A stretch of DNA of 64,000 nt from a virus: IMG/VR virus record IMGVR_UViG_3300047408_000076, positions 1 to 64,000 of that record. One strand, written 5' to 3'. Made by a program: the position numbers and the translations under genes. Numbering within the stretch: position 1 is the stretch's first letter; every line of letters begins with the position of its first letter. Below the pieces are notes generated by a model. The model was not told where the DNA came from. It made no database searches and was given only the letters and a program-made list of their open reading frames with translations. Positions 1 to 64,000 of this stretch are shown here, one piece after another.

Positions 1-1637
1 GCACCGAGACGACTGAGACTTCGATCACACGGGTTGGCGGCGCATCCGATCCCACCGGGCAAGCACAGTCGCGTAGGATTGTCACCACGGCGAACTCGCA
101 GTGGCTACGGCCGTTCAAGGCCGAGCCTTATGCGATTTGGAACCCGACCAGTGGTGCCAACGTCACGGTGACGGTGTGCGGCACCATCAATGCGGGCGCG
201 CTGCCCAACAACGACGACATCTGGTTGGAAGTGGAGTATCTCGGTGACGGTCCTTCTACCGTATTTGCTACGTTTGATGGCACAAACACCAACGTAACTT
301 TGTCGAATGGCAATTTGACGGCTACCCACAACAGTGCGGTGACAAACTCTGGTGCCACCAGTACAATGCTCTTGGCAACCGGCAAGCATTACTTCGAGGT
401 GACTATAGGTGCGACGCACGGCAACAATGATTCCGTTGCGCTCGTTACTTCAGGTACGAGCTTTGCGTCTATTATTTCTGGACAGAACGGTATTGTTGCT
501 TTTGCTGGAGCGAGTGGGCTTATTTTTAATGTCGGTTCCAGCACGGGTAAGACTGTAGGCACTTGGGTGGCGGGAGATGTCATCTGTTTTGCAGCTGATG
601 CTACTAATGGGAAAGCGTGGGTTCGAAGAAACAACGGAAATTGGAATGGTGACCCGACCGCTGATCCAGCGGCTGGCACAGGCTACATCGGCAGCGGAAC
701 TACCGGAGGCGCTGCCGTCGCTCCAAATATAACATTCGGCGGCACTGGTACTGCGCTGAACGACAACATGACCGCCAATTTCGGGAAGTCTGCTTTTGCG
801 TTCACGCCACCGTCCGGGTTTAATAATAATTGGAGTGTTCCGTACGCAGGCTCACCGCTGGGCACGATCGTCGCCACGACCAAGGCCAACGTGCTGGCGG
901 CCGGATCAGCGGTGGCGTCGGATGGATCGACGTGGACGACGCCGCCATTTACAGTTTTGAATCCGTCAGACATTTTAAGCGGTACGCTTTCCAACGGCTT
1001 TCTCACTGCGACAGGATCAGGCAATGGTGGAGTGCGTGGAACAAATTCTCTCAGTTCCGGTAAGTACTATTGGGAGTACACCTATACGAATTTGAATACC
1101 AACACCATTGCTGCGGGCATTGCCTTGGCTTCTGCCGGTTTAACTGCGGGTGGTCCAGGCGCGGCATTTGCGTCGAGGGCTACTGGTACTATTGTAATAA
1201 ACAATGTGACCACAGGGAGTGTTCTTGGCTTAATCCCGGCTGCTGCTGTTATTGGAATTGCTGTTGATTTCACCAACCAATTGATCTGGTTTCGCATCGC
1301 TCCATCCGGCAATTGGAACGGCAGTGGCACAGCCAATCCAGCGACAGGCACGGGTGGCCTTAGTATCAATTCCATTAGTAGTGGTCCATTGTATCCATTA
1401 TGTATGTGGGGGGTTGGAGACGTGCTGACCGCAAATTTTGGTGCTAGCGCATTCACAGGCAGCGTCCCTTCGGGATTTACAGCAGGCTTTTCAGGGTCTG
1501 GCATTTGGTCGCCGTTCAAGCTCACCACCACGCTGTCCGCGCCGCAGCCCGGTTTGGCAGGATACCTTGAGGCTCGTGTACGCGCCGCCAAGCCGTCCAC
1601 GACCTTCTACCTTGATCCGAGGCCCGTGTTGTCGTGA
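1..1637 (+). CDS. Virion surface protein with two inserted SPRY-like domains (5' partial)
   Basis: The reading frame is open from base 3, so the true start lies upstream of the window; a GTG at 168 is internal. I read it as a structural protein into which two SPRY/concanavalin-like domains have been inserted (about nt 264-810 and 954-1480). Each insert carries the landmarks seen again in the 1136-aa protein at 18.9 kb: an ATFDG-like opening, NLTATH, YFEV, a W-(F/V)-R-x3-GNWNG core and MTANFG near the end. The flanking pieces (IWLEVEYLG near nt 220-240; ARVRAAKPSTTFYLDP at the C-terminus) resemble, from memory, one continuous rhizobial phage structural protein. The next gene overlaps by 4 bp. 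The role is probably capsid or tail surface decoration; carbohydrate binding is inference from the SPRY fold. Confidence 0.75.
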   Translation, partial: TETTETSITRVGGASDPTGQAQSRRIVTTANSQWLRPFKAEPYAIWNPTSGANVTVTVCGTINAGALPNNDDIWLEVEYLGDGPSTVFATFDGTNTNVTLSNGNLTATHNSAVTNSGATSTMLLATGKHYFEVTIGATHGNNDSVALVTSGTSFASIISGQNGIVAFAGASGLIFNVGSSTGKTVGTWVAGDVICFAADATNGKAWVRRNNGNWNGDPTADPAAGTGYIGSGTTGGAAVAPNITFGGTGTALNDNMTANFGKSAFAFTPPSGFNNNWSVPYAGSPLGTIVATTKANVLAAGSAVASDGSTWTTPPFTVLNPSDILSGTLSNGFLTATGSGNGGVRGTNSLSSGKYYWEYTYTNLNTNTIAAGIALASAGLTAGGPGAAFASRATGTIVINNVTTGSVLGLIPAAAVIGIAVDFTNQLIWFRIAPSGNWNGSGTANPATGTGGLSINSISSGPLYPLCMWGVGDVLTANFGASAFTGSVPSGFTAGFSGSGIWSPFKLTTTLSAPQPGLAGYLEARVRAAKPSTTFYLDPRPVLS

Positions 1638-2902
1638 CGACGTATATCGGAACGGGCATCGACAGTGTTGCGTTTGTCACCGATTCGACCGGGGTATTCA
1701 GTCTTGCGAGTGGTGTCCCGGTTGTTGAACTACAGCTTCCGGCGCAGGCGTTGCTGGCTGGGTTGGTCTCCGACAGCGATAGCTTTCCAGCACCATCGAT
1801 CGCGGCCATTGCTGGTCTGGCGACGTTGTTGCCAGCTCTGGTCGCTGATACTGATGCTGTCTATGCGCCTTCGGTTCTGGGGCAGGCTGCGCTGCTACCA
1901 GCTCTGGTCACTGATGCCGATGCGATCTATGCCCCGTCATCCGCCGCGATCGGTAACCTATCGCCGAATCTCATTACCGACACTGATGCGGTCTATGGCC
2001 CGGCAGTTCGTGGTGTGGCGACTCTGCTGCCGGCATTGGTCGTTGATGCCGAGACGTTCTACACGCAAGCTATTGGCGGAACTCTTGCCGCGTTTCTGCT
2101 GCCGCCGCTCCAAGTGGACAGCGATTCCGTATTCAGTCCGAGCGTTGTTGCTGGCAGTGTTACGCTCTCGCCTGCGCAGGTCACTGATGGCGATGCGATC
2201 TATGTGGCCACTGTCGGCATCGATCGCTTTTTGCGGCCGGCGCTGGTCAACGACACCGAGGCGGTTCCAGGTGCCTACAGCATTGTCGCGGCCGCACCTG
2301 GAAAAGATCAGAAGCTGCATGCGGCACGGCTGTTCTCGGACGATGTTTTCTTCTCGCCGAAGTTCTCGATTTGCCCGCTGCTCGTGGTCGATGTCGACAG
2401 CATCTTTGCCGCATCGACGCTGCCGGTCTATCCGATTCGTCCTCCTTTCATGGCGAGCGACGATGTCATCCCGAGCATCGCCGTTTCGCCGTCGCTACCG
2501 GCCGCATTCCTTCCGAGTGACGATGCGATCTATCGTCCCGGCATCACGCTGTTCCTGTTGCCGCAGCTTCGAACCAGCGACGATGCAATCCCGGCGGCGG
2601 ACGTAGGCTGGAAAGTCTTTGCACAATTTGTTGGTGACGTTGAGCAGATTCCGTCCGTCTTCGTCCAGGCTTACAACAAGCTGCTGCCAGCAACTTGGTT
2701 CGACGAGGAGCATGTCGACGACTATCCGTTCTTCGTTCATGGCCTAACTGGCGGCATCCCGGTGCCGAGGCCGCCAAATGTTCTCATCGGCTCGGTCAGT
2801 AATGCGCGCAGGCTCACTGGCTCGGTGAGTAAGCGCAAGCAACTGACCGGCAGCATCGTCAGCTCACGGCGCGTTCTCACAGGAAGCTTGAGGCAGCGAT
2901 GA
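1634..2902 (+). CDS. Tandem-repeat structural protein with LLPALVxDxDAIYAPS-type repeats
   Basis: GTG start overlaps the preceding stop. The 422-aa product is dominated by about ten degenerate 25-40 residue repeats with the pattern LLPALVTDADAIYAPS (hydrophobic strand, D-x-D/E, aromatic). The C-terminus has a second short repeat family, three or four copies of LTGSVSxxRxLTGS. The same D-x-D units occur between SPRY domains in the 1136-aa protein at 18.9 kb, so the two share building blocks. It sits between the SPRY protein and the DUF4054-like connector, as expected for a virion surface or fibre component. I recognise no enzymatic motif. Function is unknown; the D-x-D loops could bind metal, but that is a guess. 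Confidence 0.7.
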   Translation: MTTYIGTGIDSVAFVTDSTGVFSLASGVPVVELQLPAQALLAGLVSDSDSFPAPSIAAIAGLATLLPALVADTDAVYAPSVLGQAALLPALVTDADAIYAPSSAAIGNLSPNLITDTDAVYGPAVRGVATLLPALVVDAETFYTQAIGGTLAAFLLPPLQVDSDSVFSPSVVAGSVTLSPAQVTDGDAIYVATVGIDRFLRPALVNDTEAVPGAYSIVAAAPGKDQKLHAARLFSDDVFFSPKFSICPLLVVDVDSIFAASTLPVYPIRPPFMASDDVIPSIAVSPSLPAAFLPSDDAIYRPGITLFLLPQLRTSDDAIPAADVGWKVFAQFVGDVEQIPSVFVQAYNKLLPATWFDEEHVDDYPFFVHGLTGGIPVPRPPNVLIGSVSNARRLTGSVSKRKQLTGSIVSSRRVLTGSLRQR

Positions 2903-3609
2903 CCGACATCAACCAGAATTTTTCGCTTCAGGTCGGCAATGATACCGAGGTGTTTTTTGACCTCGGGCCGGATGACTTGGGCATGAATCTTGAATTTGTC
3001 GAAGCGCTGACGTGGACAGCCTATCCGCAGATGCAGGGCATTCCCGATCTGAGTATGCCTCTGATCAGCAAGGACGTTCCCTCGGGCGGAATCATGGTCA
3101 CCGATCCGCTGCTGTTGCAGTTCACGGTCAATCTCGCGGGTGCTGACACGGATGGATTGGCTGGCAATTTCTATCACGAGGTCACGATCATCAACCAGGG
3201 CGCGTTGACGACGGCGGCGACCGGCTTGATGACGGTGATCGATCCTGCCGTGGAGCCGAATGTCTCGGCCTTCAAGGCGATGTTTTCCACCTTCGCGACG
3301 GTTGATGATACCACGGTGCAGATCGCGCTCGACATGGCGGGCCAGTTTGTCGACGAGTCCTGGGGAGATTCGCAGGCCGTAGCGACGATGTATCTCGCGG
3401 CGCATTTCCTGTCGCTGGCGTCGACATCGACCAAAGTCAGTGGGCGGGTCGTCAGCTCGGAGACGATTGGCCCGATTTCACGCAGCTATGCCGTCTCGTC
3501 AGTGGCGGGCACGGCGGCTGGTCCCAGCGGCACGCTCGGGCAGACCACTTATGGCATGATCTTCGACACCATGCTCACGGCTCAAGGCTACGGCATCATG
3601 GTGGTGTGA
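2899..3609 (+). CDS. Head-tail connector, DUF4054-like, with an extra N-terminal beta domain
   Basis: 236 aa, ATGA overlap with the upstream gene. The C-terminal half (about residues 115-236) matches the DUF4054 pattern as I remember it: VDDTTVQIALDMA, a W-G-D-S turn, a helix rich in LAAHFLSLA, then VSSETIGPISRSYA. DUF4054 proteins are head-completion/connector components. The N-terminal about 105 residues (FSLQVGNDTEVFFDLG to HEVTIINQGALTT) look like a BppU-type beta domain normally found in baseplate proteins, so this may be a fusion. The start is supported by the ATGA coupling. Confidence 0.7.
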   Translation: MTDINQNFSLQVGNDTEVFFDLGPDDLGMNLEFVEALTWTAYPQMQGIPDLSMPLISKDVPSGGIMVTDPLLLQFTVNLAGADTDGLAGNFYHEVTIINQGALTTAATGLMTVIDPAVEPNVSAFKAMFSTFATVDDTTVQIALDMAGQFVDESWGDSQAVATMYLAAHFLSLASTSTKVSGRVVSSETIGPISRSYAVSSVAGTAAGPSGTLGQTTYGMIFDTMLTAQGYGIMVV

Positions 3610-3953
3610 TGACAGACATCTGGGCCAGTCTGCGCTCGACTGCAACGGAAATGATCACCGAGTACGGGTGCCGTGCGATTCTGCGTCGCAATGAAGGCGA
3701 CCGCGACTGCTTAGCTTCCATGATCGATTTCTTGCCGCGCGGTCAGCCTGGAAGCCTGCGCAACACGCCGGATCGTGTGTTTCTGGTGGCAGCGGAAGGG
3801 CTCACTGTGCCGCCCGATGCCGAGAAAGATTGTCTTGTCACGATTGATCCGATTACCGGGGCGGAGGTCGAGACTCTGCGCCTGATCTCACCCATCGGCA
3901 AGATCGCGCCGGCTGGCGTCGTGCTGTGTTGGAAATTGCAGGCTCGCAGATAA
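3609..3953 (+). CDS. Neck / head-tail joining protein
   Basis: 114 aa from the ATG at 3609, which forms a TGATG overlap with the connector stop; a GTG one codon upstream is less likely. Small all-beta protein with ATEMITEYGCRAILRR near the start and VVLCWKLQARR at the end, the pattern of head-tail joining or neck proteins encoded right after DUF4054 genes. It would act at the neck, sealing the head-tail interface. Assignment is from size, motif memory and gene order. Confidence 0.6.
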   Translation: MTDIWASLRSTATEMITEYGCRAILRRNEGDRDCLASMIDFLPRGQPGSLRNTPDRVFLVAAEGLTVPPDAEKDCLVTIDPITGAEVETLRLISPIGKIAPAGVVLCWKLQARR

Positions 3954-4426
3954 TGTTCGACAAGCGCGAAGTGATCCTGCAACGCATGCTGGCGATTCTC
4001 ACCACAATCGCAGGACCTCCCGTGGTCGATGGCCAGCTCTGCGTCTTCCGCAATCGCGGTGAGATACCCGTCGAGAAGATGCCAGCGCTCATACTGCTCG
4101 ATGGCCGCGAGGCGATCAAGCTGTCGGCCAGTGGCAAGGGCGGCATTCTCGCGCCGACGACGTTCACGTTGCAGCCGCAAGTGTTCGTTGTGCTCAAGCC
4201 GACGGCGGAGAACGATAACGACGGCATCGGCGAATCGCTGTCGGACTACCGCATGCGCATCCTCAAGGCATTCTCGATCGACGACAACTTGTTCGCGTTG
4301 CTCGGCACCAACGGCGAGCTTCAGTATCTCGGGCATGAAACCGACATGCAGACCGGCTCAACGATGCTCGGGCAGATGCAGATGCAGTTTGCGCTGACCT
4401 ACGTGCTCAATCCGACCGATCTCTAA
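3953..4426 (+). CDS. Tail completion / tail terminator-like protein
   Basis: 157 aa from the ATG at 3953, overlapping the preceding stop as TAATG; a TTG at 3926 is in frame but unnecessary. It begins FDKREVILQRMLAILTTIAG and ends with beta strands QMQFALTYVLNP, typical of small tail-terminator/completion proteins (gpZ/gpU-like) that cap the tail tube. It lies directly before the tail tube genes, the usual place. No catalytic motif. Confidence 0.55.
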   Translation: MFDKREVILQRMLAILTTIAGPPVVDGQLCVFRNRGEIPVEKMPALILLDGREAIKLSASGKGGILAPTTFTLQPQVFVVLKPTAENDNDGIGESLSDYRMRILKAFSIDDNLFALLGTNGELQYLGHETDMQTGSTMLGQMQMQFALTYVLNPTDL

Positions 4427-4434
4427 GAGGGAAC

Positions 4435-4950
4435 ATGCCGGTTTTTACGTCACCAGATGTCAGAAACCTCTCGGTCGGGACCGGCTTCATCGAGTTCAAG
4501 CCGGAAGGCGCGTCCAGCTACTATCATGTCGGTAATGTTCCGAATTTCACGTTTCAGATTTCGACCAAGACGCTCGATCATTACGTGCCGGTAAATGGCA
4601 TGCGGATCAAGGACTACACGTGGACGTTGGAGCTGACGGCTGACATCGCGATGGACATGGAGGAGATCACTGCCCAGAACTTGGCGATGATCATGCTCGG
4701 GAACATCGGGACCGACGGCAGCGGGCGCACTCAGGTCGGCATTTCGGCGCAGCCTCCTCGCAGTGGCGCGCTGCGATACACCGCCACCAACGAGACTGGG
4801 CCGCGCTGGCTCATCGATCTCTACTCGGTCACGTTCAACGGCAACAACACCTTCGATCCACTTACTGGAGGGAGCAATTTCGACAAACTCTCGGTAACGG
4901 GATCGGCTATGGCAGTGAATGGAAGCTTCGGCGTGATGACGCTGATCTGA
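4435..4950 (+). CDS. Major tail (tube) protein, copy 1
   Basis: 171 aa beginning MPVFTSPDVRNLSVGTG. It shares the framework of the next gene: NLxVGxGFIxFKP, YHVGNVPxFTF, TLDHY/F, MDMEEITAQNLAMIMLG, YATNExGPRWxxDL, VTG....G.FGVMTL. This is a tail-tube fold with an early segment, a middle helix and paired C-terminal strands. The two adjacent copies imply duplication; this one lacks the C-terminal Ig-like domain of its neighbour. AGAGGGA precedes the ATG. Confidence 0.75.
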   Translation: MPVFTSPDVRNLSVGTGFIEFKPEGASSYYHVGNVPNFTFQISTKTLDHYVPVNGMRIKDYTWTLELTADIAMDMEEITAQNLAMIMLGNIGTDGSGRTQVGISAQPPRSGALRYTATNETGPRWLIDLYSVTFNGNNTFDPLTGGSNFDKLSVTGSAMAVNGSFGVMTLI

Positions 4951-4988
4951 AACTACCCGCAACCTCACCCAGCGAAAGGAGACTTCTC

Positions 4989-5807
4989 ATGGCTGGCAAG
5001 TATTCACCTGACGTTCAAAATCTCGCAGTCGGGAAGGGCTTTATACTTTTTAAGCCCGACGATGCCACGTCGTTCTATCACGTCGGCAACGTGCCCACGT
5101 TCACCTTCACGCCGAAGATCACGACGCTGGATCACTTCAGCTCGATGGAGGGCACCAAGCTGAAGGACTTGTCGATCACGCTGGAGAAATCCGGTCAGGT
5201 GAAGATGGACATGGAGGAATTGACGGCACAGAACCTCGCCATGCTGGTGCTTGGCGATGTCACTTACGACGTGAGCGGCAATCCGACCGTGAGCATCTTC
5301 TCGCGCGATTCGCTGACCGGCGAGTTGAAATACTATGCGACCAACGAGGTTGGGCCGCGTTGGTATGTGGATTTGCTGAACGTGCAGTTCAATCCCTCGG
5401 GCGACTTCTCGCCGATCGGCGATACGTTCGCCAAGCTGCCCGTCACCGGCACAGTGAACTCGGTGGACGGCGTGTTCGGCACGATGACGCTGAAGCCGCC
5501 AATCAGCACGGTAGTGCCAGAGAACGTGCTGCCGCCGTTCATCACGGGCCAGACCGGGACCGGCGGTGCGCCCAAGGTTGGCGACGTGCTGACCGCCAAC
5601 ATTGGCGGCTGGATCGGGGCCGCGAGCTATGCGTACTCGTGGAAGGCCGGTGCGGTCGCGGCGGGCGGCACGCCGAACAACGCCAAGACCTATACGGTGG
5701 CCTCTGGTGATTCGACCAAGGTACTGACGGTGTCGATCATCGCCAGCAATGTGATCGGGGCCTCGCCAGCGGTTGTGAGCGCGCCTACACTGGCCGCGAT
5801 TCCGTGA
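4989..5807 (+). CDS. Major tail (tube) protein, copy 2, with C-terminal Ig-like domain
   Basis: 272 aa. Residues 1-170 align by eye with the preceding 171-aa protein across their full length, so this is a paralogue. Residues about 185-272 form an added Ig-like domain with the phage Ig signature: a proline-rich linker, VGDVLTANIGGW, YAYSWKAG, TYTVASGDSTKVLTVSI, SNVIGAS. Such domains often decorate the outside of tails and may bind surface polysaccharide (family knowledge, not shown here). AAAGGAG is placed before the ATG. Either both tubes are used (as in phages with two tail-tube proteins) or the longer one is made for decoration. Confidence 0.75.
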   Translation: MAGKYSPDVQNLAVGKGFILFKPDDATSFYHVGNVPTFTFTPKITTLDHFSSMEGTKLKDLSITLEKSGQVKMDMEELTAQNLAMLVLGDVTYDVSGNPTVSIFSRDSLTGELKYYATNEVGPRWYVDLLNVQFNPSGDFSPIGDTFAKLPVTGTVNSVDGVFGTMTLKPPISTVVPENVLPPFITGQTGTGGAPKVGDVLTANIGGWIGAASYAYSWKAGAVAAGGTPNNAKTYTVASGDSTKVLTVSIIASNVIGASPAVVSAPTLAAIP

Positions 5808-5841
5808 CCATCGCGCTTAACTCATGAAGGAGTAATTCGAA

Positions 5842-6333
5842 ATGACAAGTCTGCTCGACATCGGTCCTCTGACCGAGGAAGTGGAAATTCGCGGTCAGAC
5901 GCTAACCGTGCAGGGCCTCACCGCTGGGCACATCTTTCAGCTCTTTGCCCAGTTTCCCGACATGCGCAAGCTGCTCGACGGTAAGCAGGGCAGCCCGCAG
6001 GAAGTGATGCTCGGCTTGGCTCCCGATCTGATCGCCAAGCTCATCGCAATGTCGCTCGGAGAGGGCCACAACAAGGAGGTTGAAGCCAAGGCTTTGACCA
6101 TGGGTGCTGGCGATCAGCTCACTATCCTGGCCGCCATGCAACGTCTGTCGTTTCCAGACGGCATCGGCCCTTTCGTCGACAAGGTGACGGCGATTATGAC
6201 ATCAGTAAAATCACCAACGACGCCCTCGACAACCTCATTGAACTCCACGACCGACTCGCCTGCTCCATTCAACGCCTCATTGCAAATGGACACACCCGGC
6301 ATGCTGCGTGGGCATGCACGCCGCGCCAACTGA
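5842..6333 (+). CDS. Tail assembly chaperone, short (G-like) product
   Basis: 163 aa in the zero frame, ATG after GAAGGAG. Its position between tail tube and tape measure is diagnostic for tail assembly chaperones. The first about 110 residues look like a conserved chaperone domain (MTSLLDIGPLTEEVEIRG, helices around QLFAQFPDMRKLL). After residue 110 the zero-frame tail becomes Ser/Thr/Pro-rich and unlike a domain, which fits a translational frameshift at 6168-6174 that yields the longer product. Confidence 0.75.
   Translation: MTSLLDIGPLTEEVEIRGQTLTVQGLTAGHIFQLFAQFPDMRKLLDGKQGSPQEVMLGLAPDLIAKLIAMSLGEGHNKEVEAKALTMGAGDQLTILAAMQRLSFPDGIGPFVDKVTAIMTSVKSPTTPSTTSLNSTTDSPAPFNASLQMDTPGMLRGHARRAN
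6168..6174 (+). other. Probable -1 programmed ribosomal frameshift site, CCCTTTC
   Basis: In the zero frame the codons are C CCT TTC, the canonical X XXY YYZ slippery heptamer. Slipping back one base re-pairs CCC and TTT and joins a -1 frame that is open to 6473. Many siphophages make a G/GT chaperone pair this way; the usual heptamer in lambda is GGGAAAG. I did not identify a clear downstream pseudoknot by eye. Confidence 0.7.
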
Positions 6334-6473
6334 GCGCATGGAGCGGGCTGATCGAGCGTGAGCGCATGCGGGTGCTGGCGGACGACTACATTAACGTCCG
6401 CAATGCGCAGATAGAGGTCGGGCCAGCGACCAAATATCACGACGGGCTGCTGGCGCAGGCCAAGAGGCGCTGA
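6171..6473 (+). CDS. Tail assembly chaperone frameshift extension (T-like part of GT fusion)
   Basis: The -1 frame after the slippery site encodes about 100 residues, starting FRRQGDGDYDISKITNDALD and ending LLAQAKRR before TGA at 6471-6473. It is rich in charged helix formers and free of stops, unlike a random shadow frame, and has no convincing start of its own. The fused product would be about 210 aa. In known systems the T part binds the tape measure protein, whose gene lies two genes downstream. Confidence 0.7.
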   Translation, partial: FRRQGDGDYDISKITNDALDNLIELHDRLACSIQRLIANGHTRHAAWACTPRQLSAWSGLIERERMRVLADDYINVRNAQIEVGPATKYHDGLLAQAKRR

Positions 6474-6476
6474 GCC

Positions 6477-7019
6477 ATGCCCACCAGCATCGATCCTCTG
6501 TCACTAAAGCCTGATCTTGATGCGCACGCTGACAAGATACGGCAGCGCATCGAGAAGGCTGTTGCGGCGGCAACGCAGAAGCTTGCGGACAACATTCTAA
6601 AAGAAGGCCGCAGCGATATTTCCGGCGCTGGCAAGTTCGGCGCGCGCTGGACGGATGGGCTGACGGTCGATGTGTCTACCGATCAGCCGCTCACGGGCTC
6701 GCTTACGATCCGTCATGCGGTCCCGTACTGGCATATTTTTCAGGTTGGCGGTGTTATCCACGGCAAGCCGCTGCTTTGGATTCCGCTATCCAACGCCGGT
6801 CTCACAGGCGTCAGCGCGCGCGACTTCCCCGGTCGCCTGTTCCGTGTCGATCGCAAGTCTGGTGGCGCGCCGTTGTTGATGTCGGCCGCCGACAAGCAAG
6901 TAAAATATACTGGACACGAGAGCGTGCGCATCCCCAAAAAATTTCATCTGGTCGAGATCATCACCGCGCAAGCGAAGACGTTTGGCGCGTTGTATCGCGT
7001 TGAGATGACGCAAGGGTAA
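6477..7019 (+). CDS. Tail-associated protein preceding tape measure
   Basis: 180 aa. Basic, mixed alpha/beta, with a conserved-looking core near residues 98-155 (WIPLSNAG, FPGRLFRVDRKSGGAPLLMS, KYTGHESVRIPKKFHL). This arrangement resembles, from memory, a minor tail protein family found before tape measure genes in alphaproteobacterial phages. No catalytic motif is visible. The gene starts 4 bases after the frameshifted chaperone stop, so it belongs to the same transcription unit. Confidence 0.5.
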   Translation: MPTSIDPLSLKPDLDAHADKIRQRIEKAVAAATQKLADNILKEGRSDISGAGKFGARWTDGLTVDVSTDQPLTGSLTIRHAVPYWHIFQVGGVIHGKPLLWIPLSNAGLTGVSARDFPGRLFRVDRKSGGAPLLMSAADKQVKYTGHESVRIPKKFHLVEIITAQAKTFGALYRVEMTQG

Positions 7020-7024
7020 TAGCC

Positions 7025-10000
7025 ATGGCAGACGATGATATCGTCCAGCGGATAAAGATCACGGCTGAAGGCGGCGATCAAGTCGCCGAGCAGTACCAGA
7101 TTGCCGGTGACGCGGCCGAGAAGGCTGCCGAGCAGATCACTAAGGCCGGCGAGAGCGGCGGCGACGGCTTCACGCAGGCCGGCGAGGCGGCTGCGCAGGC
7201 TGCGGATGACCTCGCCAAGCTCGGTGACGCGGCACAACAACTTCAGGACAAGATCGCCGAGAGTACCGATTCATTCGGTAAGGTTTCCGATTCGATTTCG
7301 AATGCCGCTGAGGCGGCGCAGAAGTTCAGCGATTCGACTGACCAATTGCAGGCGGCCGGAACCGCGTTCGATGATCTTGCCGCCAAAAGCGATGATGCCG
7401 GCAAAGCCATAGCGCAGGCGAGCGAAGGGCTCGCGCAAAGCGGCGAGGCGGCTGATGCGGCGGCCACTGGCGTCGATAAGGTCGGCGAGGCTGCCTCTGG
7501 TGCGGCCGAGGGCATTGCCAAGGTTGGCGATGCTGCCGACCAGATGAGCGGCAAGCTCGATGTTATTGGTCAGGCTGAGCAATCGTTCAGCACCGCTGCC
7601 GAGAGTGCGAAGACTCTTACCGATGAGTTGACCGCGTCCAATGCGGCTGCCTCAGATTTCGACGCTACGTTCAAGCAAATTACTGATGATTGCGAGGCGG
7701 TTCATAGTTGTTTTGCAGACTTAGGCGCGAACGCCGATGCTGCGGCACAAGCGTTCGACCATGTTGCGCAGGAATCGGAGCGGGCGGTCGAGGATATTCA
7801 GAAGATCGCCGATGTCACTGCGGCGGCAGCCGGTGGGCTCGACAAGCTCGCTCAAAGCGCCGGGGCAGCGGGCGATGCCGCGCAGGGCATCACGATCAGT
7901 ATCAACAACTCTGGTCAGGCAGTGCAGGATTCGACGCAATTCTGGGCGTCATATGTGCTTGAGCAGGAAAAGGTTGCCGTCCAGGCGGCACAGACCGGAG
8001 TTGCGGCCGGCGAACTCGCTGCCAAGGTCAGGGAGTTCCCGCTGGAAGCCATCAAAGCGGCGGCGGCGGCGGCGGCGGCGGTTGCGGCTCTCACGTTGGC
8101 GATTGTCGAGGCAGGCAAGCTCCTTCAAAGCCTCTTTTCCGGCCCTTCTATTTCGCAACAGGCCGATGCCTTTCGGCAGGCCCAACTCGAAGCGCAGAAA
8201 ACCGCCGCCGAGATTGCACTTCTCAAGGCCCAGACGGACAGTCTCAGTGACGGATTTAAGGCAGCCAACGGCTCCATTCAGACTCATGTCGAAACTGTCG
8301 CCAAGATCGCCCCAGCGGCTGCGGCTGCCACCGCTGGAACAACTCAACTAGGTGAAGCCGCGACCTTGGTCGTAAAACAGTATGCCGATCTCAGTGATGC
8401 TCAGAAGAGAATCAACGATGCATTCACATCGAGCGGAATTGCTGGATCAAAGCTCTATCAGACGCTGACGGATTTATCTAGCGCCACCGGACAAAGCATC
8501 AACACCCTGCAAGTCGGGCAGCAGGCATTTGAACACATCGGAATCTCCGCAAGCAAATTCGGCGATGTCGTCGTCAATCTCAAGAATCAACTAAAGGACT
8601 TGGACCCCGCCAGAGCACTGCAAGATTCTGCCAACTCGATCGCCGATGCGACCAATAAGATAGCAGATGCAAACCTCAAGGTATTGGAAAGCAAGCGCGC
8701 GCTTTTACAGGCTGAGATAGCATCACAGGCAAGCGGGCGCGCCTCGTTCGACCAGCAACTGCAATTGGCCGAACTGAATCGTCAAATCGCCGATCAGACT
8801 AAGGGTCAAGCTGCTGTCGTGAGGGAGGTGGAAGCCGCCCATAGAGCGGTGCAGGATGCTGTCAATGCGGCGGCTGACGCGCAAGCAGCGAAGGCCAAGC
8901 TGGTAGCCACCTCACTCGGTACGGTCGTCGAGCAGATAAATAAGATAATTGCAGGGCAGAAGGACATCAAGTTTGACGAAGCGACGACGGCGGCTACCAA
9001 GATCAAGGCCGTTCAGGTCGCATTGGCGGAGATCGGGCAGACCGCAGGCAAGACCGGCGCGGATGTCGTGCAGGCGCTGGTTCAGATCATCGCCACCACG
9101 AAGAATCTCGATGACGCGCTTGCGATCGGAAAGCAATTCGGGTTCGACGATGCGCAAGTCAAGGCTATCCGCGACTATGGCATTCAAGTCAACACAGCGG
9201 CTGACGCGGTCGCCAGGATTCCGAATCTTTTCCAGAAAATACGCGAAGGCGGCGTGGCCATCGGCCCCGAGGCTGCCGCCGGATTCGACAAGATCAAGGA
9301 CAGCATCGGCAACATAGATAGCGCTTCGCAGCGGCTGAAGACGGCGTGGACGAATCTTTTCCCGACGAAGGACATGGAGGATTTCAATACCAAGTCCGTC
9401 GAGATGACGAACAAGATCGCGGATCACATTGCTTATGTCAATAATTTGAAGGCGGCTTTTATCGGGGCAGGCGCTTCGGCTGTCGAGATGGCTGATGCGG
9501 TTGTCCAGGCCAGCGCCAAGATCGGCACTAATCTAGCCTCCGGGCAATTCTGGGAAGTGCTTGGCGGAAAGATTGGAGAGGCGGCCGGCAAGTTCGCGAC
9601 CTTCTTTTCGGAGGTCGGCAGCTCGACAGCAACGATGGGATCGGATTTCGGGAAAGTATTTACCGATATGGTCGCAGCCGCTAAACGGTTTGCCGATCAA
9701 TCGGGCTTTACCGAGTTCAGGGCGAAAGCCCAGGAGGATACGGAAGCAGTCAATCAGTATTTCTACAAGCTGTGGGCCGATATACTTTCCAGCAGCAAGG
9801 GATTTTTCGCCCAACTTGGCGATTCGCTGACGACATTCGCCAAGCTCACAGGAATTTCCGATGCGTGGGAAGCTATCAAGGCAAAGTCCAAGGAATCTGC
9901 CGACGCTTCTGCTGCATACTGGGCGCGTCCCGGCATGTGGTCTGCGTTCATTGCGACGGCGGAATCAGCGATCACTTCCGTAGGTGGATTTTTCAAAGAC

Positions 10001-12166
10001 CTCGGCAGCTCGCTGGGTATTTTTGGAAAGCTTGTAGGAACCGAGACTGGAGCAGCCTGGGATAGCTTCGTCACGGCTGCCGAAAGAGCATTTGCCACCG
10101 TCAATTCTTCCGTTGGTGGGTTTTTCACCGAACTCGGCAATTCACTTGGGATATTCACTAAACTTGTAGGACAACAGTTCGACGACCTCGGCGCGTCAAT
10201 CAAGAAGTGGTCGTCTGACATCGGTTTGACCGCCCTGTTCCAGAGCATTAGCGATGGAGCGGGGAAAATGGCGACCTCTGTCAGCAACTGGTTTGGCGAT
10301 ATCGGCACGTCGTTCACCAAGCTTGCTACTGATATCGGTGCCGTCGATCTCTGGTCGAATTTTGTCGCTTCCGCGAAAAAGGCGGAGAGCGATGTTCGAG
10401 GCGTTCTGGCCCAGATTGCCGGTGGGCTTGCAGTAGTCTTCGGCGCGAGCCCCCAGACTGGCGCGGCAATCCGGGACTGGGTTAACGGACTGGAGAGCGT
10501 TACGACGGCGGCCAAGAATGCTGGAACCGCCACCGTCGATGCCGGTAAATCAACCGTTGATGCGGCCAAGAGCGCTGCTGCTGCCAACGCTGCTGTAGCT
10601 GAATCGCTCAGGCAGTTGTGGCAGAACGGATCGCTTTCCCTTGATCAGTACAGGGCCAAGCTACAAGCACTGAACGCGGTGAAGCCGACGATCACAGCCG
10701 ATCAGTACAGGCAGCAATGGCAGGATGGCATTATTTCTCTCGACCAGTACAGGAGCAAACTGGAGGCGTTAAATTCGGTCAAGCCACCGGCCTCTAAAGA
10801 CCTCTACAATATGTGGCAGGACGGCATAATTTCCCTGGAACAATACAGGAGCAAGCTAGAGCAATTGTGGTCAATGCAGCCCGGCGGCGTGACTGCTGAT
10901 GAGCTGCGTTATTTGTGGAAGACGGGACTGATTTCCCTGGACGAGTATAAGAGCAAGCTGGACGAGCTAGAGAAAGGTGCAGCTACATTTGGCACATCAG
11001 CGCAGCAGGCCGCGCAAAAGGGTGCCGATGGAATCAAGAATCTGGGCGATACTGCCAAACAGGCATCCGATTCTGTCAAGAAAATAGGTGACAGCGCTGG
11101 ACAGGGTGTCCAACAGATTGATCCGGCCATTGCCGACCTCAAAGCAAAAGTTCTCGATCTCCAAACACAGATTCAAAAGCTTTCACAGGCACCGAAGATA
11201 CCGACTCCAACTTATGATTTGAGTCCGCTCATTACCGCCGCCCAAAAAGGGGCGAAGGATGTCGAGAAAATATTCAGTGACATCAAGCTTACCCTCAAGG
11301 GCTCGATAGATTTTAGCGCCGTCACCGACGCTGCGGACAAGGCGGCGCGCGACATCGAGAAGACTTTCAGCGGCATGACACTGACGTTCTCTGGGTCGGT
11401 CGACTTCAGCAGCGTCGTCACCGCAGCGCAAAACGCATTCAGCAATATACATTTGGCTGCGCCATCGATCGATTTCTCAAGCGTCATAACGAGCGCGCAG
11501 GCCACTGCTGACGCGGTCCAGCAGATTTTCCAAGCTCTACAGCAGCTCGCGGCTGTTGATTTGAGTTCTGTCATCGCCAGTTTGCAAGCTTTCTTGTCGG
11601 CGGTGCAGCAGATTGCGGCTGTGGATTTTGGCGGTCTGATCAGCGGAATCAACAACGCCACCACGGCATTCAATGCTATGGCCGAGGCGGCGAACAATGC
11701 GGCGGCGGCGGCGAATGCTGCTGCGTCGGCAGCAGCGAATGCGGCAGCAGCAGGAGCTGGAAGCTTTGCGCGTGGCGGCCTATTCCGGGGTCGCGCTGGC
11801 ATCGACACCAATCTGGCATGGCTGAGCGACTACGAGTTCATCATGCGGCCAGAGGCGGTGATGCGCTACGGTGTGAACTTCATGCACATGATCAACAGCC
11901 TGCAATTCCCGTTTCAGGGGTTCCGCGAGGGCGGGTTGTTCCATCCTGGTGCCATGGTCATCCCGTCGTTCCAGGCTGGAGGAATCAATCAGGGTGGGGG
12001 TGGGAGAGGATCGAGCCCGGCGAGCATGCGGCCCTTGAATCTAACGATTGCCGGTGAGACGTTTGGCGGTCTGCTCGCACCGGAGGGGACTGCGAAGGCA
12101 CTGGAGCGGGCGGCGATCGGCAGACAGGTCAGCTCCACCGGAACCCGGCCGCGCTGGAATAAGTAG
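7025..12166 (+). CDS. Tape measure protein
   Basis: 1713 aa, the longest gene in the window. The N-terminal third is Ala/Asp/Gln-rich heptad-like coiled coil; a hydrophobic segment lies near residue 340-370 (poly-Ala stretch). Repeated W/F-x-F domains (FFxxLGxSLxxFxKL) fill residues about 830-1130, four copies of a 31-33 residue motif lie at about 1195-1318, and a Gly/Phe-rich C-terminus (SFARGGLFRGRAG, EFIMRPEAVMRYG) is typical of tape measure proteins. It sets tail length and acts during tail assembly and DNA ejection. By the 1.5 angstrom per residue rule the tail would be roughly 250 nm. GTAATAGCC precedes the ATG; the real SD is weak, suggesting coupling to upstream translation. Confidence 0.9.
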   Translation: MADDDIVQRIKITAEGGDQVAEQYQIAGDAAEKAAEQITKAGESGGDGFTQAGEAAAQAADDLAKLGDAAQQLQDKIAESTDSFGKVSDSISNAAEAAQKFSDSTDQLQAAGTAFDDLAAKSDDAGKAIAQASEGLAQSGEAADAAATGVDKVGEAASGAAEGIAKVGDAADQMSGKLDVIGQAEQSFSTAAESAKTLTDELTASNAAASDFDATFKQITDDCEAVHSCFADLGANADAAAQAFDHVAQESERAVEDIQKIADVTAAAAGGLDKLAQSAGAAGDAAQGITISINNSGQAVQDSTQFWASYVLEQEKVAVQAAQTGVAAGELAAKVREFPLEAIKAAAAAAAAVAALTLAIVEAGKLLQSLFSGPSISQQADAFRQAQLEAQKTAAEIALLKAQTDSLSDGFKAANGSIQTHVETVAKIAPAAAAATAGTTQLGEAATLVVKQYADLSDAQKRINDAFTSSGIAGSKLYQTLTDLSSATGQSINTLQVGQQAFEHIGISASKFGDVVVNLKNQLKDLDPARALQDSANSIADATNKIADANLKVLESKRALLQAEIASQASGRASFDQQLQLAELNRQIADQTKGQAAVVREVEAAHRAVQDAVNAAADAQAAKAKLVATSLGTVVEQINKIIAGQKDIKFDEATTAATKIKAVQVALAEIGQTAGKTGADVVQALVQIIATTKNLDDALAIGKQFGFDDAQVKAIRDYGIQVNTAADAVARIPNLFQKIREGGVAIGPEAAAGFDKIKDSIGNIDSASQRLKTAWTNLFPTKDMEDFNTKSVEMTNKIADHIAYVNNLKAAFIGAGASAVEMADAVVQASAKIGTNLASGQFWEVLGGKIGEAAGKFATFFSEVGSSTATMGSDFGKVFTDMVAAAKRFADQSGFTEFRAKAQEDTEAVNQYFYKLWADILSSSKGFFAQLGDSLTTFAKLTGISDAWEAIKAKSKESADASAAYWARPGMWSAFIATAESAITSVGGFFKDLGSSLGIFGKLVGTETGAAWDSFVTAAERAFATVNSSVGGFFTELGNSLGIFTKLVGQQFDDLGASIKKWSSDIGLTALFQSISDGAGKMATSVSNWFGDIGTSFTKLATDIGAVDLWSNFVASAKKAESDVRGVLAQIAGGLAVVFGASPQTGAAIRDWVNGLESVTTAAKNAGTATVDAGKSTVDAAKSAAAANAAVAESLRQLWQNGSLSLDQYRAKLQALNAVKPTITADQYRQQWQDGIISLDQYRSKLEALNSVKPPASKDLYNMWQDGIISLEQYRSKLEQLWSMQPGGVTADELRYLWKTGLISLDEYKSKLDELEKGAATFGTSAQQAAQKGADGIKNLGDTAKQASDSVKKIGDSAGQGVQQIDPAIADLKAKVLDLQTQIQKLSQAPKIPTPTYDLSPLITAAQKGAKDVEKIFSDIKLTLKGSIDFSAVTDAADKAARDIEKTFSGMTLTFSGSVDFSSVVTAAQNAFSNIHLAAPSIDFSSVITSAQATADAVQQIFQALQQLAAVDLSSVIASLQAFLSAVQQIAAVDFGGLISGINNATTAFNAMAEAANNAAAAANAAASAAANAAAAGAGSFARGGLFRGRAGIDTNLAWLSDYEFIMRPEAVMRYGVNFMHMINSLQFPFQGFREGGLFHPGAMVIPSFQAGGINQGGGGRGSSPASMRPLNLTIAGETFGGLLAPEGTAKALERAAIGRQVSSTGTRPRWNK
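10607..10978 (+). repeat. Four tandem SHOCT-like coding repeats inside the tape measure gene
   Basis: Four consecutive units share the core W-x-(N/D/T)-G-x-(I/L)-S-L-(D/E)-(Q/E)-Y-(R/K)-x-K-L-x-x-L, for example WQDGIISLDQYRSKLEAL. Unit length is 31-33 codons. The pattern resembles the SHOCT helix-turn motif (short C-terminal oligomerisation domain). Nucleotide identity is only moderate, so the duplication is old or maintained by protein function. Confidence 0.8.
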
Positions 12167-12179
12167 GGAGGCATCACAA

Positions 12180-12392
12180 ATGCCGGAACCGCAAATGTCG
12201 CAACGCTATCAGGTCGTGGAGACGACTGATCTGCTGACTGGAACCAAGAGCTATCGCATTTACGATCGCAGTCCTGCCATCACCCCGCCACTGGCCTCTG
12301 GCTTTGCCACTAGGGAGGCGGCGGAGGCGCGACTGCAAGAGTTGGAGGCGGGGAATGTGATCGTTGCGAAGCTACTGGAGCAGAAGCGATGA
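12180..12392 (+). CDS. Small conserved tail-region protein
   Basis: 70 aa, ATG at 12180 after GGGAGG. Sequence reads as a beta hairpin (YQVVETTDLLTGTKSYRIYD) followed by a helix (REAAEARLQELEAGN). Small proteins of this type sit directly after tape measure genes in related phages as I remember them. No function can be assigned. Confidence 0.6.
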   Translation: MPEPQMSQRYQVVETTDLLTGTKSYRIYDRSPAITPPLASGFATREAAEARLQELEAGNVIVAKLLEQKR

Positions 12393-12826
12393 ATTTGCCC
12401 CCGGAAGGTACGGTATTGGTGCTTTCGGTTGGCGGTGTGCCGCTTTACAGCGCGCGCGATCTCAGCCAGACGCTGGAGCCGATCAAGGCGGCAGGCAATA
12501 CGCGCCGCACCATCAACGGCATTCTGGTCGACCTCTCGGCCGACAAGTTCCACAAATACCAATCGACCATCCAATGTGCCGATATCGAAGCGCCCGCGCT
12601 CGATGGGATATTTCCCGGCATGACGCTGACTGTCGATTGCGTGGCGGAACTGGTCTTTCAGACTGGAGGCACACCATCGCGTCCGGTGGTCGCGGGTTCG
12701 GCCCGCACGGTCGGGGCCTACACCATCTATCGCCCGCGTCTCGACATGATGGTCACCGCCGTCACTCAGAGCATTTCCGAATACAGCCACGAAGTAAAAT
12801 GGGACATGGCGCTGGAAGAGGTTTGA
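12389..12826 (+). CDS. Distal tail-region protein, conserved family
   Basis: 145 aa, ATGA overlap with the previous gene. Beta-rich, with ARDLSQTLEPI, TRRTINGILVDLS, FHKYQSTIQCAD, APALDGIFPGMTLTVDC, RPVVAGSARTVG, YRPRLDMMV and a W-D-M-A-L-E-E end. I recognise this pattern from rhizobial siphophages, where it lies between the tape measure and a larger tail-tip protein. It is probably a distal tail or hub-associated component; the biochemical role is unknown. Confidence 0.6.
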   Translation: MNLPPEGTVLVLSVGGVPLYSARDLSQTLEPIKAAGNTRRTINGILVDLSADKFHKYQSTIQCADIEAPALDGIFPGMTLTVDCVAELVFQTGGTPSRPVVAGSARTVGAYTIYRPRLDMMVTAVTQSISEYSHEVKWDMALEEV

Positions 12827-12829
12827 ATC

Positions 12830-14752
12830 GTGGTCAACAGCTCATTCTATTTTGCTTGGGTGTCCAGCACTGAGACGGCGTTTAATGCGAGCCATCTGCG
12901 CGAAGACGAACTGATTTTCTCTTTCGAGCTGAAGCACGACGAAGGCCAGTTCGCCGAACTGAGCTTGGAGATCGCCAATCCGCATGTCGGGCTGCTCAAT
13001 CCCAGCCGCCTGTTCTGGGCATGGTTCGCGTGGAGCGACGGCAGCAGTGTCCATCCACTGTTCTTCGGTCGATTGATCGCCATCCCGGACGATCTGTTCG
13101 CGGATGTCATCACGATCAAGCTTGTGGCCAAGCCGATCGATTATGCGGTGCGGCAGATGGCGCTGGCTAATAGTTTGCGGGTGTTGCCGTTCTACGATCC
13201 GATATTCATCGACAGCAAGAAGCTCGACGATCCCAATGCTGTGCTGGAAGGTTATTCGGCGCTATGGCATGTCGATCGGATTACGCATGCGGTGACGATC
13301 TCTGACATTATTGCGGGCGAGGATGGAATCGTTGAGTTCTCGCAGAACGATGCGTTTTACGACAACGTGAGCATGAAACTCGCCGGGGCTCCGCTGATGG
13401 TGTGCGAGATCGACGCCGAGGTCGATTGGACGCAGTGCGATCACACCGGAGTTATCGAGTTCAAAACTGTCAGCAATCTGGTTGGCGACGCCAATCTTGG
13501 CAACGGCTACAACGTATCGTCTGGCGTGGCGAGCGCCGCGACTGTGAGTGGAGGCAGCAGCGATCCTGGGCAGACCACCTACACATGGGATTATAGCAAT
13601 CCAGGCGGAGCGCATACGGATGGCGAGATCATCGAGTCGGGCGGAACAATAACGGTTCCGTTCACTGGCGGATTTTTGACCAGCCAGAGCGTCTCTTTCA
13701 CGCCAGCGGATAAAGAAACCGGAACCGGCGAATCATACAGCATCAGCCAGAGTTTCACGAGCACCAAGGAAGTACCTTCGGGCAGCAGTGCTAGTAGTTC
13801 GACACCGACCAACATGCAGGTTGCGACCGAGGTGCAGCAGGATCGCAAGGAGGTCATCCACGTTCGTGTGCTGGCCGATTTGCAGCCGGTGCTGACCGAG
13901 GCCGACGAGGGCGACAATATCAAGCAGCAGTTGTCGATGAACTCACGCGATGCGGTGGAGGCTGGCGCTGCTACGCCGTCAGATGGTGTCTATTTTCCAA
14001 CGGCGCGCGGTCAGCAGAGCGTCGAGTATCTTTTGATGGTAGCGCGCGCGCATCTGCTGGCGGGCTCGCGCGTGGTTGCAGTTGGATGGGAATGTCCGTT
14101 CTCCAAGATTCTCGGCCTGAGCTGCCGCATGAACGCGACGATCGAGGACCCGCGTATTCCAGGCGGCGTCGCCTTGGGCAAGATCGTCACTTACGGCATG
14201 ACCGGCAACGGCGACAGCGGCCAATTCCTTGGCAATGTCACCATCCACTGCGCCGTCGGAAACGGCAGCTCTATCGTTCTGGCGAACGGCACGCCCGACT
14301 ATGTCGATGAAGGCTACGTCGACCCTGGTTATCAGCACTACAGCGGCAGGCTGGTGGCTGCGACAACCAATGACATGGCGTTCGAGCCACTCGGCTACGA
14401 AGCGGTCGGCATTCAACTCCCGATCACTGCGGATCAGGTACTCGTTCGCCACGAGTTCTTCGATGCTGGTAGTGCGTCCAACGAGCTTTTGTCATCTGGC
14501 GCACAGCACTTGATGACCTTGAACGTCGGGCCGATTGGCGACGTGATTACCTCGCCTCCTGCCGATGCTGTGGCTGCTTCTAATTATAACTATCAATTTA
14601 ATTCAGCGGTCAATAAAGGGATGAAGCCTAGTTGGCTGGAGCTTGAGTTCAAGCCGATTCAACAAATTTCCACCAATGTGGACTACGACGCCAGAGTGAG
14701 TCCGCTGGTAGTGCCGATGCAGATCAATCTAGCGGCTTCCTCAACTCCGTAA
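12830..14752 (+). CDS. Tail-tip / baseplate hub-like protein
   Basis: 640 aa, GTG start 4 bases after the upstream stop. The N-terminal about 220 residues follow a family I remember from rhizobial phages: REDELIFSFELKHDEGQFAEL, NPHVGLLNPSR, WAWFAWSDG, PLFFGRLIAIPDD, LRVLPFYDPIFID, VLEGYSALWHVDR. This resembles a hub-type beta barrel. A Gly/Ser/Thr-rich middle (about 225-330) looks like an inserted flexible region, and the C-terminal 300 residues are beta-rich. It would act at the tail tip, organising fibres or the cell-puncturing site. Confidence 0.65.
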   Translation: MVNSSFYFAWVSSTETAFNASHLREDELIFSFELKHDEGQFAELSLEIANPHVGLLNPSRLFWAWFAWSDGSSVHPLFFGRLIAIPDDLFADVITIKLVAKPIDYAVRQMALANSLRVLPFYDPIFIDSKKLDDPNAVLEGYSALWHVDRITHAVTISDIIAGEDGIVEFSQNDAFYDNVSMKLAGAPLMVCEIDAEVDWTQCDHTGVIEFKTVSNLVGDANLGNGYNVSSGVASAATVSGGSSDPGQTTYTWDYSNPGGAHTDGEIIESGGTITVPFTGGFLTSQSVSFTPADKETGTGESYSISQSFTSTKEVPSGSSASSSTPTNMQVATEVQQDRKEVIHVRVLADLQPVLTEADEGDNIKQQLSMNSRDAVEAGAATPSDGVYFPTARGQQSVEYLLMVARAHLLAGSRVVAVGWECPFSKILGLSCRMNATIEDPRIPGGVALGKIVTYGMTGNGDSGQFLGNVTIHCAVGNGSSIVLANGTPDYVDEGYVDPGYQHYSGRLVAATTNDMAFEPLGYEAVGIQLPITADQVLVRHEFFDAGSASNELLSSGAQHLMTLNVGPIGDVITSPPADAVAASNYNYQFNSAVNKGMKPSWLELEFKPIQQISTNVDYDARVSPLVVPMQINLAASSTP

Positions 14753-14770
14753 ATAAAAGGAAAACACTCT

Positions 14771-15043
14771 ATGCCTGACATGGAAAAGATCATCCGGCCT
14801 CATTTGCCAGCCAACATTGCGCCGACGGTAACTACATCAAAGTGCCAGACGGAAGCTCCAAACACGGTGGCAACTCTCGTGCAGGCTGCCAGTGGTGGCG
14901 GCACGACCACGAAGACGATCAATTCGCAGTGGGCTCATCACCACAAGAAATACATGACCAAGAAGGAGAAGGAGCAAACTTCTGGGAAAGACACTGGTGG
15001 CGAAGGTGTTGTTGGTGGGCAGGCCACCGATCAGCCGTCGTAG
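14771..15043 (+). CDS. Small unknown tail-operon protein
   Basis: 90 aa. ATG after an AAAGGAAA box. Ala/Thr/Gly-rich, with a basic HHHKKYMTKKEKE segment near residue 55-68 and a disordered C-terminus. No recognised domain. It is flanked by the tip protein and the next fibre-like protein in the same operon. Confidence 0.5.
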   Translation: MPDMEKIIRPHLPANIAPTVTTSKCQTEAPNTVATLVQAASGGGTTTKTINSQWAHHHKKYMTKKEKEQTSGKDTGGEGVVGGQATDQPS

Positions 15044-15070
15044 TCAACTGGCAGAAGCAAGGAGGCTCGC

Positions 15071-16075
15071 GTGATCCTATATCGCACCGCTGGTCCATGG
15101 GGACCCGGCACCGGAGCCAATCTGTCGGCCGCCCAGGTCGATGGTAATTTCTTTGATCTGGTTGGCCGAGTGCGATCTATTGAGCTGAATCCGGCTGAGC
15201 CGGTTCAGATCGCATCCTTCTATGCGGTTGGCAATCAGTTTTATATCGCTATGTCGGACGGCACGGTGCAGGGGCCGGTAACGCTGCCGACGGTGCGATG
15301 GTTCTTTCGTGGCAACTGGGCGTCTGGAGTTAGTTATTCGCGCGATGACGTGGTCACCGGCCCTGATGGCGCGACGACCTATCTGATCATGTGGCCGCAT
15401 GTTTCTGCTTCCAGCTTCGATTCTGGTGCCAACGACGGGCAGGGGCACAACTATTATTCGGTTCTGATGAAAGCGCCTGCTGCCGTGATGCCAGCCGGCG
15501 GTGTTCCCGGTATGGTGCTGACTAAAAACTCGTTCAATAATTTTGACGTGATATGGGACCAGCCTTTGGCACCTCCTGGTGGCGATGCTGGACAGGTGCT
15601 CAAGAAGGGCAGCGATGCCGATGGCGATACGGTTTGGAATTTTGTTCGCGTCGATGAGTTGCAAGACGTGGTGCTCGTTCCCCTGAATCACGGCGACTAT
15701 CTGCGATGGGATAGCACGGTTTTTCGATGGGTCAACAATCCGGGCGCGGTGTTGGCCGTTTACCGGGAATCGTCGTGGGCTCCAGTGTTGGGCGATGGCG
15801 GCGCGTTCATGGTGCTGGTCAACGGCACTGCCGACACGACGGTGTTTATTCCGCCTGATGACGAGCAGAACTTTCCGATCGGCACCGAGCTAACCGTGCA
15901 TCAGGATGGCACAGGCAAGGTCACAATTGTCGGCGACAGCAGCCCAACAGTTCCCGTGACGATTCTCAAGCACGCTAGTTTCTCAAATCAACTTCTCGGG
16001 CAGTACGCCACAGCTACAGTGAAGAAGACCGGCGTCAACGAGTGGCGTTTATTTGGTCTATTGGCAGGAGCGTAA
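15071..16075 (+). CDS. Tail fibre-like / structural protein
   Basis: 334 aa, GTG at 15071 after a strong AAGGAGG. The N-terminal segment (YRTAGPWGPGTGANLSAAQVDGNFFDL) is the opening I associate with alphaproteobacterial phage tail-fibre proteins, followed by a beta region (TLPTVRWFFRGNWASGVSYSR) and a chitin-binding-like aromatic patch (W-x-x-G-x-x-Y-x-x-x-D-x-V). The C-terminal 100 residues form a beta domain (TVFIPPDDEQNFPIGTELTV). It probably links the hub to receptor-binding modules. Confidence 0.6.
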   Translation: MILYRTAGPWGPGTGANLSAAQVDGNFFDLVGRVRSIELNPAEPVQIASFYAVGNQFYIAMSDGTVQGPVTLPTVRWFFRGNWASGVSYSRDDVVTGPDGATTYLIMWPHVSASSFDSGANDGQGHNYYSVLMKAPAAVMPAGGVPGMVLTKNSFNNFDVIWDQPLAPPGGDAGQVLKKGSDADGDTVWNFVRVDELQDVVLVPLNHGDYLRWDSTVFRWVNNPGAVLAVYRESSWAPVLGDGGAFMVLVNGTADTTVFIPPDDEQNFPIGTELTVHQDGTGKVTIVGDSSPTVPVTILKHASFSNQLLGQYATATVKKTGVNEWRLFGLLAGA

Positions 16076-16078
16076 ACG

Positions 16079-16858
16079 ATGGCGACTACACAAGAGAAGC
16101 GCAGGACGACTGAGATCAAGAGGGTTTACGACTCCACCGGAAAATATTGGGTGGACGTTGAGGTTCTAACAAATGCTTCGTTCGATGGCAGGCAATGGGA
16201 AGGACCAGATAAAGGCAACACAAGGCAGGAGACAATTCTGAGTCTCAAGCAGAAACTTTCGAAAGACGGTTCCAGTGGCGATGTCTTGTCGTTGGGATTA
16301 AATCCAGACAACCCGCTAATCGGACAGCCGCGAGGAGGTGTCCACGGCCCCAGGATAGAAGTCAAAGTTCCGGCAAGGGCTGTGGCTTCGCTTAAGGCCA
16401 GGAATAACGTCGATAGACAATTCAACAACACGAAGCGAACCAAGGATGCTGACACGCTCTCTGCTTGCGGCCAGATGAAACAGCGCATCAGCTTCAACGA
16501 CATTGCCGACAGGTTTTTGACACAAGGCGGCGATGATCAAGGAAAGCAGCCGCCCACGAAACCAAAGGACTACAAAAAGGCTGTCAGTGACACCGATGAT
16601 GGCGCTAATCTCTGGGTCGATATTTGTATTCCTAGGGACCCCCCGTTCAGCCGAGCGCGCGGGTTTTGGCAGCAAACAATCAAATTTCAGAATATCTGGC
16701 AAGGCGGCAAAGTCGATCTTCCTGGGGCCGCTGACAATACAAGTAAGAATGGGCCGCATTTCAAGCTCGATCTTTACCAAGTTCCGATCAATTTCGGCCC
16801 CGATACGCTCGCTGTCGAGTTTCACGACGGCGCTGGGCCTGCAAACAACACGAAGTGA
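16079..16858 (+). CDS. Unknown virion-region protein
   Basis: 259 aa, very polar, rich in Lys/Asn/Asp with few hydrophobic stretches. Distinct segments are IKRVYDSTGKYWVDVEV, a basic ARAVASLKARNNVDRQFNN and a C-terminal IKFQNIWQGGKVDLPGAADN. Codon choice is less GC-rich than in neighbours. No family recognised. Position between a fibre-like protein and a LamG-like protein suggests a structural or fibre-associated role. Confidence 0.5.
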   Translation: MATTQEKRRTTEIKRVYDSTGKYWVDVEVLTNASFDGRQWEGPDKGNTRQETILSLKQKLSKDGSSGDVLSLGLNPDNPLIGQPRGGVHGPRIEVKVPARAVASLKARNNVDRQFNNTKRTKDADTLSACGQMKQRISFNDIADRFLTQGGDDQGKQPPTKPKDYKKAVSDTDDGANLWVDICIPRDPPFSRARGFWQQTIKFQNIWQGGKVDLPGAADNTSKNGPHFKLDLYQVPINFGPDTLAVEFHDGAGPANNTK

Positions 16859-18870
16859 GCCACATGAGTTATCTGGAGGAAGGGGCGGCAGCGGCAGCAG
16901 CAGCGGCGGCAGCAGCGGGTGCGACACCAGCGCCACCAATGCCATCGGGCGGTGATGCCGGTGAGAAGCTCATCAATCAGGCGATTATATCGTTCTGGTT
17001 CAAGACCAGCAGCAACCAGGGGCCGGAGGACAAGTGGAATAAAGATTGGTTTCCAAAGCACATCGAGACCGTTCTTGGTCCCAACCAAATGAGCGCTGCG
17101 GGCGGATCGTATTACTTGGTAATCCCGCAGCAGTTCATTCAGCCGCATCTGTGGACGTGGCCTCCTGGTCCAGAGTTTTTTGGGGAAGCGGCTGGCACGA
17201 CTTTCAAGGACAATATGGTCCCGTTTATTTCCTGGGGCGATCCGAAGCAGAGCTACAAGCGCGTGGAGTGGAAGATCAAGGTATTGCGTACCGATTATTG
17301 GGCTTTCCTTCCTGGCCGAGGCAGCACATATGGCGAGTTTGTCGGACAGTATCCAGGAGAACCGGGCGGCGGAGATGCGGGAGGAGATGGTGGATCAAGC
17401 ACGCCTGCTCCCGCTCTTGCGCCAGCTCCGAGAGATAGTGGCCCGACCGTCACCCCAGCGCCCGGTTCCGATGCTGGATCACCTCCAGGCGGTGGTGGTG
17501 AGTTGGGCGTCGTTCCGCCATCCTGCATCGGAGTGTATAAGGGCAAGCTACGGATTATTTTGCAGACCAGCTCCAGGGCGAAATACAGAGGCTATGCCTG
17601 GGCGATGGGCAAGGCGAAGGCGGTTCATATCAAGACGCCGCTCACGCCTTTCGGCGGCGGCATCGTGATGGGATACCGGGATTTCAGTGACCTATCTCCA
17701 GTATACATCGGCAATGCGATCTATTACGACGATGTTTCAGGTCTGGAGTTCAATCAACATCCCGAAACCTTCATCATGGACCCAGATGTCTATGTCGCCG
17801 ACGACCAGTGGCATCACATCCTGTTGTCGTGGGATATGGGTGGTGGAGGTGGAGCGGGTGGCGGCAACGGCGGGACAGGCGGAGGTGGCGGCGGAGCCGG
17901 CGGCAGTGGCACTGCGATCACCGTTGAAGCGACGGGGCCAGACGCTGGGCCGCCGTTGCCCGGAACGTGGGGGCAGTATTCCGGCATCGACGGTCCAAAT
18001 GCGCTCGCGCCAGCCCGTTACATGCTTACACCAGAAGGGCCGAATGGCACGTACAGCTATGCGCAACAGGCTGCCTACGGGGCTCCGTTCGAGGATAACG
18101 GCCTCGGGTCTGGGCCGACCGACGGCGCTAAGATCGACAGCATATGCAAAGCATGGCTGGTCGTGGATGGGAATGTCATGAAGGGGAGGGATTTACATTT
18201 CGCCCAGGTTTGGGATGCTGTGAAACAGCGCAAGGATGCCTTCGGCAACGATCTCAATATCGATCTCGGTGATCTTGAAGACGGCAACGCGATCGTGCCT
18301 GTGAGCGCCTTGATAGCGCTCACTGCCGATCCGAGGCTTCAACTTACAACAAATCAGACCGGATGGGAGCGTGACTACAGAACTCTTCTTGGTGGCTTCA
18401 CCGGACCAGAAGCCATTATTGACGTGACCGACGAGAAGCGTCGCTTCACCTACGACACACCGAAATACGAGCTGGAAGAAGTGACGCTACCGCGCGGCAA
18501 TTTCTCGATTCCTGCTGGCACGCTCTGGGACCCGGATGGCAAGGACACCAAATGGAATCTTGACTGCAAGTTAGCTGAGCTACAAATCTGGACAGGCAAG
18601 GCGCAGGACATAACGAAATCGAGCATAATCGAGTTGTTCAACAAGAATGGAAATCCAGTGCCGCCATACGAGGCGGAGCAGGTACTAGGTAAGCCCAACA
18701 TCAAGATGCATTTTGCTTCCAACTGGAAGACGGGTAACAACACCGGCAGTGACGGATATCGAACCGTCGGCGATGGTCAGGTTAAAAAGAAGCAAAAGCT
18801 TCCCGCAGGACAGATGACGCCGACTGGAACGATCGATCGTTACGATCCCGATCTTGGAAGCGATCAATGA
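16855..18870 (+). CDS. LamG/concanavalin-like adhesin interrupted by Gly-rich segments
   Basis: 671 aa from a GTG that overlaps the upstream stop (GTGA); an ATG three codons later is an alternative. N-terminus is poly-Ala and Pro. Laminin-G-like signatures are present: FWFKTSSNQG near residue 45, DDQWHHILLSWDMG near 315-328 and LAELQIWTGKAQDIT near 575-590. Between these, Gly/Pro/Ala-rich stretches (about 175-220 and 325-350) interrupt the fold. Such domains bind glycans, so a receptor-binding or decoration role is likely, but this is inferred. Confidence 0.65.
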   Translation: MSHMSYLEEGAAAAAAAAAAAGATPAPPMPSGGDAGEKLINQAIISFWFKTSSNQGPEDKWNKDWFPKHIETVLGPNQMSAAGGSYYLVIPQQFIQPHLWTWPPGPEFFGEAAGTTFKDNMVPFISWGDPKQSYKRVEWKIKVLRTDYWAFLPGRGSTYGEFVGQYPGEPGGGDAGGDGGSSTPAPALAPAPRDSGPTVTPAPGSDAGSPPGGGGELGVVPPSCIGVYKGKLRIILQTSSRAKYRGYAWAMGKAKAVHIKTPLTPFGGGIVMGYRDFSDLSPVYIGNAIYYDDVSGLEFNQHPETFIMDPDVYVADDQWHHILLSWDMGGGGGAGGGNGGTGGGGGGAGGSGTAITVEATGPDAGPPLPGTWGQYSGIDGPNALAPARYMLTPEGPNGTYSYAQQAAYGAPFEDNGLGSGPTDGAKIDSICKAWLVVDGNVMKGRDLHFAQVWDAVKQRKDAFGNDLNIDLGDLEDGNAIVPVSALIALTADPRLQLTTNQTGWERDYRTLLGGFTGPEAIIDVTDEKRRFTYDTPKYELEEVTLPRGNFSIPAGTLWDPDGKDTKWNLDCKLAELQIWTGKAQDITKSSIIELFNKNGNPVPPYEAEQVLGKPNIKMHFASNWKTGNNTGSDGYRTVGDGQVKKKQKLPAGQMTPTGTIDRYDPDLGSDQ

Positions 18871-21800
18871 TTGCCGGTATCATCGCGCAGGAATCGAGAG
18901 TCCCGCCAAAGGGGACGATTCCATTCAAGTTGTTTTTTGATGACGATAGTCTTTTTGGTGCGGTCATATCCACTGATGCGGACCAACTCGTGTTCGCAAA
19001 TCTCGCGCTTGATGCGGTAGAAAACATCTTCCATGCAGACATGCCGAAGGCTTTGGTCCCGGATTTTTTCCCGATCGACGTGACCGAGTTTGTATTTAGG
19101 CCGTTGATTGCACAGGACCAGCGGCTACTGTTCTTGCTCCACAATGCGACGGATGTTTTTTTTCAGCCTGACATTCGTATTCCAGGCACATTACAAGCTC
19201 CTTTCCATGTCGACCTCGATGTCGTTTTTGCCACGCCACTCATTCTGGCTCCTGGGATGTTGCGCGCTGAGGTGTATTTCGACTTCGATTCATTTATCCC
19301 GGCGACGATTGCTGTAATACAGACTCTGGCTCCAGCTCAGGTTGCTGCCGCCGATGTATTTTTTTCGCCACGCGCTCGCATTGGTGTTGGTCCAGGTTTC
19401 TTCCTCTCGGACGATTACATACCTGCGTTTATCAGTACGGGGGCTCATGCAGCAGGATTGGTTTTCGATAGCGCGCGCCCGGTGACGGCCATCGCGACTT
19501 TCGACGGGCTCGCTACCGGCGTCACGCTGAGTCCTGACAACCTCACAGCCACGCACAACAACTACAACAATTATTGCGGCGCGCGCAGCACGCTCATTCG
19601 CTCGACGGAGAAATTCTATTTTGAGGTCGCAATCGGACAGACCCACGGCTTCGTCGATTGCATCGGCATAGTCACCACGACAGCCACCTATCAAGACCTC
19701 GCTCAGGGCGCTAACTGCGTCGCGGTCTATGCGATCATCGGCGACGGCGGGATCATCGTCACTCAGTCCGCGCGTTCTGGGTTCTTCCTCGGCACCCTGG
19801 TCGACGGCGATATTGTCGGCGTGGCGATCGATTTCACCAACCGACTGGCGTGGTTCCGCAAGAACGGCGGTCACTGGAACGGCCAGAGCAGCGGTCACGA
19901 CCCGGCCGCTACGTTGGGCGGCGTCTATATTCCTATCGGGGATTGGGTGCCAGCGATAGGTTTCGGCAGCCAAGCCGGTGTCGGTGGCCCGTATGCTGGG
20001 CTTCCCGGCGACAACATGACCGCGAATTTCGGCCAGTCGGCCTTCACAATGGACCCGCCAGCAGGCTTCGACAATTGGCAAGCTCCCTCTCCGTTCGCTC
20101 CTTCGGGCACCGCCGATCGGTTTGGTGAGACCTACATTGTCAGTCCAGCGACGTTTGATGGACCGCCATATCTAGCGGTCATGTCGAACGGGAATCTGAC
20201 CGCGACGAGGTCTGGAGGTCCGTTCTCGATGGCGATGAGCGCATCGTCACAGAACTACGGCCGGTTTTATTTTGAGGTCACCATCGATTCCACGCACGGC
20301 TCCGAGGATTGCCTTGGTATTTCGTTTGGCACCAATTCCCAGAGCTTCGATGGAGGTACGAATTGCACCGTCCTCTATTGCAACAACACCGGCAACGACG
20401 CGATCATCTGGTCGAACTACAGGAACTCAGGCAGTTCGCTGGGCCGTCCTCTGGTGGCTGGTGACATCATCGGCGTTGCGGTCGATATCACGAATCAGAG
20501 TAAGACATTTGGCGGCAATACTTGGTTCAGCCTGAATGGTGGTCCTTGGAACGGAGATGCGAGCGCCGACCCGTTCGTAGGCGCAGGCGGCGTTGCTGTG
20601 TCTGGTGCAAATTACGCTCTGAATTGGTTCCCTGCTGTTGGATTTGGCGGCACAAACTCAACTCTCGGCGATCAGATGACGGCGAACTTCGGCCAGATTC
20701 CATTCGCCTTGACGAAGCCCGGTGGCTACTCGCCTTGGCCAACCAAGATACTTCAGGTCGTGCAAGGGCTAGTGGCTGCGCTGGTGGCAGACGACGTGGA
20801 CACCGAAAGCTTGCCGCTGCCGTTTGCCGACACAAGCATCAAGAATTTGTATGTCGTGGATGTCTTGGACGACACCTTGGTTGAGGCGATATTCGGCAGC
20901 GCGAGCTTCGGCGGCAATCTGTTCCTCGGTGCCGCTACCGTAGTGCAAGACCAGGACGCGATCTTCTCTCCGGGGACTTATGGTTCGCTGGCGGGCGGCT
21001 TCGAATCGCCAAACGTGACTGTATCGAACAACTCGCGCACAGCAACGCTGACCACTTCGATCAACAATACCGGCGCTCGCAGTATCAGTTTCCAGAACGT
21101 CGGCAAATACTATTTCGAGGTCAATTGCGACAAGATCAACAGCTCTGACTGCGCAGGCGTGCTTCTGTCGAATGGCACCTATGCCAACATGGTGAATAAC
21201 GGCACCAACTGCGTCTCCATCTTCGCGAGCAACGGCACCATCTGGTCGAACAATGGTTCTTCTGGCAAGACACTTGGCGCAATCTTGTCCGGCAATGTGC
21301 TCAGCTTTGCGATCGATCTCGTGGCGCGCAGGGCCTGGATCAGAAAGAGCGGTGGTCCCTGGAACGGCGACGCTCTCGCCAACCCAGCCACCAACACGGG
21401 CGGTGTTGCTGTTGGGGCGGGCGCTTTTGCTCCCGCGTTTGCCTTCGGGGGCGGTGGCCAGCAGATAAACGATGCCTGGACCGGCAACTTTGGACAGAGC
21501 CCTTTTGCTTATCTGGTGCCAACCGGCTTCGGCGCTGGCTGGCCAGCTTCCAGCGTGCTCACCCTTCTGAACTCCAATCTGGTCGCGGTGGACGATGCGT
21601 TCCCAACGCCAACGGTCATCCTTTACACGCGCTTCCTCGCGCCTGGGATCGTCACCGATGCCGACAGCTTGTTTGCGGTGGCGAAGGTGGGGTCGACCTC
21701 TGCTACGTTCGACGGAACACCATCCAACGTCACACTGACGAATACGAATCTGACAGCGACGCACGCCAACACGACCAACAACTCTGGTGCGCGCAGCAAC

Positions 21801-22277
21801 TCGAATCAGAGCACCGGCAAATTTTATTTTGAGGTGGCGGTCACTACCACGCACGGTGCTTTCGATTGCGTTGGCATTCTAACGGCGGCTGGCACCTACA
21901 CCGACTTGGTGACAAGTGGTGTGAACTGCATGGCAATCTACAAAGGGACTGGCAACATCTCCTCGAACAATGCCAATTCTGGCAGGACGTTGGGTGCGAT
22001 TGCGCTTGGCGACACCATCGGTGTTGCGGTGGACCTTGCAGCGCGCCGGGGCTGGATCAGGAAGAACGGCGGCAACTGGAATGGGCTCGCCATAGGCTCT
22101 GAGAATCCGGCGACTGGGCTGGGCGGTGTGGTGGTGGCTGCGACCGTGAGCTTCGCGCCAGCGGTTGGCTTCGGCGGCAGCGGGACGGCGGCGAACGACG
22201 CCATGACCGCCAACTTCGGTGACACCGCGTTCCAGGCCGCAGCTCCTGTTGGTTTCGCTAATTGGCCCATCTCATGA
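18867..22277 (+). CDS. Large adhesin with D-x-D repeats and four SPRY-like domains
   Basis: 1136 aa, ATGA overlap. Residues 1-205 are D-x-D repeats related to the 422-aa protein at 1.6 kb (FFDDDSLFGAV, TDADQLVFANL and so on). Four SPRY-like domains follow, each about 170-200 residues, starting near nt 19497, 20149, 20985 and 21702 and carrying ATFDG-like openings, NLTATH, GAR-S, (F/Y)YFEV, HG-x-x-DC-x-G, W-(F/I)-R-K-(N/S)-GGxWNG and MTANFG. D-x-D units recur between domains 2-3 and 3-4. It is likely the outermost receptor-binding or decoration protein of the tail operon. Confidence 0.75.
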   Translation: MIAGIIAQESRVPPKGTIPFKLFFDDDSLFGAVISTDADQLVFANLALDAVENIFHADMPKALVPDFFPIDVTEFVFRPLIAQDQRLLFLLHNATDVFFQPDIRIPGTLQAPFHVDLDVVFATPLILAPGMLRAEVYFDFDSFIPATIAVIQTLAPAQVAAADVFFSPRARIGVGPGFFLSDDYIPAFISTGAHAAGLVFDSARPVTAIATFDGLATGVTLSPDNLTATHNNYNNYCGARSTLIRSTEKFYFEVAIGQTHGFVDCIGIVTTTATYQDLAQGANCVAVYAIIGDGGIIVTQSARSGFFLGTLVDGDIVGVAIDFTNRLAWFRKNGGHWNGQSSGHDPAATLGGVYIPIGDWVPAIGFGSQAGVGGPYAGLPGDNMTANFGQSAFTMDPPAGFDNWQAPSPFAPSGTADRFGETYIVSPATFDGPPYLAVMSNGNLTATRSGGPFSMAMSASSQNYGRFYFEVTIDSTHGSEDCLGISFGTNSQSFDGGTNCTVLYCNNTGNDAIIWSNYRNSGSSLGRPLVAGDIIGVAVDITNQSKTFGGNTWFSLNGGPWNGDASADPFVGAGGVAVSGANYALNWFPAVGFGGTNSTLGDQMTANFGQIPFALTKPGGYSPWPTKILQVVQGLVAALVADDVDTESLPLPFADTSIKNLYVVDVLDDTLVEAIFGSASFGGNLFLGAATVVQDQDAIFSPGTYGSLAGGFESPNVTVSNNSRTATLTTSINNTGARSISFQNVGKYYFEVNCDKINSSDCAGVLLSNGTYANMVNNGTNCVSIFASNGTIWSNNGSSGKTLGAILSGNVLSFAIDLVARRAWIRKSGGPWNGDALANPATNTGGVAVGAGAFAPAFAFGGGGQQINDAWTGNFGQSPFAYLVPTGFGAGWPASSVLTLLNSNLVAVDDAFPTPTVILYTRFLAPGIVTDADSLFAVAKVGSTSATFDGTPSNVTLTNTNLTATHANTTNNSGARSNSNQSTGKFYFEVAVTTTHGAFDCVGILTAAGTYTDLVTSGVNCMAIYKGTGNISSNNANSGRTLGAIALGDTIGVAVDLAARRGWIRKNGGNWNGLAIGSENPATGLGGVVVAATVSFAPAVGFGGSGTAANDAMTANFGDTAFQAAAPVGFANWPIS

Positions 22278-22861
22278 TCGACGAATTGCAAAGCCCACCG
22301 ATCGCGCCTGGGCGCTCCTGCGGCAAGTGCTCGCTGTGCTGCAAGCTCCTGCATGTTGTCGAGTTGAACAAGCCGGCGGGCAAATGGTGCAAGCACTGCC
22401 GTCCAGGCCGCCCCGAGGGTGGCTGCACGATCCATGAGACGCGGCCGCCGATCTGCCGGGGCTACGCTTGCGGCTGGCTGATGAGCAATACCGTGAGCGA
22501 GGATTGGTATCCGCCGATCTCGCATATGGTCCTCTCGCTCGCGCCGCTCGACGGCATATTGACGTGTACGGTCACGGTCGATCCAAACTTCTCTGGCATG
22601 TGGAAGCGTGAGCCGTACTATTCGCAGCTCAAGGCGATGGCTTACAATGGCCTGCACGTCTCAAGGCCACGCGAGATTCTGCTGGTACAGGTTCGCTGCG
22701 ACGCTCGGGTGTGGCTGTTGACGGACAAGAACGACATCGACATTTCCAAGTTATCCTACGTCGTGAAACTCGTCGGCGATGGCCACTACGGCATCGAGCT
22801 ATTCAACACCCAGGAAGAGGCGCGCGAGCGGGTGCAGGAACTGATGCAGCAGATTCAATAG
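22274..22861 (+). CDS. YkgJ/UPF0153-type Cys-cluster protein
   Basis: 195 aa from the ATG at 22274 that overlaps the adhesin stop (ATGA). The N-terminal half carries CGKCSLCCK (CxxCxxCC), then C-x2-C, GGCTIHETRPPICRGYACGW. This is the YkgJ/UPF0153 arrangement thought to bind a metal ion or Fe-S cluster. The C-terminal half has no recognised motif. It is the last gene before a strong terminator, so it closes the late operon. Its role in a phage is unknown; modification or maturation of adhesins is only a guess. Confidence 0.75.
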   Translation: MIDELQSPPIAPGRSCGKCSLCCKLLHVVELNKPAGKWCKHCRPGRPEGGCTIHETRPPICRGYACGWLMSNTVSEDWYPPISHMVLSLAPLDGILTCTVTVDPNFSGMWKREPYYSQLKAMAYNGLHVSRPREILLVQVRCDARVWLLTDKNDIDISKLSYVVKLVGDGHYGIELFNTQEEARERVQELMQQIQ

Positions 22862-22900
22862 AGGTGCCCGCCAAGTCCGGTCCCGGATTGGCGAACACGA

Positions 22901-22942
22901 GGCCCGCAGCTCCGTCACCCGGCGAGCTGCGGGCCTTTTTTT
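22901..22942 (+). terminator. Rho-independent terminator of the structural operon
   Basis: Perfect 12-bp stem GGCCCGCAGCTC / GAGCTGCGGGCC (22901-22912 and 22924-22935), 11-nt loop, then seven T. It lies 40 bases after the stop of the YkgJ-like gene. Confidence 0.92.
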
Positions 22943-22946
22943 ACAG

Positions 22947-22997
22947 TTGACAGGTAATCACCTACTGTGGCCATAATGGCCCGTGGCCGATTTGGCC
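22947..22997 (+). promoter_or_regulatory. Promoter overlapping two GGCC-type palindromic operators
   Basis: TTGACA at 22947-22952 and CATAAT at 22972-22977 (19-bp spacer). The palindrome GGCCATAATGGCC (22969-22981) overlaps the -10; a second, GGCCGATTTGGCC (22985-22997), has its centre 16 bp downstream. The same palindrome class recurs at 36.35, 36.61 and 39.98 kb. It lies just after the late terminator and before the 99-aa gene, so it likely drives the moron-like patch. Confidence 0.65.
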
Positions 22998-23014
22998 GCT
23001 TTTGGGGGCAAAAT

Positions 23015-23314
23015 ATGCGAACGATTTCAGCGGCCCGGATGAAGGGCAACTCGATGGGGCACGCGAACAAAGTCCCGACCCAGGGGTCTCGGCTCCGCAA
23101 GATATGGGATATGTTCCAAGGATCGCGCGGGGTGGTGCTCAAGGTGGGCTTGCCCCAGGAGGACAAGAACGCAATCCAGCAGTTGCGTGACTTCTATGGG
23201 CTGGATATCCGCTGCATCAAGTACGGCCATTGGTGCCTGTGCGGCGAGTGGGTCGTTGGCGGCGGCTACATTGATTACGTGGCAGCGCGCCATCAGGATG
23301 CGGTGGATGGATGA
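23015..23314 (+). CDS. Small conserved phage protein, unknown function
   Basis: 99 aa. The ATG at 23015 is chosen because GGGGGCAAAAT provides the SD; upstream in-frame starts fall inside the promoter. Sequence contains a basic N-terminus (GSRLRKIWDMFQGSRG) and a C-terminal module QQLRDFYGLDIRCIKYGHWCLCGEW, which I recall as a recurring phage pattern without a known role. It is the first gene behind the operator-bearing promoter, so it might itself be regulatory. Confidence 0.6.
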   Translation: MRTISAARMKGNSMGHANKVPTQGSRLRKIWDMFQGSRGVVLKVGLPQEDKNAIQQLRDFYGLDIRCIKYGHWCLCGEWVVGGGYIDYVAARHQDAVDG

Positions 23315-23379
23315 ACAGGAGGGCGATGACAGAACAGAATGCGGAATAGATTTTCACTTTCACAAATGAGGAAACCTTC

Positions 23380-24153
23380 ATGAAGAAGCTTCTAGCTACG
23401 ACCGCGCTCCTGGCGGTCTTCACCCTCCCCGCTGCCGCCAGCACCGTCACGCTGGGCGGTCAGACCTGGGACACCACCAACTCGGGCAGCCTGAGCCTCG
23501 GCAACGTAGTGCCGGCCGGCAATCAGCCGCAGAACGCCCCGTGCGTGATCTGCGGTGCCAACCAGCCACAACAGCCGGCAAACTTCGGCTACAACGACTA
23601 CCAGAACGGCGGCAATCTGACGGCGGCTACCGCCTTCTCCGACCAGGGTTCCGGTGGCAGGAATACACTGTCCAACAACACCATCGGTTCGGTGAACCCA
23701 GGCTACCAAGTCGGCGCGGGGAGCGCTTTCCTGGCCTACCTACTCGCCAACAACGATACCAGCCTCGGGTTCAGCATCGGCGTGGACGTGAACGATAACG
23801 GCAACGCGCAGACACTGAACGCCTTCTACTTTCTCGACTACACGACACACACCGTGCTCGCCAGCTTCACTGGCGGCGCGACCGGCAACGTGCCGTCGGT
23901 TCACAACGGCACCGGGCTCCCGGACTACAGCATCACCGGGGCGCTGCTCAACTTGAACGATGTCCACCTGGGCGACACGATTGGCTTCGTGGCGATCATG
24001 ACCGGACTAAACGATGGCCCGGACAGCTTCTTTATTGAAGCTGCCCCGGCGGTGGCGCAGACTCCGCTGCCGGCCTCGCTGCCGTTTATGCTGGCGGGGC
24101 TCGCTGGGCTCTACGGCCTAACCAAGAGGAAGAAGCCTGTTGTTAAGGCTTGA
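23380..24153 (+). CDS. Secreted protein with TPLPA/PEP-CTERM-like sorting signal
   Basis: 257 aa with an N-terminal signal peptide (MKKLLATTALLAVFTLPAAA, cleavage after AAAS) and a C-terminal tripartite signal: TPLPASLPF, a hydrophobic segment MLAGLAGLYGL, and the basic end TKRKK. This closely matches VPLPA-CTERM proteins, which exosortase-type enzymes process in alphaproteobacteria. The mature region is Gly/Asn/Thr-rich (low in charge) with one C-x-x-C (CVIC). In a phage this is unexpected: it suggests a lysogenic-conversion or host-surface protein that relies on a host exosortase. SD is GAGGAAA before the ATG. Confidence 0.8.
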   Translation: MKKLLATTALLAVFTLPAAASTVTLGGQTWDTTNSGSLSLGNVVPAGNQPQNAPCVICGANQPQQPANFGYNDYQNGGNLTAATAFSDQGSGGRNTLSNNTIGSVNPGYQVGAGSAFLAYLLANNDTSLGFSIGVDVNDNGNAQTLNAFYFLDYTTHTVLASFTGGATGNVPSVHNGTGLPDYSITGALLNLNDVHLGDTIGFVAIMTGLNDGPDSFFIEAAPAVAQTPLPASLPFMLAGLAGLYGLTKRKKPVVKA

Positions 24154-24214
24154 GGTGGTTGTCGCCGTCGCGTTGATGGTGGCCACCGTCATCCTTTTGG
24201 CACTCGTGATCTAA
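24140..24214 (+). CDS. Possible 24-aa hydrophobic peptide
   Basis: A TTG at 24140, 7 bases after AGGAAG, opens 24 codons that are almost entirely hydrophobic (LEVVVAVALMVATVILLALV) and end in TAA. It overlaps the end of the sorting-signal protein in another frame. A single-span membrane peptide is plausible, but the evidence is only composition and SD spacing. Confidence 0.3.
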   Translation: MLRLEVVVAVALMVATVILLALVI

Positions 24215-24251
24215 AGAGGTAGGCTGACTTGCTCCCGCTCGTCAGCGTACA

Positions 24252-24300
24252 GGCCCGCCGGGATGATCCCGCCATCCATCGGCATCCCGCCCGGCGGGCC
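24252..24300 (+). repeat. Long inverted repeat in the 24.2-24.4 kb intergenic leader
   Basis: GGCCCGCCGGG (24252-24262) pairs perfectly with CCCGGCGGGCC (24290-24300) around a 27-nt loop. No T-run follows, so it is not a standard terminator. The rest of 24215-24397 holds nothing I can assign. Confidence 0.5.
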
Positions 24301-24397
24301 ACAGATTGACCGGCAAGGTGCCCCCTAGTCGGTCATAGGCCCACCGAGTCCCGACCACCATTGAGCCCGGTGGGCCGCCCATTCTTCGAGGTACACC

Positions 24398-24631
24398 ATG
24401 AATATTCCGATTGGCTGGTTCCTGCGAGCGTGGGATCGCTTCGGTGACTGGGCGTGCGTGCCCCTCAGACATAGCGGCAAGATCACCCGGTTCGATGTAC
24501 TGTTCGCCATCAGTATCGTTGGTGTGGGTGCGGGCGCTTGGTACACGGATGGCTTGGATGGCTTCGTAAAGACGGAAGCCTCGGTCGCATTCGGGTATTT
24601 CGGTTTGTGGTTGTTGATGCCCAAGACATGA
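24398..24631 (+). CDS. Small membrane protein
   Basis: 77 aa, ATG after GAGGTAC. One or two hydrophobic segments (VLFAISIVGVGAGAWY and SVAFGYFGLWLLM) suggest an inner-membrane protein. N-terminus NIPIGWFLRAWDRFGDW is amphipathic. No family recognised. The following gene overlaps as ATGA. Confidence 0.55.
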   Translation: MNIPIGWFLRAWDRFGDWACVPLRHSGKITRFDVLFAISIVGVGAGAWYTDGLDGFVKTEASVAFGYFGLWLLMPKT

Positions 24632-25191
24632 GCGGTATGAGCATCGGTCGTGGCCATTTTTGGTATGGCGATTATCCGTTTGTTGATCCAGATTTTGACG
24701 ACGAGTGGAGCGACTGCGAGTTTCTCGCGCACGAAATTGAAATGACCGGCGCGGCCGAATTGCACCCTGACGGCTTTTGCCACGACCTCGACGTGGTGCC
24801 ATTGGTCAGCCGGCAATATACTGAGGGCATTGTCGCCGAGCTAAAGAAGCGCGAGTGGGCGCAGCACCTCAAGGACCGCAAGGCATGGCAGGAGCAGCAC
24901 GAACACGAGCGGGAACTCCGGTCGCGCGCACTCGACATGCGGAACCTTGAGGTCACGCAGGCGCAACTGGACGAGGCGCTGAGCGAGCTTCCGGCAGGGG
25001 AGCGGCCGCCGAGTATTCTCGCCGAGATGAAGCCGCACGATCCGCTCGCGCCCGGACAGGGCCGGGTCGTGGGCGACTATGTGATGATTCGCGAGCAAGA
25101 TCGCGCCGTCTGGGCCGGCGATCCGGGGCGCGCCCGCCTGCCGCTGGTCTGGCAGGGGAGGGGGCTCCTCATCTTCCGGCTGCGGTCCTGA
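24628..25191 (+). CDS. Unknown acidic protein
   Basis: 187 aa from the ATG at 24628 overlapping the upstream stop; ATG 24637 is an alternative. N-terminal third is acidic (YPFVDPDFDDEWSDCEFLAHE), the centre is helical and charged (ELKKREWAQHLKDRKAWQEQ), and the C-terminus is beta-like. No recognised domain. It is the last gene before the GC-rich low-complexity tract, and its 3' end already shows a shift to very high GC. Confidence 0.5.
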   Translation: MSGMSIGRGHFWYGDYPFVDPDFDDEWSDCEFLAHEIEMTGAAELHPDGFCHDLDVVPLVSRQYTEGIVAELKKREWAQHLKDRKAWQEQHEHERELRSRALDMRNLEVTQAQLDEALSELPAGERPPSILAEMKPHDPLAPGQGRVVGDYVMIREQDRAVWAGDPGRARLPLVWQGRGLLIFRLRS

Positions 25192-25609
25192 CCCCCCGGA
25201 ACCCGGTCACCATTGCCATATGGATGGACCATTGGCCGTTTGTTTGGGCCATAAAGGCCATTTCGCCGCTAGTGCGCCTCCGGGCCGGCCCGGCTACCGG
25301 GGAGGCCCGGAAAAAAGGACGCGCCAGCGGCCCGCGCTGGGGCTTGGCGGGGCCTCCTATGGGCTTGCGGGATTCCGGCCTCCGGGCTTTCCGGGGCGGA
25401 TTCGTGCCTCCCGGACGCGGGGCGGACGCGGGGCGGGGAAAGATAGACTCGCAAGCGAATATCTTGGCGCGGCCCGGAGCGGGGCCGGTGCGGCTTGGCG
25501 CGGGGAGCGGGGAGCGGGGCCGCGCGCGGTGCGGCTTGGCGCGACCCGGTGCGGGTCTCCGGGATTCGGGGCTCCCGGTGAAGCGGACAATTTGGCCTAG
25601 TGAATCAAG
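25192..25609. repeat. GC-rich low-complexity tract, left border of the MoxR/VWA island
   Basis: No credible gene. The sequence is built from reused words such as GGCTTGGCGCG, GCGGGGAGCGGGG and GCGGGGCCGGTGCGG, which also make up the tract at 29.77-29.94 kb on the other side of the island. A GGCCATAAAGGCC near-operator lies at 25247-25259. Long open frames here have repetitive, compositionally odd translations and were rejected. Confidence 0.7.
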
Positions 25610-25638
25610 TTGCAACGCGCGGAAAAATTTGCCATATA
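25610..25638 (+). promoter_or_regulatory. Candidate promoter of the MoxR/VWA island
   Basis: TTGCAA (25610-25615), 17-bp spacer, CATATA (25633-25638). It is the only promoter-like element I see between the GC-rich tract and the first gene, leaving a 5' leader of about 300 bases that contains a long stem-loop and RNA cassette A. Confidence 0.45.
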
Positions 25639-25709
25639 TGAGTCCACCTTCGGGTTGCAAGCGGCGCGCCAATGCGCCCCCGATACCGGAGGGAAAGGAC
25701 TCGGAGCGC

Positions 25710-25771
25710 TCCCGCATTAGATTGCGGACTCGTTGCTCCGATAGCCTGACAACGGACTCGCGCTAATGCGG
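25710..25771 (+). other. Long stem-loop in the 5' leader of the MoxR operon
   Basis: CCCGCATTAG (25710-25719) pairs with CTAATGCGGG (25762-25771); inside, CGTTG and CAACG can pair as a second stem. The enclosed 42 nt carry two copies of CGGACTCG. It may be a structured leader; no riboswitch class was recognised. The remaining 25772-25850 shows nothing assignable. Confidence 0.5.
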
Positions 25772-25850
25772 GGAGGTTGTGAAGCGGCGGAACAAGCCGG
25801 GGCGCGCGTTGCGACTCGGTGAAACAAAATCCGCCAATGACTCCTAACGT

Positions 25851-25949
25851 GAACACTAAGAGGGCCGCGCGCGTTGCGGCCCTTCATAGTGTCCATACGG
25901 ATGCTCCCGGCTTGCTACCGGGCCTTTCCCAGATGAGGAGTCTAAAACA
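25851..25949 (+). ncRNA. Two-hairpin intergenic RNA cassette, copy A
   Basis: Outer stem ACACTA (25853-25858)/TAGTGT (25887-25892) encloses an inner stem AGGGCCGC/GCGGCCCT (25861-25883). A second hairpin CCCGG-CTTGCTA-CCGGG (25906-25922) follows, then GATGAGGAGTCTAA and the MoxR ATG. Copies B and C keep the pairing but change the bases, so the structure appears selected. No T-run follows either stem, so it is not a terminator. Confidence 0.7.
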
Positions 25950-26966
25950 ATGGCAGTAAATCAAGAGCATGAAATCACGATATCGGAAGCGGCCGTCCGC
26001 TTAGAGATTCTAACGGACGCGGGCGACTCCGTTATGCTTTGGGGCGCGCCCGGAATCGGCAAGTCCGATATCGTGCATCAATTGGGGGCGAAAAAGGGCC
26101 GCAAGGTAATTGAGTTCCATGCGGCATTGCGGGAGACGGTAGACCTTCGGGGAATCCCGGTTCCAGATTTGGCAACGGGCAAGACTCGATGGCTCATTCC
26201 CGATGAGCTTCCCAATGCGGAACGCGACGGGGAACACGGGTATTTATTTTGCGATGAAATCAATCAAGCTTCACCGCAAATGCAAGGAGTCCTTGGCGGA
26301 CTCATTCTCTATGGCACAATTGGCGATTACAGACTCCCGGCCGGATGGCGGGTTATTGCCGCTGGCAATCGAGTCTCTGATCGCGCGGCCGCGCAAAGAA
26401 TGCCGACTCATATGCGCAATCGGTTCGCTCATCTATTCATAGCACCCGACGTTAATGCGTGGTGCCAGTGGGCAAACGCGAATCGAGTCGCCCCGGAGGT
26501 TGTCGCGTTCGTCCGCTTGCGGCGCGAATTGATTCACCTAATGCCGAAGGGCGACGAAAATGCTTTCCCGACTCCCCGCTCAATTACCAAAGCGGCGAAA
26601 TACGTGAGCGCTCCGAAAGAGCATCGCTTGTCACTATTCGGGGCTTTGATTGGCGACGCGGTAGCGGCGGAATTGGACGGTTTTCTAGAGCTTTACCGTT
26701 CACTCGGTTCGCTGGACGATATCATAGCGAATCCGGCCGGTGCGCCCGTTCCTACGGAACCGTCATGCCGCTTTGCGGTCTGCACCGGGCTTGCTCGCAT
26801 GGCCTCCCGCAAAAACTTTGGCGCGATCATTGACTACGCCAAGCGCTTGAACCGCGAGTCCGAAATCTTGCTGGTAACGGACGCAACGGGGCGCGATGAG
26901 AGTCTGAAAAATACTGCGCCATACGGGCAATGGGCGGTAGCCAATCAAGATTTGACAATCCAATGA
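25950..26966 (+). CDS. MoxR-family AAA+ ATPase
   Basis: 338 aa. Walker A GAPGIGKS at residues 32-39, Walker B LFCDEIN at about 98-104 and sensor-1 AAGN near 137-140. The region RETVDLRGIPVPDL (about 61-74) matches the MoxR/CobS-type insertion after Walker A. MoxR ATPases pair with VWA proteins and act as chaperones or remodelers of large complexes or metal sites; the VWA partner here is three genes downstream. SD GAGGAG lies in RNA cassette A. GANTC sites are about five times denser than chance in this gene. The substrate is unknown. The next gene overlaps at ATGA. Confidence 0.85.
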   Translation: MAVNQEHEITISEAAVRLEILTDAGDSVMLWGAPGIGKSDIVHQLGAKKGRKVIEFHAALRETVDLRGIPVPDLATGKTRWLIPDELPNAERDGEHGYLFCDEINQASPQMQGVLGGLILYGTIGDYRLPAGWRVIAAGNRVSDRAAAQRMPTHMRNRFAHLFIAPDVNAWCQWANANRVAPEVVAFVRLRRELIHLMPKGDENAFPTPRSITKAAKYVSAPKEHRLSLFGALIGDAVAAELDGFLELYRSLGSLDDIIANPAGAPVPTEPSCRFAVCTGLARMASRKNFGAIIDYAKRLNRESEILLVTDATGRDESLKNTAPYGQWAVANQDLTIQ

Positions 26967-27124
26967 TTCAGCAAATCTTGATCTATGCGGCATATCTTTG
27001 CGGCATTGCCGCGTTTGGTTATGTCGCGCACCGTCGCGGCCATAACGGATTTTATTGGGGCTTGCTCGCGCTCCTGATAACTCCGCTTTTCGCATGGCCG
27101 CTTCTAAAACGGAGGCCAGAGTGA
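26963..27124 (+). CDS. Small two-span membrane protein in the MoxR operon
   Basis: 53 aa from the ATG at 26963, overlapping the MoxR stop. Two hydrophobic segments (QQILIYAAYLCGIAAFGYVA and FYWGLLALLITPLFAWPL) separated by HRRGHNG, ending LLKRRPE. It could anchor the MoxR complex to the membrane, but only the coupling supports that. Confidence 0.65.
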   Translation: MIQQILIYAAYLCGIAAFGYVAHRRGHNGFYWGLLALLITPLFAWPLLKRRPE

Positions 27125-27220
27125 ACACTACAGAGTCGCCCTTCGGGGCGATTCGATAGTGTCCATACGGATGCTCCCCGGCTTGCTCCGGGGCCTTTCC
27201 CAGATGAGGAGTCTAATACC
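27122..27220 (+). ncRNA. Two-hairpin intergenic RNA cassette, copy B
   Basis: Outer stem ACACTA (27125-27130)/TAGTGT (27157-27162). Inner stem AGTCGCCC/GGGCGATT closes a TTCG tetraloop (27134-27153). Second hairpin CCCCGG-CTTGCT-CCGGGG (27176-27193), then GATGAGGAGTCTAA and the next ATG. From TAGTGT to the SD it is nearly identical to copy A, with compensating changes in the hairpin. Confidence 0.7.
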
Positions 27221-28111
27221 ATGACAACAACAACTAAAATTGCGTCCCCTCTTTCCCGCAAGGCTACGCTTGTGGCCGTTAAAATCGGCGGATGGTCCGC
27301 GCGCAAATTAGACCGTGAAATCACAGCGGAGACGAACGCGCGGCACAATGCTTCGGCGGACGCGGGACGCTACAATAAGTTGCTGATCAATACGGAACGA
27401 CTCGCCAAGCTCACGTCCCTCGCATCGCAAGCCCGGACGCTGCACTATTCCCTAACGAGTCCATGGGCGGATGAGGGCGCGCGCGTTCTCCCCAATGCGT
27501 TCTATTCCAAGTTCACCGATGAGTTTAGAATCTTAAAGCGGGAGTTTAGTGCAGCGGCGGATGAGTTCGCACGCGATTATCCCGCGTTCGTTCAAGAGCG
27601 AAAAGCGCAATTGAACGGTGCTTTCAAGGAGTCCGATTATCCTTCCGCTTCGGAGATTCGCGGCAAGTTCCGGCTTGAAATCGCGGTGCTTCCGTTCCCG
27701 GACGCGGCGGACTTCCGCTCCGATTTGGACGATGACACCGTGGCCGATATCAGGGCGGAGATTGAAGCGACTTCGGGCGCGGTGCTGCAAGACTCTTTGA
27801 AGGACGCGGCAGAACGTATCATCAAAAAAGTCGGACATATGGCCGCGAAGCTTAAGGAATATAAGACTGGCAAGCCCGGTGAACGTAAGTTTTTCGCGGA
27901 CTCGCTTGTGGAAAATGTCCGCGAGCTTGCGGCAATGCTCCCGGCTTTCAATCTTGCGGACGATGCGGCATTGACTGCCATAACGGAGCGAATTGAAAAA
28001 GAGTTGTGCGCGGAGGACGCACAAGCGCTCCGGGATAACGACTCCGCCCGCGAGTCCGTCGCAAAATCGGCGGACGATATTGTAGCGGAGGTTTCAAAGT
28101 TTTTAGCCTAA
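27221..28111 (+). CDS. DUF3150-like protein of the MoxR/VWA module
   Basis: 296 aa. Mostly helical, with an N-terminal VAVKIGGWSARKLDRE, NAGRY-like DAGRYNKLLIN, LPNAFYSKFTDEF, and a C-terminal charged coil. This follows the DUF3150 pattern as I remember it, a family often placed beside MoxR ATPases and VWA proteins in phages and plasmids. Function is unknown; a scaffold or regulator of the ATPase/VWA pair is the likeliest reading. The SD GAGGAG is supplied by cassette B. No enzymatic motif is visible. Confidence 0.7.
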   Translation: MTTTTKIASPLSRKATLVAVKIGGWSARKLDREITAETNARHNASADAGRYNKLLINTERLAKLTSLASQARTLHYSLTSPWADEGARVLPNAFYSKFTDEFRILKREFSAAADEFARDYPAFVQERKAQLNGAFKESDYPSASEIRGKFRLEIAVLPFPDAADFRSDLDDDTVADIRAEIEATSGAVLQDSLKDAAERIIKKVGHMAAKLKEYKTGKPGERKFFADSLVENVRELAAMLPAFNLADDAALTAITERIEKELCAEDAQALRDNDSARESVAKSADDIVAEVSKFLA

Positions 28112-28208
28112 GCCCTACTAAGCGGAGTCCCAATGGGACTCCGTCATAGTGTGGCCAAAGCCCCGCTCCCCGGCTTGCTCCGGGGCCTTCAATCAAGAGG
28201 AGTCCAAT
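28112..28208 (+). ncRNA. Two-hairpin intergenic RNA cassette, copy C
   Basis: Inner stem CGGAGTCCC/GGGACTCCG (28123-28143), flanked by CTACTA and TAGTGT (28147-28152) as a weakened outer stem. Second hairpin CCCCGG-CTTGCT-CCGGGG (28168-28185), then AAGAGGAGTCC and the VWA ATG. The inner stem differs in sequence from A and B but pairs over nine bases. Confidence 0.68.
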
Positions 28209-29726
28209 ATGAATCTCGACTCGACGACAACGGACGAACGCGCGGCATATCGTGTTATGCAGGCCCGTTCCGCCCTGATCAAAGCTCGCCGATTCTACGG
28301 TGTATTGGTTTCAAATGTGGAACCCGTAGCATCGCGACAATTCCCGACAATGGCAACGGATTCAAAGCGTCACTTCTATAATCCCGATTTTGTTGCGACA
28401 CTGACTCAAGAGCAATTAGAAGCGGTGCAAGCTCACGAAACGGAGCATGACGCGCGGCACCATTCGACGCGGCGCGGGAATCGCGACCCGCAAGAATGGA
28501 ATATCGCTTGCGACCTTGCGATTAATCCTGACTTGAAGGCGGAAGGATTCAAGCTCCCCGATTGGGTGCTATTCGAAGAACGGTTCCGGGGAATGTCCGC
28601 CGAAGACATATACCGGACGCGCGAGCTAGACCGGCAAAAGCAAAATCCGCCACCGCCTCCGCCGACTCAAAAGGGCGACGATGAGGAATCCGAATCTGGA
28701 CTCGAACAAGCCGACACTAATCCGGGCGGGAATGAGGGCGAGTCCGATGAGGGCGACGAGTCCGAAGGCCCCGCCGGCCCCGATGAGGGCGACGATGAGG
28801 GCGACGATGAGGGCGACGGGGAGGCCGGCCCCGGTGAAGGCCCGGAGGGCGACGGGGAGGGCGAGTCCGAAGGCCCCGCCAAGGGCGACGGGGAGGCCGG
28901 TGAAGGCCCCGCCGAAGCCGGGGAGGCCGGGGACGCTGGCAACGGTGCGGGCGACGGTGAAGGCCCGGAGGGCGACGGGGAGGCCCCGAAGGGCGAACCG
29001 CGTTCGTCCGGTGATCCCGGCCGGTGCGGGGAGGTTTTAGACGCGGGCGAATCGGCCGGCGAAAAAGCGGAGACTGACCAGAAATGGGAAAGGATAGTGC
29101 GCCAAGCCGCTTCTATGGCACGGGGAATCGGGCAACTCCCCGGCCACATTTCCCGCGACATTGAACGGGCGAATAATCCGCCGCAAGATTGGCGGGAGGT
29201 TCTCCGGGCTTGGTTTGATCAGGGGTCGCTTTGGGTTGAGTCCTGGAACCGGCCCAATCGTCGCTTTGCGGGCGCGGGCTTGTACCTTCCGGGGCGGCAA
29301 CGCGACGGACTCAATCGAGTCGCGTTCATAATTGACACAAGCGGGTCGATGGACAATGTGGCATTGCAATTGATCAGGAATGAAACGCAAGCCGCTTTGG
29401 ACGATGGCGCAATAGATGAGGTTGTTTGCATCTATGGTGACACACAAGTAAATCGGGTGGACACTTGGCGCACGGGCGATGAAATGATTTTCGACCCGCG
29501 CGGCGGCGGCGGAACGGTGCTTCGTCCGCTTTTCGACTACGTTGCGGAACAAATAGACGATGCTTCCCTAATCGTTTGTTTCACCGATATGGAAATAGAT
29601 GATTTGGGGCCGGAGCCTCCCGCTTGTCCGGTGCTATTCGCCGCGACGGGCTATCCTGACAGAGTCCGTTATTATCTTGAAAACGCCCCATGGGGCGCGC
29701 CCGGAATCGATATCGGGGCGCACTAG
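28209..29726 (+). CDS. Metallopeptidase-like / VWA domain protein (MoxR partner)
   Basis: 505 aa from the ATG at 28209 after AGAGGAG; an in-frame upstream start would lie inside cassette C. The N-terminal domain carries HETEH at 76-80 (HExxH zinc-metallopeptidase-like) and LAINPDLKAEGFKLPDW, as in DUF2201-type proteins. Residues about 155-290 are an acidic Gly/Glu/Asp/Pro low-complexity linker. The C-terminal VWA domain shows the MIDAS motif DTSGS at 376-380, a GGGGT segment and a downstream FTD. With the MoxR ATPase it likely forms a remodeling pair; the HExxH suggests a metal-dependent activity, untested. Confidence 0.8.
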   Translation: MNLDSTTTDERAAYRVMQARSALIKARRFYGVLVSNVEPVASRQFPTMATDSKRHFYNPDFVATLTQEQLEAVQAHETEHDARHHSTRRGNRDPQEWNIACDLAINPDLKAEGFKLPDWVLFEERFRGMSAEDIYRTRELDRQKQNPPPPPPTQKGDDEESESGLEQADTNPGGNEGESDEGDESEGPAGPDEGDDEGDDEGDGEAGPGEGPEGDGEGESEGPAKGDGEAGEGPAEAGEAGDAGNGAGDGEGPEGDGEAPKGEPRSSGDPGRCGEVLDAGESAGEKAETDQKWERIVRQAASMARGIGQLPGHISRDIERANNPPQDWREVLRAWFDQGSLWVESWNRPNRRFAGAGLYLPGRQRDGLNRVAFIIDTSGSMDNVALQLIRNETQAALDDGAIDEVVCIYGDTQVNRVDTWRTGDEMIFDPRGGGGTVLRPLFDYVAEQIDDASLIVCFTDMEIDDLGPEPPACPVLFAATGYPDRVRYYLENAPWGAPGIDIGAH

Positions 29727-29730
29727 ACGC

Positions 29731-29766
29731 AAGGGCCGGCCCCGCAACGGGCCGGCCCTTTTTTTT
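29731..29766 (+). terminator. Rho-independent terminator after the VWA gene
   Basis: Perfect 12-bp stem AAGGGCCGGCCC / GGGCCGGCCCTT (29731-29742 and 29749-29760), 6-nt loop, eight T. It closes the MoxR/VWA operon. Confidence 0.92.
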
Positions 29767-29940
29767 GTCCGCGCTCCGGGCTTGGCGCGCGCGGGGAGGC
29801 CGGTGCGGGGAGGCGGGGAGCGGGGAGGCCGGCGGGAGCGGGGAGGCCAGCGGCGCGCGCGGTGCGGGGAGCGGGGCCGGTGCGGGGAGGCCGGCCGGTG
29901 CGGGGAGCGCTCCGGGCCTCCGGGGAGTCGCGCCGCGAAT
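29767..29940. repeat. GC-rich low-complexity tract, right border of the island
   Basis: Built almost only from GGGGAGGCCGG, GCGGGGAGCGGGG and GGCCGGTGCGGGG words. It shares these with 25192-25609. Frames are open on several strands only because stops are rare at this composition; no gene is supported. Confidence 0.75.
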
Positions 29941-29962
29941 TGGACCATACCATTGAACGTCA

Positions 29963-30000
29963 AAGGCCCGCTCCGGGGAACCGGGGCGGGCCTTTTTTTT
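29963..30000 (+). terminator. Second rho-independent terminator
   Basis: 14-bp stem AAGGCCCGCTCCGG / CCGGGGCGGGCCTT with one wobble pair, GGAA loop, eight T (29993-30000). It terminates read-through across the GC-rich tract. Confidence 0.9.
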
Positions 30001-30037
30001 GTCCCGCTTGCTACAGGACAAAAGAGGAGTCGCTAAT
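30001..30037 (+). ncRNA. Partial RNA cassette, copy D
   Basis: GTCC-CGCTTGCTACA-GGAC reproduces the CTTGCT-loop hairpin, followed by AGAGGAGTCGCTAAT as in the SD region of A-C. The first hairpin is replaced by the preceding terminator. Only a 13-codon frame (ATG at 30051) follows, so this may be a remnant after gene loss. Confidence 0.5.
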
Positions 30038-30098
30038 CTTTCGATTGGCAATGGCAATGGTACGCGCACCGCTCCGCCAAAGCAACAGCTAAAGGATT

Positions 30099-30190
30099 CT
30101 CACATTGTGAGCGGAGCAATGTCGGAAAGATTTTCACATTGCATGGCGACCAATAGTTCTTGCATTTCGGAAAAATATTCCATACACAAT
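30099..30190 (+). promoter_or_regulatory. Operator and promoter of the early small-gene operon
   Basis: CTCACATTGTGAG (30099-30111) is a perfect 13-bp palindrome, and TCACATTG recurs at 30134-30141 as a half site. A promoter-like TTGCAT (30160-30165), 17-bp spacer and TACACA (30183-30188) follow, with GGAA-AAATA-TTCC in the spacer. It lies upstream of the XRE-like gene, so autoregulation is plausible. The stretch 30038-30098 otherwise shows nothing assignable. Confidence 0.5.
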
Positions 30191-30253
30191 GTTTGATTGA
30201 TTGAAGCGAATGAGGTCGCGCACGGGATATCGCGACGCGGAGCAAACAAACAA

Positions 30254-30472
30254 ATGACAGCGCAAGAATATCTCGAAGCGATTCAACGTCTCGGGTTGAG
30301 CAAAGAACAGGCTGCGGAATTTATGGATATTGCAGGGCGCACGTCGAGGAATTACGCGACAACGGGGCCGCCGGTTGTTGTTGCTATGCTTCTGCGCGTG
30401 ATGCTCGCGGAGGGCCTGAGCGTAGATGACGTTAATCTCATTATGCGTAGATCAGAAAGGAAGCGGAAATGA
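30254..30472 (+). CDS. Small XRE/Cro-like helix-turn-helix regulator
   Basis: 72 aa from the ATG at 30254; an upstream TTG (30197) is less likely. EYLEAIQRLGLSKEQAAEFMDIAGRTSRNY reads as a helix-turn-helix (LSKEQAAEF as helix 2, GRTSRNY as recognition helix), followed by PPVVVAMLLRVMLAEGLS. The 84-aa protein at 45.7 kb has the same layout including AGRTSR-x-Y, so the phage encodes two related regulators. It probably binds one of the palindromes in this window. Confidence 0.65.
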   Translation: MTAQEYLEAIQRLGLSKEQAAEFMDIAGRTSRNYATTGPPVVVAMLLRVMLAEGLSVDDVNLIMRRSERKRK

Positions 30473-30795
30473 TACGGCGAGCAATCACGCAACGCGATTT
30501 AACGCTATTCACAATCAACACCGGGGAATTTTATCAACTGCATTGCCTTATGGCGCGCAAGAATTGCAGCGTCGATGGCTGGCGAGATTGGCTGCGCGAC
30601 CGTGTGCTTCCGCTGTACGCGAAGCAAGTCGAGCCGGTCACCTATGACTATGACACGCTGATCAACAGCGCTCGCGAAGTGCGGGACTATTACGCGAATC
30701 ATGTGACCGAGATGCGCGAGATCGAGGAATGTATCTGCGGGCGAATTTCCCCGCCCTTCCACTGCCCGATACACGGGCAAATAGGAGGAATCTAA
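30469..30795 (+). CDS. Unknown early protein with C-terminal Cys/His cluster
   Basis: 108 aa, ATGA overlap. Helical centre (VTYDYDTLINSAREVRDYYANH) and a C-terminal C-x-C-x8-C-x2-H pattern (ECICGRISPPFHCPIHGQ) that may bind zinc. No family recognised. Second gene of the early operon. Confidence 0.55.
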   Translation: MIRRAITQRDLTLFTINTGEFYQLHCLMARKNCSVDGWRDWLRDRVLPLYAKQVEPVTYDYDTLINSAREVRDYYANHVTEMREIEECICGRISPPFHCPIHGQIGGI

Positions 30796-30834
30796 ATGAA
30801 TTGGGAATCTTTGAGGGTGACTGAAACCAAATAG
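30796..30834 (+). CDS. Possible 12-codon mini-ORF with a strong SD
   Basis: ATG at 30796 sits 7 bases after AGGAGG, one of the best ribosome binding sites in the window, yet the frame (MNWESLRVTETK) ends after 12 codons. It may be a translated leader or the remnant of a broken gene; the damaged frame just downstream supports the second view. Confidence 0.3.
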   Translation: MNWESLRVTETK

Positions 30835-30843
30835 GAGAAAGAA

Positions 30844-31018
30844 GTGACGCAGGACGAGCACGACACTCGCACGACTGCGGGAATTGGCTGACAAGGTAAT
30901 GGTGTCAGAGATTGAAACGGCAGACTCCTACAATGAGATATCGGAGTTGTTCCAAGCTCTGGACGAATGGATTTCGAAGGGTGGATTCCTGCCCAAAGAT
31001 TGGAAAGAAAGGGTTTAA
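30844..31018 (+). pseudogene. Probable frameshifted small gene
   Basis: A GTG at 30844 follows AGGAGAAAG, but its frame stops after 15 codons (TGA at 30889). From about 30848 another frame is open to TAA at 31016 and reads like a real protein: LRELADKVMVSEIETADSYN, ALDEWISKGGFLPKDWKERV. A one-base change between about 30855 and 30885 would join start and body. Either an inactivated gene, a sequencing error, or a short product from the ATG at 30899 (39 aa). Confidence 0.5.
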
Positions 31019-31022
31019 CCAA

Positions 31023-31250
31023 ATGAGTCAGTACGGAACGACGCAAGATTACTGCACCGGCTACGACGAGGGGGCAGATGAGACCATGCGGCTGCACAAG
31101 CCACTGGTCAAAGCCGCCAAGGCTTTGTCGAAGCGATGGGCGACCGGCAAGAACATGAGCGCTCAAATTCAAGCGCTGGATGCCGCGCTCGCCGCGATTG
31201 GCGACGGCCGGCACTATTTGGACGAAACAACATACCCGGAGAGAGGTTGA
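31023..31250 (+). CDS. Small unknown early protein
   Basis: 75 aa, ATG at 31023, 4 bases after the upstream TAA. Starts MSQYGTTQDYCTGYDEGADE, followed by helices (HKPLVKAAKALSKRW). No recognised domain. Confidence 0.5.
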   Translation: MSQYGTTQDYCTGYDEGADETMRLHKPLVKAAKALSKRWATGKNMSAQIQALDAALAAIGDGRHYLDETTYPERG

Positions 31251-31252
31251 AA

Positions 31253-31426
31253 ATGTTCACCGAAAGCGAGTTGTTGATCATGTCTTATGCGGTTGACCGC
31301 ATAGCCGCTGAGGCAAATCAGGGCGGTTTGTTTTTCTCATACGCGGACGCGAATATCCTGTGCAACAAGATTCACAACATCTTGCGCGCAATGCGATCTA
31401 AAAAGGTGTGTGATGACCAAAGCTAA
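31253..31426 (+). CDS. Small unknown early protein
   Basis: 57 aa, ATG at 31253 after GAGAGG. One helical domain (ESELLIMSYAVDRIAAEANQ, SYADANILCNKIHNILRAM). No family recognised. Overlaps the next gene by 14 bp. Confidence 0.5.
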   Translation: MFTESELLIMSYAVDRIAAEANQGGLFFSYADANILCNKIHNILRAMRSKKVCDDQS

Positions 31427-31883
31427 AATCAACTATGGCGTACCCGGTCGCAATCAATTCGGGGAGCCGTACAAGGTCGCAAAGGAAGCTGGAGTCGGTG
31501 CTGTGAAAAACTATCAGAGAATCGCGAGTTCTTTGCAGGCTTTCGTTAATTGCTGCAAGAGCGGGAACGAGGAATGGAAACAGAAGCACCATGACACGAT
31601 CAAAGATATCGTGAGAAACAAATTCCCATCCGGCAGTGGATGGGATTGCGGGACACAATTTGATTATGCCGAAAGCAATCCTGAGCGACTCGTTTTTACC
31701 GGATCGTTCCATCATATGGACGAAGGCGGAGGTTATGACGGTTGGACTGAGCACCGGATCATCGTCACGCCGTCGCTTGCATCCGGCATAAACATCAAGA
31801 TCACCGGGCGAGATCGCAATCAAATCAAAGACTATCTGCACGATATCTTTCACAACGCCTTGACTGAGGAGTCTGTGCCGTGA
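31413..31883 (+). CDS. Unknown conserved-looking early protein
   Basis: 156 aa from the ATG at 31413 (a GTG one codon earlier is in frame). Mixed fold with KIDIVRNKFPSG-like and GSFHHMDEGGGYDGWTEHRI regions; the second half (TEHRIIVTPSLASGINIKITG) reads as beta strands followed by a helix. No catalytic motif that I can name. Next gene overlaps as GTGA. Confidence 0.55.
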   Translation: MTKAKINYGVPGRNQFGEPYKVAKEAGVGAVKNYQRIASSLQAFVNCCKSGNEEWKQKHHDTIKDIVRNKFPSGSGWDCGTQFDYAESNPERLVFTGSFHHMDEGGGYDGWTEHRIIVTPSLASGINIKITGRDRNQIKDYLHDIFHNALTEESVP

Positions 31884-32110
31884 AGCCGACAGCTTATGTC
31901 CCGCGCGCGGCGCACGAAAGAAAGTATGGGGAGCACGAACGCATGACAATTAAGAGCGATGCATTGTCCGTAATCGGTTGCTTTCAAACCGAGTTCGGTT
32001 GGACCGACGACACTGCCATCCTTCATCTAGCCGAGTTCATCGATCATTGCGAATTGGGCGAACGGTTAGCGGAGTACCTGACCTATATCACCAAGGAGCA
32101 GGAAGCATGA
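31880..32110 (+). CDS. Small unknown early protein
   Basis: 76 aa, GTG start overlapping the upstream stop. Helical, with QTEFGWTDDTAILHLAEFID and a C-terminal ERLAEYLTYITKEQ. No family recognised. Confidence 0.5.
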   Translation: MKPTAYVPRAAHERKYGEHERMTIKSDALSVIGCFQTEFGWTDDTAILHLAEFIDHCELGERLAEYLTYITKEQEA

Positions 32111-32265
32111 CTAAAGATGAAGTAGATGAAGCTGCCGACCAGCTTGAGAAGCTGATCGAGCGCGCAACGCTTGCGGTAGCTGCCGACCAATTTGCGGTCG
32201 CGGAAAGTCTGATGGCTAAAGCGGTCGCTCTCGCAAAGACACTTCCGCAAAAACTGAGAGGATGA
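32107..32265 (+). CDS. Small helical protein
   Basis: 52 aa from the ATG at 32107 (ATGA overlap). Predicted as two amphipathic helices (KDEVDEAADQLEKLIERATL and VAESLMAKAVALAKTL), suggesting a coiled-coil dimer. Unknown function. Confidence 0.5.
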   Translation: MTKDEVDEAADQLEKLIERATLAVAADQFAVAESLMAKAVALAKTLPQKLRG

Positions 32266-32268
32266 AAA

Positions 32269-32529
32269 GTGAGTGAAGCTGATTTCGAGATTCATTGGAT
32301 CGACAGTGGGCGCGAACCGACACACCCGTCGAATCCGAATTATCCCGATGGGGTTGACCTTGACATGAGCAAGGGCCGCCCGTTCTGCGAGAGCGCGCTG
32401 CCTTATCCCACGGCGCGCTGCGGCGCGTTTATGATCAAGTGCAATCGCTGCGGCACCGATGCGCTGGTCACCACGGCCGGCCGCCGCGACGACCCGCGCT
32501 CAATCAAGCTCGCGTGCCGCAATGCGTGA
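32269..32529 (+). CDS. Small zinc-ribbon-like protein
   Basis: 86 aa, GTG at 32269. Contains KCNRCGTDALVTTAGRRDDP followed by LACRN, a C-x2-C ... C arrangement, plus an upstream C (FCESALPYPTARC). Probably a zinc-binding phage protein of unknown role. Tightly packed with neighbours. Confidence 0.55.
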   Translation: MSEADFEIHWIDSGREPTHPSNPNYPDGVDLDMSKGRPFCESALPYPTARCGAFMIKCNRCGTDALVTTAGRRDDPRSIKLACRNA

Positions 32530-32710
32530 CGAGCGGAGCCAGCGCAGGCGCAAGCGCCGCGCTGAGGCGGAAGCCGTGGCCCAGGAAGCCCGCTTTTGGC
32601 TGTGTCCCCGGAGCGCTGATCGACTCGGCTACGACCAGCCGGTCAACCGGCAAGCTGCTCGCGAACTGAATCATCCTCGGAGGCGTCATGCGCGATCTTC
32701 ACGAGCTTGA
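32522..32710 (+). CDS. Small Arg-rich protein
   Basis: 62 aa from the ATG at 32522, overlapping the previous stop by 8 bp. Very basic (MRDERSQRRRKRRAEAEAVA), which could be nucleic-acid binding or a by-product of GC-rich sequence. The codons after 32688 also encode the next gene in another frame. Moderate doubt. Confidence 0.4.
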   Translation: MRDERSQRRRKRRAEAEAVAQEARFWLCPRSADRLGYDQPVNRQAARELNHPRRRHARSSRA

Positions 32711-33065
32711 CGGTCACCGTGTAGATTCCAGTGAGCATTTTGGCTGGAGTGGCGATGGAAGCTGCGGCATGTTCAAGTTGCCTTCGCCAATCGATGGGCA
32801 ATCGCTGCGCGTGATCGCTTCGAGCGCAAACGGCTGGGATCACGTCTCCGTCTCACGTCAATCACGGGTGCCGAATTGGCCTGAGATGGATTTGATCAGG
32901 CGCAAGTTCTTCAAAGATGACGAGTGCGTGATGCAGCTTCATGTGCCGCTGACTGAGCATATCAATTATCATCCACATACTTTGCATCTTTGGCGACCGC
33001 AGCACGTCGAGATACCGCGCCCACCTTCGTGGATGGTGGGGCCGTCAAAGGAGATGCCGAAATGA
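32688..33065 (+). CDS. DUF7694-like phage protein
   Basis: 125 aa. The C-terminal part WDHVSVSRQSRVPNWPEMDL, FKDDECVMQLHVP, NYHPHTLHLWRP matches the widespread phage family I know as DUF7694 (HVSVS...PNWEEM...HLWRP). The function of the family is unknown. It is common in early regions of actino- and alphaproteobacterial phages. Confidence 0.75.
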   Translation: MRDLHELDGHRVDSSEHFGWSGDGSCGMFKLPSPIDGQSLRVIASSANGWDHVSVSRQSRVPNWPEMDLIRRKFFKDDECVMQLHVPLTEHINYHPHTLHLWRPQHVEIPRPPSWMVGPSKEMPK

Positions 33066-33379
33066 TGAGCGAGAGCTTAAAGCATAACATTACTGCCATG
33101 AGGCAGACCCAGCAAATGCCGTCCTTCGTGCAAGTGTTGGTGACATTTGAAGCGGCGCTAGAGGAGATTGAGCAATTGCGCGCGGCGCTCAATAATCTTG
33201 ATGCCTGCGCTGTTCCTACTGCGGAGCAAATCGAGCAAATGGAAAAAGGAATGGGTGCAATCTTCACACCGGCGATGGCGCTGAAACTTGGGATGAAAAC
33301 AGCAATTGGAAACGTGAAACGCGCCATGGCCGCCATAGAGCGCGGCCCACATACGGAAAGTGCGAAGGAGGGGAAATGA
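33062..33379 (+). CDS. Unknown helical early protein
   Basis: 105 aa from ATG 33062 (tandem ATGATG; the second is equally good). Helical: VQVLVTFEAALEEIEQLRAA then MALKLGMKTAIGNVKRAMAA. No recognised motif. Confidence 0.5.
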   Translation: MMSESLKHNITAMRQTQQMPSFVQVLVTFEAALEEIEQLRAALNNLDACAVPTAEQIEQMEKGMGAIFTPAMALKLGMKTAIGNVKRAMAAIERGPHTESAKEGK

Positions 33380-33699
33380 GGTGTACTCATGAAGTCCATG
33401 AGATGGACACGGCGGCAGTAGCGGATGGCTTTTGCCCACTTTGCCTCGCGGCCGAGATCGAGCAACTGCGGGCCGACAAGGACGTGATCCGCTCGCAGAA
33501 TGCTGCTTACGAGCGCGGGATTGATATGCTGGAAATTGGCATTGACCTGCGAGACGCCGAGATTGACCGGCTGCGGGTGGCGCTCAGAGAAGCGGAAGAT
33601 CGGCTTGCAACGGCTTTATCTGGAGGTGAAATTTGTACAGGTTGCCTCGATGTTGCCTTGACTAATATTCGCGCCGCCCTGGAGCAGAAATTCCCATGA
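33376..33699 (+). CDS. Coiled-coil protein with N-terminal Cys/His motif, paralogue 1
   Basis: 107 aa, ATGA overlap. Begins MRCTHEVHEM with a nearby CPLCLA, so a small zinc site is possible, then a long heptad coil (EIEQLRADKDVIRSQNAAYE). It shares a near-identical segment with the following gene (27 identical bases at 33475 and 33954), evidence of duplication. Confidence 0.55.
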   Translation: MRCTHEVHEMDTAAVADGFCPLCLAAEIEQLRADKDVIRSQNAAYERGIDMLEIGIDLRDAEIDRLRVALREAEDRLATALSGGEICTGCLDVALTNIRAALEQKFP

Positions 33700-34175
33700 G
33701 CTACGCCAGCCTGATTGAGCCGTTACGTGCCGAACGCGATGACCTGATGAAGGTCAACGCGCTGTTGCACGCGCTTATCGGCAACCGCGAGGTCGAGATC
33801 GAGCGGCTGCGAGCCGCGCTCAAGGAAATCAAGGATAATGGCTATCGTGCCGCTTTATGCCATGCGGTAGCAAAAACCGCCCTGGAGCAAATCCCCATGA
33901 CCATTCGCGAGCTTCCCCAGAAGGAAGCGGTGGTCGAGATCGAGCGGCTTAAGGCCGACAAGGACGTGATCCGCTCGCAGGAACGCAATGCTGCTTACGA
34001 GCGTGATATTGCTGCGCTGGAGACCGAGATCGAGCGGCTGCGGACGGTGCTCAAGGACGGATGGTCAACATTGGCGCGATTCAACGTCAAGAGCTACCAC
34101 CATACTTTGGTAACGCTACAGGTGCGGTTACTGGCTGGCCTGGAGCAATCAAACATGAAAGGACAAGACCTATGA
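33696..34175 (+). CDS. Coiled-coil protein, paralogue 2
   Basis: 159 aa, ATGA overlap. Three heptad stretches each begin with E-I-E-R-L, including a copy of ADKDVIRSQ from the previous protein. It looks assembled from repeated coil units. No enzymatic motif. Probably an oligomeric accessory protein. Confidence 0.55.
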   Translation: MSYASLIEPLRAERDDLMKVNALLHALIGNREVEIERLRAALKEIKDNGYRAALCHAVAKTALEQIPMTIRELPQKEAVVEIERLKADKDVIRSQERNAAYERDIAALETEIERLRTVLKDGWSTLARFNVKSYHHTLVTLQVRLLAGLEQSNMKGQDL

Positions 34176-34408
34176 CCGAGCGGCTTTGGTTTCAGCGAAA
34201 GCAATCCTACAACGAAATGTGGACGGGTGAATCAATGAAGGATCGTAACGAACGGTTAACGAACATGATAGCGCGTCATGGCGAATGCGACCATTGCGGC
34301 CGAAGGCGGAGGCTCACGAGATGTTGGACTTCCATCGGCAAGGAAATGCTTTGCTGCGAGGAATGCCAGGACCATGAAAGCGAGCTTCAGGATTCGATGA
34401 GGGGTTGA
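34172..34408 (+). CDS. Small zinc-finger protein
   Basis: 78 aa from ATG 34172 (ATGA overlap). Contains CDHCGRRRRLTRCW then MLCCEECQDHE: two CxxC pairs spaced about 24 residues, a classic zinc ribbon. Possibly DNA binding. Last gene of this + strand block; the next gene is convergent. Confidence 0.6.
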   Translation: MTERLWFQRKQSYNEMWTGESMKDRNERLTNMIARHGECDHCGRRRRLTRCWTSIGKEMLCCEECQDHESELQDSMRG

Positions 34409-34414
34409 TTATTT

Positions 34415-34777
34415 TTAGGGCGAGGCTTGGGCATAATCCTGTTCGTGAAAATCCTTGCGCAGCGAGCGCACCTCGACCGGGACATCCGCCAACTCGGCCT
34501 CTCCCATGGCCGCGCGCATACCGGGGCTGACGCCGTAATCGACATAGACCACCATAGCGTCTGCCACCGGGAGCCACGCGAGGCCGGCTGCGATTCCAAG
34601 CGCGCGCTCGCCCGGAACGTCGTCGTCCAACACGCCTGGATAAAGGAGATGCGACGCCAGCGGAGCTTCACCACGCAAGAGGCAATCTTGCAGGCAATCC
34701 TTCGCATAACGAACATGCTCTTCGACGCTACCTGTCGGAGACGCGGCGAACGCGCTCTCTAAGATGACCTTGCGCAT
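34415..34777 (-). CDS. DUF7768-like (nucleoside deoxyribosyltransferase-related) protein
   Basis: 120 aa on the minus strand, ATG at 34777 preceded by AGGAAAGGGG. Sequence: MRKVILESAFAAS, HVRYAKDCLQDCLLRGEAPL, SHLLYPGVLDDDVPGERALG, DAMVVYVDYGVSPGMRAA. This is the DUF7768/DUF4406 fold family, related to nucleoside 2-deoxyribosyltransferases; catalytic activity in phage members is unproven. It is isolated between convergent and divergent neighbours. Confidence 0.75.
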   Translation of the reverse strand: MRKVILESAFAASPTGSVEEHVRYAKDCLQDCLLRGEAPLASHLLYPGVLDDDVPGERALGIAAGLAWLPVADAMVVYVDYGVSPGMRAAMGEAELADVPVEVRSLRKDFHEQDYAQASP

Positions 34778-35173
34778 GATTATCCCCTTTCCTGTGATTC
34801 TCTCAGCCGGACAGATTGGCCATGCGATTCCGGCTATGGCAATGGCGTCACCGATTCCGTCCACAAAAATTATTTTCGCTGAAACCAACCCAATGGATAT
34901 GGGCACAACTCACGCTCAACCTCGAATTAGATGTGCGAGAAGTTCAATATCCACCGGAGTCAAGTTTGAGAAACAAACAAAGAAACCCTTGTGCCGCAGC
35001 GATTGTTTGAATCGAAAGTGCCAGAAATCGCAAAACCCCAAAACCCGTTTGCTATAATGCTGGCGTCACTCAGGAATGAGCTTGAGCGGCGGGCTGTTTG
35101 AAAACTGAAGCCCTAAACGAAAGAGAGCGCGCCAGCCTGTAAGCTGACGCGCCCAAGATAGAAAGATATTGGC
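34778..35173. promoter_or_regulatory. Intergenic region with an extended -10 promoter and leader hairpin
   Basis: On the + strand TGCTATAAT (TATAAT at 35053-35058) is an extended -10; the -35 is weak. Downstream, GCGCGCCAGC and GCTGACGCGC form an imperfect stem before the ATG at 35174. On the minus strand, just upstream of the DUF7768-like gene, GGCCAATCTGTCC-like sequence (34810-34824) resembles the GGCC operator with one mismatch. Nothing else is assignable. Confidence 0.5.
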
Positions 35174-35680
35174 ATGACAAATCTAACTGCACGTGAGCTT
35201 CGCCACAAGGCCCTGCTCGCGAAGATCGACCGGATGAAGGCTGCGCGAGCGGCCGGCATCAAGGCCCTGGTCCGGGCCGAAACGGAACTGCCGGTCCTGG
35301 AACGGAAGGCGGCGCGCCTTGCCGCCCCACCCAAGCCCCGCAAGCCGAAGCCGGTCGAGCCACCACCCGCCCCGCCCAAGCCGACGCGCAAGGCAAGGGA
35401 GAAGACCGGAAGAAAAGTGGGAGAAGACCGGGAGAAGCCCAAGGCTATGGCCAGGGTGGCTGAGGTCGATCCGACCACCCAACTCGGGTTCCTCGGCCCA
35501 GCTCCCGGCTTCAACTCCAGGGGCGAGCGGGTGCCCGACGAGGACGAGCCGCCGAAGGCCGGGAGTCATGCGAAAGCGTTAGAGGATTACCTCAACGCTC
35601 CAGCCCAGCACCCGATGGTCAAGAAGACCTACGCGGAGCGGATGGAGGCCGCAGGCTTCCGTAGGACGAGCAAGCGATAA
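35174..35680 (+). CDS. Basic Lys/Pro-rich protein of unknown function
   Basis: 168 aa. N-terminal coil (ARELRHKALLAKIDRMKAAR), a Pro/Lys-rich middle (PPKPRKPKPVEPPPAPPKP), and a C-terminal helix (KKTYAERMEAAGFRRTSKR). Disordered and basic, so nucleic-acid binding is conceivable. It has its own extended -10 promoter and a terminator directly behind it, which suggests independent control. Confidence 0.55.
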   Translation: MTNLTARELRHKALLAKIDRMKAARAAGIKALVRAETELPVLERKAARLAAPPKPRKPKPVEPPPAPPKPTRKAREKTGRKVGEDREKPKAMARVAEVDPTTQLGFLGPAPGFNSRGERVPDEDEPPKAGSHAKALEDYLNAPAQHPMVKKTYAERMEAAGFRRTSKR

Positions 35681-35690
35681 TCCAACGGTG

Positions 35691-35726
35691 GGCCATCCTC
35701 AGAAATGAGGGTGGCCTATTTTTTTT
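35691..35726 (+). terminator. Rho-independent terminator with GAAA tetraloop
   Basis: GGCCATCCTCA / TGAGGGTGGCC (11 bp, one wobble) around GAAA, then TATTTTTTTT. It ends the Lys/Pro-rich gene and overlaps the 3' end of the convergent minus-strand gene. Confidence 0.88.
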
Positions 35727-36252
35727 ACAGCGCCAACTCAGCCTGTACATTCACGTTGCCATCCTTGGAGATGGGCGCGCGCGGCCGGTGCGGAACCCCA
35801 AGCCGGTCAACACGCGGGCGACGGCTCTTGCCCGGTTTAACCTTCGCACCCGCCTTAATCTCCGCGTTACGGCGGCCGTTGAGCTTGCTGCGGTGGGCCA
35901 GTGTGCGGCCCTTGGTTGGTTTGGATAGCGTAATGATTTGCGATTGGCATTTCTTCTCGACATCAAACTTGTCGATTATCTTGCGCACCGAAGTCCTGAT
36001 GATGAAATGCTCAGCGTGCGCCTCGTCGTCGTCTGTGGCTTTGAAAACCACATAAGCGTCAAGCCCGGACCCGACATAAACGTCAGCAACATCCTTGTGC
36101 CGGCGGATACCTTTCGCAAGCACGCAGGAGTGTGGATCGCTTTGGACCGCCTTGCGCCGATCCGACTTGTAGGTCTTAAAGGCCATATCGTACTTTGCTT
36201 CCCGCAACGGGTACTCCGTTCCGTCTGGGGCTGTATAGATTCTCGGTTTCAT
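35725..36252 (-). CDS. Unknown minus-strand early/regulatory protein
   Basis: 175 aa, ATG at 36252 after GGAGGA. N-terminus MKPRIYTAPDGTEYPLREAK, central HKDVADVYVGSGLDAYVVFK, C-terminus basic and Pro/Arg-rich (SRRPRVDRLGVPHRPRAP). No family recognised. Its promoter region carries one of the GGCCAnnnTGGCC palindromes, so it is probably controlled together with the other operator-bearing genes. Confidence 0.55.
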   Translation of the reverse strand: MKPRIYTAPDGTEYPLREAKYDMAFKTYKSDRRKAVQSDPHSCVLAKGIRRHKDVADVYVGSGLDAYVVFKATDDDEAHAEHFIIRTSVRKIIDKFDVEKKCQSQIITLSKPTKGRTLAHRSKLNGRRNAEIKAGAKVKPGKSRRPRVDRLGVPHRPRAPISKDGNVNVQAELAL

Positions 36253-36335
36253 GGAAATCCTCCGTCTCGCGGCTGTGAGCCACCATGCACTTCGGCCAGC
36301 CGCATAGCCTCGTCCGCACATGGTGGGCGAATCAC

Positions 36336-36364
36336 ATACTGCGGCCAATCTGGCCACGAGTCAA
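36336..36364 (-). promoter_or_regulatory. Minus-strand promoter with GGCCAnnnTGGCC operator in its spacer
   Basis: On the minus strand TTGACT (36359-36364), a 17-bp spacer holding the palindrome at 36343-36355, and CAGTAT (36336-36341); TATGTG two bases further on is an alternative -10. The flank AATCACATACTG next to the palindrome also occurs at 22956 (AATCACCTACTG), so the conserved element is longer than the palindrome. Confidence 0.6.
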
Positions 36365-36835
36365 AATTTTTTGCACAACCCCGAAAGATGGGACTCGACT
36401 CCCGTCCGGGAATCGGCTTCCATAACTAACAAGCCCGCTCGGCAGGAACCGGAGCGGGCTTGAAAGAGCGGCAGCTTTTCCAGCGAACTGCCGCGCGTGC
36501 CAGACACGAAGTTGATAGCTTCTGTTGGCGTGACACACGAACTGGGATTTCGCATGTACCTCTCAAATAACGTAGCTTTACGACAAACGCAAGACCTCGC
36601 GGGGCCATCTTGGCCGTCCCCACTAGGTGTTGCGTCAGTTGAGTGACATAGCGGGCCGCTGGCGAAAGCTGGCGGCCCGTTTTGCGTCCGGGATTGATCA
36701 ACCGGAGCCATGGGGTGTTTTCCAAGCGTAGCTGGGTTCCCCACCCCGGCGCGATTGCGAAGCCGTGCCCACCCCTCTCTCTCCTCTCTTACTTAAGAGA
36801 GTCCTTCTCTTAACTGCCTCTCAACAAAGGAAGAT
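36365..36835. other. Intergenic region upstream of the replication operon
   Basis: No credible gene. It holds an 11-bp perfect stem CAAGCCCGCTC/GAGCGGGCTTG (36430-36462), an operator GGCCATCTTGGCC (36603-36615), and a terminator-like stem CGGGCCGC/GCGGCCCG followed by TTTT (36652-36683). After 36770 it turns pyrimidine-rich, with CTCTCTT/AAGAGAG (36784-36800). Confidence 0.5.
36603..36615. promoter_or_regulatory. GGCCATCTTGGCC operator
   Basis: Exact GGCCA-N3-TGGCC match in the large intergenic region before the replication operon. No convincing -35/-10 pair overlaps it, so it may act at a distance or belong to a promoter I cannot place. Confidence 0.5.
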
Positions 36836-36839
36836 TCAA

Positions 36840-36932
36840 ATGTTGAAACTCAGAGTCAACCAAGAGTCACTTCTACCTCGGTAGACCTCTTTCTTTCTTG
36901 GACTCTCAACGGACTCGGAGCCGCGCGAGTCC
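36840..36932 (+). promoter_or_regulatory. Leader peptide and competing hairpins before the replication operon
   Basis: After AAAGGAAG, an ATG at 36840 opens a 14-codon peptide (MLKLRVNQESLLPR). Downstream, two copies of GGACTC (36900-36905, 36911-36916) compete for one GAGTCC (36927-36932); the nearer pair forms GGACTCG-N8-CGAGTCC. This is the layout of an attenuator, though no terminator T-run follows. Confidence 0.35.
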
Positions 36933-36979
36933 AAAAATCGGGCCATGACGCGGTGCAATAAAAGCGAAAGGTGTTGGAT

Positions 36980-37180
36980 ATGAAAACGATCCCCGACGAT
37001 AATCTCGAAGTCGATTCCCCTCACGAAGCAGCGATAGTCGAGAAGCTGACCGAGAGCATTTTCGCTTTCGTGCAGATGCACCTCAAGCGGCTGAGCAGCT
37101 CGCAGCAAGCCATGCTCGCGGTGGCCGGCCTGTCGATGTTCGCACTGGTGGCGGCGGCGCTGCGGGAGGGTAAGCAATGA
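36980..37180 (+). CDS. Small protein with C-terminal membrane segment
   Basis: 66 aa from the ATG at 36980 (SD AAAGGTG); a TTG at 36971 is an alternative. Acidic N-terminus, amphipathic helix (VEKLTESIFAFVQMHLKRL) and hydrophobic C-terminus (AMLAVAGLSMFALVAAAL). First gene of the replication operon, overlapping the helicase start. No family recognised. Confidence 0.55.
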   Translation: MKTIPDDNLEVDSPHEAAIVEKLTESIFAFVQMHLKRLSSSQQAMLAVAGLSMFALVAAALREGKQ

Positions 37181-38847
37181 AAACGCTGCGCCTCGACCAG
37201 AGCACAGCCCTTACGGGGCTTCGCGAAGCCTTACGGGAGACGCGGCGGGTGGTGCTGCAATTCCCGACCGGGGCCGGCAAGACCGTCATTGCGGCGGAGA
37301 TAATCCGCATGGCGCGCGACAAGGACAAGCGAGCGCTGATCACGGTTCCGGCGTTGGAGCTTGTAGATCAGACGGTTGAAGCGCTCTGGGAGCAGGACGT
37401 GACCGAAGTCGGAGTGATCCAAGCCGACAATCCAATGACAGATTGGTCGAAGCCGGTGCAAGTCGCGAGCGTGCAGACTCTAATCAGGCGTGGGCTTCCA
37501 GACGCCGACATTGCGCTCATAGACGAGTGCCACCGCTGGCACCACTTTTTTGAAAACTGGTTTGGGGGCAAAGAGATTTTCGCGAAGTGGCGCAAGATAC
37601 CGATTATCGGATTGAGCGCCACGCCATGGTCGAAGGCGCTTGGCGGCTATTTCGACAAGCTCATAATCGGCAACACGATCGGCAAGATGATTATCGAGAA
37701 GTCGCTGGTGCCGTTCAAGGTGTTTGCCGCCAGCCATCCCGACCTGGATGGTGTGCGGTCGCGCATCGACAAGGAGACGGGCGAAACTGATTACGTGCAG
37801 GACGATCTGCATGGGGCTATGATTCGGCCGAAGCTGGTGGCGGATGCGGTCGAATCGTGGAAGGCGCTCGCGGAAGGACGGCCGACAATCTGCTTTGCGG
37901 TCAGCCGGGATCACGCTGCGTGCCTCGCCAAGAAATTTCAGGATGAAGGTGTGCCAAGCGGCTACATGGATTGCGACACGCCGTCACCGCAGCGCAAGGA
38001 GCTTCGGCAAAGGTTTTTGGTTGGCGAGATAAAGGTGGTCTGCAACGTGGATGTGATTGGGCTGGGCGTCGATTGGCCAGAGGTTTCCTGCATCAGCTAT
38101 TGCCGGCCGACGCGGAGCGAGATGCGGTTCGTGCAGAACATTGGGCGCGGGCTGCGCATCTGCGCTGGCAAGGAAGATTTGCTGGTTCTCGATCATAGTG
38201 ACACGACCATGCGACTCGGCTTCGTGAGCGACATCATCCACGAGGAATTGATTGATGGGCGGCCGGATATCAATGGTGCGAAGCTGGTCGAGCTTCCGAA
38301 GGAATGTCCCGCCTGCCACTACCTCAAGCCGCCGCGCACGGCTGTGTGTCCTGCATGCGGCCACAAGACAGAGCACCACGCCAAGCCGATCCTGCACGAC
38401 AAGGGCTCGCTCAAGGAACTAAGCGCGGAAGATATCGCTGGCCGTGAAATGCCGGTGGCGAAGAAGTTGGGCAAGACGCTGGAGGACAAGGCGAAGGTCT
38501 ATGGCCAGCTTCTCTGGTACGCCCGCGCACACAAGTACCGCGACGGCTGGGCAATCGTGAAGTACAAGGAAATTTATGGCGTGCTGCCGTGGCCGGTGAT
38601 CAACGCCAAGACCTGGGTGGAGGATTTCCACGCGCCCGATATGGTGCTGGCTTCGTGGATCAAGTCTCAGTTCATCAAATACGCCAAGCGCAAGAATCGG
38701 TGGGGTGAGAATGGCCACGCCAACGGCAATGGTCACGCCGATGATGATGGCGCGCTGAGCGAGCGTGGGCAAGCAATCATCGACCGGGCGCAGGAATATG
38801 TCGATGGCACGCTGATGACCGAGGCTGATTTTGAGGAGTTCCGATGA
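37177..38847 (+). CDS. SF2 DEAD/DEAH-type helicase with zinc motif
   Basis: 556 aa. Motif I PTGAGKT at 30-36, motif II DECH at 116-119, motif III SAT at 147-149, and motif VI QNIGRGLR near 325. This is the UvsW/RecG-like or type III restriction-like SF2 layout. A C4 zinc site follows the helicase core (ECPACHYLKPPRTAVCPACG, about 375-395). The C-terminal 150 residues are helical and charged with an Asn/Gly/His-rich linker (HANGNGHADDD). Role is likely in replication initiation, fork remodeling or recombination. It is the largest gene of the early operon; ATGA overlaps tie it to both neighbours. Confidence 0.88.
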   Translation: MKTLRLDQSTALTGLREALRETRRVVLQFPTGAGKTVIAAEIIRMARDKDKRALITVPALELVDQTVEALWEQDVTEVGVIQADNPMTDWSKPVQVASVQTLIRRGLPDADIALIDECHRWHHFFENWFGGKEIFAKWRKIPIIGLSATPWSKALGGYFDKLIIGNTIGKMIIEKSLVPFKVFAASHPDLDGVRSRIDKETGETDYVQDDLHGAMIRPKLVADAVESWKALAEGRPTICFAVSRDHAACLAKKFQDEGVPSGYMDCDTPSPQRKELRQRFLVGEIKVVCNVDVIGLGVDWPEVSCISYCRPTRSEMRFVQNIGRGLRICAGKEDLLVLDHSDTTMRLGFVSDIIHEELIDGRPDINGAKLVELPKECPACHYLKPPRTAVCPACGHKTEHHAKPILHDKGSLKELSAEDIAGREMPVAKKLGKTLEDKAKVYGQLLWYARAHKYRDGWAIVKYKEIYGVLPWPVINAKTWVEDFHAPDMVLASWIKSQFIKYAKRKNRWGENGHANGNGHADDDGALSERGQAIIDRAQEYVDGTLMTEADFEEFR

Positions 38848-39110
38848 CCAAGTTACTTATGCGGTTGGCGCTACGCGAGGAGGGTAGCTTGTGGGTTGCC
38901 TATTGCGCGAAGGCCGACACCATGGATGACGCGCTCTTTCTCGGCTCGATCAGGCGGCGATTCGTGGATAATCCGGTGCATAAGGCGATCTTCATGGGGC
39001 TCATGCAGGATGCGGTGGGCGATCTCATCGAGGAAGCGAGCGGGCAACGGCCGACATGGCCCTATGCCGCACAGGCCGCTCCAGAAAGCGAGCGGGGAGG
39101 GAACGGATGA
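38844..39110 (+). CDS. Small unknown replication-operon protein
   Basis: 88 aa, ATGA overlap with the helicase. Helical (GSLWVAYCAKADTMDDALFL, VHKAIFMGLMQDAVGDLIEE). No recognised motif. Confidence 0.5.
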   Translation: MTKLLMRLALREEGSLWVAYCAKADTMDDALFLGSIRRRFVDNPVHKAIFMGLMQDAVGDLIEEASGQRPTWPYAAQAAPESERGGNG

Positions 39111-39280
39111 GCTTCACGGCGGAGGAAAAGCGCCGCGAGGCTCTACGCGAGGTTGCTATGCGCAAGGCGGTCTACGCGCGCCGTGGTGTGAATCCGCAGG
39201 AAGCGAAGTACAGGATCGATATCATGGCCGAGATAGCCGACGATTACGATAAGTTGGCGCAGAAGGAGAGGCTGCTGTGA
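39107..39280 (+). CDS. Small helical protein
   Basis: 57 aa from ATG 39107 (ATGA overlap). Strongly charged helix (FTAEEKRREALREVAMRKAV) and AEIADDYDKLAQKER. Unknown function. Confidence 0.5.
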   Translation: MSFTAEEKRREALREVAMRKAVYARRGVNPQEAKYRIDIMAEIADDYDKLAQKERLL

Positions 39281-39483
39281 ATGAAACAACTAAACTAAGA
39301 ACATGGGATGAGCCGGTGCTTGAAGCCACTGCATTTCAGATGGCCAAGTGCAGGCACTGCGGCGGCGTTATTTTGATATTGCAGGCGCAAGACGGATCAG
39401 AGTTTGCGTTGGCGCATATCGGGAAAAATCCAAACGAGGTCATGGAGTGGATGGCTGATAGCTTCGAGGGGCATCTGCAATGA
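39277..39483 (+). CDS. Small protein with CxxC motif
   Basis: 68 aa, GTG overlapping the upstream stop. AKCRHCGGVILIL gives one CxxC; a His further on (LAHIG) might complete a metal site. Unknown function. Confidence 0.5.
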   Translation: MNETTKLRTWDEPVLEATAFQMAKCRHCGGVILILQAQDGSEFALAHIGKNPNEVMEWMADSFEGHLQ

Positions 39484-39728
39484 ACTTCGAGAGCCACAAG
39501 GAGTTCCTGCTCGCCGCCCTGCGGGCCGGGTCGTTGCGCTGCAAGCTGTTTGACGCGGAGCTGACCAGCATCGGGGTGTCGCTCAAGCACGACATGATTA
39601 GCCCTGAGATTGCGGTGAAGTGGATTCGCGACATGGATTTGATGTGGCTGGTCGCGCCCGTCCCCGACGCGGTAGCGGCTGTCACGGTGGGTCTAGACGC
39701 TGCGACGCCCATTGAAGATAGCCGTTGA
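39480..39728 (+). CDS. Small unknown protein
   Basis: 82 aa, ATGA overlap. Helical, with MNFESHKEFLLAALRAGSLR and VKWIRDMDLMWLVAPVPDAV. Its 3' 47 bp overlap a convergent minus-strand gene. Confidence 0.5.
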   Translation: MNFESHKEFLLAALRAGSLRCKLFDAELTSIGVSLKHDMISPEIAVKWIRDMDLMWLVAPVPDAVAAVTVGLDAATPIEDSR

Positions 39729-39891
39729 TCGTCGTTGCGAACTTCAGGCTTTTGGCAAGCTGAAGCCAGTGCCGTTCCAGCCTAAGATATTCACGTTGTA
39801 TTTTAAGGTCAGAGGCCAGCGCAGCTTTGAGGCGCGCGAGGGTGGCCCCTTCCTCGCAGAGGATGATCTGGTCACGTAGTCGCGATAGCAT
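39682..39891 (-). CDS. Minus-strand helical protein of a rhizobial type
   Basis: 69 aa on the minus strand, ATG at 39891 after GGGGAAGG. Sequence MLSRLRDQIILCEEGATLAR ... REYLRLERHWLQLAKSLKF resembles a very common Bradyrhizobium-type small hypothetical (E-x-L-x-L-E-x-x-W-L-x-L-A-x-S). It is divergent from the gene at 40031 and shares the operator-bearing intergenic region. If right, it supports a Rhizobiales host. Confidence 0.6.
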   Translation of the reverse strand: MLSRLRDQIILCEEGATLARLKAALASDLKIQREYLRLERHWLQLAKSLKFATTINGYLQWASQRLDPP

Positions 39892-39967
39892 GGGCCTTCC
39901 CCGGAATCCCCGTCGCGCGCCGACACTCCCCTGATTCGCGGTTCTGCGCAACGGCAAAAATGGCCAC

Positions 39968-39998
39968 TTGCAAAAGCGGCCAAAATGGCCGATATGTG
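39968..39998 (+). promoter_or_regulatory. Promoter with GGCCAAAATGGCC operator in its spacer
   Basis: TTGCAA (39968-39973), 17-bp spacer containing GGCCAAAATGGCC (39978-39990), then GATATG, or TATGTG (39993-39998) with 19 bp. The minus-strand promoter at 36.35 kb has the same geometry. Read on the other strand, GGCCATTTTGGCCGCTTTTG is nearly the operator 2 sequence at 22985. It lies between divergent genes. Confidence 0.62.
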
Positions 39999-40030
39999 TG
40001 CAGCGTCGAATCACAGAGCGGAGAAATCGA

Positions 40031-40840
40031 ATGTCTGACGTATCGCGAATGGGCGACAATATCGTCCCCTATGCGGAAGGAGTGGTTGACCGGCTTGAGC
40101 TTGATTACGGCGAACTACTGAACTCGGCCCGCGACATACTCACTGATTCAGAATTGCTGCCGCGCAGTGTCGAGAGCGACATCGATGTGGCGGCAATCGC
40201 GAGCATGGTTGTCAAGCTGCGCGATATCGCCAATCGCGGCGACGCGCACCGCGTAGCTGAGAAGGAGCCGCACCTTCGCGCTGGCGATGCCATACAGGCG
40301 TTCTTTATGAAGCGCGTGGTTGAGCCGCTCAACGCCAAGCGCTTCGAGTTAGCCAAGCGCATTGATATCTACAAGCAGCGGCAGCTTGCGGAGGAGCGTG
40401 CTCGACGTGAGGCTGAGGCGGCTGCGCTGCGCAAGCAACAGGCTGAGGCGCTGCGGGCCAAGGAAGCGGCCGAATTGGCGGCGCGGCGCGCCCGCTCGGC
40501 GGAGACTATCGAGCAACGCAAGGCGGAAGCCACCGAGGCCCGCGTCGAGGCCAATATCGCTGTCGCCAGGGCTGAGGAAGCGACGCTCGCGACCATGGCC
40601 TCTGCTACGCAGATCGTCGGTGAGCGCTTCGAGGGCGACCGCTCCGGGCTCGTTTCAATGCGCAAGACTCCCGTGGTCTACATTGATGATATCGAGAAGA
40701 TCAATCTCGAAGCGCTGCGCCCGTACCTCAAGGAGGAGCATGTGCTCTCGGCGCTCAAGGCGTGGGCCAAGGCTACCAATTACGCGCGTGAAATGCCGGG
40801 TGCCACCATTGGCATGCGCGACGCAACGGTGGTGCGATGA
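40031..40840 (+). CDS. Coiled-coil phage protein of the recombination operon
   Basis: 269 aa from ATG 40031 (SD CGGAGAA); upstream in-frame codons cover the promoter and are excluded. Architecture: helical N-terminus with DAHRVAEKEPHLRAGDAIQA, a long Glu/Ala/Arg coil (about 115-195), and a C-terminal domain with RKTPVVYIDDIEKINLEALR, ALKAWAK and PGATIGMRDATVV. I remember this as a recurring phage protein near RecE/RecT genes. It may organise recombination proteins; no catalytic residues. Confidence 0.65.
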   Translation: MSDVSRMGDNIVPYAEGVVDRLELDYGELLNSARDILTDSELLPRSVESDIDVAAIASMVVKLRDIANRGDAHRVAEKEPHLRAGDAIQAFFMKRVVEPLNAKRFELAKRIDIYKQRQLAEERARREAEAAALRKQQAEALRAKEAAELAARRARSAETIEQRKAEATEARVEANIAVARAEEATLATMASATQIVGERFEGDRSGLVSMRKTPVVYIDDIEKINLEALRPYLKEEHVLSALKAWAKATNYAREMPGATIGMRDATVVR

Positions 40841-41067
40841 GCGCGAAACTTACACAGGCTGAGGTCGCGCGCGCTTGCGAAGCGGCTTACCAGCAATTCG
40901 TTGGTGTGCCACCCGCGATGGCGGCGCTGGCGTTCTCCTACATGCTTCAGGGCTTCGCCAAATACATGGTCAAGGATTGCGATTCGTCGCTTCCTGAAGT
41001 GCGCCGCAGAGTTATCGAGTTGCTCGACCTTCTGGATGAGGCGAACAGCGATGAAAAAAATATTTGA
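40837..41067 (+). CDS. Small unknown protein
   Basis: 76 aa, ATGA overlap. Helical (TQAEVARACEAAYQQFVGVP, RRRVIELLDLLDEA). No family recognised. Confidence 0.5.
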   Translation: MSAKLTQAEVARACEAAYQQFVGVPPAMAALAFSYMLQGFAKYMVKDCDSSLPEVRRRVIELLDLLDEANSDEKNI

Positions 41068-41085
41068 CGTGACGGTGGTGCGGTG

Positions 41086-41334
41086 ATGTTCAAGGTGATG
41101 GCAGAGCCATGCGAGACATGCATCTACAAGAAAGGCTTAGGCTGGAACTTGGAAGACCTCGAAGCACAGGTTAAGGACAAGTACATCGGCTTCAAAACAT
41201 TCCGCGAGTGTCACCATGCCAAACAGGGCAGCGGCGTGTGCTGTCGAGGATTCTGGAATGCCCATAAGGACGAGTTTCAGGCTGGACAGCTCGCGCAGCG
41301 TCTCGGTTTCGTTGAGTTCGTCAAGGGGAAATGA
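41086..41334 (+). CDS. Cys/His-rich small phage protein
   Basis: 82 aa from ATG 41086 (a GTG one codon earlier also fits). CETCIYKKG, then ECHHAKQGSGVCCRGFW and LAQRLGFVEFV. This CxxC...CH...C-C-R-G-F pattern is a known small phage family (metal binding suspected, function unknown), also common in actinophages. Confidence 0.65.
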   Translation: MFKVMAEPCETCIYKKGLGWNLEDLEAQVKDKYIGFKTFRECHHAKQGSGVCCRGFWNAHKDEFQAGQLAQRLGFVEFVKGK

Positions 41335-41335
41335 A

Positions 41336-41566
41336 ATGGACGGGAAGCTCACGATGTGGGTGATCTACGACCACCCGAAGGACTACCCGCACGATTGGGT
41401 AGCGCGGCAATGGAGTATCGGCTGGGAGGGGCGCTATGCGGCATCGGGCAACGCGCTGCGCTCCAACAAGCTCGACACGCTCCGGGGCCAGATGGTGAAG
41501 TTGGGGCTCACCTGTCTCGCGCGCTCACCCGAGGATGATCCCGTCATTGTGGAGGCGTGGGTATGA
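41336..41566 (+). CDS. Small unknown protein
   Basis: 76 aa from ATG 41336. Beta-rich: LTMWVIYDHPKDYPHDWVAR, then GLTCLARSPEDDPVIVEAWV. I recall similar small proteins beside phage exonucleases but cannot name a family. The next start overlaps (ATGATGA). Confidence 0.55.
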   Translation: MDGKLTMWVIYDHPKDYPHDWVARQWSIGWEGRYAASGNALRSNKLDTLRGQMVKLGLTCLARSPEDDPVIVEAWV

Positions 41567-42525
41567 TGAAGGGAGAACTGAAGTTTTCCAAGTGGAACGG
41601 CGGCTCTGTTGGTGTTGGCGGGCTCTACGAAAACATGACGTTGGAGCACTATCACAGCCGTGATGTTTGCGACGGCATCAGCATAAGTTCGTCGGGGCTG
41701 CGCACGATCTTCAACGACAGCCCCGCGCATTATTGGGCAAGGAGCGTCTACAACAAGGACCGCGTTGAGAAGGAACCAAGCCGAGAGATGACTATCGGCC
41801 GCGCCATGCACCACTTGATGATGGGCGAATCGTACTTTGCCGAGGTGTTCCGCAGCGCGCCCGCTCAAGTGCCGGATGCTAAGGGCAATCTGTGTGATTG
41901 GTCGCTGCGCACGAACTACGCCAAGGAGTGGATGGATGCACGCAGGCGAGAAGGAAAAGAGGTCATTTTCCCGAAGGAGGTCGAGCAGATCAGGGGAATG
42001 GCCGAGGCGCTGGGCGCGCATCCCATGGTGAAGGCTGGCGCGTTCAACGGGTATCCTGAGCGCTCGGGCTTTTATCTCGACAAGGAAACCACTGTCTGGC
42101 TCAAGGTCAGGCCCGACGTGATCCCGAATGCGAGCGGCGATTTCGTTGATCTCAAGACCACAGCCAGCGTGAAATGGAACGACTTGCAGCGCACGATTGC
42201 CGATATGGGATATGTGCAGCAATTTGCTCTCATGCGTGAGGTTTTCCGCAAGCTTGGATTCCCGGCAGCGAGCGCCACGCTGATCTTTGTTGAGCGAGAG
42301 TTTCCTCATTGCGTGAGAATCGTTTCACTGAAGCCGCAAGACCTCGACCGGGGCGAGCGGATGAATCGCCATGCGCTGCGCGCTTTCGTGCGCTGCCTCA
42401 AGTCTGGCGAATGGCCGGGACCGGGAGGCATCCGCCGCGACGCTGAAGAGATTTGGATGCCGGATTGGCACCGTGATAGTGTCGAGGCCAAATTGGCCTC
42501 ATTCAAGGAGGAGGAAGCAGCATGA
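41563..42525 (+). CDS. RecE/YqaJ-like PD-(D/E)XK exonuclease
   Basis: 320 aa from ATG 41563. The N-terminal GISISSSGLRTIFNDSPAHY, the MTIGRAMHHLMMGE (G-x-x-x-H) motif, VRPDVIP and the catalytic GDFVDLKTT (D-x-K), then QFALMREV fit exodeoxyribonuclease VIII/PDDEXK_12-type nucleases. It would resect DNA ends for the RecT protein encoded two genes on. A palindrome GAGGCCAAATTGGCCTC (42484-42500) lies in the last codons and resembles the phage operator. Confidence 0.82.
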   Translation: MMKGELKFSKWNGGSVGVGGLYENMTLEHYHSRDVCDGISISSSGLRTIFNDSPAHYWARSVYNKDRVEKEPSREMTIGRAMHHLMMGESYFAEVFRSAPAQVPDAKGNLCDWSLRTNYAKEWMDARRREGKEVIFPKEVEQIRGMAEALGAHPMVKAGAFNGYPERSGFYLDKETTVWLKVRPDVIPNASGDFVDLKTTASVKWNDLQRTIADMGYVQQFALMREVFRKLGFPAASATLIFVEREFPHCVRIVSLKPQDLDRGERMNRHALRAFVRCLKSGEWPGPGGIRRDAEEIWMPDWHRDSVEAKLASFKEEEAA

Positions 42526-42794
42526 GAGGAAGCAGCAAGAGAAAAGACCCCATGGCCCCAAAGGTCGTCAAAGTCGTTCCGATTGATCGATCATTCAAAG
42601 GACTACGCGATGCTTTGTTCGATGAGTTCGACCAGCTTCGGAATGGTAAGACGAAGCCAGAGCGAGCCAATGCTTGTGCCCGTCTAGCTGGTGAGATCAC
42701 CAAGAGCGTAGCCATTCAGTGTGAATTACTGCGGCTGACAACCCGCAATGGCGAGGTGCGGGAACTGGATGGTGTGCGAGGTCTACTGCAATGA
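42522..42794 (+). CDS. Small unknown protein between RecE- and RecT-like genes
   Basis: 90 aa, ATGA overlap. Basic N-terminus, then helices FKGLRDALFDEFDQLRNGKT and ACARLAGEITKSVAIQCELL. May be an accessory of the recombination pair, judging only from position. Confidence 0.5.
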   Translation: MRGSSKRKDPMAPKVVKVVPIDRSFKGLRDALFDEFDQLRNGKTKPERANACARLAGEITKSVAIQCELLRLTTRNGEVRELDGVRGLLQ

Positions 42795-43255
42795 AGACGT
42801 GCCGTCTATGTGGCACAGCCGATGACTTGAATTGGAGACGACGGAAGCATCATATTCCCGAGTTTTGCTTCTTTTGCAATCACAGATACTCTGAGTACGA
42901 ACGGAACCTCAGAGTGTCTTCTCGTCAAAACCTTAATCGTCTAAGTTTGGAAGAATACAACGTATACCAGAACCGCGTCCTCATCGACTTCATTGCACGT
43001 CGGCTTCACATATTGGCGTTGCGTGCGCGACAGGGGCTATCGATCACGCTCTGTGAAGCCATCACGCCGAGAAATGCGCGGTGCTCTAAACGGTGGGACA
43101 AGGAAGTTCGCGGACACAAGTTCTGCACGCGCCATGCCCAAGCCTTTCGGCGTGGCAGGGTGAATAGGTTCGCGCGTGAAGATACGACGTGGGTGGAAAA
43201 GGTCATGGCATTCATCAACAACAACGGAGAGATCGATGGCAGAGGACCCCCTTGA
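42791..43255 (+). CDS. Zinc-finger protein
   Basis: 154 aa, ATGA overlap. N-terminal CRLCGTADDLNWRRRKHHI, CFFCNH (two C-x2-C pairs) and a C-terminal C-x5-C-x-KRW ... FCTRHAQAF site. The layout suggests one or two zinc sites with basic helices, perhaps a DNA-binding recombination or transcription factor. Base composition is somewhat more AT-rich than in neighbours. Confidence 0.6.
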   Translation: MKTCRLCGTADDLNWRRRKHHIPEFCFFCNHRYSEYERNLRVSSRQNLNRLSLEEYNVYQNRVLIDFIARRLHILALRARQGLSITLCEAITPRNARCSKRWDKEVRGHKFCTRHAQAFRRGRVNRFAREDTTWVEKVMAFINNNGEIDGRGPP

Positions 43256-44504
43256 GAATCCCTCGCCCAACGACGACGTGATTCCGCCTTCGCAGGCTGA
43301 CCAGCAGCAGCAGCCGCAGAACGGCAATGGTGTCCAGCCCGAGGTAATTTCGGATCGCGTTCAGAAGGCGCGCGAGATGATTCCGGTTGGCGACCGGGGA
43401 GTCACGCCACAGACATACGCGCAATGGATCGATGTGGCGAAGGACGTTTGCCGTGCCTACCTGATGCTGCCGCAGCATCTACACAACAACGCTTCGGTAG
43501 TTGCTGGCCTCTTGGAAATCGCGGCACGCTTCAATCTCTCGCCCTATCTGTTGGCGTCGCAGACCTACATCCAAAACAATCGGCTGTGCTTTCAGGCGCA
43601 GGCATTCGGCGCGATTCTCTATGCCTCGAAGCTCTTGATTGGCCGCCTTCGATTTGAGTTCCGGGGCGAGGGCGACGACATGCTTTGCATGGTGAGTGGC
43701 CGGTTCAAAGATGATCCTGATGTTATTCACAGTGCAACCACACCGCCGCTCAAGCTGCTCCACCCTGGCTATTCGAAGAAGGAAGGCAAGGAAAGCATGG
43801 TGAGGGGCTCGCCGCTTTGGGACAAAGACCCTGAGCAGCAACTCGCCTATTTCGCTGAGCGGCGCTGGATTCGGCGGCATGCGCCCGACGCCTGCATGGG
43901 TATGTATACGAAGGAGGAGATTGCCGAGATTGACGACTATCGGATCGAGCGCCACGGCGGGATTCCGCTGAGCGCCGACCGGCTTGGGCAACTGGATACG
44001 GGCGAGGGGTGGGGCGACGGCAGCCACCTTGAAATGGACTTGGCCGCGCTCCAGCCCGAGCGGCCCGAGGAGCAGCTAGAGGATAATCCAGAACCCGAGA
44101 ATCCTGACCCGCCGAAGGGCCGGAAACCAGCCCCACAGCCGGCCAGGAAGGCGGCCCATGGGCGAAAGCCGATTGCGCGCGCCAAGGCGGTCTCTCCCCC
44201 CAAAGGCCGCCCAGCGAAGCCCGGAGGCCCGTCGCGGGCCGTTGTGGCCGCAGTCGTCAGCCGTGCCCAGCATGCGCCGCCCAAACGGGGTGCTCCGATA
44301 CCGAAATGGCTGGACTACGTGACCGACGCCGAAGCCTGGATCAAGGGCCTGACGGCGGAGAAGGTCGAGAAGGCCGAAGCCGCGTGGGACAAGGAGCGTG
44401 ACTATCGCGACAAGGTTCAGCTTCCGGTGGGCGAGCGGTCACGGCTGCGCGCCATGCTCGACCGCAAGCTGGCTCAGCTTCGGCCGAAGGAGGCGCAGGC
44501 ATGA
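43236..44504 (+). CDS. recT: RecT-family single-strand annealing protein with basic C-terminal tail
   Basis: 422 aa from ATG 43236 (SD GGAGAG). Core features are LLEIAARFNLSPYLLASQ, a GSPLWDKDPEQQLAYFAERR segment (typical RecT G-S-P-W-x-x-D-P-x-Q-x-L-x-Y) and RRHAPDACMGMYTKEE. Residues about 280-360 are a Pro/Lys/Arg-rich linker and the last 60 form a charged helix, so it is longer than typical RecT (about 270 aa). It anneals single strands made by the RecE-like nuclease. Confidence 0.85.
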   Translation: MAEDPLENPSPNDDVIPPSQADQQQQPQNGNGVQPEVISDRVQKAREMIPVGDRGVTPQTYAQWIDVAKDVCRAYLMLPQHLHNNASVVAGLLEIAARFNLSPYLLASQTYIQNNRLCFQAQAFGAILYASKLLIGRLRFEFRGEGDDMLCMVSGRFKDDPDVIHSATTPPLKLLHPGYSKKEGKESMVRGSPLWDKDPEQQLAYFAERRWIRRHAPDACMGMYTKEEIAEIDDYRIERHGGIPLSADRLGQLDTGEGWGDGSHLEMDLAALQPERPEEQLEDNPEPENPDPPKGRKPAPQPARKAAHGRKPIARAKAVSPPKGRPAKPGGPSRAVVAAVVSRAQHAPPKRGAPIPKWLDYVTDAEAWIKGLTAEKVEKAEAAWDKERDYRDKVQLPVGERSRLRAMLDRKLAQLRPKEAQA

Positions 44505-44914
44505 GATTCGCCACCATTGAACCGGGTGAGGCGCGCTGGGCCGTGGTCGAGGCCAATGAGCCGCACGATCTCTACGAGCAGCTTGGCCTTGGCCACAATG
44601 TTGATCACGGCACGGTGGTGCCGCCGCACGTGCTGCCCAGTGGATTCGGCATCGCCATCGTGGTCGACGGCTTCGGGCTGTTCAAGCCGGTGGCCGAGCA
44701 GCGTTATTTCGCCATCGCTCGCGAGCTGTACGCTGGCAACGCCGTGCTCTACGGCTTCGATGAGGCTGGCGAGTGCGTCGATCTCGCGGAAATGCCGATA
44801 GTGATCTTCATGACGGCGGCCGGGGTCGAGGAGGCGATTACGCGCGGCCAGATCGACCGGCCCCGCACCATGGTGAACGGAGCGCAAGTTTGGCAATGGC
44901 CCGATCCACCCTAG
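44501..44914 (+). CDS. Unknown protein of the recombination operon
   Basis: 137 aa, ATGA overlap. Mixed alpha/beta with LPSGFGIAIVVDGFGLFKP and IVIFMTAAGVEEAITRGQID. No recognised catalytic motif. A beta-grasp or accessory fold is possible but not shown. Confidence 0.5.
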   Translation: MRFATIEPGEARWAVVEANEPHDLYEQLGLGHNVDHGTVVPPHVLPSGFGIAIVVDGFGLFKPVAEQRYFAIARELYAGNAVLYGFDEAGECVDLAEMPIVIFMTAAGVEEAITRGQIDRPRTMVNGAQVWQWPDPP

Positions 44915-44924
44915 AGGCAAAGCT

Positions 44925-45065
44925 ATGAAACAACGTGATTGTCCAAAGTGCGGCATGCCAATGAGGTACGTGGAACTGGAACCGGAGCCGGATGATGTTG
45001 ACGGTGTCTGGACTTGTACGCAATGCGACCACACTGAGCTTGAAGAAGACGAGGCCGACCAGTGA
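44925..45065 (+). CDS. 46-aa zinc-ribbon protein
   Basis: ATG at 44925 after AGAGGCAAA. MKQRDCPKCGMPMRYVELEP then CTQCDH: C-x2-C ... C-x2-C rubredoxin-like ribbon with an acidic tail. The stop overlaps the next GTG start (GTGA). It is short but has a clean zinc-ribbon pattern and coupling. Confidence 0.65.
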   Translation: MKQRDCPKCGMPMRYVELEPEPDDVDGVWTCTQCDHTELEEDEADQ

Positions 45066-45496
45066 AGCTAGTGCGGCCATATGTGTCTTTGCATGTCCGC
45101 CTTCAGGTGATTGCTTGGCAATTACAAGAATGCGGCCAGACCATCGATGTGCTCGCGGCGGCCGGCCTTCCAACCAGCGCTCAGCGGCTTGCTTTCATGC
45201 TCAAGCGCAGATTCGGCGACGAGAAGGTCCATCTCGACCATGACCCTCCTCTGATGCTGCGCTATCTCGATGACGAGACGGGTGAATATGACCCGCCAGC
45301 CAATGACCCGCGCTATCTGATTTACCGCACCGAGGAGGATCATCGCGTCAAGACCTTCATCCGTGGTGATGGTGCGCAGCTCAGTGACGCGGCCAAGCGC
45401 CGCAAAAAAATCAAAAGTGAGCGGCAAGATCGGCCATGGCCTAAGTGGCCGCCTGGGCGTAAACTACGGAGCAGGCCATTCAGGAGAGCGAGATGA
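45062..45496 (+). CDS. HNH-like protein
   Basis: 144 aa, GTG overlap. The segment HLDHDPPLMLRY...DPPANDPRYLIYRTEEDHR...HVK-like VKTFIRGDGAQ resembles HNH-type phage proteins (D-H-D, N-D-P, H-x-x-K-T). It may be a nicking or processing enzyme; the metal-binding residues are not fully conserved, so activity is uncertain. The C-terminus is very basic. Confidence 0.55.
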   Translation: MKLVRPYVSLHVRLQVIAWQLQECGQTIDVLAAAGLPTSAQRLAFMLKRRFGDEKVHLDHDPPLMLRYLDDETGEYDPPANDPRYLIYRTEEDHRVKTFIRGDGAQLSDAAKRRKKIKSERQDRPWPKWPPGRKLRSRPFRRAR

Positions 45497-45696
45497 AATC
45501 GCTTGTCAGCTACATCCGCGTCTGGCACCTAACCCAAAAGTACGTTGGCGACGCTGAGTTTATTACAAAGTGCTTGGAGCTTTGGGACCAAGGCAAAGAC
45601 ACTAAGGATATTTCGGTGGCCCTGTTCCAGCCCGAGCATGTTGTTGAAGCGGCGACGCGGCTTGGACGTGAACGACGCAGGCAAACGGAGGCATGA
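45493..45696 (+). CDS. Small helix-turn-helix-like protein
   Basis: 67 aa, ATGA overlap. WDQGKDTKDISVALFQPEHV has the look of a compact helix-turn-helix (D-I-S-x-x-L-x-x-P-E-x-x-V). Abuts the XRE-like regulator gene. Function unknown. Confidence 0.5.
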   Translation: MKSLVSYIRVWHLTQKYVGDAEFITKCLELWDQGKDTKDISVALFQPEHVVEAATRLGRERRRQTEA

Positions 45697-45951
45697 ATGC
45701 CATCGACAAGGAAGGCCACCAACGGGCGCAAGCGCACAGTGCGGCCCTACGTGGCGCGTGCGCGCGAGTACGAGGAACTGATGGGAACGCTTGGGCTGAA
45801 CCAATTAGAATGCGGCGAGATGTTCGAGTTCGCTGGGCGAACCTCGCGGCGCTACAAGCGTGGCGAAGGCAAGGTGCCGCTGGCGACGCTCAAGCTCATG
45901 CGCCTGATGGCGCGCGGCATCCTGACCAAGCGGCAAGTTATGCGGGCGTGA
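45697..45951 (+). CDS. XRE-like regulator, paralogue of the 72-aa protein at 30.25 kb
   Basis: 84 aa. Basic N-terminal arm, then YEELMGTLGLNQLECGEMFE, AGRTSRRYKRGEGKVPLATL. Shares with the 30.25-kb protein the spacing of L-G-L-x-x-x-x-x-x-x-F, AGRTSR-x-Y and a following P-x-x-x-x-x-L-x-R. Likely a DNA-binding regulator, perhaps recognising the GGCC palindromes. Confidence 0.65.
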   Translation: MPSTRKATNGRKRTVRPYVARAREYEELMGTLGLNQLECGEMFEFAGRTSRRYKRGEGKVPLATLKLMRLMARGILTKRQVMRA

Positions 45952-46760
45952 CCGAGAACTCGACCCGCTGGGCGATTGGGCTGCTGGTGTTGGCGGCTCT
46001 CGTGGTTCTCTTGCTCGCCATGTTTGGCCGTCCAGCGCGATCCGAGGAGATCATCCAATGCAGCTCCGCGCGCGGGCACGATAACGTCTGGTGGGCTTAC
46101 CGCGAGATCGACGGCCGCCAGTGTTGGTATCCCGGCCGACCCGGCCGCCCGAAGAATCTGTTGAGTTGGGGCAGGCTTGAGCCGAAGCCAGAGCGAATCG
46201 TAAGCCGCCCCGAGCGAATCGTGGCTCCAGCTCCAGCCGAGCCTCCCAAACCCGAGCCGATTCAAGACGAGCCTCTACGACCGAAGCAGGTTGCCACCGT
46301 GGCTGTGGTGCCGGGATTCCCGTGGCCGCCCGCCGCAGTTCACAAGCCGCCGCTTGCGGCATTGCCACCCACGCCGCCGCCAGAAAGACCATCGCCACTC
46401 TGGCTGCTTCTGCTCCCTGTGATCCTGCTCGCAGCGGGGTTCTTTGTGACCACCTTCCACCAACCAAGAAAGGCCAACCATGACCAACTATATCGAAGAC
46501 GAGTTCCGCCGTTCGGTCGACGCCTTGCCGCCCTATCAGGGCAATGGCGCAAAGCGGCTGCTGCCATCGGCACCGCAGCTCACGGAGTCTTCAACACAGC
46601 CACCCGAGCAGCGCTACGACTTCGTGCATCTTGGCGAGAAAATCGCCGAGAGTATGGTGAGGGCGGTGGAAGATCAGCTCACCGAGGTTACGAATATGCT
46701 GGAGCAAACCAAGGTTTTCGCCCAAGACATGCAGCAGAAGATTACGACGAAGGCGCGTGA
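45948..46760 (+). CDS. Two-span Pro-rich membrane protein
   Basis: 270 aa from the GTG at 45948 that overlaps the regulator stop. An N-terminal signal anchor (WAIGLLVLAALVVLLLAMF), a conserved-looking domain SARGHDNVWWAYREIDGRQC-W, a long Pro-rich linker and a second span (PLWLLLLPVILLAAGFFVTT). The last 93 codons overlap the next gene in another frame and are basic and odd; the natural end may be shortly after the second span if a stop has been lost. Similar small proteins occur in Bradyrhizobium. Confidence 0.5.
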   Translation: MTENSTRWAIGLLVLAALVVLLLAMFGRPARSEEIIQCSSARGHDNVWWAYREIDGRQCWYPGRPGRPKNLLSWGRLEPKPERIVSRPERIVAPAPAEPPKPEPIQDEPLRPKQVATVAVVPGFPWPPAAVHKPPLAALPPTPPPERPSPLWLLLLPVILLAAGFFVTTFHQPRKANHDQLYRRRVPPFGRRLAALSGQWRKAAAAIGTAAHGVFNTATRAALRLRASWRENRREYGEGGGRSAHRGYEYAGANQGFRPRHAAEDYDEGA

Positions 46761-46848
46761 GCTGGCGGAGACGAACGAGCGGCTCAAGGCGTATGCCGAG
46801 ACCATCCTCGAAGCGCACAAGCAATTCCATGGTGAAGAAATCAAATAG
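46480..46848 (+). CDS. Coiled-coil protein
   Basis: 122 aa. ATG at 46480 after AAAGGCC (weak SD). Disordered N-terminus, then a continuous coil (EKIAESMVRAVEDQLTEVTN, MQQKITTKARELAETNERLK). It lies inside the 3' part of the previous frame, but its amino acid pattern is clearly protein-like. Confidence 0.6.
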   Translation: MTNYIEDEFRRSVDALPPYQGNGAKRLLPSAPQLTESSTQPPEQRYDFVHLGEKIAESMVRAVEDQLTEVTNMLEQTKVFAQDMQQKITTKARELAETNERLKAYAETILEAHKQFHGEEIK

Positions 46849-46915
46849 CCCGCTTGCCGGAAGCGCGGCGATGGTGCCTTATTCGCAGGCGGCCAAGCCG
46901 GCCGATTCCCCATAG
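46829..46915 (+). CDS. Possible 28-aa peptide
   Basis: ATG at 46829 overlapping the previous gene; 28 codons (MVKKSNSPLAGSAAMVPYSQ) ending at TAG immediately before AGGAGG of the next gene. No motif. Supported only by tight packing. Confidence 0.3.
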   Translation: MVKKSNSPLAGSAAMVPYSQAAKPADSP

Positions 46916-46925
46916 GAGGTAATTC

Positions 46926-47378
46926 ATGGCGAAGGCATCGAGGAAGGCCGCCCCGAAGGCGGCCGCGAAGGCGCGCGGCAAGAAGGGCGAAGCCAAGAAG
47001 GCGTTCCCGTTGGTTGGCAGGAACGACCTCAACCGGCTACTGGAGCAAGCCGCGATTCTCAAGAACCGCGCAGCGAGCGCCAACGGTTCTCGCAGCGAAC
47101 TGATCGGCACCTATGTGACGAAGAAGCATCTGCATGCCGGGGCTTTCCGCTCCATCAGCCGGCTGTGGAAGCTCGGTCAGGACGATCCGCAGAAGCTGTG
47201 GCTGGAACTAGCCCACTTCGATGATATGCGCGAGAAGGCCGGCCTCGACCGAATGGCCAAGGAGCAGGGCCAGCTTCTGCCGGCAATCGAGGACGGCGAG
47301 GAATCGAAGCCCGAGAAGGCTGAGAAAGTCGTGAGCTATCCTCGTGAGGTCGAGGAGCGGGCGGGTGATGCGGCATGA
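46926..47378 (+). CDS. Lys/Ala-rich DNA-binding-like protein
   Basis: 150 aa, AGGAGG SD. N-terminus is histone H1-like (KASRKAAPKAAAKARGKKGE). The body (DLNRLLEQAAILKNRAASAN, GAFRSISRLWKLGQDDPQKL, FDDMREKAGLD) resembles small alphaproteobacterial nucleoid proteins of the GapR/DUF2312 kind by pattern (paired helices, F-D-x-x-R-x-x-x-G-L-D). A role in replication or chromatin is plausible, unproven. ATGA overlap with the methylase gene. Confidence 0.6.
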   Translation: MAKASRKAAPKAAAKARGKKGEAKKAFPLVGRNDLNRLLEQAAILKNRAASANGSRSELIGTYVTKKHLHAGAFRSISRLWKLGQDDPQKLWLELAHFDDMREKAGLDRMAKEQGQLLPAIEDGEESKPEKAEKVVSYPREVEERAGDAA

Positions 47379-48349
47379 GCTTTCGCACAACCCCAGGACA
47401 ACAGCTTGCTCGGACAAGCGCCCGCCACGACGGGCGCGATCTCGAAAGCTTTGATCCAAAACGCTATCACCGCAATCAGATTGTCCATGATGCGATCATC
47501 AAGGAGGCCAAGCTGCGTTTTAACGAGACGTTTCGCGAGTACGGACTTGAGGAGGCAAAGAAAATCAAGGAATGGGACACGCTGCACCGAGCAGCCGCCG
47601 ACAAGCTCGCCGAGCAGCAATTGTTCGTTGGGTGGTGGCAGGCGAATGTCACCATCGGACACGGAGCCGGACGTGGAAATAAAAAGAGCCGGGTTCCCGG
47701 CGCTTTTTCCTTGAGCGAAGCCGAGCGCCTCACCGGCATGAAGCATCAGCGGGTATCAGAGCTTGGCAAGCGACTTCAGGACGAGGCCGCGTATTTTCGG
47801 CATCTGGTGGGCGCTGTGTATTTTGCGGCGTTTCTGGAAATCCCACCGACGCGCGGTACGATGGGGACCGGCGAGAACGAATGGTTCACGCCGGAGTCTT
47901 ACATAACGCTTGTGCGCAAGGTGCTCGGCGGAATCGATCTTGATCCAGCGACGAGCGCTGTGGCGCAAAAGATAGTCCGCGCCAGAAAATTCCACACTGA
48001 GGAAACAGACGGGCTCAAACATAATTGGCGCGGGCGCGTGTGGCTCAATCCGCCATATGGGCAACCGACAATCCAGAACTTCGTTTCTAAGATGGTGGCT
48101 GAGTACAAAGCCAAGCGAGTGATTGCCGCCATCATGCTCACGCACAATTTCACCGACACAACTTGGTTTCACGACGCCGTCAATACCGCCAAGGTGATCT
48201 GCTTTACGCGCGGTCGCGTCAAGTTCTACAAAGCTGATGGAAGCATCGCTGCGCCAACGCAGGGACAAGCATTCTTTTACTTCGGCCGCAATCCTGCGCG
48301 ATTCATCAAGGCATTCAAGGAAGTCGGATTCATTGTGAGGCTGACGTAA
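47375..48349 (+). CDS. dam: Dam-type phage adenine methyltransferase
   Basis: 324 aa. The C-terminal half (about 163-324) is a phage DNA N6-adenine methyltransferase: GTGENEWFTP, IDLDPATSAVAQ, HNWRGRVWLNPPYG with the NPPYG motif at about 225-229, and AFFYFGRNPARF. The N-terminal 160 residues are helical and include LSEAERLTGMKHQRVSELGK, a possible DNA-binding domain. Probably protects phage DNA or modulates transcription. The target is likely GATC by family but not shown. Confidence 0.85.
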   Translation: MSFRTTPGQQLARTSARHDGRDLESFDPKRYHRNQIVHDAIIKEAKLRFNETFREYGLEEAKKIKEWDTLHRAAADKLAEQQLFVGWWQANVTIGHGAGRGNKKSRVPGAFSLSEAERLTGMKHQRVSELGKRLQDEAAYFRHLVGAVYFAAFLEIPPTRGTMGTGENEWFTPESYITLVRKVLGGIDLDPATSAVAQKIVRARKFHTEETDGLKHNWRGRVWLNPPYGQPTIQNFVSKMVAEYKAKRVIAAIMLTHNFTDTTWFHDAVNTAKVICFTRGRVKFYKADGSIAAPTQGQAFFYFGRNPARFIKAFKEVGFIVRLT

Positions 48350-48351
48350 AA

Positions 48352-48813
48352 ATGACCATCCTGCACCCGGAGCGATTCAAGCAATCGAATCCATGCAATT
48401 CGGACGGTCTTTTCGATTGGGATGCTTTCACCATCATTAACGGAAAGAGTTGTTTCCCGCGTGACATCACGCCGATGGACATTGATCTAAATGTCGAGGT
48501 CAAATACCAGCACCTGATTATGGAAAGTAAAGATGAAGATAAAGAGATACCGGCTGGCCAGTTGCGAGCTTTGCACAGTTTGATTGATACGTATAAAATT
48601 ACGCTGGTTTGCATCTGGGGTAAGCTGTCTCCGACATCGTGGTCGCTCGAAACCAGATCGAAGCGCGTGATGCCAATTGTAGTGAAGTTTGGAGGTCAGA
48701 TCACCAAGCGGCTTGGTGATATCGCAATATTGGATCGACAGCCCACCGACTGTCAGCGCGTATTCGATTTCCTGCAAGAATGGTCAGCCGTGGTTGATGG
48801 GCGACGAGGATGA
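48352..48813 (+). CDS. Possible PD-(D/E)XK nuclease-like protein
   Basis: 153 aa, ATG just after the methylase. The segment TPMDIDLNVEVKYQHLIMES followed by IPAGQLRALHSLID gives D-x-D, E-V-K and Q in the order of PD-(D/E)XK nucleases (E-x-K core, then a helix with Q). The rest is beta-rich (LVCIWGKLSPT). AT content is higher than around it. Low certainty for the enzymatic role; the gene itself is convincing. Confidence 0.5.
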   Translation: MTILHPERFKQSNPCNSDGLFDWDAFTIINGKSCFPRDITPMDIDLNVEVKYQHLIMESKDEDKEIPAGQLRALHSLIDTYKITLVCIWGKLSPTSWSLETRSKRVMPIVVKFGGQITKRLGDIAILDRQPTDCQRVFDFLQEWSAVVDGRRG

Positions 48814-49025
48814 TTGGCCTCGATGAGAAGGGACGCTTGCTGCACTACTGCCATTGCGGCAAGTGGGGAGCGCACGGATTCGGCTATTTCCCGCGCCAAG
48901 GCAAGCTCGGGCAATGGTTCTGCGCGGAGCACAAACCTTCGGCCCCGCCCGTGGCCGCGCCGGCCGTCTCGGCCACGCCGCAAGCGCCCAAACCAGAGCT
49001 TCCTGCGCAAGGCAAGCTGTTATGA
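48810..49025 (+). CDS. Small zinc-binding protein
   Basis: 71 aa, ATGA overlap. HYCHCGKWGAHGFGYFPRQG...WFCAEHKP: a C-x-C ... C-x2-H site typical of small phage zinc proteins. C-terminus is Ala/Pro-rich. Unknown role. Confidence 0.6.
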   Translation: MIGLDEKGRLLHYCHCGKWGAHGFGYFPRQGKLGQWFCAEHKPSAPPVAAPAVSATPQAPKPELPAQGKLL

Positions 49026-49243
49026 ATCAACGGCATGTGGGATTTCACGAGTTGAAATGCGTTCAATGTAATGAGCAACCACGGTATAAAACGACAGACC
49101 AGAATGCAAGGATTCTCAGGCACTGGACCATGTGCCGCGCCTGCCTGCTGAAAATCTGGCGCGCAGCCTCGCTGAAGGGCGCTCGCGCTCGCAAGAGAAT
49201 GGCCAATGCCCGAGCCCGATCTCCAACTACCGCTCCTGGCTGA
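49022..49243 (+). CDS. Small zinc-finger protein
   Basis: 73 aa from ATG 49022 (ATGA overlap). LKCVQCNEQP and MCRACLLK form C-x2-C ... C-x2-C. The basic C-terminus overlaps the start of the rusA-like gene by 38 bp. Unknown role. Confidence 0.55.
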   Translation: MNQRHVGFHELKCVQCNEQPRYKTTDQNARILRHWTMCRACLLKIWRAASLKGARARKRMANARARSPTTAPG

Positions 49244-49718
49244 AGCTGCGCCGCTTGTGGTGTCGGCCAAGGTCTTCTGCGTCTTCGAGGTTGAGGGCGA
49301 GCCGCGAGCTTGGTCACGTGCTGGTGCCACCATCAAGTGGGGGCAAGGTCGTCCGTACATTCACTGGTACACACGCCCCGATGACGAGCACTATCGCGAG
49401 GCCATTGCCTGGAGCGCCAAGGGCGCAATGCGCGGCCGGCTGCCCACCGAGAAGCCCGTGGCGCTGCTGGTCCACGCCTTCCTGCCGATTCCCGAGAGCT
49501 GGCACTGGAAGCGCAAGCTGGAGGCGCGCGCGGGCTCGTTGCTGCCAACAGGCAAGCCTGACTTCGACAATCTTGGCAAGGCTGCTGCCGACGCGATCAA
49601 GGGCATCGTCTGGGGCGACGACGCGGCCGTGGTCGATGGCAGGATAATCAAGCGCTACAGCGACAAACCCGCGCTGCGAGTCGAGGTTCGCGAAATGGTG
49701 GCTCCCCATGGCAACTGA
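49206..49718 (+). CDS. rusA: RusA-family Holliday junction resolvase
   Basis: 170 aa. RusA landmarks: FEVEGEPRAWSRAG, the catalytic PDFDNLGKAAADAIKGIVWG (two Asp) followed by DDAAVVDGRIIKRYSD. Family enzymes cut four-way junctions. It belongs with the RecE/RecT/helicase set and would resolve recombination or replication intermediates before packaging. Overlaps the previous gene. Confidence 0.88.
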   Translation: MPEPDLQLPLLAEAAPLVVSAKVFCVFEVEGEPRAWSRAGATIKWGQGRPYIHWYTRPDDEHYREAIAWSAKGAMRGRLPTEKPVALLVHAFLPIPESWHWKRKLEARAGSLLPTGKPDFDNLGKAAADAIKGIVWGDDAAVVDGRIIKRYSDKPALRVEVREMVAPHGN

Positions 49719-49860
49719 GGTAATCGAGAAGTGGCTCAAGGCTTTGATCCACAATCTCAAACGCCGGATCAACAAGGGTGAACTGGACCCGTTGTTTCAG
49801 CTCGCCATCGCGCTTCAAGAGCGTGCCAAGGTCGTAATCCGCATGGAGCGCGGTCGGTGA
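49708..49860 (+). CDS. 50-aa helical protein
   Basis: ATG at 49708, inside the end of the rusA-like gene. Helical: VIEKWLKALIHNLKRRINKG, FQLAIALQERAKVVIRMERG. Stop overlaps the next GTG (GTGA). Protein-like amphipathic pattern and coupling support it; no family. Confidence 0.55.
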   Translation: MATEVIEKWLKALIHNLKRRINKGELDPLFQLAIALQERAKVVIRMERGR

Positions 49861-50066
49861 CACCGCCGTTCGATCCGATCCAGGCGGTACGCGAGGAGCT
49901 TATGGGCATGGGCGACATACTCGCGACGTTGCGCAGGCGCGAGAATATCGCCGAGGAAGCCATGGGCGTCGCCGAGGTCGAGCTGAACGCGATTCGCAAG
50001 CTGCGTGGCTATTGCCAGTCTGAGGTTGATCGATTGCGTGCGCGGCTCAAGGCCATGGAGGCTTGA
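49857..50066 (+). CDS. Small coiled-coil protein
   Basis: 69 aa, GTGA overlap. Helical throughout (REELMGMGDILATLRRRENI, EAMGVAEVELNAIRKLRGYC). No family recognised. Confidence 0.5.
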   Translation: MTPPFDPIQAVREELMGMGDILATLRRRENIAEEAMGVAEVELNAIRKLRGYCQSEVDRLRARLKAMEA

Positions 50067-50132
50067 CCGAAGCCATGGAATAGACGAAAGAATCGCCGCT
50101 TCCGGGACCGACTCGTCTGGACGGAGTCGGAA

Positions 50133-50633
50133 TTGCAACAGCACTGGTATGTGGCGCAGCTCAAGGCTGGGCGCGAGCGCGTGGCCATCCATGGTCTAGG
50201 CGAGCAAGGCTTCGAGAGTTACTACCCGCAAATGCAGGTCTCACGTGCCCGCAATGGGCGCTGGATCGACGCGCCCGAGCCGGTGTTCCCGCGCTATTTA
50301 TTCCTGCGATCACAAGCGGATGCCCATAGATGGCGGGCCGTTAACAACACCCGTGGAGTTGTCCGTTTGCTCGGCAATCTTGAACCATGCGCTCTGCGCG
50401 CTGGCGAGGTCGAGGCCCTCCAAGAGCGCGAGCGCGCCGGCCTACTGCGCCACCCTTACCGCCGCCAGATCAGGATCGGCGACCGCGTAGAGTTCAAGGT
50501 CGGCACTTTCGTCGGCCTCATCGGCATCTGCCAATGGACCAAACGCGAGCGAATCGGCGTATTGCTTCAAATTCTTGGAGGGGATACGGTCGTCATGTCC
50601 CCACGTGACTGGCTCAAGCTCGCAGTCGCCTGA
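50133..50633 (+). CDS. NusG/RfaH-like transcription antitermination factor
   Basis: 166 aa from the TTG at 50133 (SD CGGAG); no ATG or GTG is available upstream before the in-frame stop at 50064. The N-terminal NGN domain starts WYVAQLKAGRERVAIHGLGE, then QGFESYYPQMQVSRARNGRW, EPVFPRYLFLR and NTRGVVRLLG. The C-terminal KOW-like domain has IRIGDRVEFKVGTFVGLIGI. Such phage NusG paralogues pause or antiterminate RNA polymerase. A strong hairpin lies 90 bp downstream, just before late genes. Confidence 0.85.
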   Translation: MQQHWYVAQLKAGRERVAIHGLGEQGFESYYPQMQVSRARNGRWIDAPEPVFPRYLFLRSQADAHRWRAVNNTRGVVRLLGNLEPCALRAGEVEALQERERAGLLRHPYRRQIRIGDRVEFKVGTFVGLIGICQWTKRERIGVLLQILGGDTVVMSPRDWLKLAVA

Positions 50634-50721
50634 AGGTCCTTCGAGGTTGGCCATGGTGTTGGTGGCCATCAAGCGGCGGGAAACCGTGCGACGCTAAAGC
50701 CGGAAGGCTGTGTTTGATAGG

Positions 50722-50753
50722 TGGAGGGATCGAACCTGAGCCCGATCCCTCCA
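50722..50753 (+). other. Perfect 11-bp hairpin after the NusG-like gene
   Basis: TGGAGGGATCG (50722-50732) pairs with CGATCCCTCCA (50743-50753) around a 10-nt loop. There is no T-run. It could be an antitermination (put/nut-like) RNA site or a processing site. Read on the minus strand, GGTTCGATCCC resembles a tRNA T-arm, but no tRNA body follows. Confidence 0.55.
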
Positions 50754-50760
50754 ATGCCAA

Positions 50761-50820
50761 GCTAAGCTACGCTATGCTGTGATAAGCTGTGCTACGCGAT
50801 GCTCTGCTAAGCCTTGCCAC
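50761..50820. repeat. Pentanucleotide array, twelve GCTNN-type units
   Basis: Twelve consecutive 5-bp units: GCTAA GCTAC GCTAT GCTGT, then GATAA GCTGT GCTAC GCGAT, then GCTCT GCTAA GCCTT GCCAC. Nine of twelve begin GCT and the rest differ by one base. All frames contain stops or lack a start, so it is non-coding. It sits between the hairpin and the first packaging-region genes. The rest of 50634-50859 shows nothing else. Confidence 0.7.
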
Positions 50821-50859
50821 TCTACTCAAAGGCAAGCTGACTAACAAGATCGATCCGCC

Positions 50860-51045
50860 ATGACCGAAGAAGATTTCATCCACGATCTCACCTCCCTGGT
50901 CGCTCGTGCCTCCATGTTCATCCACCCAATCGTACTGCGTGAGTTCCTCAACGAAGCTGCCGTCGCCCAAGACGGCATGATCATCAAGTACCAGCTCGAT
51001 ACCGCACCATGGCCGCCAGAGGCCAAGAGTCTACTGTCGGACTAA
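50860..51045 (+). CDS. Small unknown protein
   Basis: 61 aa, ATG at 50860. Helical, with EEDFIHDLTSLVARASMFIH and VLREFLNEAAVAQDG. First gene after the pentamer array. No family recognised. Confidence 0.5.
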   Translation: MTEEDFIHDLTSLVARASMFIHPIVLREFLNEAAVAQDGMIIKYQLDTAPWPPEAKSLLSD

Positions 51046-51052
51046 GTTAAAA

Positions 51053-51565
51053 ATGAATCTTCGCGATCTCTCAAAGCCACGTACCGGAGATCGGCGCAAG
51101 GCCCGCGTCAAACCAGGACGCAAACGCGGCAGGCCGAAGGGCGCGCTCAGCAAGGCCACGATCGAGAAAACGCTCAAAGCGCAGCGCGCGCTGCTCAAGT
51201 CAGCTCAGTACAAGATCGCGACCGAGCATATGGATGAGCAGATTGGCAAGCTCGAAGGACTGGTGGCGCTGCTCTACCCGTTCGACGAAGCTGGGGATGT
51301 GCGGAAAGGCAAGGACACAAGCCTCTATTTCCATGCTTTCGATCTGTTCCGCGATTTCCTCTGCATGCGCGCGCCCTATCAAAGCCCGAGGCTGAGCGCA
51401 GTTCAGGTGGTGCCAGCGCAGGCGCGGCAACAGACGACAGTTAATGTTACAATTTTGAACGAGCGCGGCGAGCAAGTTTACAGCGATAGTGAGAATCCTC
51501 CCGGCAACGCCAAGCTGATCGAGAACGAGCCCATGGTTCCGGCCAAGGACGAGGAGGCGGCGTGA
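51053..51565 (+). CDS. Basic AT-hook-like protein, possible small terminase
   Basis: 170 aa. The N-terminus has KPGRKRGRPKGALSKATIEK (AT-hook-like GRPKG), then a helical middle with LYPFDEAGDVRKG and AFDLFRDFLCMRAPYQSPRL. The C-terminus ends in an acidic tail. Its position upstream of the large terminase and beside the repeat array would suit a DNA-recognising small terminase, but several small genes intervene and the sequence match is not decisive. Confidence 0.45.
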   Translation: MNLRDLSKPRTGDRRKARVKPGRKRGRPKGALSKATIEKTLKAQRALLKSAQYKIATEHMDEQIGKLEGLVALLYPFDEAGDVRKGKDTSLYFHAFDLFRDFLCMRAPYQSPRLSAVQVVPAQARQQTTVNVTILNERGEQVYSDSENPPGNAKLIENEPMVPAKDEEAA

Positions 51566-51948
51566 AAGTTCCCAAGTGCCGAGGCTGCGGCGAACTCACC
51601 TGGGATCGGATATGTGGTGGTCCTGGATCGCATGGCGCGTCGGTTGGTCGGCGTCACAGCGACGCGGACATCAGGCGCGAGGTGGTGGTTGTTACGAGGC
51701 CGCGTAACACACCACCCCAGTTGGCTTCTGTTACGAAATCGCGTAACAAGGCTGACGATAGCTTTGAGGGCGAGGTCAAAGCGCTCAAGCGGGCGCTCGC
51801 CGAATCGAATGCGAAGCTCGCCGAAGCTCTTGCCAAGATCGAGAGATTGGAGGCGGGCAAGACGAAGGCTGTGCCTGCGGTGGAGCGCATGCGTAAAATG
51901 CGTGAGAAGCGCAAGGCGAAGAACGGCACCACAGAGTTTCGAGGATAG
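51562..51948 (+). CDS. Zinc-finger and coiled-coil protein with internal palindromes
   Basis: 128 aa, GTG overlapping the upstream stop. N-terminus KCRGCGELTWDRICGG may bind zinc. The middle contains V-T-R-P-R-N and V-T-K-S-R-N encoded by two identical-arm palindromes. The C-terminal half is a coil (ALAESNAKLAEALAKIERLE) with a basic end. Similar VTK repeats occur, from memory, in rhizobial genes. Confidence 0.55.
   Translation: MKVPKCRGCGELTWDRICGGPGSHGASVGRRHSDADIRREVVVVTRPRNTPPQLASVTKSRNKADDSFEGEVKALKRALAESNAKLAEALAKIERLEAGKTKAVPAVERMRKMREKRKAKNGTTEFRG
51690..51748. repeat. Two 20-bp palindromes TGTTACG-N6-CGTAACA
   Basis: The arms are identical in both copies (51690-51709 and 51729-51748); centres are 39 bp apart. 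They lie within a coding region, yet perfect identity in both arms suggests selection at DNA or RNA level, or a mobile repeat. Confidence 0.6.
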
Positions 51949-52065
51949 GCTGGACGGTGATTCGGTGTCGCGGACTGGATCACTCGTGACACATGAGGGA
52001 AGATTGAATGCGCCGGGGACACCCGGAGAGTGCAGGCCCTCGCCTTTTCATATGGAGAATGCGTG

Positions 52066-52311
52066 ATGGCGAATCCTGGCATGGACTTCGGCGGTGCGCT
52101 GCATTGCATGAAGGGCGGCGACAAGTGTTTCCGGCAAGGGTGGGCGGGCGGCGTGTACGTCAATCTTCAGAAGCCTGATGATCATTCGAAGATGACCGAG
52201 CCGTATCTCTATGAGATTCGCGGTGAAATGGACGGCGAGTGCGTGCCATGGACACCGACGCAAGCTGACATGCTGGCGGAGGACTGGGTGATGATGGGGG
52301 AGAACGGCTAA
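52066..52311 (+). CDS. DUF2829 / Tad2-like anti-Thoeris protein
   Basis: 81 aa from ATG 52066 (SD TGGAGAA); an upstream in-frame GTG exists but lacks an SD. The whole protein fits DUF2829: MDFGGALHCMKGGDKCFRQG-W, VYVNLQ, PYLYEIRGEMDGECVPWTPTQADMLAEDW. DUF2829 members include Tad2, which binds and sequesters the cyclic ADP-ribose-type signal of the Thoeris defence system. Assignment is from motif memory; which signal it binds, if any, is unknown. Confidence 0.82.
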   Translation: MANPGMDFGGALHCMKGGDKCFRQGWAGGVYVNLQKPDDHSKMTEPYLYEIRGEMDGECVPWTPTQADMLAEDWVMMGENG

Positions 52312-52499
52312 TGCCGTGCGGCTGCGCGGAGCGACGCAAGGCGATCAAGGACGCATGGATGCGGCTGGTCGGCAAGTCGGTGATGCTGAGCGGCGATCGT
52401 CAAGCGCAGGCGCGAGCTGAGGCCGAAGCGCAGGTTCGACGGCAGCAGATGACGAGCCCGAGCTGGGCGCAACGCAAGCAACAGGATGCGCGGCCATGA
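52311..52499 (+). CDS. Small Cys-containing helical protein
   Basis: 62 aa, ATG overlapping the Tad2-like stop. Starts MPCGCAERRKAIKDAWMRLV, then a charged helix. This opening (M-P-C-G-C-x-E-R-R) is common in small phage proteins. No known function; it belongs to the anti-defence cluster. Confidence 0.5.
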   Translation: MPCGCAERRKAIKDAWMRLVGKSVMLSGDRQAQARAEAEAQVRRQQMTSPSWAQRKQQDARP

Positions 52500-52647
52500 C
52501 GAGTTCCGAGCGCTGACGGATGATTGGATGCCCTGTCCTGGTGACAATCATTCGGGAAAGCCAATGACGGCCAGTTTCTGCACACGGTTGACACCAGACC
52601 GATCAACGGAGTGTGGCGCTCGGAAGCTAAACAGGAGAAGATCATGA
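52486..52647 (+). CDS. 53-aa protein within the anti-defence cluster
   Basis: ATG at 52486, overlapping the previous gene by 14 bp; stop overlaps the next ATG (ATGA). Translation includes EFRALTDDWMPCPGDNHSGK, a segment that reads like a conserved phage motif. Not supported by any named family. Confidence 0.45.
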   Translation: MRGHDEFRALTDDWMPCPGDNHSGKPMTASFCTRLTPDRSTECGARKLNRRRS

Positions 52648-52871
52648 CGGTTGGTAGTCTTGGCGCGGCGCGGGTACGTGAGAGCTTCAATCCGAGCGGC
52701 AACGAGCTGGTCGACAAGATCAAGCGCTACACGGCCGATCTGATCGATCTGTGCCACTCCGAAATGGGCAAGAACATCGAGCCCGAGGAAGCGCGCTTGT
52801 GGGGACTGGCGATGACGCATTACGAGGATGCCGCCATGTGGTCGGTCAAGGCTGCCACCACGCCGAAATGA
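52644..52871 (+). CDS. Acb2/Tad1 hairpin-domain-like anti-CBASS protein
   Basis: 75 aa from ATG 52644 (SD AGGAGAAG). RVRESFNPSGNELVDKIKRY, TADLIDLCHSEMGKN and EARLWGLAMTHYEDAAMWSV, KAAT match the Acb2/Tad1 hairpin family as I remember it (F-N-P-S-x-N-x-x-V-D-x-I-K ... A-R-x-x-A-L-A-x-T-x-x-E-x-A-x-M-W-A-V-K-A-A-T). Family members form hexamers that sponge cyclic oligonucleotides made by CBASS. It lies 330 bp from the Tad2-like gene, forming a two-sponge cluster. Confidence 0.8.
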   Translation: MTVGSLGAARVRESFNPSGNELVDKIKRYTADLIDLCHSEMGKNIEPEEARLWGLAMTHYEDAAMWSVKAATTPK

Positions 52872-53074
52872 TGCAGTCCCTCATGGGTGCGTATCTTGAC
52901 GCGGTCGCGAATCAGAACGTGTGGCTGCTTGAGGACATACTGATTCTTAAGGACTCGCGTGAGCCTTGGGATAGTTCAGACATTTTCAGGTTTGTGCTTC
53001 TGGACATGGCGCGCGAGCACGCCGAGGCGGACTTGAAGGCTGCGGTGGATTGGGATGAAGCACGAGTGGATTGA
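52868..53074 (+). CDS. Small helical protein in the anti-defence cluster
   Basis: 68 aa from ATG 52868 (ATGATG, overlapping the previous stop). Helical and acidic: LMGAYLDAVANQNVWLLEDI, FRFVLLDMAREHAEADLKAA. No family. Position next to two anti-defence proteins makes it a candidate for the same role. Confidence 0.5.
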   Translation: MMQSLMGAYLDAVANQNVWLLEDILILKDSREPWDSSDIFRFVLLDMAREHAEADLKAAVDWDEARVD

Positions 53075-53198
53075 GGTTGGTGCTCGCCGCTGGTGCTTAG
53101 CTTGCGGCAGTTTCCAGGTTCGCCATGATGGCCGTTGGTTCGACAGCATGGTCGGGCCGTGGCCTGGATACAATAAAACGGATTTGTCGGCGCATTGA
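53055..53198 (+). CDS. 47-aa protein with CxxC, upstream of terminase
   Basis: ATG at 53055, overlapping the previous gene by 20 bp; TGA overlaps the terminase TTG start. Reads MKHEWIEVGARRWCLACGSF, WFDSMVGPWPGY. One CxxC and aromatic-rich sequence. The tight overlaps and protein-like composition support it. Confidence 0.55.
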   Translation: MKHEWIEVGARRWCLACGSFQVRHDGRWFDSMVGPWPGYNKTDLSAH

Positions 53199-55504
53199 GC
53201 ACGCAAGCGCACGAGATCGTCTACCGGCGGCCGCCGCTCTATGACAAGCAGCGGGAGGCCATGTTCGATCCGGCGCGCATCTCACTGATTGAGGCGTCGA
53301 CCAAGAGCGGCAAGACGGTCTCGGGCATCATCTGGCTGTACGAGCAAGCCATGATGGGCAAGCCTGGGCAGAATTTCTGGTGGGTTGCGCCAGTTTCGAT
53401 GCAGGCGCGCATCGCGTTCAATCGCATGCGGCAGAACTTCCTCGATCAGGACGGGCGACCGATCTTCACGGTCAATGCCACTGACCACACGCTGACCAAC
53501 GCGCGCGGTGCAGTGATCGCGTTCCGCTCTGGCGATCATCCTGACTGCTACGATGACCAGACCGATGTGCTGACGCAGCGAGGATGGATACCGTTCTCGG
53601 AACTGGTCGATAGCGACAGCATCATGACCCGCTCGCCTGCGGGGGAGGCGCAGTGGCAGAAGCCGACGCGGATCGTGCGCCATTTCTACGACGGCGAGAT
53701 GGTTTCAATTCAGAACAGCCGCATCAGCTTGCGGGTCACGCCGCATCACCGGATGCTGGTCGAGCGCAGGCGCAAGGACGGGCTCAAGGAGCTATGGACG
53801 CGGGCCGATGAACTGAAGCCGCATGACAGCATCCCGGCCCAAGCAAGCTGGGTTGGCGTGGACGATCCAGCGATCACGGAGGATCAGTGCGCGCTACTTG
53901 GGTTCTATCTCGCCGAGGGATCGGCGCTTGGCAATGCGAGTAGCGAAGAGAAGGCGCGGGCGCTCACGGCAAGGATGGGATACCGCATCTTCTTCGCGCA
54001 GACAGCGGGCGTGAAGGGCGGCAACAAGGGCGATGTGCGAACAGCTTTTGCTGATCTACTGACGCGCATGAATTATCATGTGCGAGAGCGGCGAGATGGC
54101 CTGCTGATCTGGGACAAGGCACTGTGGGCGAAGCTGATCGCTCTTGGCAACAAATACACCAAGACGATCCCGCAGAAGATCAAGGACCTTCCACCGCACA
54201 AGCTGCGCGTGCTGTTGCACTGGATGATCTTGGGCGACGGCACAAGCAGGACGACGGTTGGCGGTTTGGATGATCTGACCTATGCGAGTGCAAGCAAGCG
54301 GCTTGCCGACGACGTGCAGGAGATCGCGATCAAGTGCGGCCTCTCCGCGACGATCAAGACCAAGCCAACGGTGGCCTATCCGCGCGCAGGCGCGAGACCG
54401 TCAGGTTACCCGCTCTACATCGTTCGCATTCATTCGCCGCGCTCGCATCATCTGTCGTCCTCGAAGTGCGGGCGCTATTACGGCAAGGTCGGCTATCGCG
54501 GTATGATCTACTGCGCCAGCGTTCCCAACACGTGCATGTTGGTACGACGTGAAGGCAAGCCGTGCTGGTCGGGCAACACGCTCTATGGTGAAGATGTCTA
54601 TGCCTGTGTGATTGACGAGGCGTCGCGCTTCAAGGAAGAAAGCTGGCACGCGATACGTTCGACATTAACGGCGACGCGCGGGCCGATCCGCATCATCGGC
54701 AACGTCAAAGGCCGCAAGAATTGGTTCTACCAGCTCGCGCGGCAGGCTGAGCAAGGACTTCCGAATCTTGCGTACCACAAGCTCACGGCATGGGACGCGG
54801 TCAATGCTGGCGTGCTCACCAAGGAAGAGATCGCGTCGGCCAAGGCGATGCTGCCCGAGCAAGTGTTCCGCGAGCTGTATCTCGCTGAGCCGAGCGACGA
54901 CGAGGGCAATCCGTTCGGTGTGCAGCACGTTCGCGCATGTCTTGCGCCGCTTTCGGAGCGGCCGGCAATCGCATGGGGTTGGGACCTCGCGCGCAAGCAG
55001 GACTGGACGGTCGGCATCGGTCTCGATGCTGATGGGCGCGTGTGCGAGGCATTTAGGTTTCAGAAGCCATGGCACGAGCAAGTCGAAATCATTAAAAAGT
55101 TCGTGGGCAACTCTCCAGCCCTGGTGGACGAGACAGGTGTTGGCGATCCGATCGTGGAGGCGATCAAGCTGCCGGTGCGCAAGGGCAGCAACGGAGCCGA
55201 GGTTATCGAGCTGAGCTGCCCGAGGCTTGAAGGCTATCGCTTCACCACGGCCAGCAAGCAGATGCTGATGGAAGGGCTGGCGCTGGCGATTCACGAGCGC
55301 AAGATTCGTTTCCCTGAAGGCCCGATCTCGATGGAGCTGATGAACTTCGAATATGAGTTCACGCGGCTCGGCATCAGGTACGGTGCGCCTCCTGGCATGC
55401 ACGACGATTGCGTCTGTGCGCTCGCGCTGGCGTGGCGCTGCTTCGACAATAGGAAGCTGGCCTACGATCAGGACCTGTCATGGATCAGCGGTGACGACAA
55501 ATGA
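53195..55504 (+). CDS. terL: Terminase large subunit interrupted by an intein
   Basis: 769-aa precursor from a TTG overlapping the upstream stop (no ATG/GTG fits). N-extein 1-117: Walker-A-like ASTKSGKT at 34-41 and WWVAPVSMQARIAFNRM. Residues 118-461 are an intein (separate entry). C-extein 462-769: TLYGEDVYACVIDEAS with Walker B (IDEA, 473-476), RFKEESWHAI, then the nuclease domain with GWDLARKQDWT and HDDCVCALALAW near the end. The spliced ATPase-nuclease is about 425 aa, a normal length for this terminase type. It packages DNA through the portal. Confidence 0.92.
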   Translation: MSTQAHEIVYRRPPLYDKQREAMFDPARISLIEASTKSGKTVSGIIWLYEQAMMGKPGQNFWWVAPVSMQARIAFNRMRQNFLDQDGRPIFTVNATDHTLTNARGAVIAFRSGDHPDCYDDQTDVLTQRGWIPFSELVDSDSIMTRSPAGEAQWQKPTRIVRHFYDGEMVSIQNSRISLRVTPHHRMLVERRRKDGLKELWTRADELKPHDSIPAQASWVGVDDPAITEDQCALLGFYLAEGSALGNASSEEKARALTARMGYRIFFAQTAGVKGGNKGDVRTAFADLLTRMNYHVRERRDGLLIWDKALWAKLIALGNKYTKTIPQKIKDLPPHKLRVLLHWMILGDGTSRTTVGGLDDLTYASASKRLADDVQEIAIKCGLSATIKTKPTVAYPRAGARPSGYPLYIVRIHSPRSHHLSSSKCGRYYGKVGYRGMIYCASVPNTCMLVRREGKPCWSGNTLYGEDVYACVIDEASRFKEESWHAIRSTLTATRGPIRIIGNVKGRKNWFYQLARQAEQGLPNLAYHKLTAWDAVNAGVLTKEEIASAKAMLPEQVFRELYLAEPSDDEGNPFGVQHVRACLAPLSERPAIAWGWDLARKQDWTVGIGLDADGRVCEAFRFQKPWHEQVEIIKKFVGNSPALVDETGVGDPIVEAIKLPVRKGSNGAEVIELSCPRLEGYRFTTASKQMLMEGLALAIHERKIRFPEGPISMELMNFEYEFTRLGIRYGAPPGMHDDCVCALALAWRCFDNRKLAYDQDLSWISGDDK
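53546..54577 (+). mobile_element. Intein with LAGLIDADG homing endonuclease in the terminase
   Basis: 344 aa from Cys118 (CYDDQTDVLTQRGW) to Asn461 (CWSGN), followed by Thr462. Block B TPHH at 182-185; the two LAGLIDADG-like motifs are LLGFYLAEG (234-242) and LHWMILGDG (341-349). The penultimate residue is Gly rather than the usual His, and the +1 residue is Thr. Removing it joins GDHPD to TLYGEDV, restoring the sequence normally found just before Walker B in related terminases. The two D/E-containing motifs suggest an intact endonuclease. Confidence 0.88.
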
Positions 55505-55569
55505 AGCTTCTGTCGCGGACGCGCCTCAAGCCTCCCGACGTGCCCGCGAACAGCGGCAGCTTCGACTGA
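55501..55569 (+). CDS. Possible 22-aa peptide after terminase
   Basis: ATG at 55501 overlaps the terminase stop (ATGA); 22 codons (MKLLSRTRLKPPDVPANSGS). No motif; supported only by overlap style. The 30 bp to 55599 hold nothing else. Confidence 0.3.
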   Translation: MKLLSRTRLKPPDVPANSGSFD

Positions 55570-55599
55570 TGGCGATTCGTCGGTTCGGAGCTGCCCGCT

Positions 55600-55977
55600 T
55601 TATACCGGCGGTGTCCAGGTCTGGGCATAGAGAATGTAGCCGACCTCGCAATTGCATAAGCCCTGCTTGATGCACTCATCGATGTTGAGAGGATGATCGC
55701 TGGCGTCGCGCGTTGTTGCTGCGACGGCGTTTGCAGGACAAGCATGCTGGACGGTTGCTGCCAGCAAGCGCGCGATGGTGTCGCTCTGGCTCGCGACTGT
55801 GGTGTTGAGTAGATCGATCTGGGCTTGCAGACGATCGACATAGATTTGCACATTGTCGGCAGCTTCGGCAGCCATCACGGCGTTACGCATAGCTTGAGCG
55901 GCGGCCTCATTAGGGCCGATCATATTCGGTGCGGCTGCGGCGATGTTTTGTTGGCGTACCGGGTCTGGTTCGGTCAT
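55600..55977 (-). CDS. Minus-strand unknown protein (distal gene of a two-gene unit)
   Basis: 125 aa on the minus strand, ATG at 55977. Ala-rich helices (MIGPNEAAAQAMRNAVMAAE), a coil (IYVDRLQAQIDLLNTTVASQ) and a C-terminal Cys-containing region (CIKQGLCNCEVGYILYAQTW). Start overlaps the stop of the upstream minus gene (ATGA). No family recognised. Confidence 0.6.
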   Translation of the reverse strand: MTEPDPVRQQNIAAAAPNMIGPNEAAAQAMRNAVMAAEAADNVQIYVDRLQAQIDLLNTTVASQSDTIARLLAATVQHACPANAVAATTRDASDHPLNIDECIKQGLCNCEVGYILYAQTWTPPV

Positions 55978-56225
55978 GGCTTTGGCTCCTTCGGTGGCAC
56001 TAAGGCATCGATGCGCTCGATGAACTCTGCGTCCCAGTCTCCGAGATCGACGAACATCCAGGCGCGGATGTCACCCAGTAATTCGCATGCCTTAGCGAAT
56101 TGATGCTTCGAGATCATAGCGTCGGTTCGCAGCACACCGATCTCGGATTCGAGCTGCGCGATCTTTTTCAAGCCTGCGGCGACGCCCTGAGCGAGTTCGT
56201 CGTAGCTCGGTGTCGTATCTGTCAT
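55974..56225 (-). CDS. Minus-strand small coiled-coil protein (proximal gene)
   Basis: 83 aa on the minus strand, ATG at 56225. Helical: YDELAQGVAAGLKKIAQLES then FAKACELLGDIRAWMFVDLG. First of two coupled minus-strand genes embedded in the late + strand operon. It diverges from the Pro-rich gene at 56272 across a 46-bp gap that should hold both promoters; TATATG-like sequence (56231-56236) could serve as a -10. Confidence 0.6.
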   Translation of the reverse strand: MTDTTPSYDELAQGVAAGLKKIAQLESEIGVLRTDAMISKHQFAKACELLGDIRAWMFVDLGDWDAEFIERIDALVPPKEPKP

Positions 56226-56271
56226 GTGACGAGCCTATATGGGCGTTTCTGCAACAACAGGAGTACACGCG

Positions 56272-56817
56272 ATGCAGCCTTTTTTGGCAATGATCATTCC
56301 CGTCAGTCAGATTCCTGGCGGCCCGTCTGGGCCTGTTGATCCCGGCTACAGCCCGCCATGGGCTCAAGTGCCGGGTGGAGGTCCATCGCGGCCGCCGACC
56401 GGCCCGGTCGATCCGGGTTATAGCCCGCCGTGGGCACGACCTCCGGTCGACCCTGGGTACTCACCGCCATGGGCGCGGCCGCGACCTCCTGGGCAGGGCG
56501 GCGGCGGCCCAGTCGATCCCGGCTATTCGCCGCCGTGGGCGCGGCCGGGTGGCGGGCCGGTCGATCCAGGATACAGCCCACCATGGGCACAGGTGCCTGA
56601 TCACCCGCCGCCGATATTCTTTCCGCCGCCGGGGCCAATCGATCCGGGCTATTCGCCACCGTGGGCTCAAGTTCCTGAGCTTCCGCCCACTGTTCCGCCG
56701 GCCACTGGTGGTGGTGAGCCGATTCCGGTCGTGTGGAAGACGGCATGGACGCCTGCGACCGGCTGGATTGTGGTGGGCGTTCCGCAAGGCCCGCACGTCA
56801 CGCCGTCGAAGGCGTGA
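56272..56817 (+). CDS. Pro-rich repeat protein with GPVDPGYSPPWA repeats
   Basis: 181 aa from ATG 56272 (AGGAG). After a short hydrophobic N-terminus (MQPFLAMIIPVSQ) come six copies of (G)PVDPGYSPPWA with Gly/Pro linkers. The C-terminal about 35 residues (VVWKTAWTPATGWIVVGVPQ) form a compact beta segment. Phages often carry similar VDPGY/Pro-rich proteins near head genes; their role is unknown, possibly a flexible virion linker. Confidence 0.7.
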   Translation: MQPFLAMIIPVSQIPGGPSGPVDPGYSPPWAQVPGGGPSRPPTGPVDPGYSPPWARPPVDPGYSPPWARPRPPGQGGGGPVDPGYSPPWARPGGGPVDPGYSPPWAQVPDHPPPIFFPPPGPIDPGYSPPWAQVPELPPTVPPATGGGEPIPVVWKTAWTPATGWIVVGVPQGPHVTPSKA

Positions 56818-56837
56818 AGCTTGGCGGTGTTGGTTCC

Positions 56838-56933
56838 ATGCTGACGACACCGTCATGGGCGCGGCTGGATGAATCGACATCCGGGGAGCTGGCGAGGCCG
56901 GATGACAGCGGCCTCCGCGCCTTACATTTATGA
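56838..56933 (+). CDS. Possible 31-aa peptide
   Basis: ATG at 56838; MLTTPSWARLDESTSGELAR then a short tail. Its stop overlaps the next ATG (ATGA). Only the overlap supports it. Confidence 0.25.
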   Translation: MLTTPSWARLDESTSGELARPDDSGLRALHL

Positions 56934-57103
56934 TCGTCGAAGACGCTGAGCGCAGAGAGTTCGAGAAGTGGGTTATTGAGCGCTCGCCTCCACGTTCCAA
57001 CGCTGATTTATTGTTAGAAACATACGACGACGGGGAATACATGACTACTATTGTGAGGTGGGCCTGGGCTGCCTGGATGGAACGGGCGAAACGCATAGGG
57101 TGA
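56930..57103 (+). CDS. 57-aa conserved-looking small protein
   Basis: ATG at 56930. MIVEDAERREFEKWVIERSP, then LLLETYDDGEYMTTIVRWAW and AAWMERAKR. Aromatic/charged helical pattern (F-x-x-W ... Y ... T-x-x-x-W-x-W-x-A-W) is a recurring small phage protein. Function unknown. Confidence 0.6.
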   Translation: MIVEDAERREFEKWVIERSPPRSNADLLLETYDDGEYMTTIVRWAWAAWMERAKRIG

Positions 57104-57116
57104 GGATGGATTGAAG

Positions 57117-58493
57117 ATGGCAAGCTGGCGAGTCGCACGAGCGCTTGAGACGCTGCTCACGCAGATCAACGAGGCCGCGCCGAATCGCAGCAAGAGTTCT
57201 GATGGCAGCATCGGTGATGCGTCGCATCAGGCGAGTAAGAGCGACCATAATCCGAACAGTGCTGGTGTTGTGCAGGCACGTGACTTCACGCACGATCCGC
57301 GTGGAGGTTTCGACAGCTATCGCTTCGCCGAGCACTTGCGCACGCATCCCGACAAGCGCGTCAAGTACGTGATCTCGAATCGCAAGATATTTGCTGGCTA
57401 TGGTGGCCCGCAGCCGTGGGAGTGGCGGAGCTATTCGGGATCGAATCCGCATGACCAGCACGCGCATGTCTCGGTCGAGGATAGCGCAACTCTTTATGAC
57501 GACGGCTCGCCATGGCAGATGGGCATCACGGTTGGGCTGCCCGATCCGAGCGCGCCGACGATCACGCTGCCGGTGCTGCGTGTGGGCTCCAAGGGCTTCT
57601 ATGTCTCGATGCTGCAAACGCTGCTCGGCATGACGGGCAAAGCCGTGGACGGCATTTTCGGCGAAGGCACCAAGGCCGCGCTTCAACAGTTCCAGCGCGA
57701 TCACAAGCTCGACGCTGATGGTGTCTGCGGCGTCTATAGCTGGCGCGAGCTGATGCGGCCGTGGGCGAAAGAGACCGGCATCCTACCGACTGATCCTAAG
57801 GCGAAGCTCACCGAGATGGCGATGGTTGCGCAGCAGACCGGCTCGACTGCGAGTGTGGATGAGCTTGTCGCGGCCTTTGTGGTGGTGCTGGAGGATATTT
57901 TGCCTCCGGGCTTTGTGCTCACGGCTGACGTGCCGCCTGTTCCGGTGGACGGCGAAGACTGGCTGCCACCGCCGCTGCCCGATCCTGATCCCGATCGCAC
58001 CGAGTATCACGCCGTGGTGGATGGTGGTTATTACAGCGATGATCCGCTCAACAAGAAGAATCCGACTGCGATTCGCTGCAACAATCCTGGTGCGATCAAC
58101 ACCACGTCGCACATTGCGAGCCTGCCCGGATACAATACGGCTTACGAGACCTCGAAGGGCAATCGCACGGCGGTGTTCTGGGCTCCAGAGTACGGCGTGC
58201 TCGCCTACCATGATTTGTTGAAGCGTTACCGCGACGCGGGCGCGGTGACGATTCGGCAGATCATCAAGCGCTATGGTGGGGGACAGGACTACAGCGCCTA
58301 TGAGAAGTTCGTGTGCGAGTACACGGGGCTTCATGCCAACTACGAGATCAAGATCGATGGTAGCGACGACGATGAGCTGCTGAGTTTCGCGCATGCCATG
58401 TTCCGTTACGAGGCTGGCAAGGAAACGCCGCTCTCTGATTTGCAGATCACCACTGGGTTCGGCCTCGCGCGCGAGCGCGAACGCATGGCATAG
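57117..58493 (+). CDS. Modular endolysin: M15-like peptidase, PG-binding domain, C-terminal lysozyme-like domain
   Basis: 458 aa from ATG 57117 (SD GAGGATGGA; a TTG two codons earlier is in frame). Residues 1-125: zinc peptidase signature with S-x-H44-N-P ... D56 and HDQHAH at 112-117, as in L-alanyl-D-glutamate peptidases. Residues about 150-212: peptidoglycan-binding repeat (LRVGSKGFYVSMLQTLLG, VDGIFGEGTKAALQQFQRDH). Residues about 320-410: NNPGAINTT, PEYGVLAYHDLLKRYRDAGA, IIKRYGGGQDYSAYEKFV, like phage P5-type lytic domains. It should degrade peptidoglycan; two catalytic domains in one chain is notable. Confidence 0.8.
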   Translation: MASWRVARALETLLTQINEAAPNRSKSSDGSIGDASHQASKSDHNPNSAGVVQARDFTHDPRGGFDSYRFAEHLRTHPDKRVKYVISNRKIFAGYGGPQPWEWRSYSGSNPHDQHAHVSVEDSATLYDDGSPWQMGITVGLPDPSAPTITLPVLRVGSKGFYVSMLQTLLGMTGKAVDGIFGEGTKAALQQFQRDHKLDADGVCGVYSWRELMRPWAKETGILPTDPKAKLTEMAMVAQQTGSTASVDELVAAFVVVLEDILPPGFVLTADVPPVPVDGEDWLPPPLPDPDPDRTEYHAVVDGGYYSDDPLNKKNPTAIRCNNPGAINTTSHIASLPGYNTAYETSKGNRTAVFWAPEYGVLAYHDLLKRYRDAGAVTIRQIIKRYGGGQDYSAYEKFVCEYTGLHANYEIKIDGSDDDELLSFAHAMFRYEAGKETPLSDLQITTGFGLARERERMA

Positions 58494-58503
58494 GGATTAG
58501 ACC

Positions 58504-60312
58504 ATGGCTGCTTTCATTGATTTCGTGAGCTGGGCTCAGCGTTGGACCAACGAGGAATATTCGTTGTTTCGCACCCGCATGCGCGGTGTTCAGTTTCTCG
58601 GCCCCGATGTGCAGAGGAAATGGGATGTCGCGATTGCGCTCGACTACATCGACCTCGACGATCCGATCATGGAGCCGTTCAAGGAGCAATTGGTAGTACA
58701 GAATATTCTCTCGCAAGATCGTGTGGACGTGATCTTCTCGCCGGATGGCACCAGTGCTACGCCGCCTGTGGGTGCTGGTCCGCCAGAAGGTGTTGGTCCA
58801 CCAGGACTGCAAGGCCCGCCCGGACCTCAAGGTGAAGCTGGACCGCAGGGCGAGCCAGGACCGCAAGGCGATCCTGGGCCTGTTGGCCCAGAAGGCCCGC
58901 AAGGCGAGGACGGCGCTCAAGGTCCAGAAGGTCTGCAAGGCCAGATTGGTCAGCAGGGAACACCGGGTGACGCTGGGCCAATGGGACCAGAAGGCCCCGC
59001 TGGCGAAGATGGCACGCAGGGGCCTGCCGGTGTGCAGGGTTTGCCGGGACCGGAAGGTCCAGCGGGCATCCAGGGTTCGATCGGTGCGCAAGGACCGGCT
59101 GGGCCGCAAGGTGGTCAAGGCGAGCCTGGGTTGGTCGGCGCAGGAGGGCCGCAAGGGCCGCAGGGTGTGCAAGGACCGCCGGGAAACACTGCCACGATCA
59201 TCGGCAGCTTCACCAACAAGACGATCGCCGAGCTACCGCCGTCAGGTTACATCCCGCAGGATTGGGATTCGCCCGGTAATCCGCCGCTCGGCAATCAGAT
59301 GGCGAACGGGCAGGGGCTGCTCCATCAGCCGACGCAAGAGGTTTGCTTGTGGGTTGGCCCTACGCTGACGCCCGAGGGCTGGATCACGCTGGGCGACGTG
59401 CAAGGACCAGCGGGGCCAGCAGGGCCGCAAGGTCAGGACGGTGTGCAAGGGCCGCAGGGCATCCAAGGTCCACCGGGCTCTGACGCTTCGCCGGGGCAGC
59501 CGGGGCCGCAAGGTATACCTGGGCTGCAAGGTATCCAGGGCGAGCAGGGGCCTCAAGGCATCCAAGGCGTTGCTGGACCTCCGGGGCCGAAAGGCAATCC
59601 GGGTGATCCTGGCGCAACGGGTTTGCAGGGACCGCAAGGCGCGCCCGGCAACACGGGCGCGCAAGGCCAGAAGGGCGACACGGGCGTACAGGGGCCGCAG
59701 GGCGTTGCTGGCACGCAAGGTGCGCCCGGTGCGCAGGGCCTTGCTGGGCCGCAAGGACCGGCTGGCGCTGCTGGCGTGCAAGGACCTGCGGGTCCGTCTG
59801 CTGTCAGCGCGAACGCGGGCAACATAGCCAAGCTCGGTAGCGACAATCTCATCCTTGTCCCGGACAACGCGCCGCGCCGAGGCGTCACGGATGGCACTGA
59901 CGCTGCTGCCGGGATGGTGGGCGAATATCTGCTGGCCAACAACACCGCTGGCAGCGCCTTGACCACAGGCGTGCCGATCAACGTCGCGACATTGACGTTG
60001 TCAGCAGGCGACTGGGACGTGTGGGGACAGACCATTTTCACTGAAGGAGCCAACACGATCCCGACCGTGCTGGCCTCAGCCACTTCTCCGAACTCTGCGA
60101 CTCTGCCGACTCCTGCGCAGCTCGCGACCGGATTGGGAGCAATGTCGCAGATCGCCGCGACCATGACCAAGGGGCTCACTCAGATCATGCAGACGGGGCC
60201 GGATCGTTACAATTCCAGCGCTTCACAAAACGTCTACCTCGTATCGCAGGCGACTTTCAGCGGTGGGACGTTGAGTGTGACGGGCTTCATCTCGGCGCGA
60301 CGAATCCGGTGA
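58504..60312 (+). CDS. Collagen-like Gly-X-Y repeat protein (tail or head fibre)
   Basis: 602 aa. N-terminal about 85 residues form a folded domain ([36 protein letters not shown]). Two long G-x-y blocks (about nt 58777-59180 and 59403-59800) are split by a non-collagen module ([20 protein letters not shown] ... WITLGDVQ) typical of phage fibres. The C-terminal 170 residues ([20 protein letters not shown] ... GFISARRIR) resemble a trimeric adhesin head. It would form a triple-helical fibre. GC-rich slippage-prone repeats. Confidence 0.85.
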
Positions 60313-60324
60313 GTTTCGCACGGC

Positions 60325-60666
60325 ATGAACATCACTGAGCAGGTTGGCCAGACGACGCGGAGCTTCTTCGAGGCGCTCAAGGATCAGCCTTTGTCGATCG
60401 CGCTGGTCGTAATGAATTTCGTGCTGCTCGGATTCCTGTTCTACAGCGGTTCCACGACCGCATCAGCTCGCCAGGAAACGGTGAAGATGATCGTGGCATG
60501 GCAGGAGAAGACCGACACGCTGATGGCGAATTGCGTCTCGAAAGACGTGCTCGAATCGGTAGTGGGTGCGCTGGAGCGGCAACTGCAAGAGATGCGCAGG
60601 CAGCTCGATGGCGCTGGCCGCGAGCAGGTTCCGCTGCCGCGTCCGCGTTCTGAGCCTAATCCATGA
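60325..60666 (+). CDS. Single-span membrane protein, holin/spanin candidate
   Basis: 113 aa. One strong membrane segment (LSIALVVMNFVLLGFLFY, about 24-41) followed by a periplasmic or cytoplasmic coil (DVLESVVGALERQLQEMRRQ) and Pro-rich tail. Lies 1.8 kb after the endolysin and before the next membrane gene; placement suggests lysis, but no specific holin family is recognised. Confidence 0.5.
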   Translation: MNITEQVGQTTRSFFEALKDQPLSIALVVMNFVLLGFLFYSGSTTASARQETVKMIVAWQEKTDTLMANCVSKDVLESVVGALERQLQEMRRQLDGAGREQVPLPRPRSEPNP

Positions 60667-60797
60667 ATCTCTGGCGCGCGTTTCGTTATTCGCAGTGGTG
60701 GCAAGAGATGCCGACGTGGCGGCGCATCCTGCTTGGAGCTACCGCGCTCGCGATCCTGGGGCTGATGATCTCGTTGATTTACGGGCAGTTCACATGA
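60663..60797 (+). CDS. 44-aa membrane protein, holin candidate
   Basis: ATG at 60663 overlapping the previous stop (ATGA); stop overlaps the portal ATG. Amphipathic WRAFRYSQWWQEMPTWRR then a membrane segment LLGATALAILGLMISLIYG. Size and topology fit a small holin or membrane accessory protein. Translationally coupled to the portal gene. Confidence 0.55.
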   Translation: MNLWRAFRYSQWWQEMPTWRRILLGATALAILGLMISLIYGQFT

Positions 60798-63778
60798 CCG
60801 ACATCAAAGACAACATCGTCCCATTGCCTGGGCAAGGCGGTCAGGTGCAATGGGACGACAGCTACGTCAACTTGCTGGCGGGCCTTGGCGTGCCGGGTCG
60901 CGACAAGTTCGCGTCGCAAGCTTACGCCCTCAAGCTGATGTCGATCCAGGATTTGGAGTTCGCCTATCGCGGCGACTGGATTGCGCGCAAGGCGGTGACG
61001 ATTCCGGCCTGGGATATGACGCGGGAATGGCGGCAATGGGAGGCCGACCAGGATCAAGTCACGCTGCTGGAGGCGTTGGAGAAGAGCCTATTCATCCAGC
61101 AGAAGGTGCAGCAGGCGCTGATCAAGGCGCGGCTCTACGGCGGTGCGGCGATCATCATCGGCGTCGACGCGGGTGACCCGGAAGAAGAGCTTGATCTCGA
61201 TCTGGTGACTAAAGACTCGCTCAAGTTCCTGCATGTCGTGTCGAAGAATCAGGTCACCGTTGGGCCGGTCATTTACGACATATCTTCGAAGTATTTCGGA
61301 GAGCCGGAATACTACATGGCGAACAACATTCCGGTGGACAAAAGCTTTTCGCAAGAGTCCAGCGCCGGCACGCTGTTCGGCAACAAGCAGCAAGTGAAGC
61401 TGCATCCATCGCGCGTGGTCAAGCTGATCGGCATGGATACGGCCGACCAAATGCTCAGTCAGGTCTGGGGCGACAGCGTTCTGCAAGCGATCGACGATTC
61501 GATCAAGATGTGCGGGTTGGTGACGGGATCGTTGGCCACGCTCGTGGCCGAGATGAAGATCGACATCATCCAAGTTCCTGAGCTGAAGAGCATTCTTTCC
61601 ACGAAAGCCGGTACTGCGAAAATGCAGGAGCGTTTTGCGGCCGCAAACGCCATGAAAAGCGTGATCAACACGCTGGTGATCGACGGTAACGAGAAATGGC
61701 AGCGTGTTACGGCCTCGCTCAACGGCTTCGACCAGATCGTGGTGACCTATTTGCAGATCGCGGCGGGCGCGGTCGACATTCCGGCCGGTCGGTTCCTGGG
61801 ACTGCCGCATCGCGGCTTGAACGTGACCGGCGAGGCTGATTTCAGGAACTACTACGACCGGCTGGCCTCCGAGCAGGAAGTCACGCTGACGCCAGCGATG
61901 ACGCCGCTCGATGAGGTGATCATTCGCTCGGCGCTGGGCGAGCGGCCACCGGAAATCTGGTATGAGTGGCGCTCGCTCTGGCAATTGAGCGACGGCGACA
62001 AGGCCGACATCGCGCTGAAGAAGGCGCAGACGTATCAGATCGATGTGAACGCGGCGCAGATTCCGCCGGTAGCTCTGGCCAATGCGCGCGCCAACCAGCT
62101 TATCGAGGATGGGTTCTATCCGGGCTTGGAAAAGGCGCTCGACGACGCGGCGAGCGAAGGCGACACCATCGAGGAGCAGAACGCGCCTGCGCCACCTCCG
62201 CCGCAACTGGCTCCGTTCATGGGGCAGCCCGATCCGAACAAGCCGCCTGATCCCAATGCGCCGCCAAATCCGCCACCGCCTCCGCCTTCGAATGTGAGGC
62301 CGTTCCCGCCGAAGCCGTTCCCGCCGAAGTCGACCGGGTTGCCGCGCCGTGGAGCGGTTGCTGGCGCTGACAGCGCGATCGAGGACGAGGGCGGCGGCAA
62401 TCCCAATCATGATCCAGCCACAGGCAGATTCACGACCGGCTCGGGCTCTGGTGGTGGCATTCCCAAGCTTTCAGGGCCGCGTGGGGTGAGGGCGAACGTC
62501 AAGCACTACGTTGAGCGCGGGAAGAATGCGGCGATTCGCGGCGCGCGGCTTGCGCTCCATGAGGCTGGCCAGGGCATCAAGGGCGTCACGCATGGCGCGT
62601 ACAAGGCGGCGCAAGAGGAGGCAGCCGTCGAGGGCGTCAGGCGCGGGCTTGGGAAAATTGTTGGGCAGAAGAAGACGGCTGCTGCCGTCGCGAAGGTTCG
62701 CGAGGAGTTTGCGAGGGCGGCGGGGGAGATGGGCGTCGCCGAGCACGTCGGCCATGTTGCTATGAAGGGTGTCATTCGCGCGCTGAAGGCGCACCACGCT
62801 TCGGAGCAGGCGAAGACACATGCTGAGAATGTTCAGAGGCATACGACTACGCCTCGTTTACCCCCACCCGAAAAGATGAGCCCGATCCGCCTGCATCATT
62901 ACCCGTCAGGCGACAGCGATCCCATGCCGGTTGATCCGACTATAGCTATGCCTGACCCGAACGGGCCGACTTACGAAGAGCTTGATCAAGCGCTGCAACA
63001 GCTTTCCGACATTCTCGATCTGATCATGGCCGAGTATCAGGGCAACGAGCCTTCGCCAGACAACCCTTTCGGCGATTTCAACCAGAACCACGGTCCTGAC
63101 GGCAAGTTCTCAAGCGGCGAAGGTGGTGGCTCGGGCGGAGGCAAAAAGAAGAAGGAATCAGGCGGCGGCGGTGGTGGCGGCGAATCCAAGCCGGCTGAGG
63201 GTGGAGCGAAGCCGAGCGAAGGCAAGCAGCCCACCGCGCCGGCCGCGAAGACCGCTCCTGCCAAGCCAGAGAAGGGCGCTGGTAAGGGTGCCACCAAGCC
63301 GGCAGCCAAGGCGGCCCCGGCTGCGAAAGCCACTGGAAAGCCCAAAGCGGCAGGCTCGAAGGCAGCTAAACCGACATCGAAGGCAGTGAAGCCCGCCAAG
63401 GCCGCCAAGGCCGCGCCCGCGAAGCCCGCCAAGGCGGCAGCACCCGCGAAGGCCGCGAAGCCAGCCAAGGCCGCGAAGCCAGCCAAGGCTACGTCCGCGA
63501 AACCCACCAAGGCCGCGAAGCCCAAGAAGCCAGCGAAGCCCGCCAAAGCTCCCAAAGGGAAGATGGAGAAGAAGCCGAAAGAATCGAAAGGTCCGCACGG
63601 CCACTCGACGGCGAAGCATAAACCGGCCCCAAAGGGCAAGGCGGCGAAGGCACCGGCAGCGAAGGCTCCGAAATCGACCAAGCCGATTAACGTGGCGAAT
63701 CTTCCAGCACAACGGCCCGCGTCCATAAGTCCATCGCAGTGGGCAGAACTCCAGGCGTATCGCAAGCAGCTTGAATGA
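60794..63778 (+). CDS. Portal protein (DUF1073 type) with long basic C-terminal extension
   Basis: 994 aa from ATG 60794 (ATGA overlap). The first about 480 residues show DUF1073-type portal features: DWIARKAVTIPAWDMTREWR, KARLYGGAAIIIGVDAGD, PSRVVKLIGMD, WGDSVLQAIDDSIKMCGLVT and LAGLPHRGLN-like FLGLPHRGLNVTGEADFRNY. DUF1073 domains occur fused to the anti-CBASS Acb1 nuclease in some phages, but no HxT/S pair is visible here. After that come a Pro-rich linker, two NH(D/G)PxTG(R/K)F motifs near residues 537 and 765, and a histone H1-like KPAKAAKxAKPAK tail. The portal threads DNA during packaging. Confidence 0.85.
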   Translation: MTDIKDNIVPLPGQGGQVQWDDSYVNLLAGLGVPGRDKFASQAYALKLMSIQDLEFAYRGDWIARKAVTIPAWDMTREWRQWEADQDQVTLLEALEKSLFIQQKVQQALIKARLYGGAAIIIGVDAGDPEEELDLDLVTKDSLKFLHVVSKNQVTVGPVIYDISSKYFGEPEYYMANNIPVDKSFSQESSAGTLFGNKQQVKLHPSRVVKLIGMDTADQMLSQVWGDSVLQAIDDSIKMCGLVTGSLATLVAEMKIDIIQVPELKSILSTKAGTAKMQERFAAANAMKSVINTLVIDGNEKWQRVTASLNGFDQIVVTYLQIAAGAVDIPAGRFLGLPHRGLNVTGEADFRNYYDRLASEQEVTLTPAMTPLDEVIIRSALGERPPEIWYEWRSLWQLSDGDKADIALKKAQTYQIDVNAAQIPPVALANARANQLIEDGFYPGLEKALDDAASEGDTIEEQNAPAPPPPQLAPFMGQPDPNKPPDPNAPPNPPPPPPSNVRPFPPKPFPPKSTGLPRRGAVAGADSAIEDEGGGNPNHDPATGRFTTGSGSGGGIPKLSGPRGVRANVKHYVERGKNAAIRGARLALHEAGQGIKGVTHGAYKAAQEEAAVEGVRRGLGKIVGQKKTAAAVAKVREEFARAAGEMGVAEHVGHVAMKGVIRALKAHHASEQAKTHAENVQRHTTTPRLPPPEKMSPIRLHHYPSGDSDPMPVDPTIAMPDPNGPTYEELDQALQQLSDILDLIMAEYQGNEPSPDNPFGDFNQNHGPDGKFSSGEGGGSGGGKKKKESGGGGGGGESKPAEGGAKPSEGKQPTAPAAKTAPAKPEKGAGKGATKPAAKAAPAAKATGKPKAAGSKAAKPTSKAVKPAKAAKAAPAKPAKAAAPAKAAKPAKAAKPAKATSAKPTKAAKPKKPAKPAKAPKGKMEKKPKESKGPHGHSTAKHKPAPKGKAAKAPAAKAPKSTKPINVANLPAQRPASISPSQWAELQAYRKQLE

Positions 63779-64000
63779 GCGATCCGACGGGCACGGCTGG
63801 ACTTCGCCGCTCATTCCTCGCTGAGGGCAATCGGCGACTCGGGCAGCTTCGCTCGCAGACGCATACGATTCTGGTCGAGCGCGACCTCATGGCCGCGAAA
63901 AACGACCCCTTGGCGCAGCTAATGCCGAATCCGGGCCACAGGCTTTCTGCTTTCACTGGATGGTTCGAGCGCACGGCGACGGCGCTGTTGGTAGGCGAGG
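63775..64000 (+). CDS. N-terminus of the next head gene (3' partial)
   Basis: ATG at 63775 overlaps the portal stop. 75 codons run off the window: MSDPTGTAGLRRSFLAEGNR, HTILVERDLMAAKNDPL, HRLSAFTGWFERTATALLVG. Position after a portal suggests a Mu F-type minor head protein, but the piece is too short to be sure. Confidence 0.5.
   Translation, partial: MSDPTGTAGLRRSFLAEGNRRLGQLRSQTHTILVERDLMAAKNDPLAQLMPNPGHRLSAFTGWFERTATALLVGE

What the first reader, a model, noticed from the sequence alone, without database searches (positions are those of the whole stretch)
25851..30037. Covarying two-hairpin RNA cassette repeated before each larger gene of the island
Copies A (25851), B (27122) and C (28112) share an outer ACACTA/TAGTGT stem, an inner stem whose sequence differs in every copy but always pairs (AGGGCCGC/GCGGCCCT, AGTCGCCC/GGGCGATT, CGGAGTCCC/GGGACTCCG), and a second hairpin with a fixed CTTGCT loop and compensating stem changes, then GAGGAGTC. 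Copy D keeps only the second hairpin. Compensating change argues for a functional RNA: translation control, mRNA processing or stoichiometry setting.
Basis: seen in the sequence. Interest (0 to 1): 0.85.

Follow-up and report, generated by a model that had tools for sequence, protein, structure and literature searches.

The report
Repeated phage leader with antisense RNA
A group of uncultured phages puts the same three-hairpin RNA switch in front of nearly every gene of one operon and appears to encode, at the operon's end, a single small antisense RNA that matches the start signals of all those genes, so one RNA could silence or tune the whole operon.

Summary
Copies A, B and C precede a MoxR-like ATPase, a DUF3150 protein and a DUF2201 metallopeptidase/VWA protein. 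A covariance model finds 129 copies in 32 viral loci (E<=0.01), all on the coding strand; in whole records they lie only in this operon. Both helices covary, even when arms are permuted only within one phage. G·U pairs far outnumber A·C mismatches, so the element works as sense mRNA.

"Copy D" is not a degraded copy. Fifteen phages have such a site after the operon, without a start codon, carrying that phage's own start motif and mostly its loop motif. Its hairpins are more stable on the minus strand, where promoter-like sites are strongly enriched. D most likely encodes a trans-acting antisense RNA that pairs with the Shine-Dalgarno motif and hairpin loop of every gene in the operon. The leader is well supported; the antisense RNA is inferred, without expression data. 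Rfam and annotated phages hold no match.

The parts
25610..25638 (+). Candidate promoter of the operon, TTGCAA-17-CATATA, same spacing as the candidate promoters at D
   Evidence: sequence; located; no expression data
25851..25949 (+). Leader copy A: arm1 25851-25857, inner stem 25861-25868/25876-25883, arm2 25888-25894, arm3 25899-25905, hairpin 3 25906-25922 (loop CTTGCT 25911-25916), SD motif GAGGAGTC 25935-25942, before the MoxR-like ATPase
25950..26966 (+). MoxR-like AAA+ ATPase (AAA_5, phrog_1297)
27122..27220 (+). Leader copy B: stop codon TGA of a small upstream ORF 27122-27124, arm1 27123-27129, arm2 27158-27164, arm3 27169-27175, hairpin 3 27176-27193, SD motif 27206-27213
27221..28111 (+). 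DUF3150 protein (weak Pfam match, below the gathering score; conserved in the phage group)
28113..28208 (+). Leader copy C: arm1 CCCTACT 28113-28119, arm2 AGTGTGG 28148-28154, arm3 CCCCGCT 28161-28167 (all three arms changed together against A/B), hairpin 3 28168-28185, SD motif 28197-28204
28209..29726 (+). DUF2201 putative metallopeptidase plus VWA-like domain
29962..30000 (+). Terminator hairpin and T8 directly in front of D; read on the minus strand the hairpin is followed by TTT
29956..30050 (-). Proposed antisense RNA gene (D), about 95 nt: hairpin with GACTCC in its loop (30041-30021), hairpin with TAGCAAG loop (30023-29997; a C.A mismatch on + becomes U.G on -), then the shared terminator hairpin. 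Ends are estimates
   Evidence: transcription not shown
30057..30085 (-). Candidate promoter of the antisense RNA: -35 TTGCTT (30085-30080), 17 nt, -10 TACCAT (30062-30057)
   Evidence: not picked by the stricter scan

Best explanation
Each of these genes carries a leader that starts at the stop codon of the gene before it. Arm2 pairs either with arm1 (long hairpin with a variable GC-rich top) or with arm3 (short hairpin). A ribosome finishing the upstream gene would sit on arm1 and force the arm2-arm3 form, so the junction can sense upstream translation. Next come a small hairpin that displays a fixed loop (CTTGCT here, CTTGCA in most relatives) and a phage-specific Shine-Dalgarno motif (GAGGAGTC here, GGAGTCAC in most relatives). 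At the end of the operon, D is transcribed from the opposite strand, from a promoter to its right back towards the operon terminator, as a short RNA. Its loops are the reverse complements of the leader loop and of the Shine-Dalgarno motif. This RNA pairs with the leaders of all these genes (loop-loop contact, then covering of the Shine-Dalgarno) and blocks their translation or exposes them to RNase. Supported by sequence: the leader family, both helices, sense-strand action, D's conservation and co-change. Inferred: transcription of D, pairing in the cell, repression, and the ribosome-driven switch.
For: Leader: 129 model hits in 32 loci, all on the operon strand; in the longer records the hits lie only in the operon. 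5 of 7 arm2-arm3 pairs have two-sided changes, and 0/500 shuffles reach the covariation score of the modelled structure. Within-phage permutation p=0.0005 for both arm1-arm2 and arm2-arm3. G.U versus A.C on the + strand: 22:3 (arm2-arm3), 25:9 (arm1-arm2), 31:15 (inner stem). The upstream stop codon lies at arm1 position -1 in 18 of 32 copies and within -8..+6 in 28 of 32. Folding predicts that 38 of 39 copies take the arm2-arm3 form when arm1 is covered. D: in 15 distinct phages, without a start codon; in 9 of 10 tested it is the only loop+SD pair without a gene. Own-phage match of loop and SD exceeds swapped ones (p<=5e-5). Hairpin 1 is more stable on the minus strand in 11 of 12, one tie, above composition-matched shuffles. 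The SD hairpin is more stable on the minus strand in 13 of 13 non-ties. Minus-strand promoter score 7.47 versus 4.62 background, 0/5000 resamples; plus strand of the same stretch 4.47, p=0.58.
Against: No transcript of D, or of anything else here, has been seen. The window's own D promoter is weak (TTGCTT 3 of 6, TACCAT 4 of 6) and a stricter scan does not report it. In the minus direction the shared terminator hairpin has a good T-run in only some phages. Raw duplex energy ranks the own D first in only 1 of 12 phages, because GC-rich D sequences bind everything well. Folding does not predict that the arm1/arm3 switch itself changes Shine-Dalgarno exposure. Two phages (L068, L086) have D-like sites with the SD motif but without the loop hairpin, so loop-loop contact is not universal. 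D sites were found with loop and SD patterns, so their presence is not an unbiased count.
Confidence: 0.6

Rival explanations
1. Sense-strand protein site: a phage RNA-binding protein recognises the fixed-loop hairpin plus the start motif in each leader, and D is a decoy or autoregulatory site in a read-through transcript.
For: The loop and motif are identical in D and in the leaders of the same phage, as expected for a shared binding site.
Against: D lies behind the terminator of the only transcript that would carry it. Its stems have C.A mismatches on the sense strand that become U.G on the minus strand, and the promoter signal is on the minus strand only.
Confidence: 0.17
2. Cis processing element: the long arm1-arm2 hairpin is cut by RNase III when the upstream gene is not translated, and hairpin 3 protects the new 5' end of the downstream message, so each gene gets its own mRNA stability.
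For: Long stem with a small internal loop between genes, variable sequence with kept pairing; sense-strand action; the architecture resembles phage T7 RNase III sites (own knowledge).
Against: Does not explain the fixed loop, the conserved bases beyond the Shine-Dalgarno, or D. It can coexist with the antisense model.
Confidence: 0.15
3. DNA-level site: operator/promoter (as mycobacteriophage ESAS) or a recombination site of a cassette array.
For: Repeated inverted arms between genes; ESAS of cluster K phages contain SigA-like promoters (PMC11373665).
Against: A strong excess of G.U over A.C on one strand is not expected for DNA; arm sequences differ between copies of one phage while pairing is kept; the core gene order MoxR-DUF3150-VWA is kept between phages.
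Confidence: 0.05
4. D is a remnant: the last leader after loss of its gene.
For: It contains the loop and the start motif.
Against: Kept in 15 phages at the end of the operon with the motifs in hairpin loops and no start codon, while stems and flanks diverge (only one pair of D regions is more than 65% alike).
Confidence: 0.03

Closest known systems
[quoted passage not shown]
   Same: Repeated conserved motif around the Shine-Dalgarno of many genes of one phage, conserved beyond what pairs with 16S rRNA, often with an inverted repeat upstream; inverted-repeat consensus differs between phage subgroups; function unknown. [quoted passage not shown]
   Different: SAS are spread over the right half of the genome, not one operon. 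ESAS contain SigA-like promoters (PMC11373665) and one inverted repeat. Here there are three covarying helices with sense-RNA strand bias, and a dedicated antisense-type locus.
Antisense RNAs that block translation: P22 sar (own knowledge), pMV158 RNAII (PMC4485353), repABC ctRNA of Alphaproteobacteria (PMC3155836)
   Same: Short RNA from the opposite strand; hairpin loops complementary to the target's loop or ribosome-binding region.
   Different: Those act on one target that they overlap. Here one RNA would act in trans on several genes of an operon, each with its own copy of the target leader, and RNA and leaders change together between phages.
Phage T7 RNase III sites (own knowledge)
   Same: Intergenic hairpins with internal loops that separate the genes of a polycistronic phage mRNA.
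   Different: No conserved loop, no start motif, no antisense partner.
HK022 put RNA antiterminator (own knowledge)
   Same: Two-hairpin RNA element carried in cis.
   Different: put lies near the start of early operons, not before each gene; no put paper was found in the library, so it was not compared by sequence.

Membership tests
Rfam families (release 15) | Match at or above a family's gathering score | tested here: not met
   No match at gathering score in the window. Permissive search: only two sub-threshold sRNA hits at 29678-29772, over the gene end and first terminator; none at E<=0.1 in three relatives.
Cluster K SAS/ESAS | 13-bp consensus GGGATAGGAGCCC within a few bases of start codons | tested here: not met
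   Leader motifs are GAGGAGTC, GGAGTCAC, GGAGATTTCC, AAAGGAGCAAACC and others; the SAS consensus was located in Anaya for comparison.
Cluster K SAS/ESAS | ESAS contains SigA-like -35/-10 hexamers in the inverted repeat | not tested
   No promoter scan of the leaders was run; by eye none shows such hexamers 16-18 nt apart in the repeat.
trans-acting antisense RNA | Complementarity to target loop and ribosome-binding region | tested here: met
   D minus strand contains AGCAAG and GACTCCTC, reverse complements of the window's leader loop and SD motif; z <= -2.3 against shuffled D in all 12 phages.
trans-acting antisense RNA | Own transcription unit (promoter, terminator) on the opposite strand | tested here: inconclusive
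   Promoter-like sites strongly enriched on the minus strand; T-run after the shared terminator hairpin good in some phages only.
trans-acting antisense RNA | Expressed and changes target translation | not testable with these tools
   No expression data; host not in culture.
RNase III processing site | Cleavage of the hairpin by RNase III | not testable with these tools
   Only the architecture could be seen.

The most novel reading that the evidence does not exclude
A phage regulon made of RNA only: the gene junctions of an operon carry a bistable, stop-codon-anchored leader, and one antisense RNA encoded at the operon's end recognises all leaders by loop and Shine-Dalgarno contact. RNA and leaders co-evolve into phage-specific codes, so the pair could also give RNA-based immunity between related phages.
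Probability: 0.45. Interest if true: 0.88.

Novelty: new variant of a known kind. Interest (0 to 1): 0.78.

Why it matters
It is a structured RNA family absent from Rfam, with many copies in uncultured phages, and it gives a concrete, testable answer to why some phages repeat conserved sequences at gene starts (an open question since the SAS report of 2011). If one antisense RNA addresses a whole operon through repeated leaders, it is a natural multi-gene translation switch whose specificity code can be read from the phage-specific motif pairs and used for orthogonal control of gene sets. The alternating helices at stop codons would also be a compact way to couple or uncouple translation of neighbouring genes.

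Tried and rejected
N4-like phage with hairpin promoters: not pursued; portal, terminase, tape-measure, RecT and exonuclease matches point to another tailed phage. Shine-Dalgarno sequestration by arm3: by eye ACTCC/GGAGT pairs in many copies but not in others, so dropped; folding shows no change of SD exposure. Hairpin 3 acting on the minus strand (A.C 13 to G.U 2): an artefact of extending the stem into the fixed loop. Prior description: no close relative in annotated phages or plasmids; best MoxR identity there about 36%, and the DNA has no match in phages. Element in Rhizobiales prophages with 45% identical MoxR: none. Phage integrase in the record: none found, so lysogeny stays open. Literature searches for phage-encoded antisense RNAs with many targets found nothing matching.

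Full report
What was checked. The window is bases 1-64000 of a 75,675-base viral record. Each of A-C lies directly before a gene: MoxR-like AAA+ ATPase, DUF3150 protein (weak Pfam match) and DUF2201 metallopeptidase/VWA protein. Rfam has no match at gathering score.

The element is a family. The MoxR protein brought in relatives from viral contigs, and the same element stands before gene after gene of the same operon in most of them. I aligned 39 copies and built a covariance model from arm2 to the Shine-Dalgarno motif. It finds 3 to 10 clear copies per record, always within one stretch of about 2-8 kb, none elsewhere in records of 42-82 kb, and none in a relative with a 66% identical MoxR. 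A wider search with a MoxR profile led to 129 hits with E<=0.01 in 32 chosen loci, all on the operon strand. Prophages of Rhizobiales and other bacterial loci with more distant MoxR genes have none.

Anatomy. From 5' to 3': arm1 (GTGAACACTA), a GC-rich hairpin whose sequence differs in nearly every copy, arm2 (TAGTGTTCAT), arm3 (CGAACACT), a small hairpin with loop CTTGCA (CTTGCT in the window), and GGAGTCAC or GAGGAGTC before the start codon. Arm2 is complementary to both arm1 and arm3, so the two helices exclude each other. Copy C shows it best: all three arms changed together (CCCTACT, AGTGTGG, CCCCGCT). Swapping arm2 between copies of the same phage lowers both pairings (observed above all 2000 permutations for each, p=0.0005). 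On a sequence-only alignment the arm2-arm3 helix has two-sided changes in 5 of 7 pairs, and the modelled structure beats all 500 shuffles on the covariation score.

Strand. A DNA palindrome treats G.T and A.C alike, an RNA does not. On the mRNA strand G.U exceeds A.C 22 to 3 in arm2-arm3, 25 to 9 in arm1-arm2 and 31 to 15 in the inner stem. Copies are related, so the counts are not independent, but the direction is the same in all three. The leader therefore most likely acts as sense RNA.

Link to translation. In 18 of 32 copies with a recognisable upstream ORF its stop codon begins one base before arm1, and in 28 of 32 it lies within -8 to +6. A terminating ribosome would cover arm1. Folding predicts arm1-arm2 as the main form of 26 of 39 free leaders, and arm2-arm3 in 38 of 39 when arm1 is masked. 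Shine-Dalgarno exposure does not change in that calculation, so what the switch does is not settled; creating or removing an RNase III site is one option.

D. Behind the operon terminator, related phages carry a hairpin with the leader loop and then the start motif, with no start codon. I collected 15 distinct phages; only one pair of D regions is more than 65% alike. In L068 and L086 only the start motif is kept, and for L068 no terminator directly in front of D was shown. D carries the motif of its own phage: GAGGAGTC in the window, GGAGATTTCCAA in L075, AAAGGAGCAAACC in L068 and L086; L060 and L087 match less well. Exchanging D between 12 phages lowers the match to loop and motif (p=5e-5 and below).

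Which strand of D. C.A or A.C mismatches in D stems (window, L054, L064, L060, L062, L085) are U.G pairs on the minus strand (by eye). Hairpin 1 is more stable on the minus strand in 11 of 12, one tie, beyond shuffles of the same composition; the whole D region shows the same with p=0.017. The hairpin around the motif is more stable on the minus strand in all 13 non-ties, without a composition control. To the right of D the minus strand has TTGNNN, usually 17 nt, then a TATAAT-like hexamer, with a mean score of 7.47 against 4.62 for random stretches of the same loci (0 of 5000 resamples), while the plus strand of the same stretch scores 4.47. In L085 and L095 the next gene, on the plus strand, has the same kind of promoter by eye (TTGCGC-17-TATGTT) and a bare loop hairpin plus start motif. 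So D looks like an RNA gene transcribed back towards the operon, often sharing its terminator hairpin; the T-run in that direction is good only in some phages.

Mechanism. The D RNA would carry AGCAAG and GACTCCTC (window), the complements of the leader loop and the Shine-Dalgarno motif of all three genes. I infer loop contact followed by covering of the Shine-Dalgarno. That the RNA is made, pairs and represses is not shown.

Comparison. The closest known case is SAS/ESAS of cluster K mycobacteriophages (PMC3203893): start-associated repeats of unknown function; the consensus differs and ESAS contain promoters (PMC11373665). Pope et al. mention a single site in opposite orientation without a gene start in four phages. 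In Anaya I find it at 59882, intergenic, behind a terminator-like hairpin. It could be the same idea and deserves a test. As a mechanism the proposal falls under antisense control of translation, but with one RNA for many repeated targets.

Verdict. Leader family: confidence above 0.9. D as trans-acting antisense RNA gene: about 0.6. No cultured phage with the element was found.

Noticed in passing
L107, L108, L109, L111, L112, L116, L119, L122, L123, L125 (prophage-like contigs with a 42-47% identical MoxR operon; related loci in Brucella, Pseudochrobactrum and Rhizobium genomes): Many genes are preceded by a different mini-hairpin, CCCGCCA-NNN-ATGGCA or CCCGCA-NNN-ATGCR, then CGGAGA and the start codon; stems vary with kept pairing. 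About 4-10 per 19 kb, almost all at gene starts.
   Followed up: partly
L213 (Mycobacterium phage Anaya JF704106) record position 59882, minus strand: The single SAS site in opposite orientation lies between genes 96 and 97, behind a terminator-like hairpin; its plus-strand RNA would carry the complement of all SAS motifs.
   Followed up: partly
L095 14206-14460 and L085 8134-8430: The gene right of D has its own TTGCGC-17-TATGTT promoter-like site and a bare CTTGCAA hairpin plus TGGAGTCAC, so it may be a further target of D.
   Followed up: partly
window 28650-29010: The DUF2201/VWA gene contains a long low-complexity GC-rich repeat (GAGGGCGACGAT units) encoding an acidic Gly/Asp/Glu-rich linker.
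   Followed up: no
L005/L068, L086, L071, L066, L091: Relatives without the CTTGCA hairpin still share one phage-specific Shine-Dalgarno context across the operon's genes (AAAGGAGCAACC, AAAGAGCAAG, GGAGCAATC), some with arm1-arm2 stems of other sequence.
   Followed up: partly
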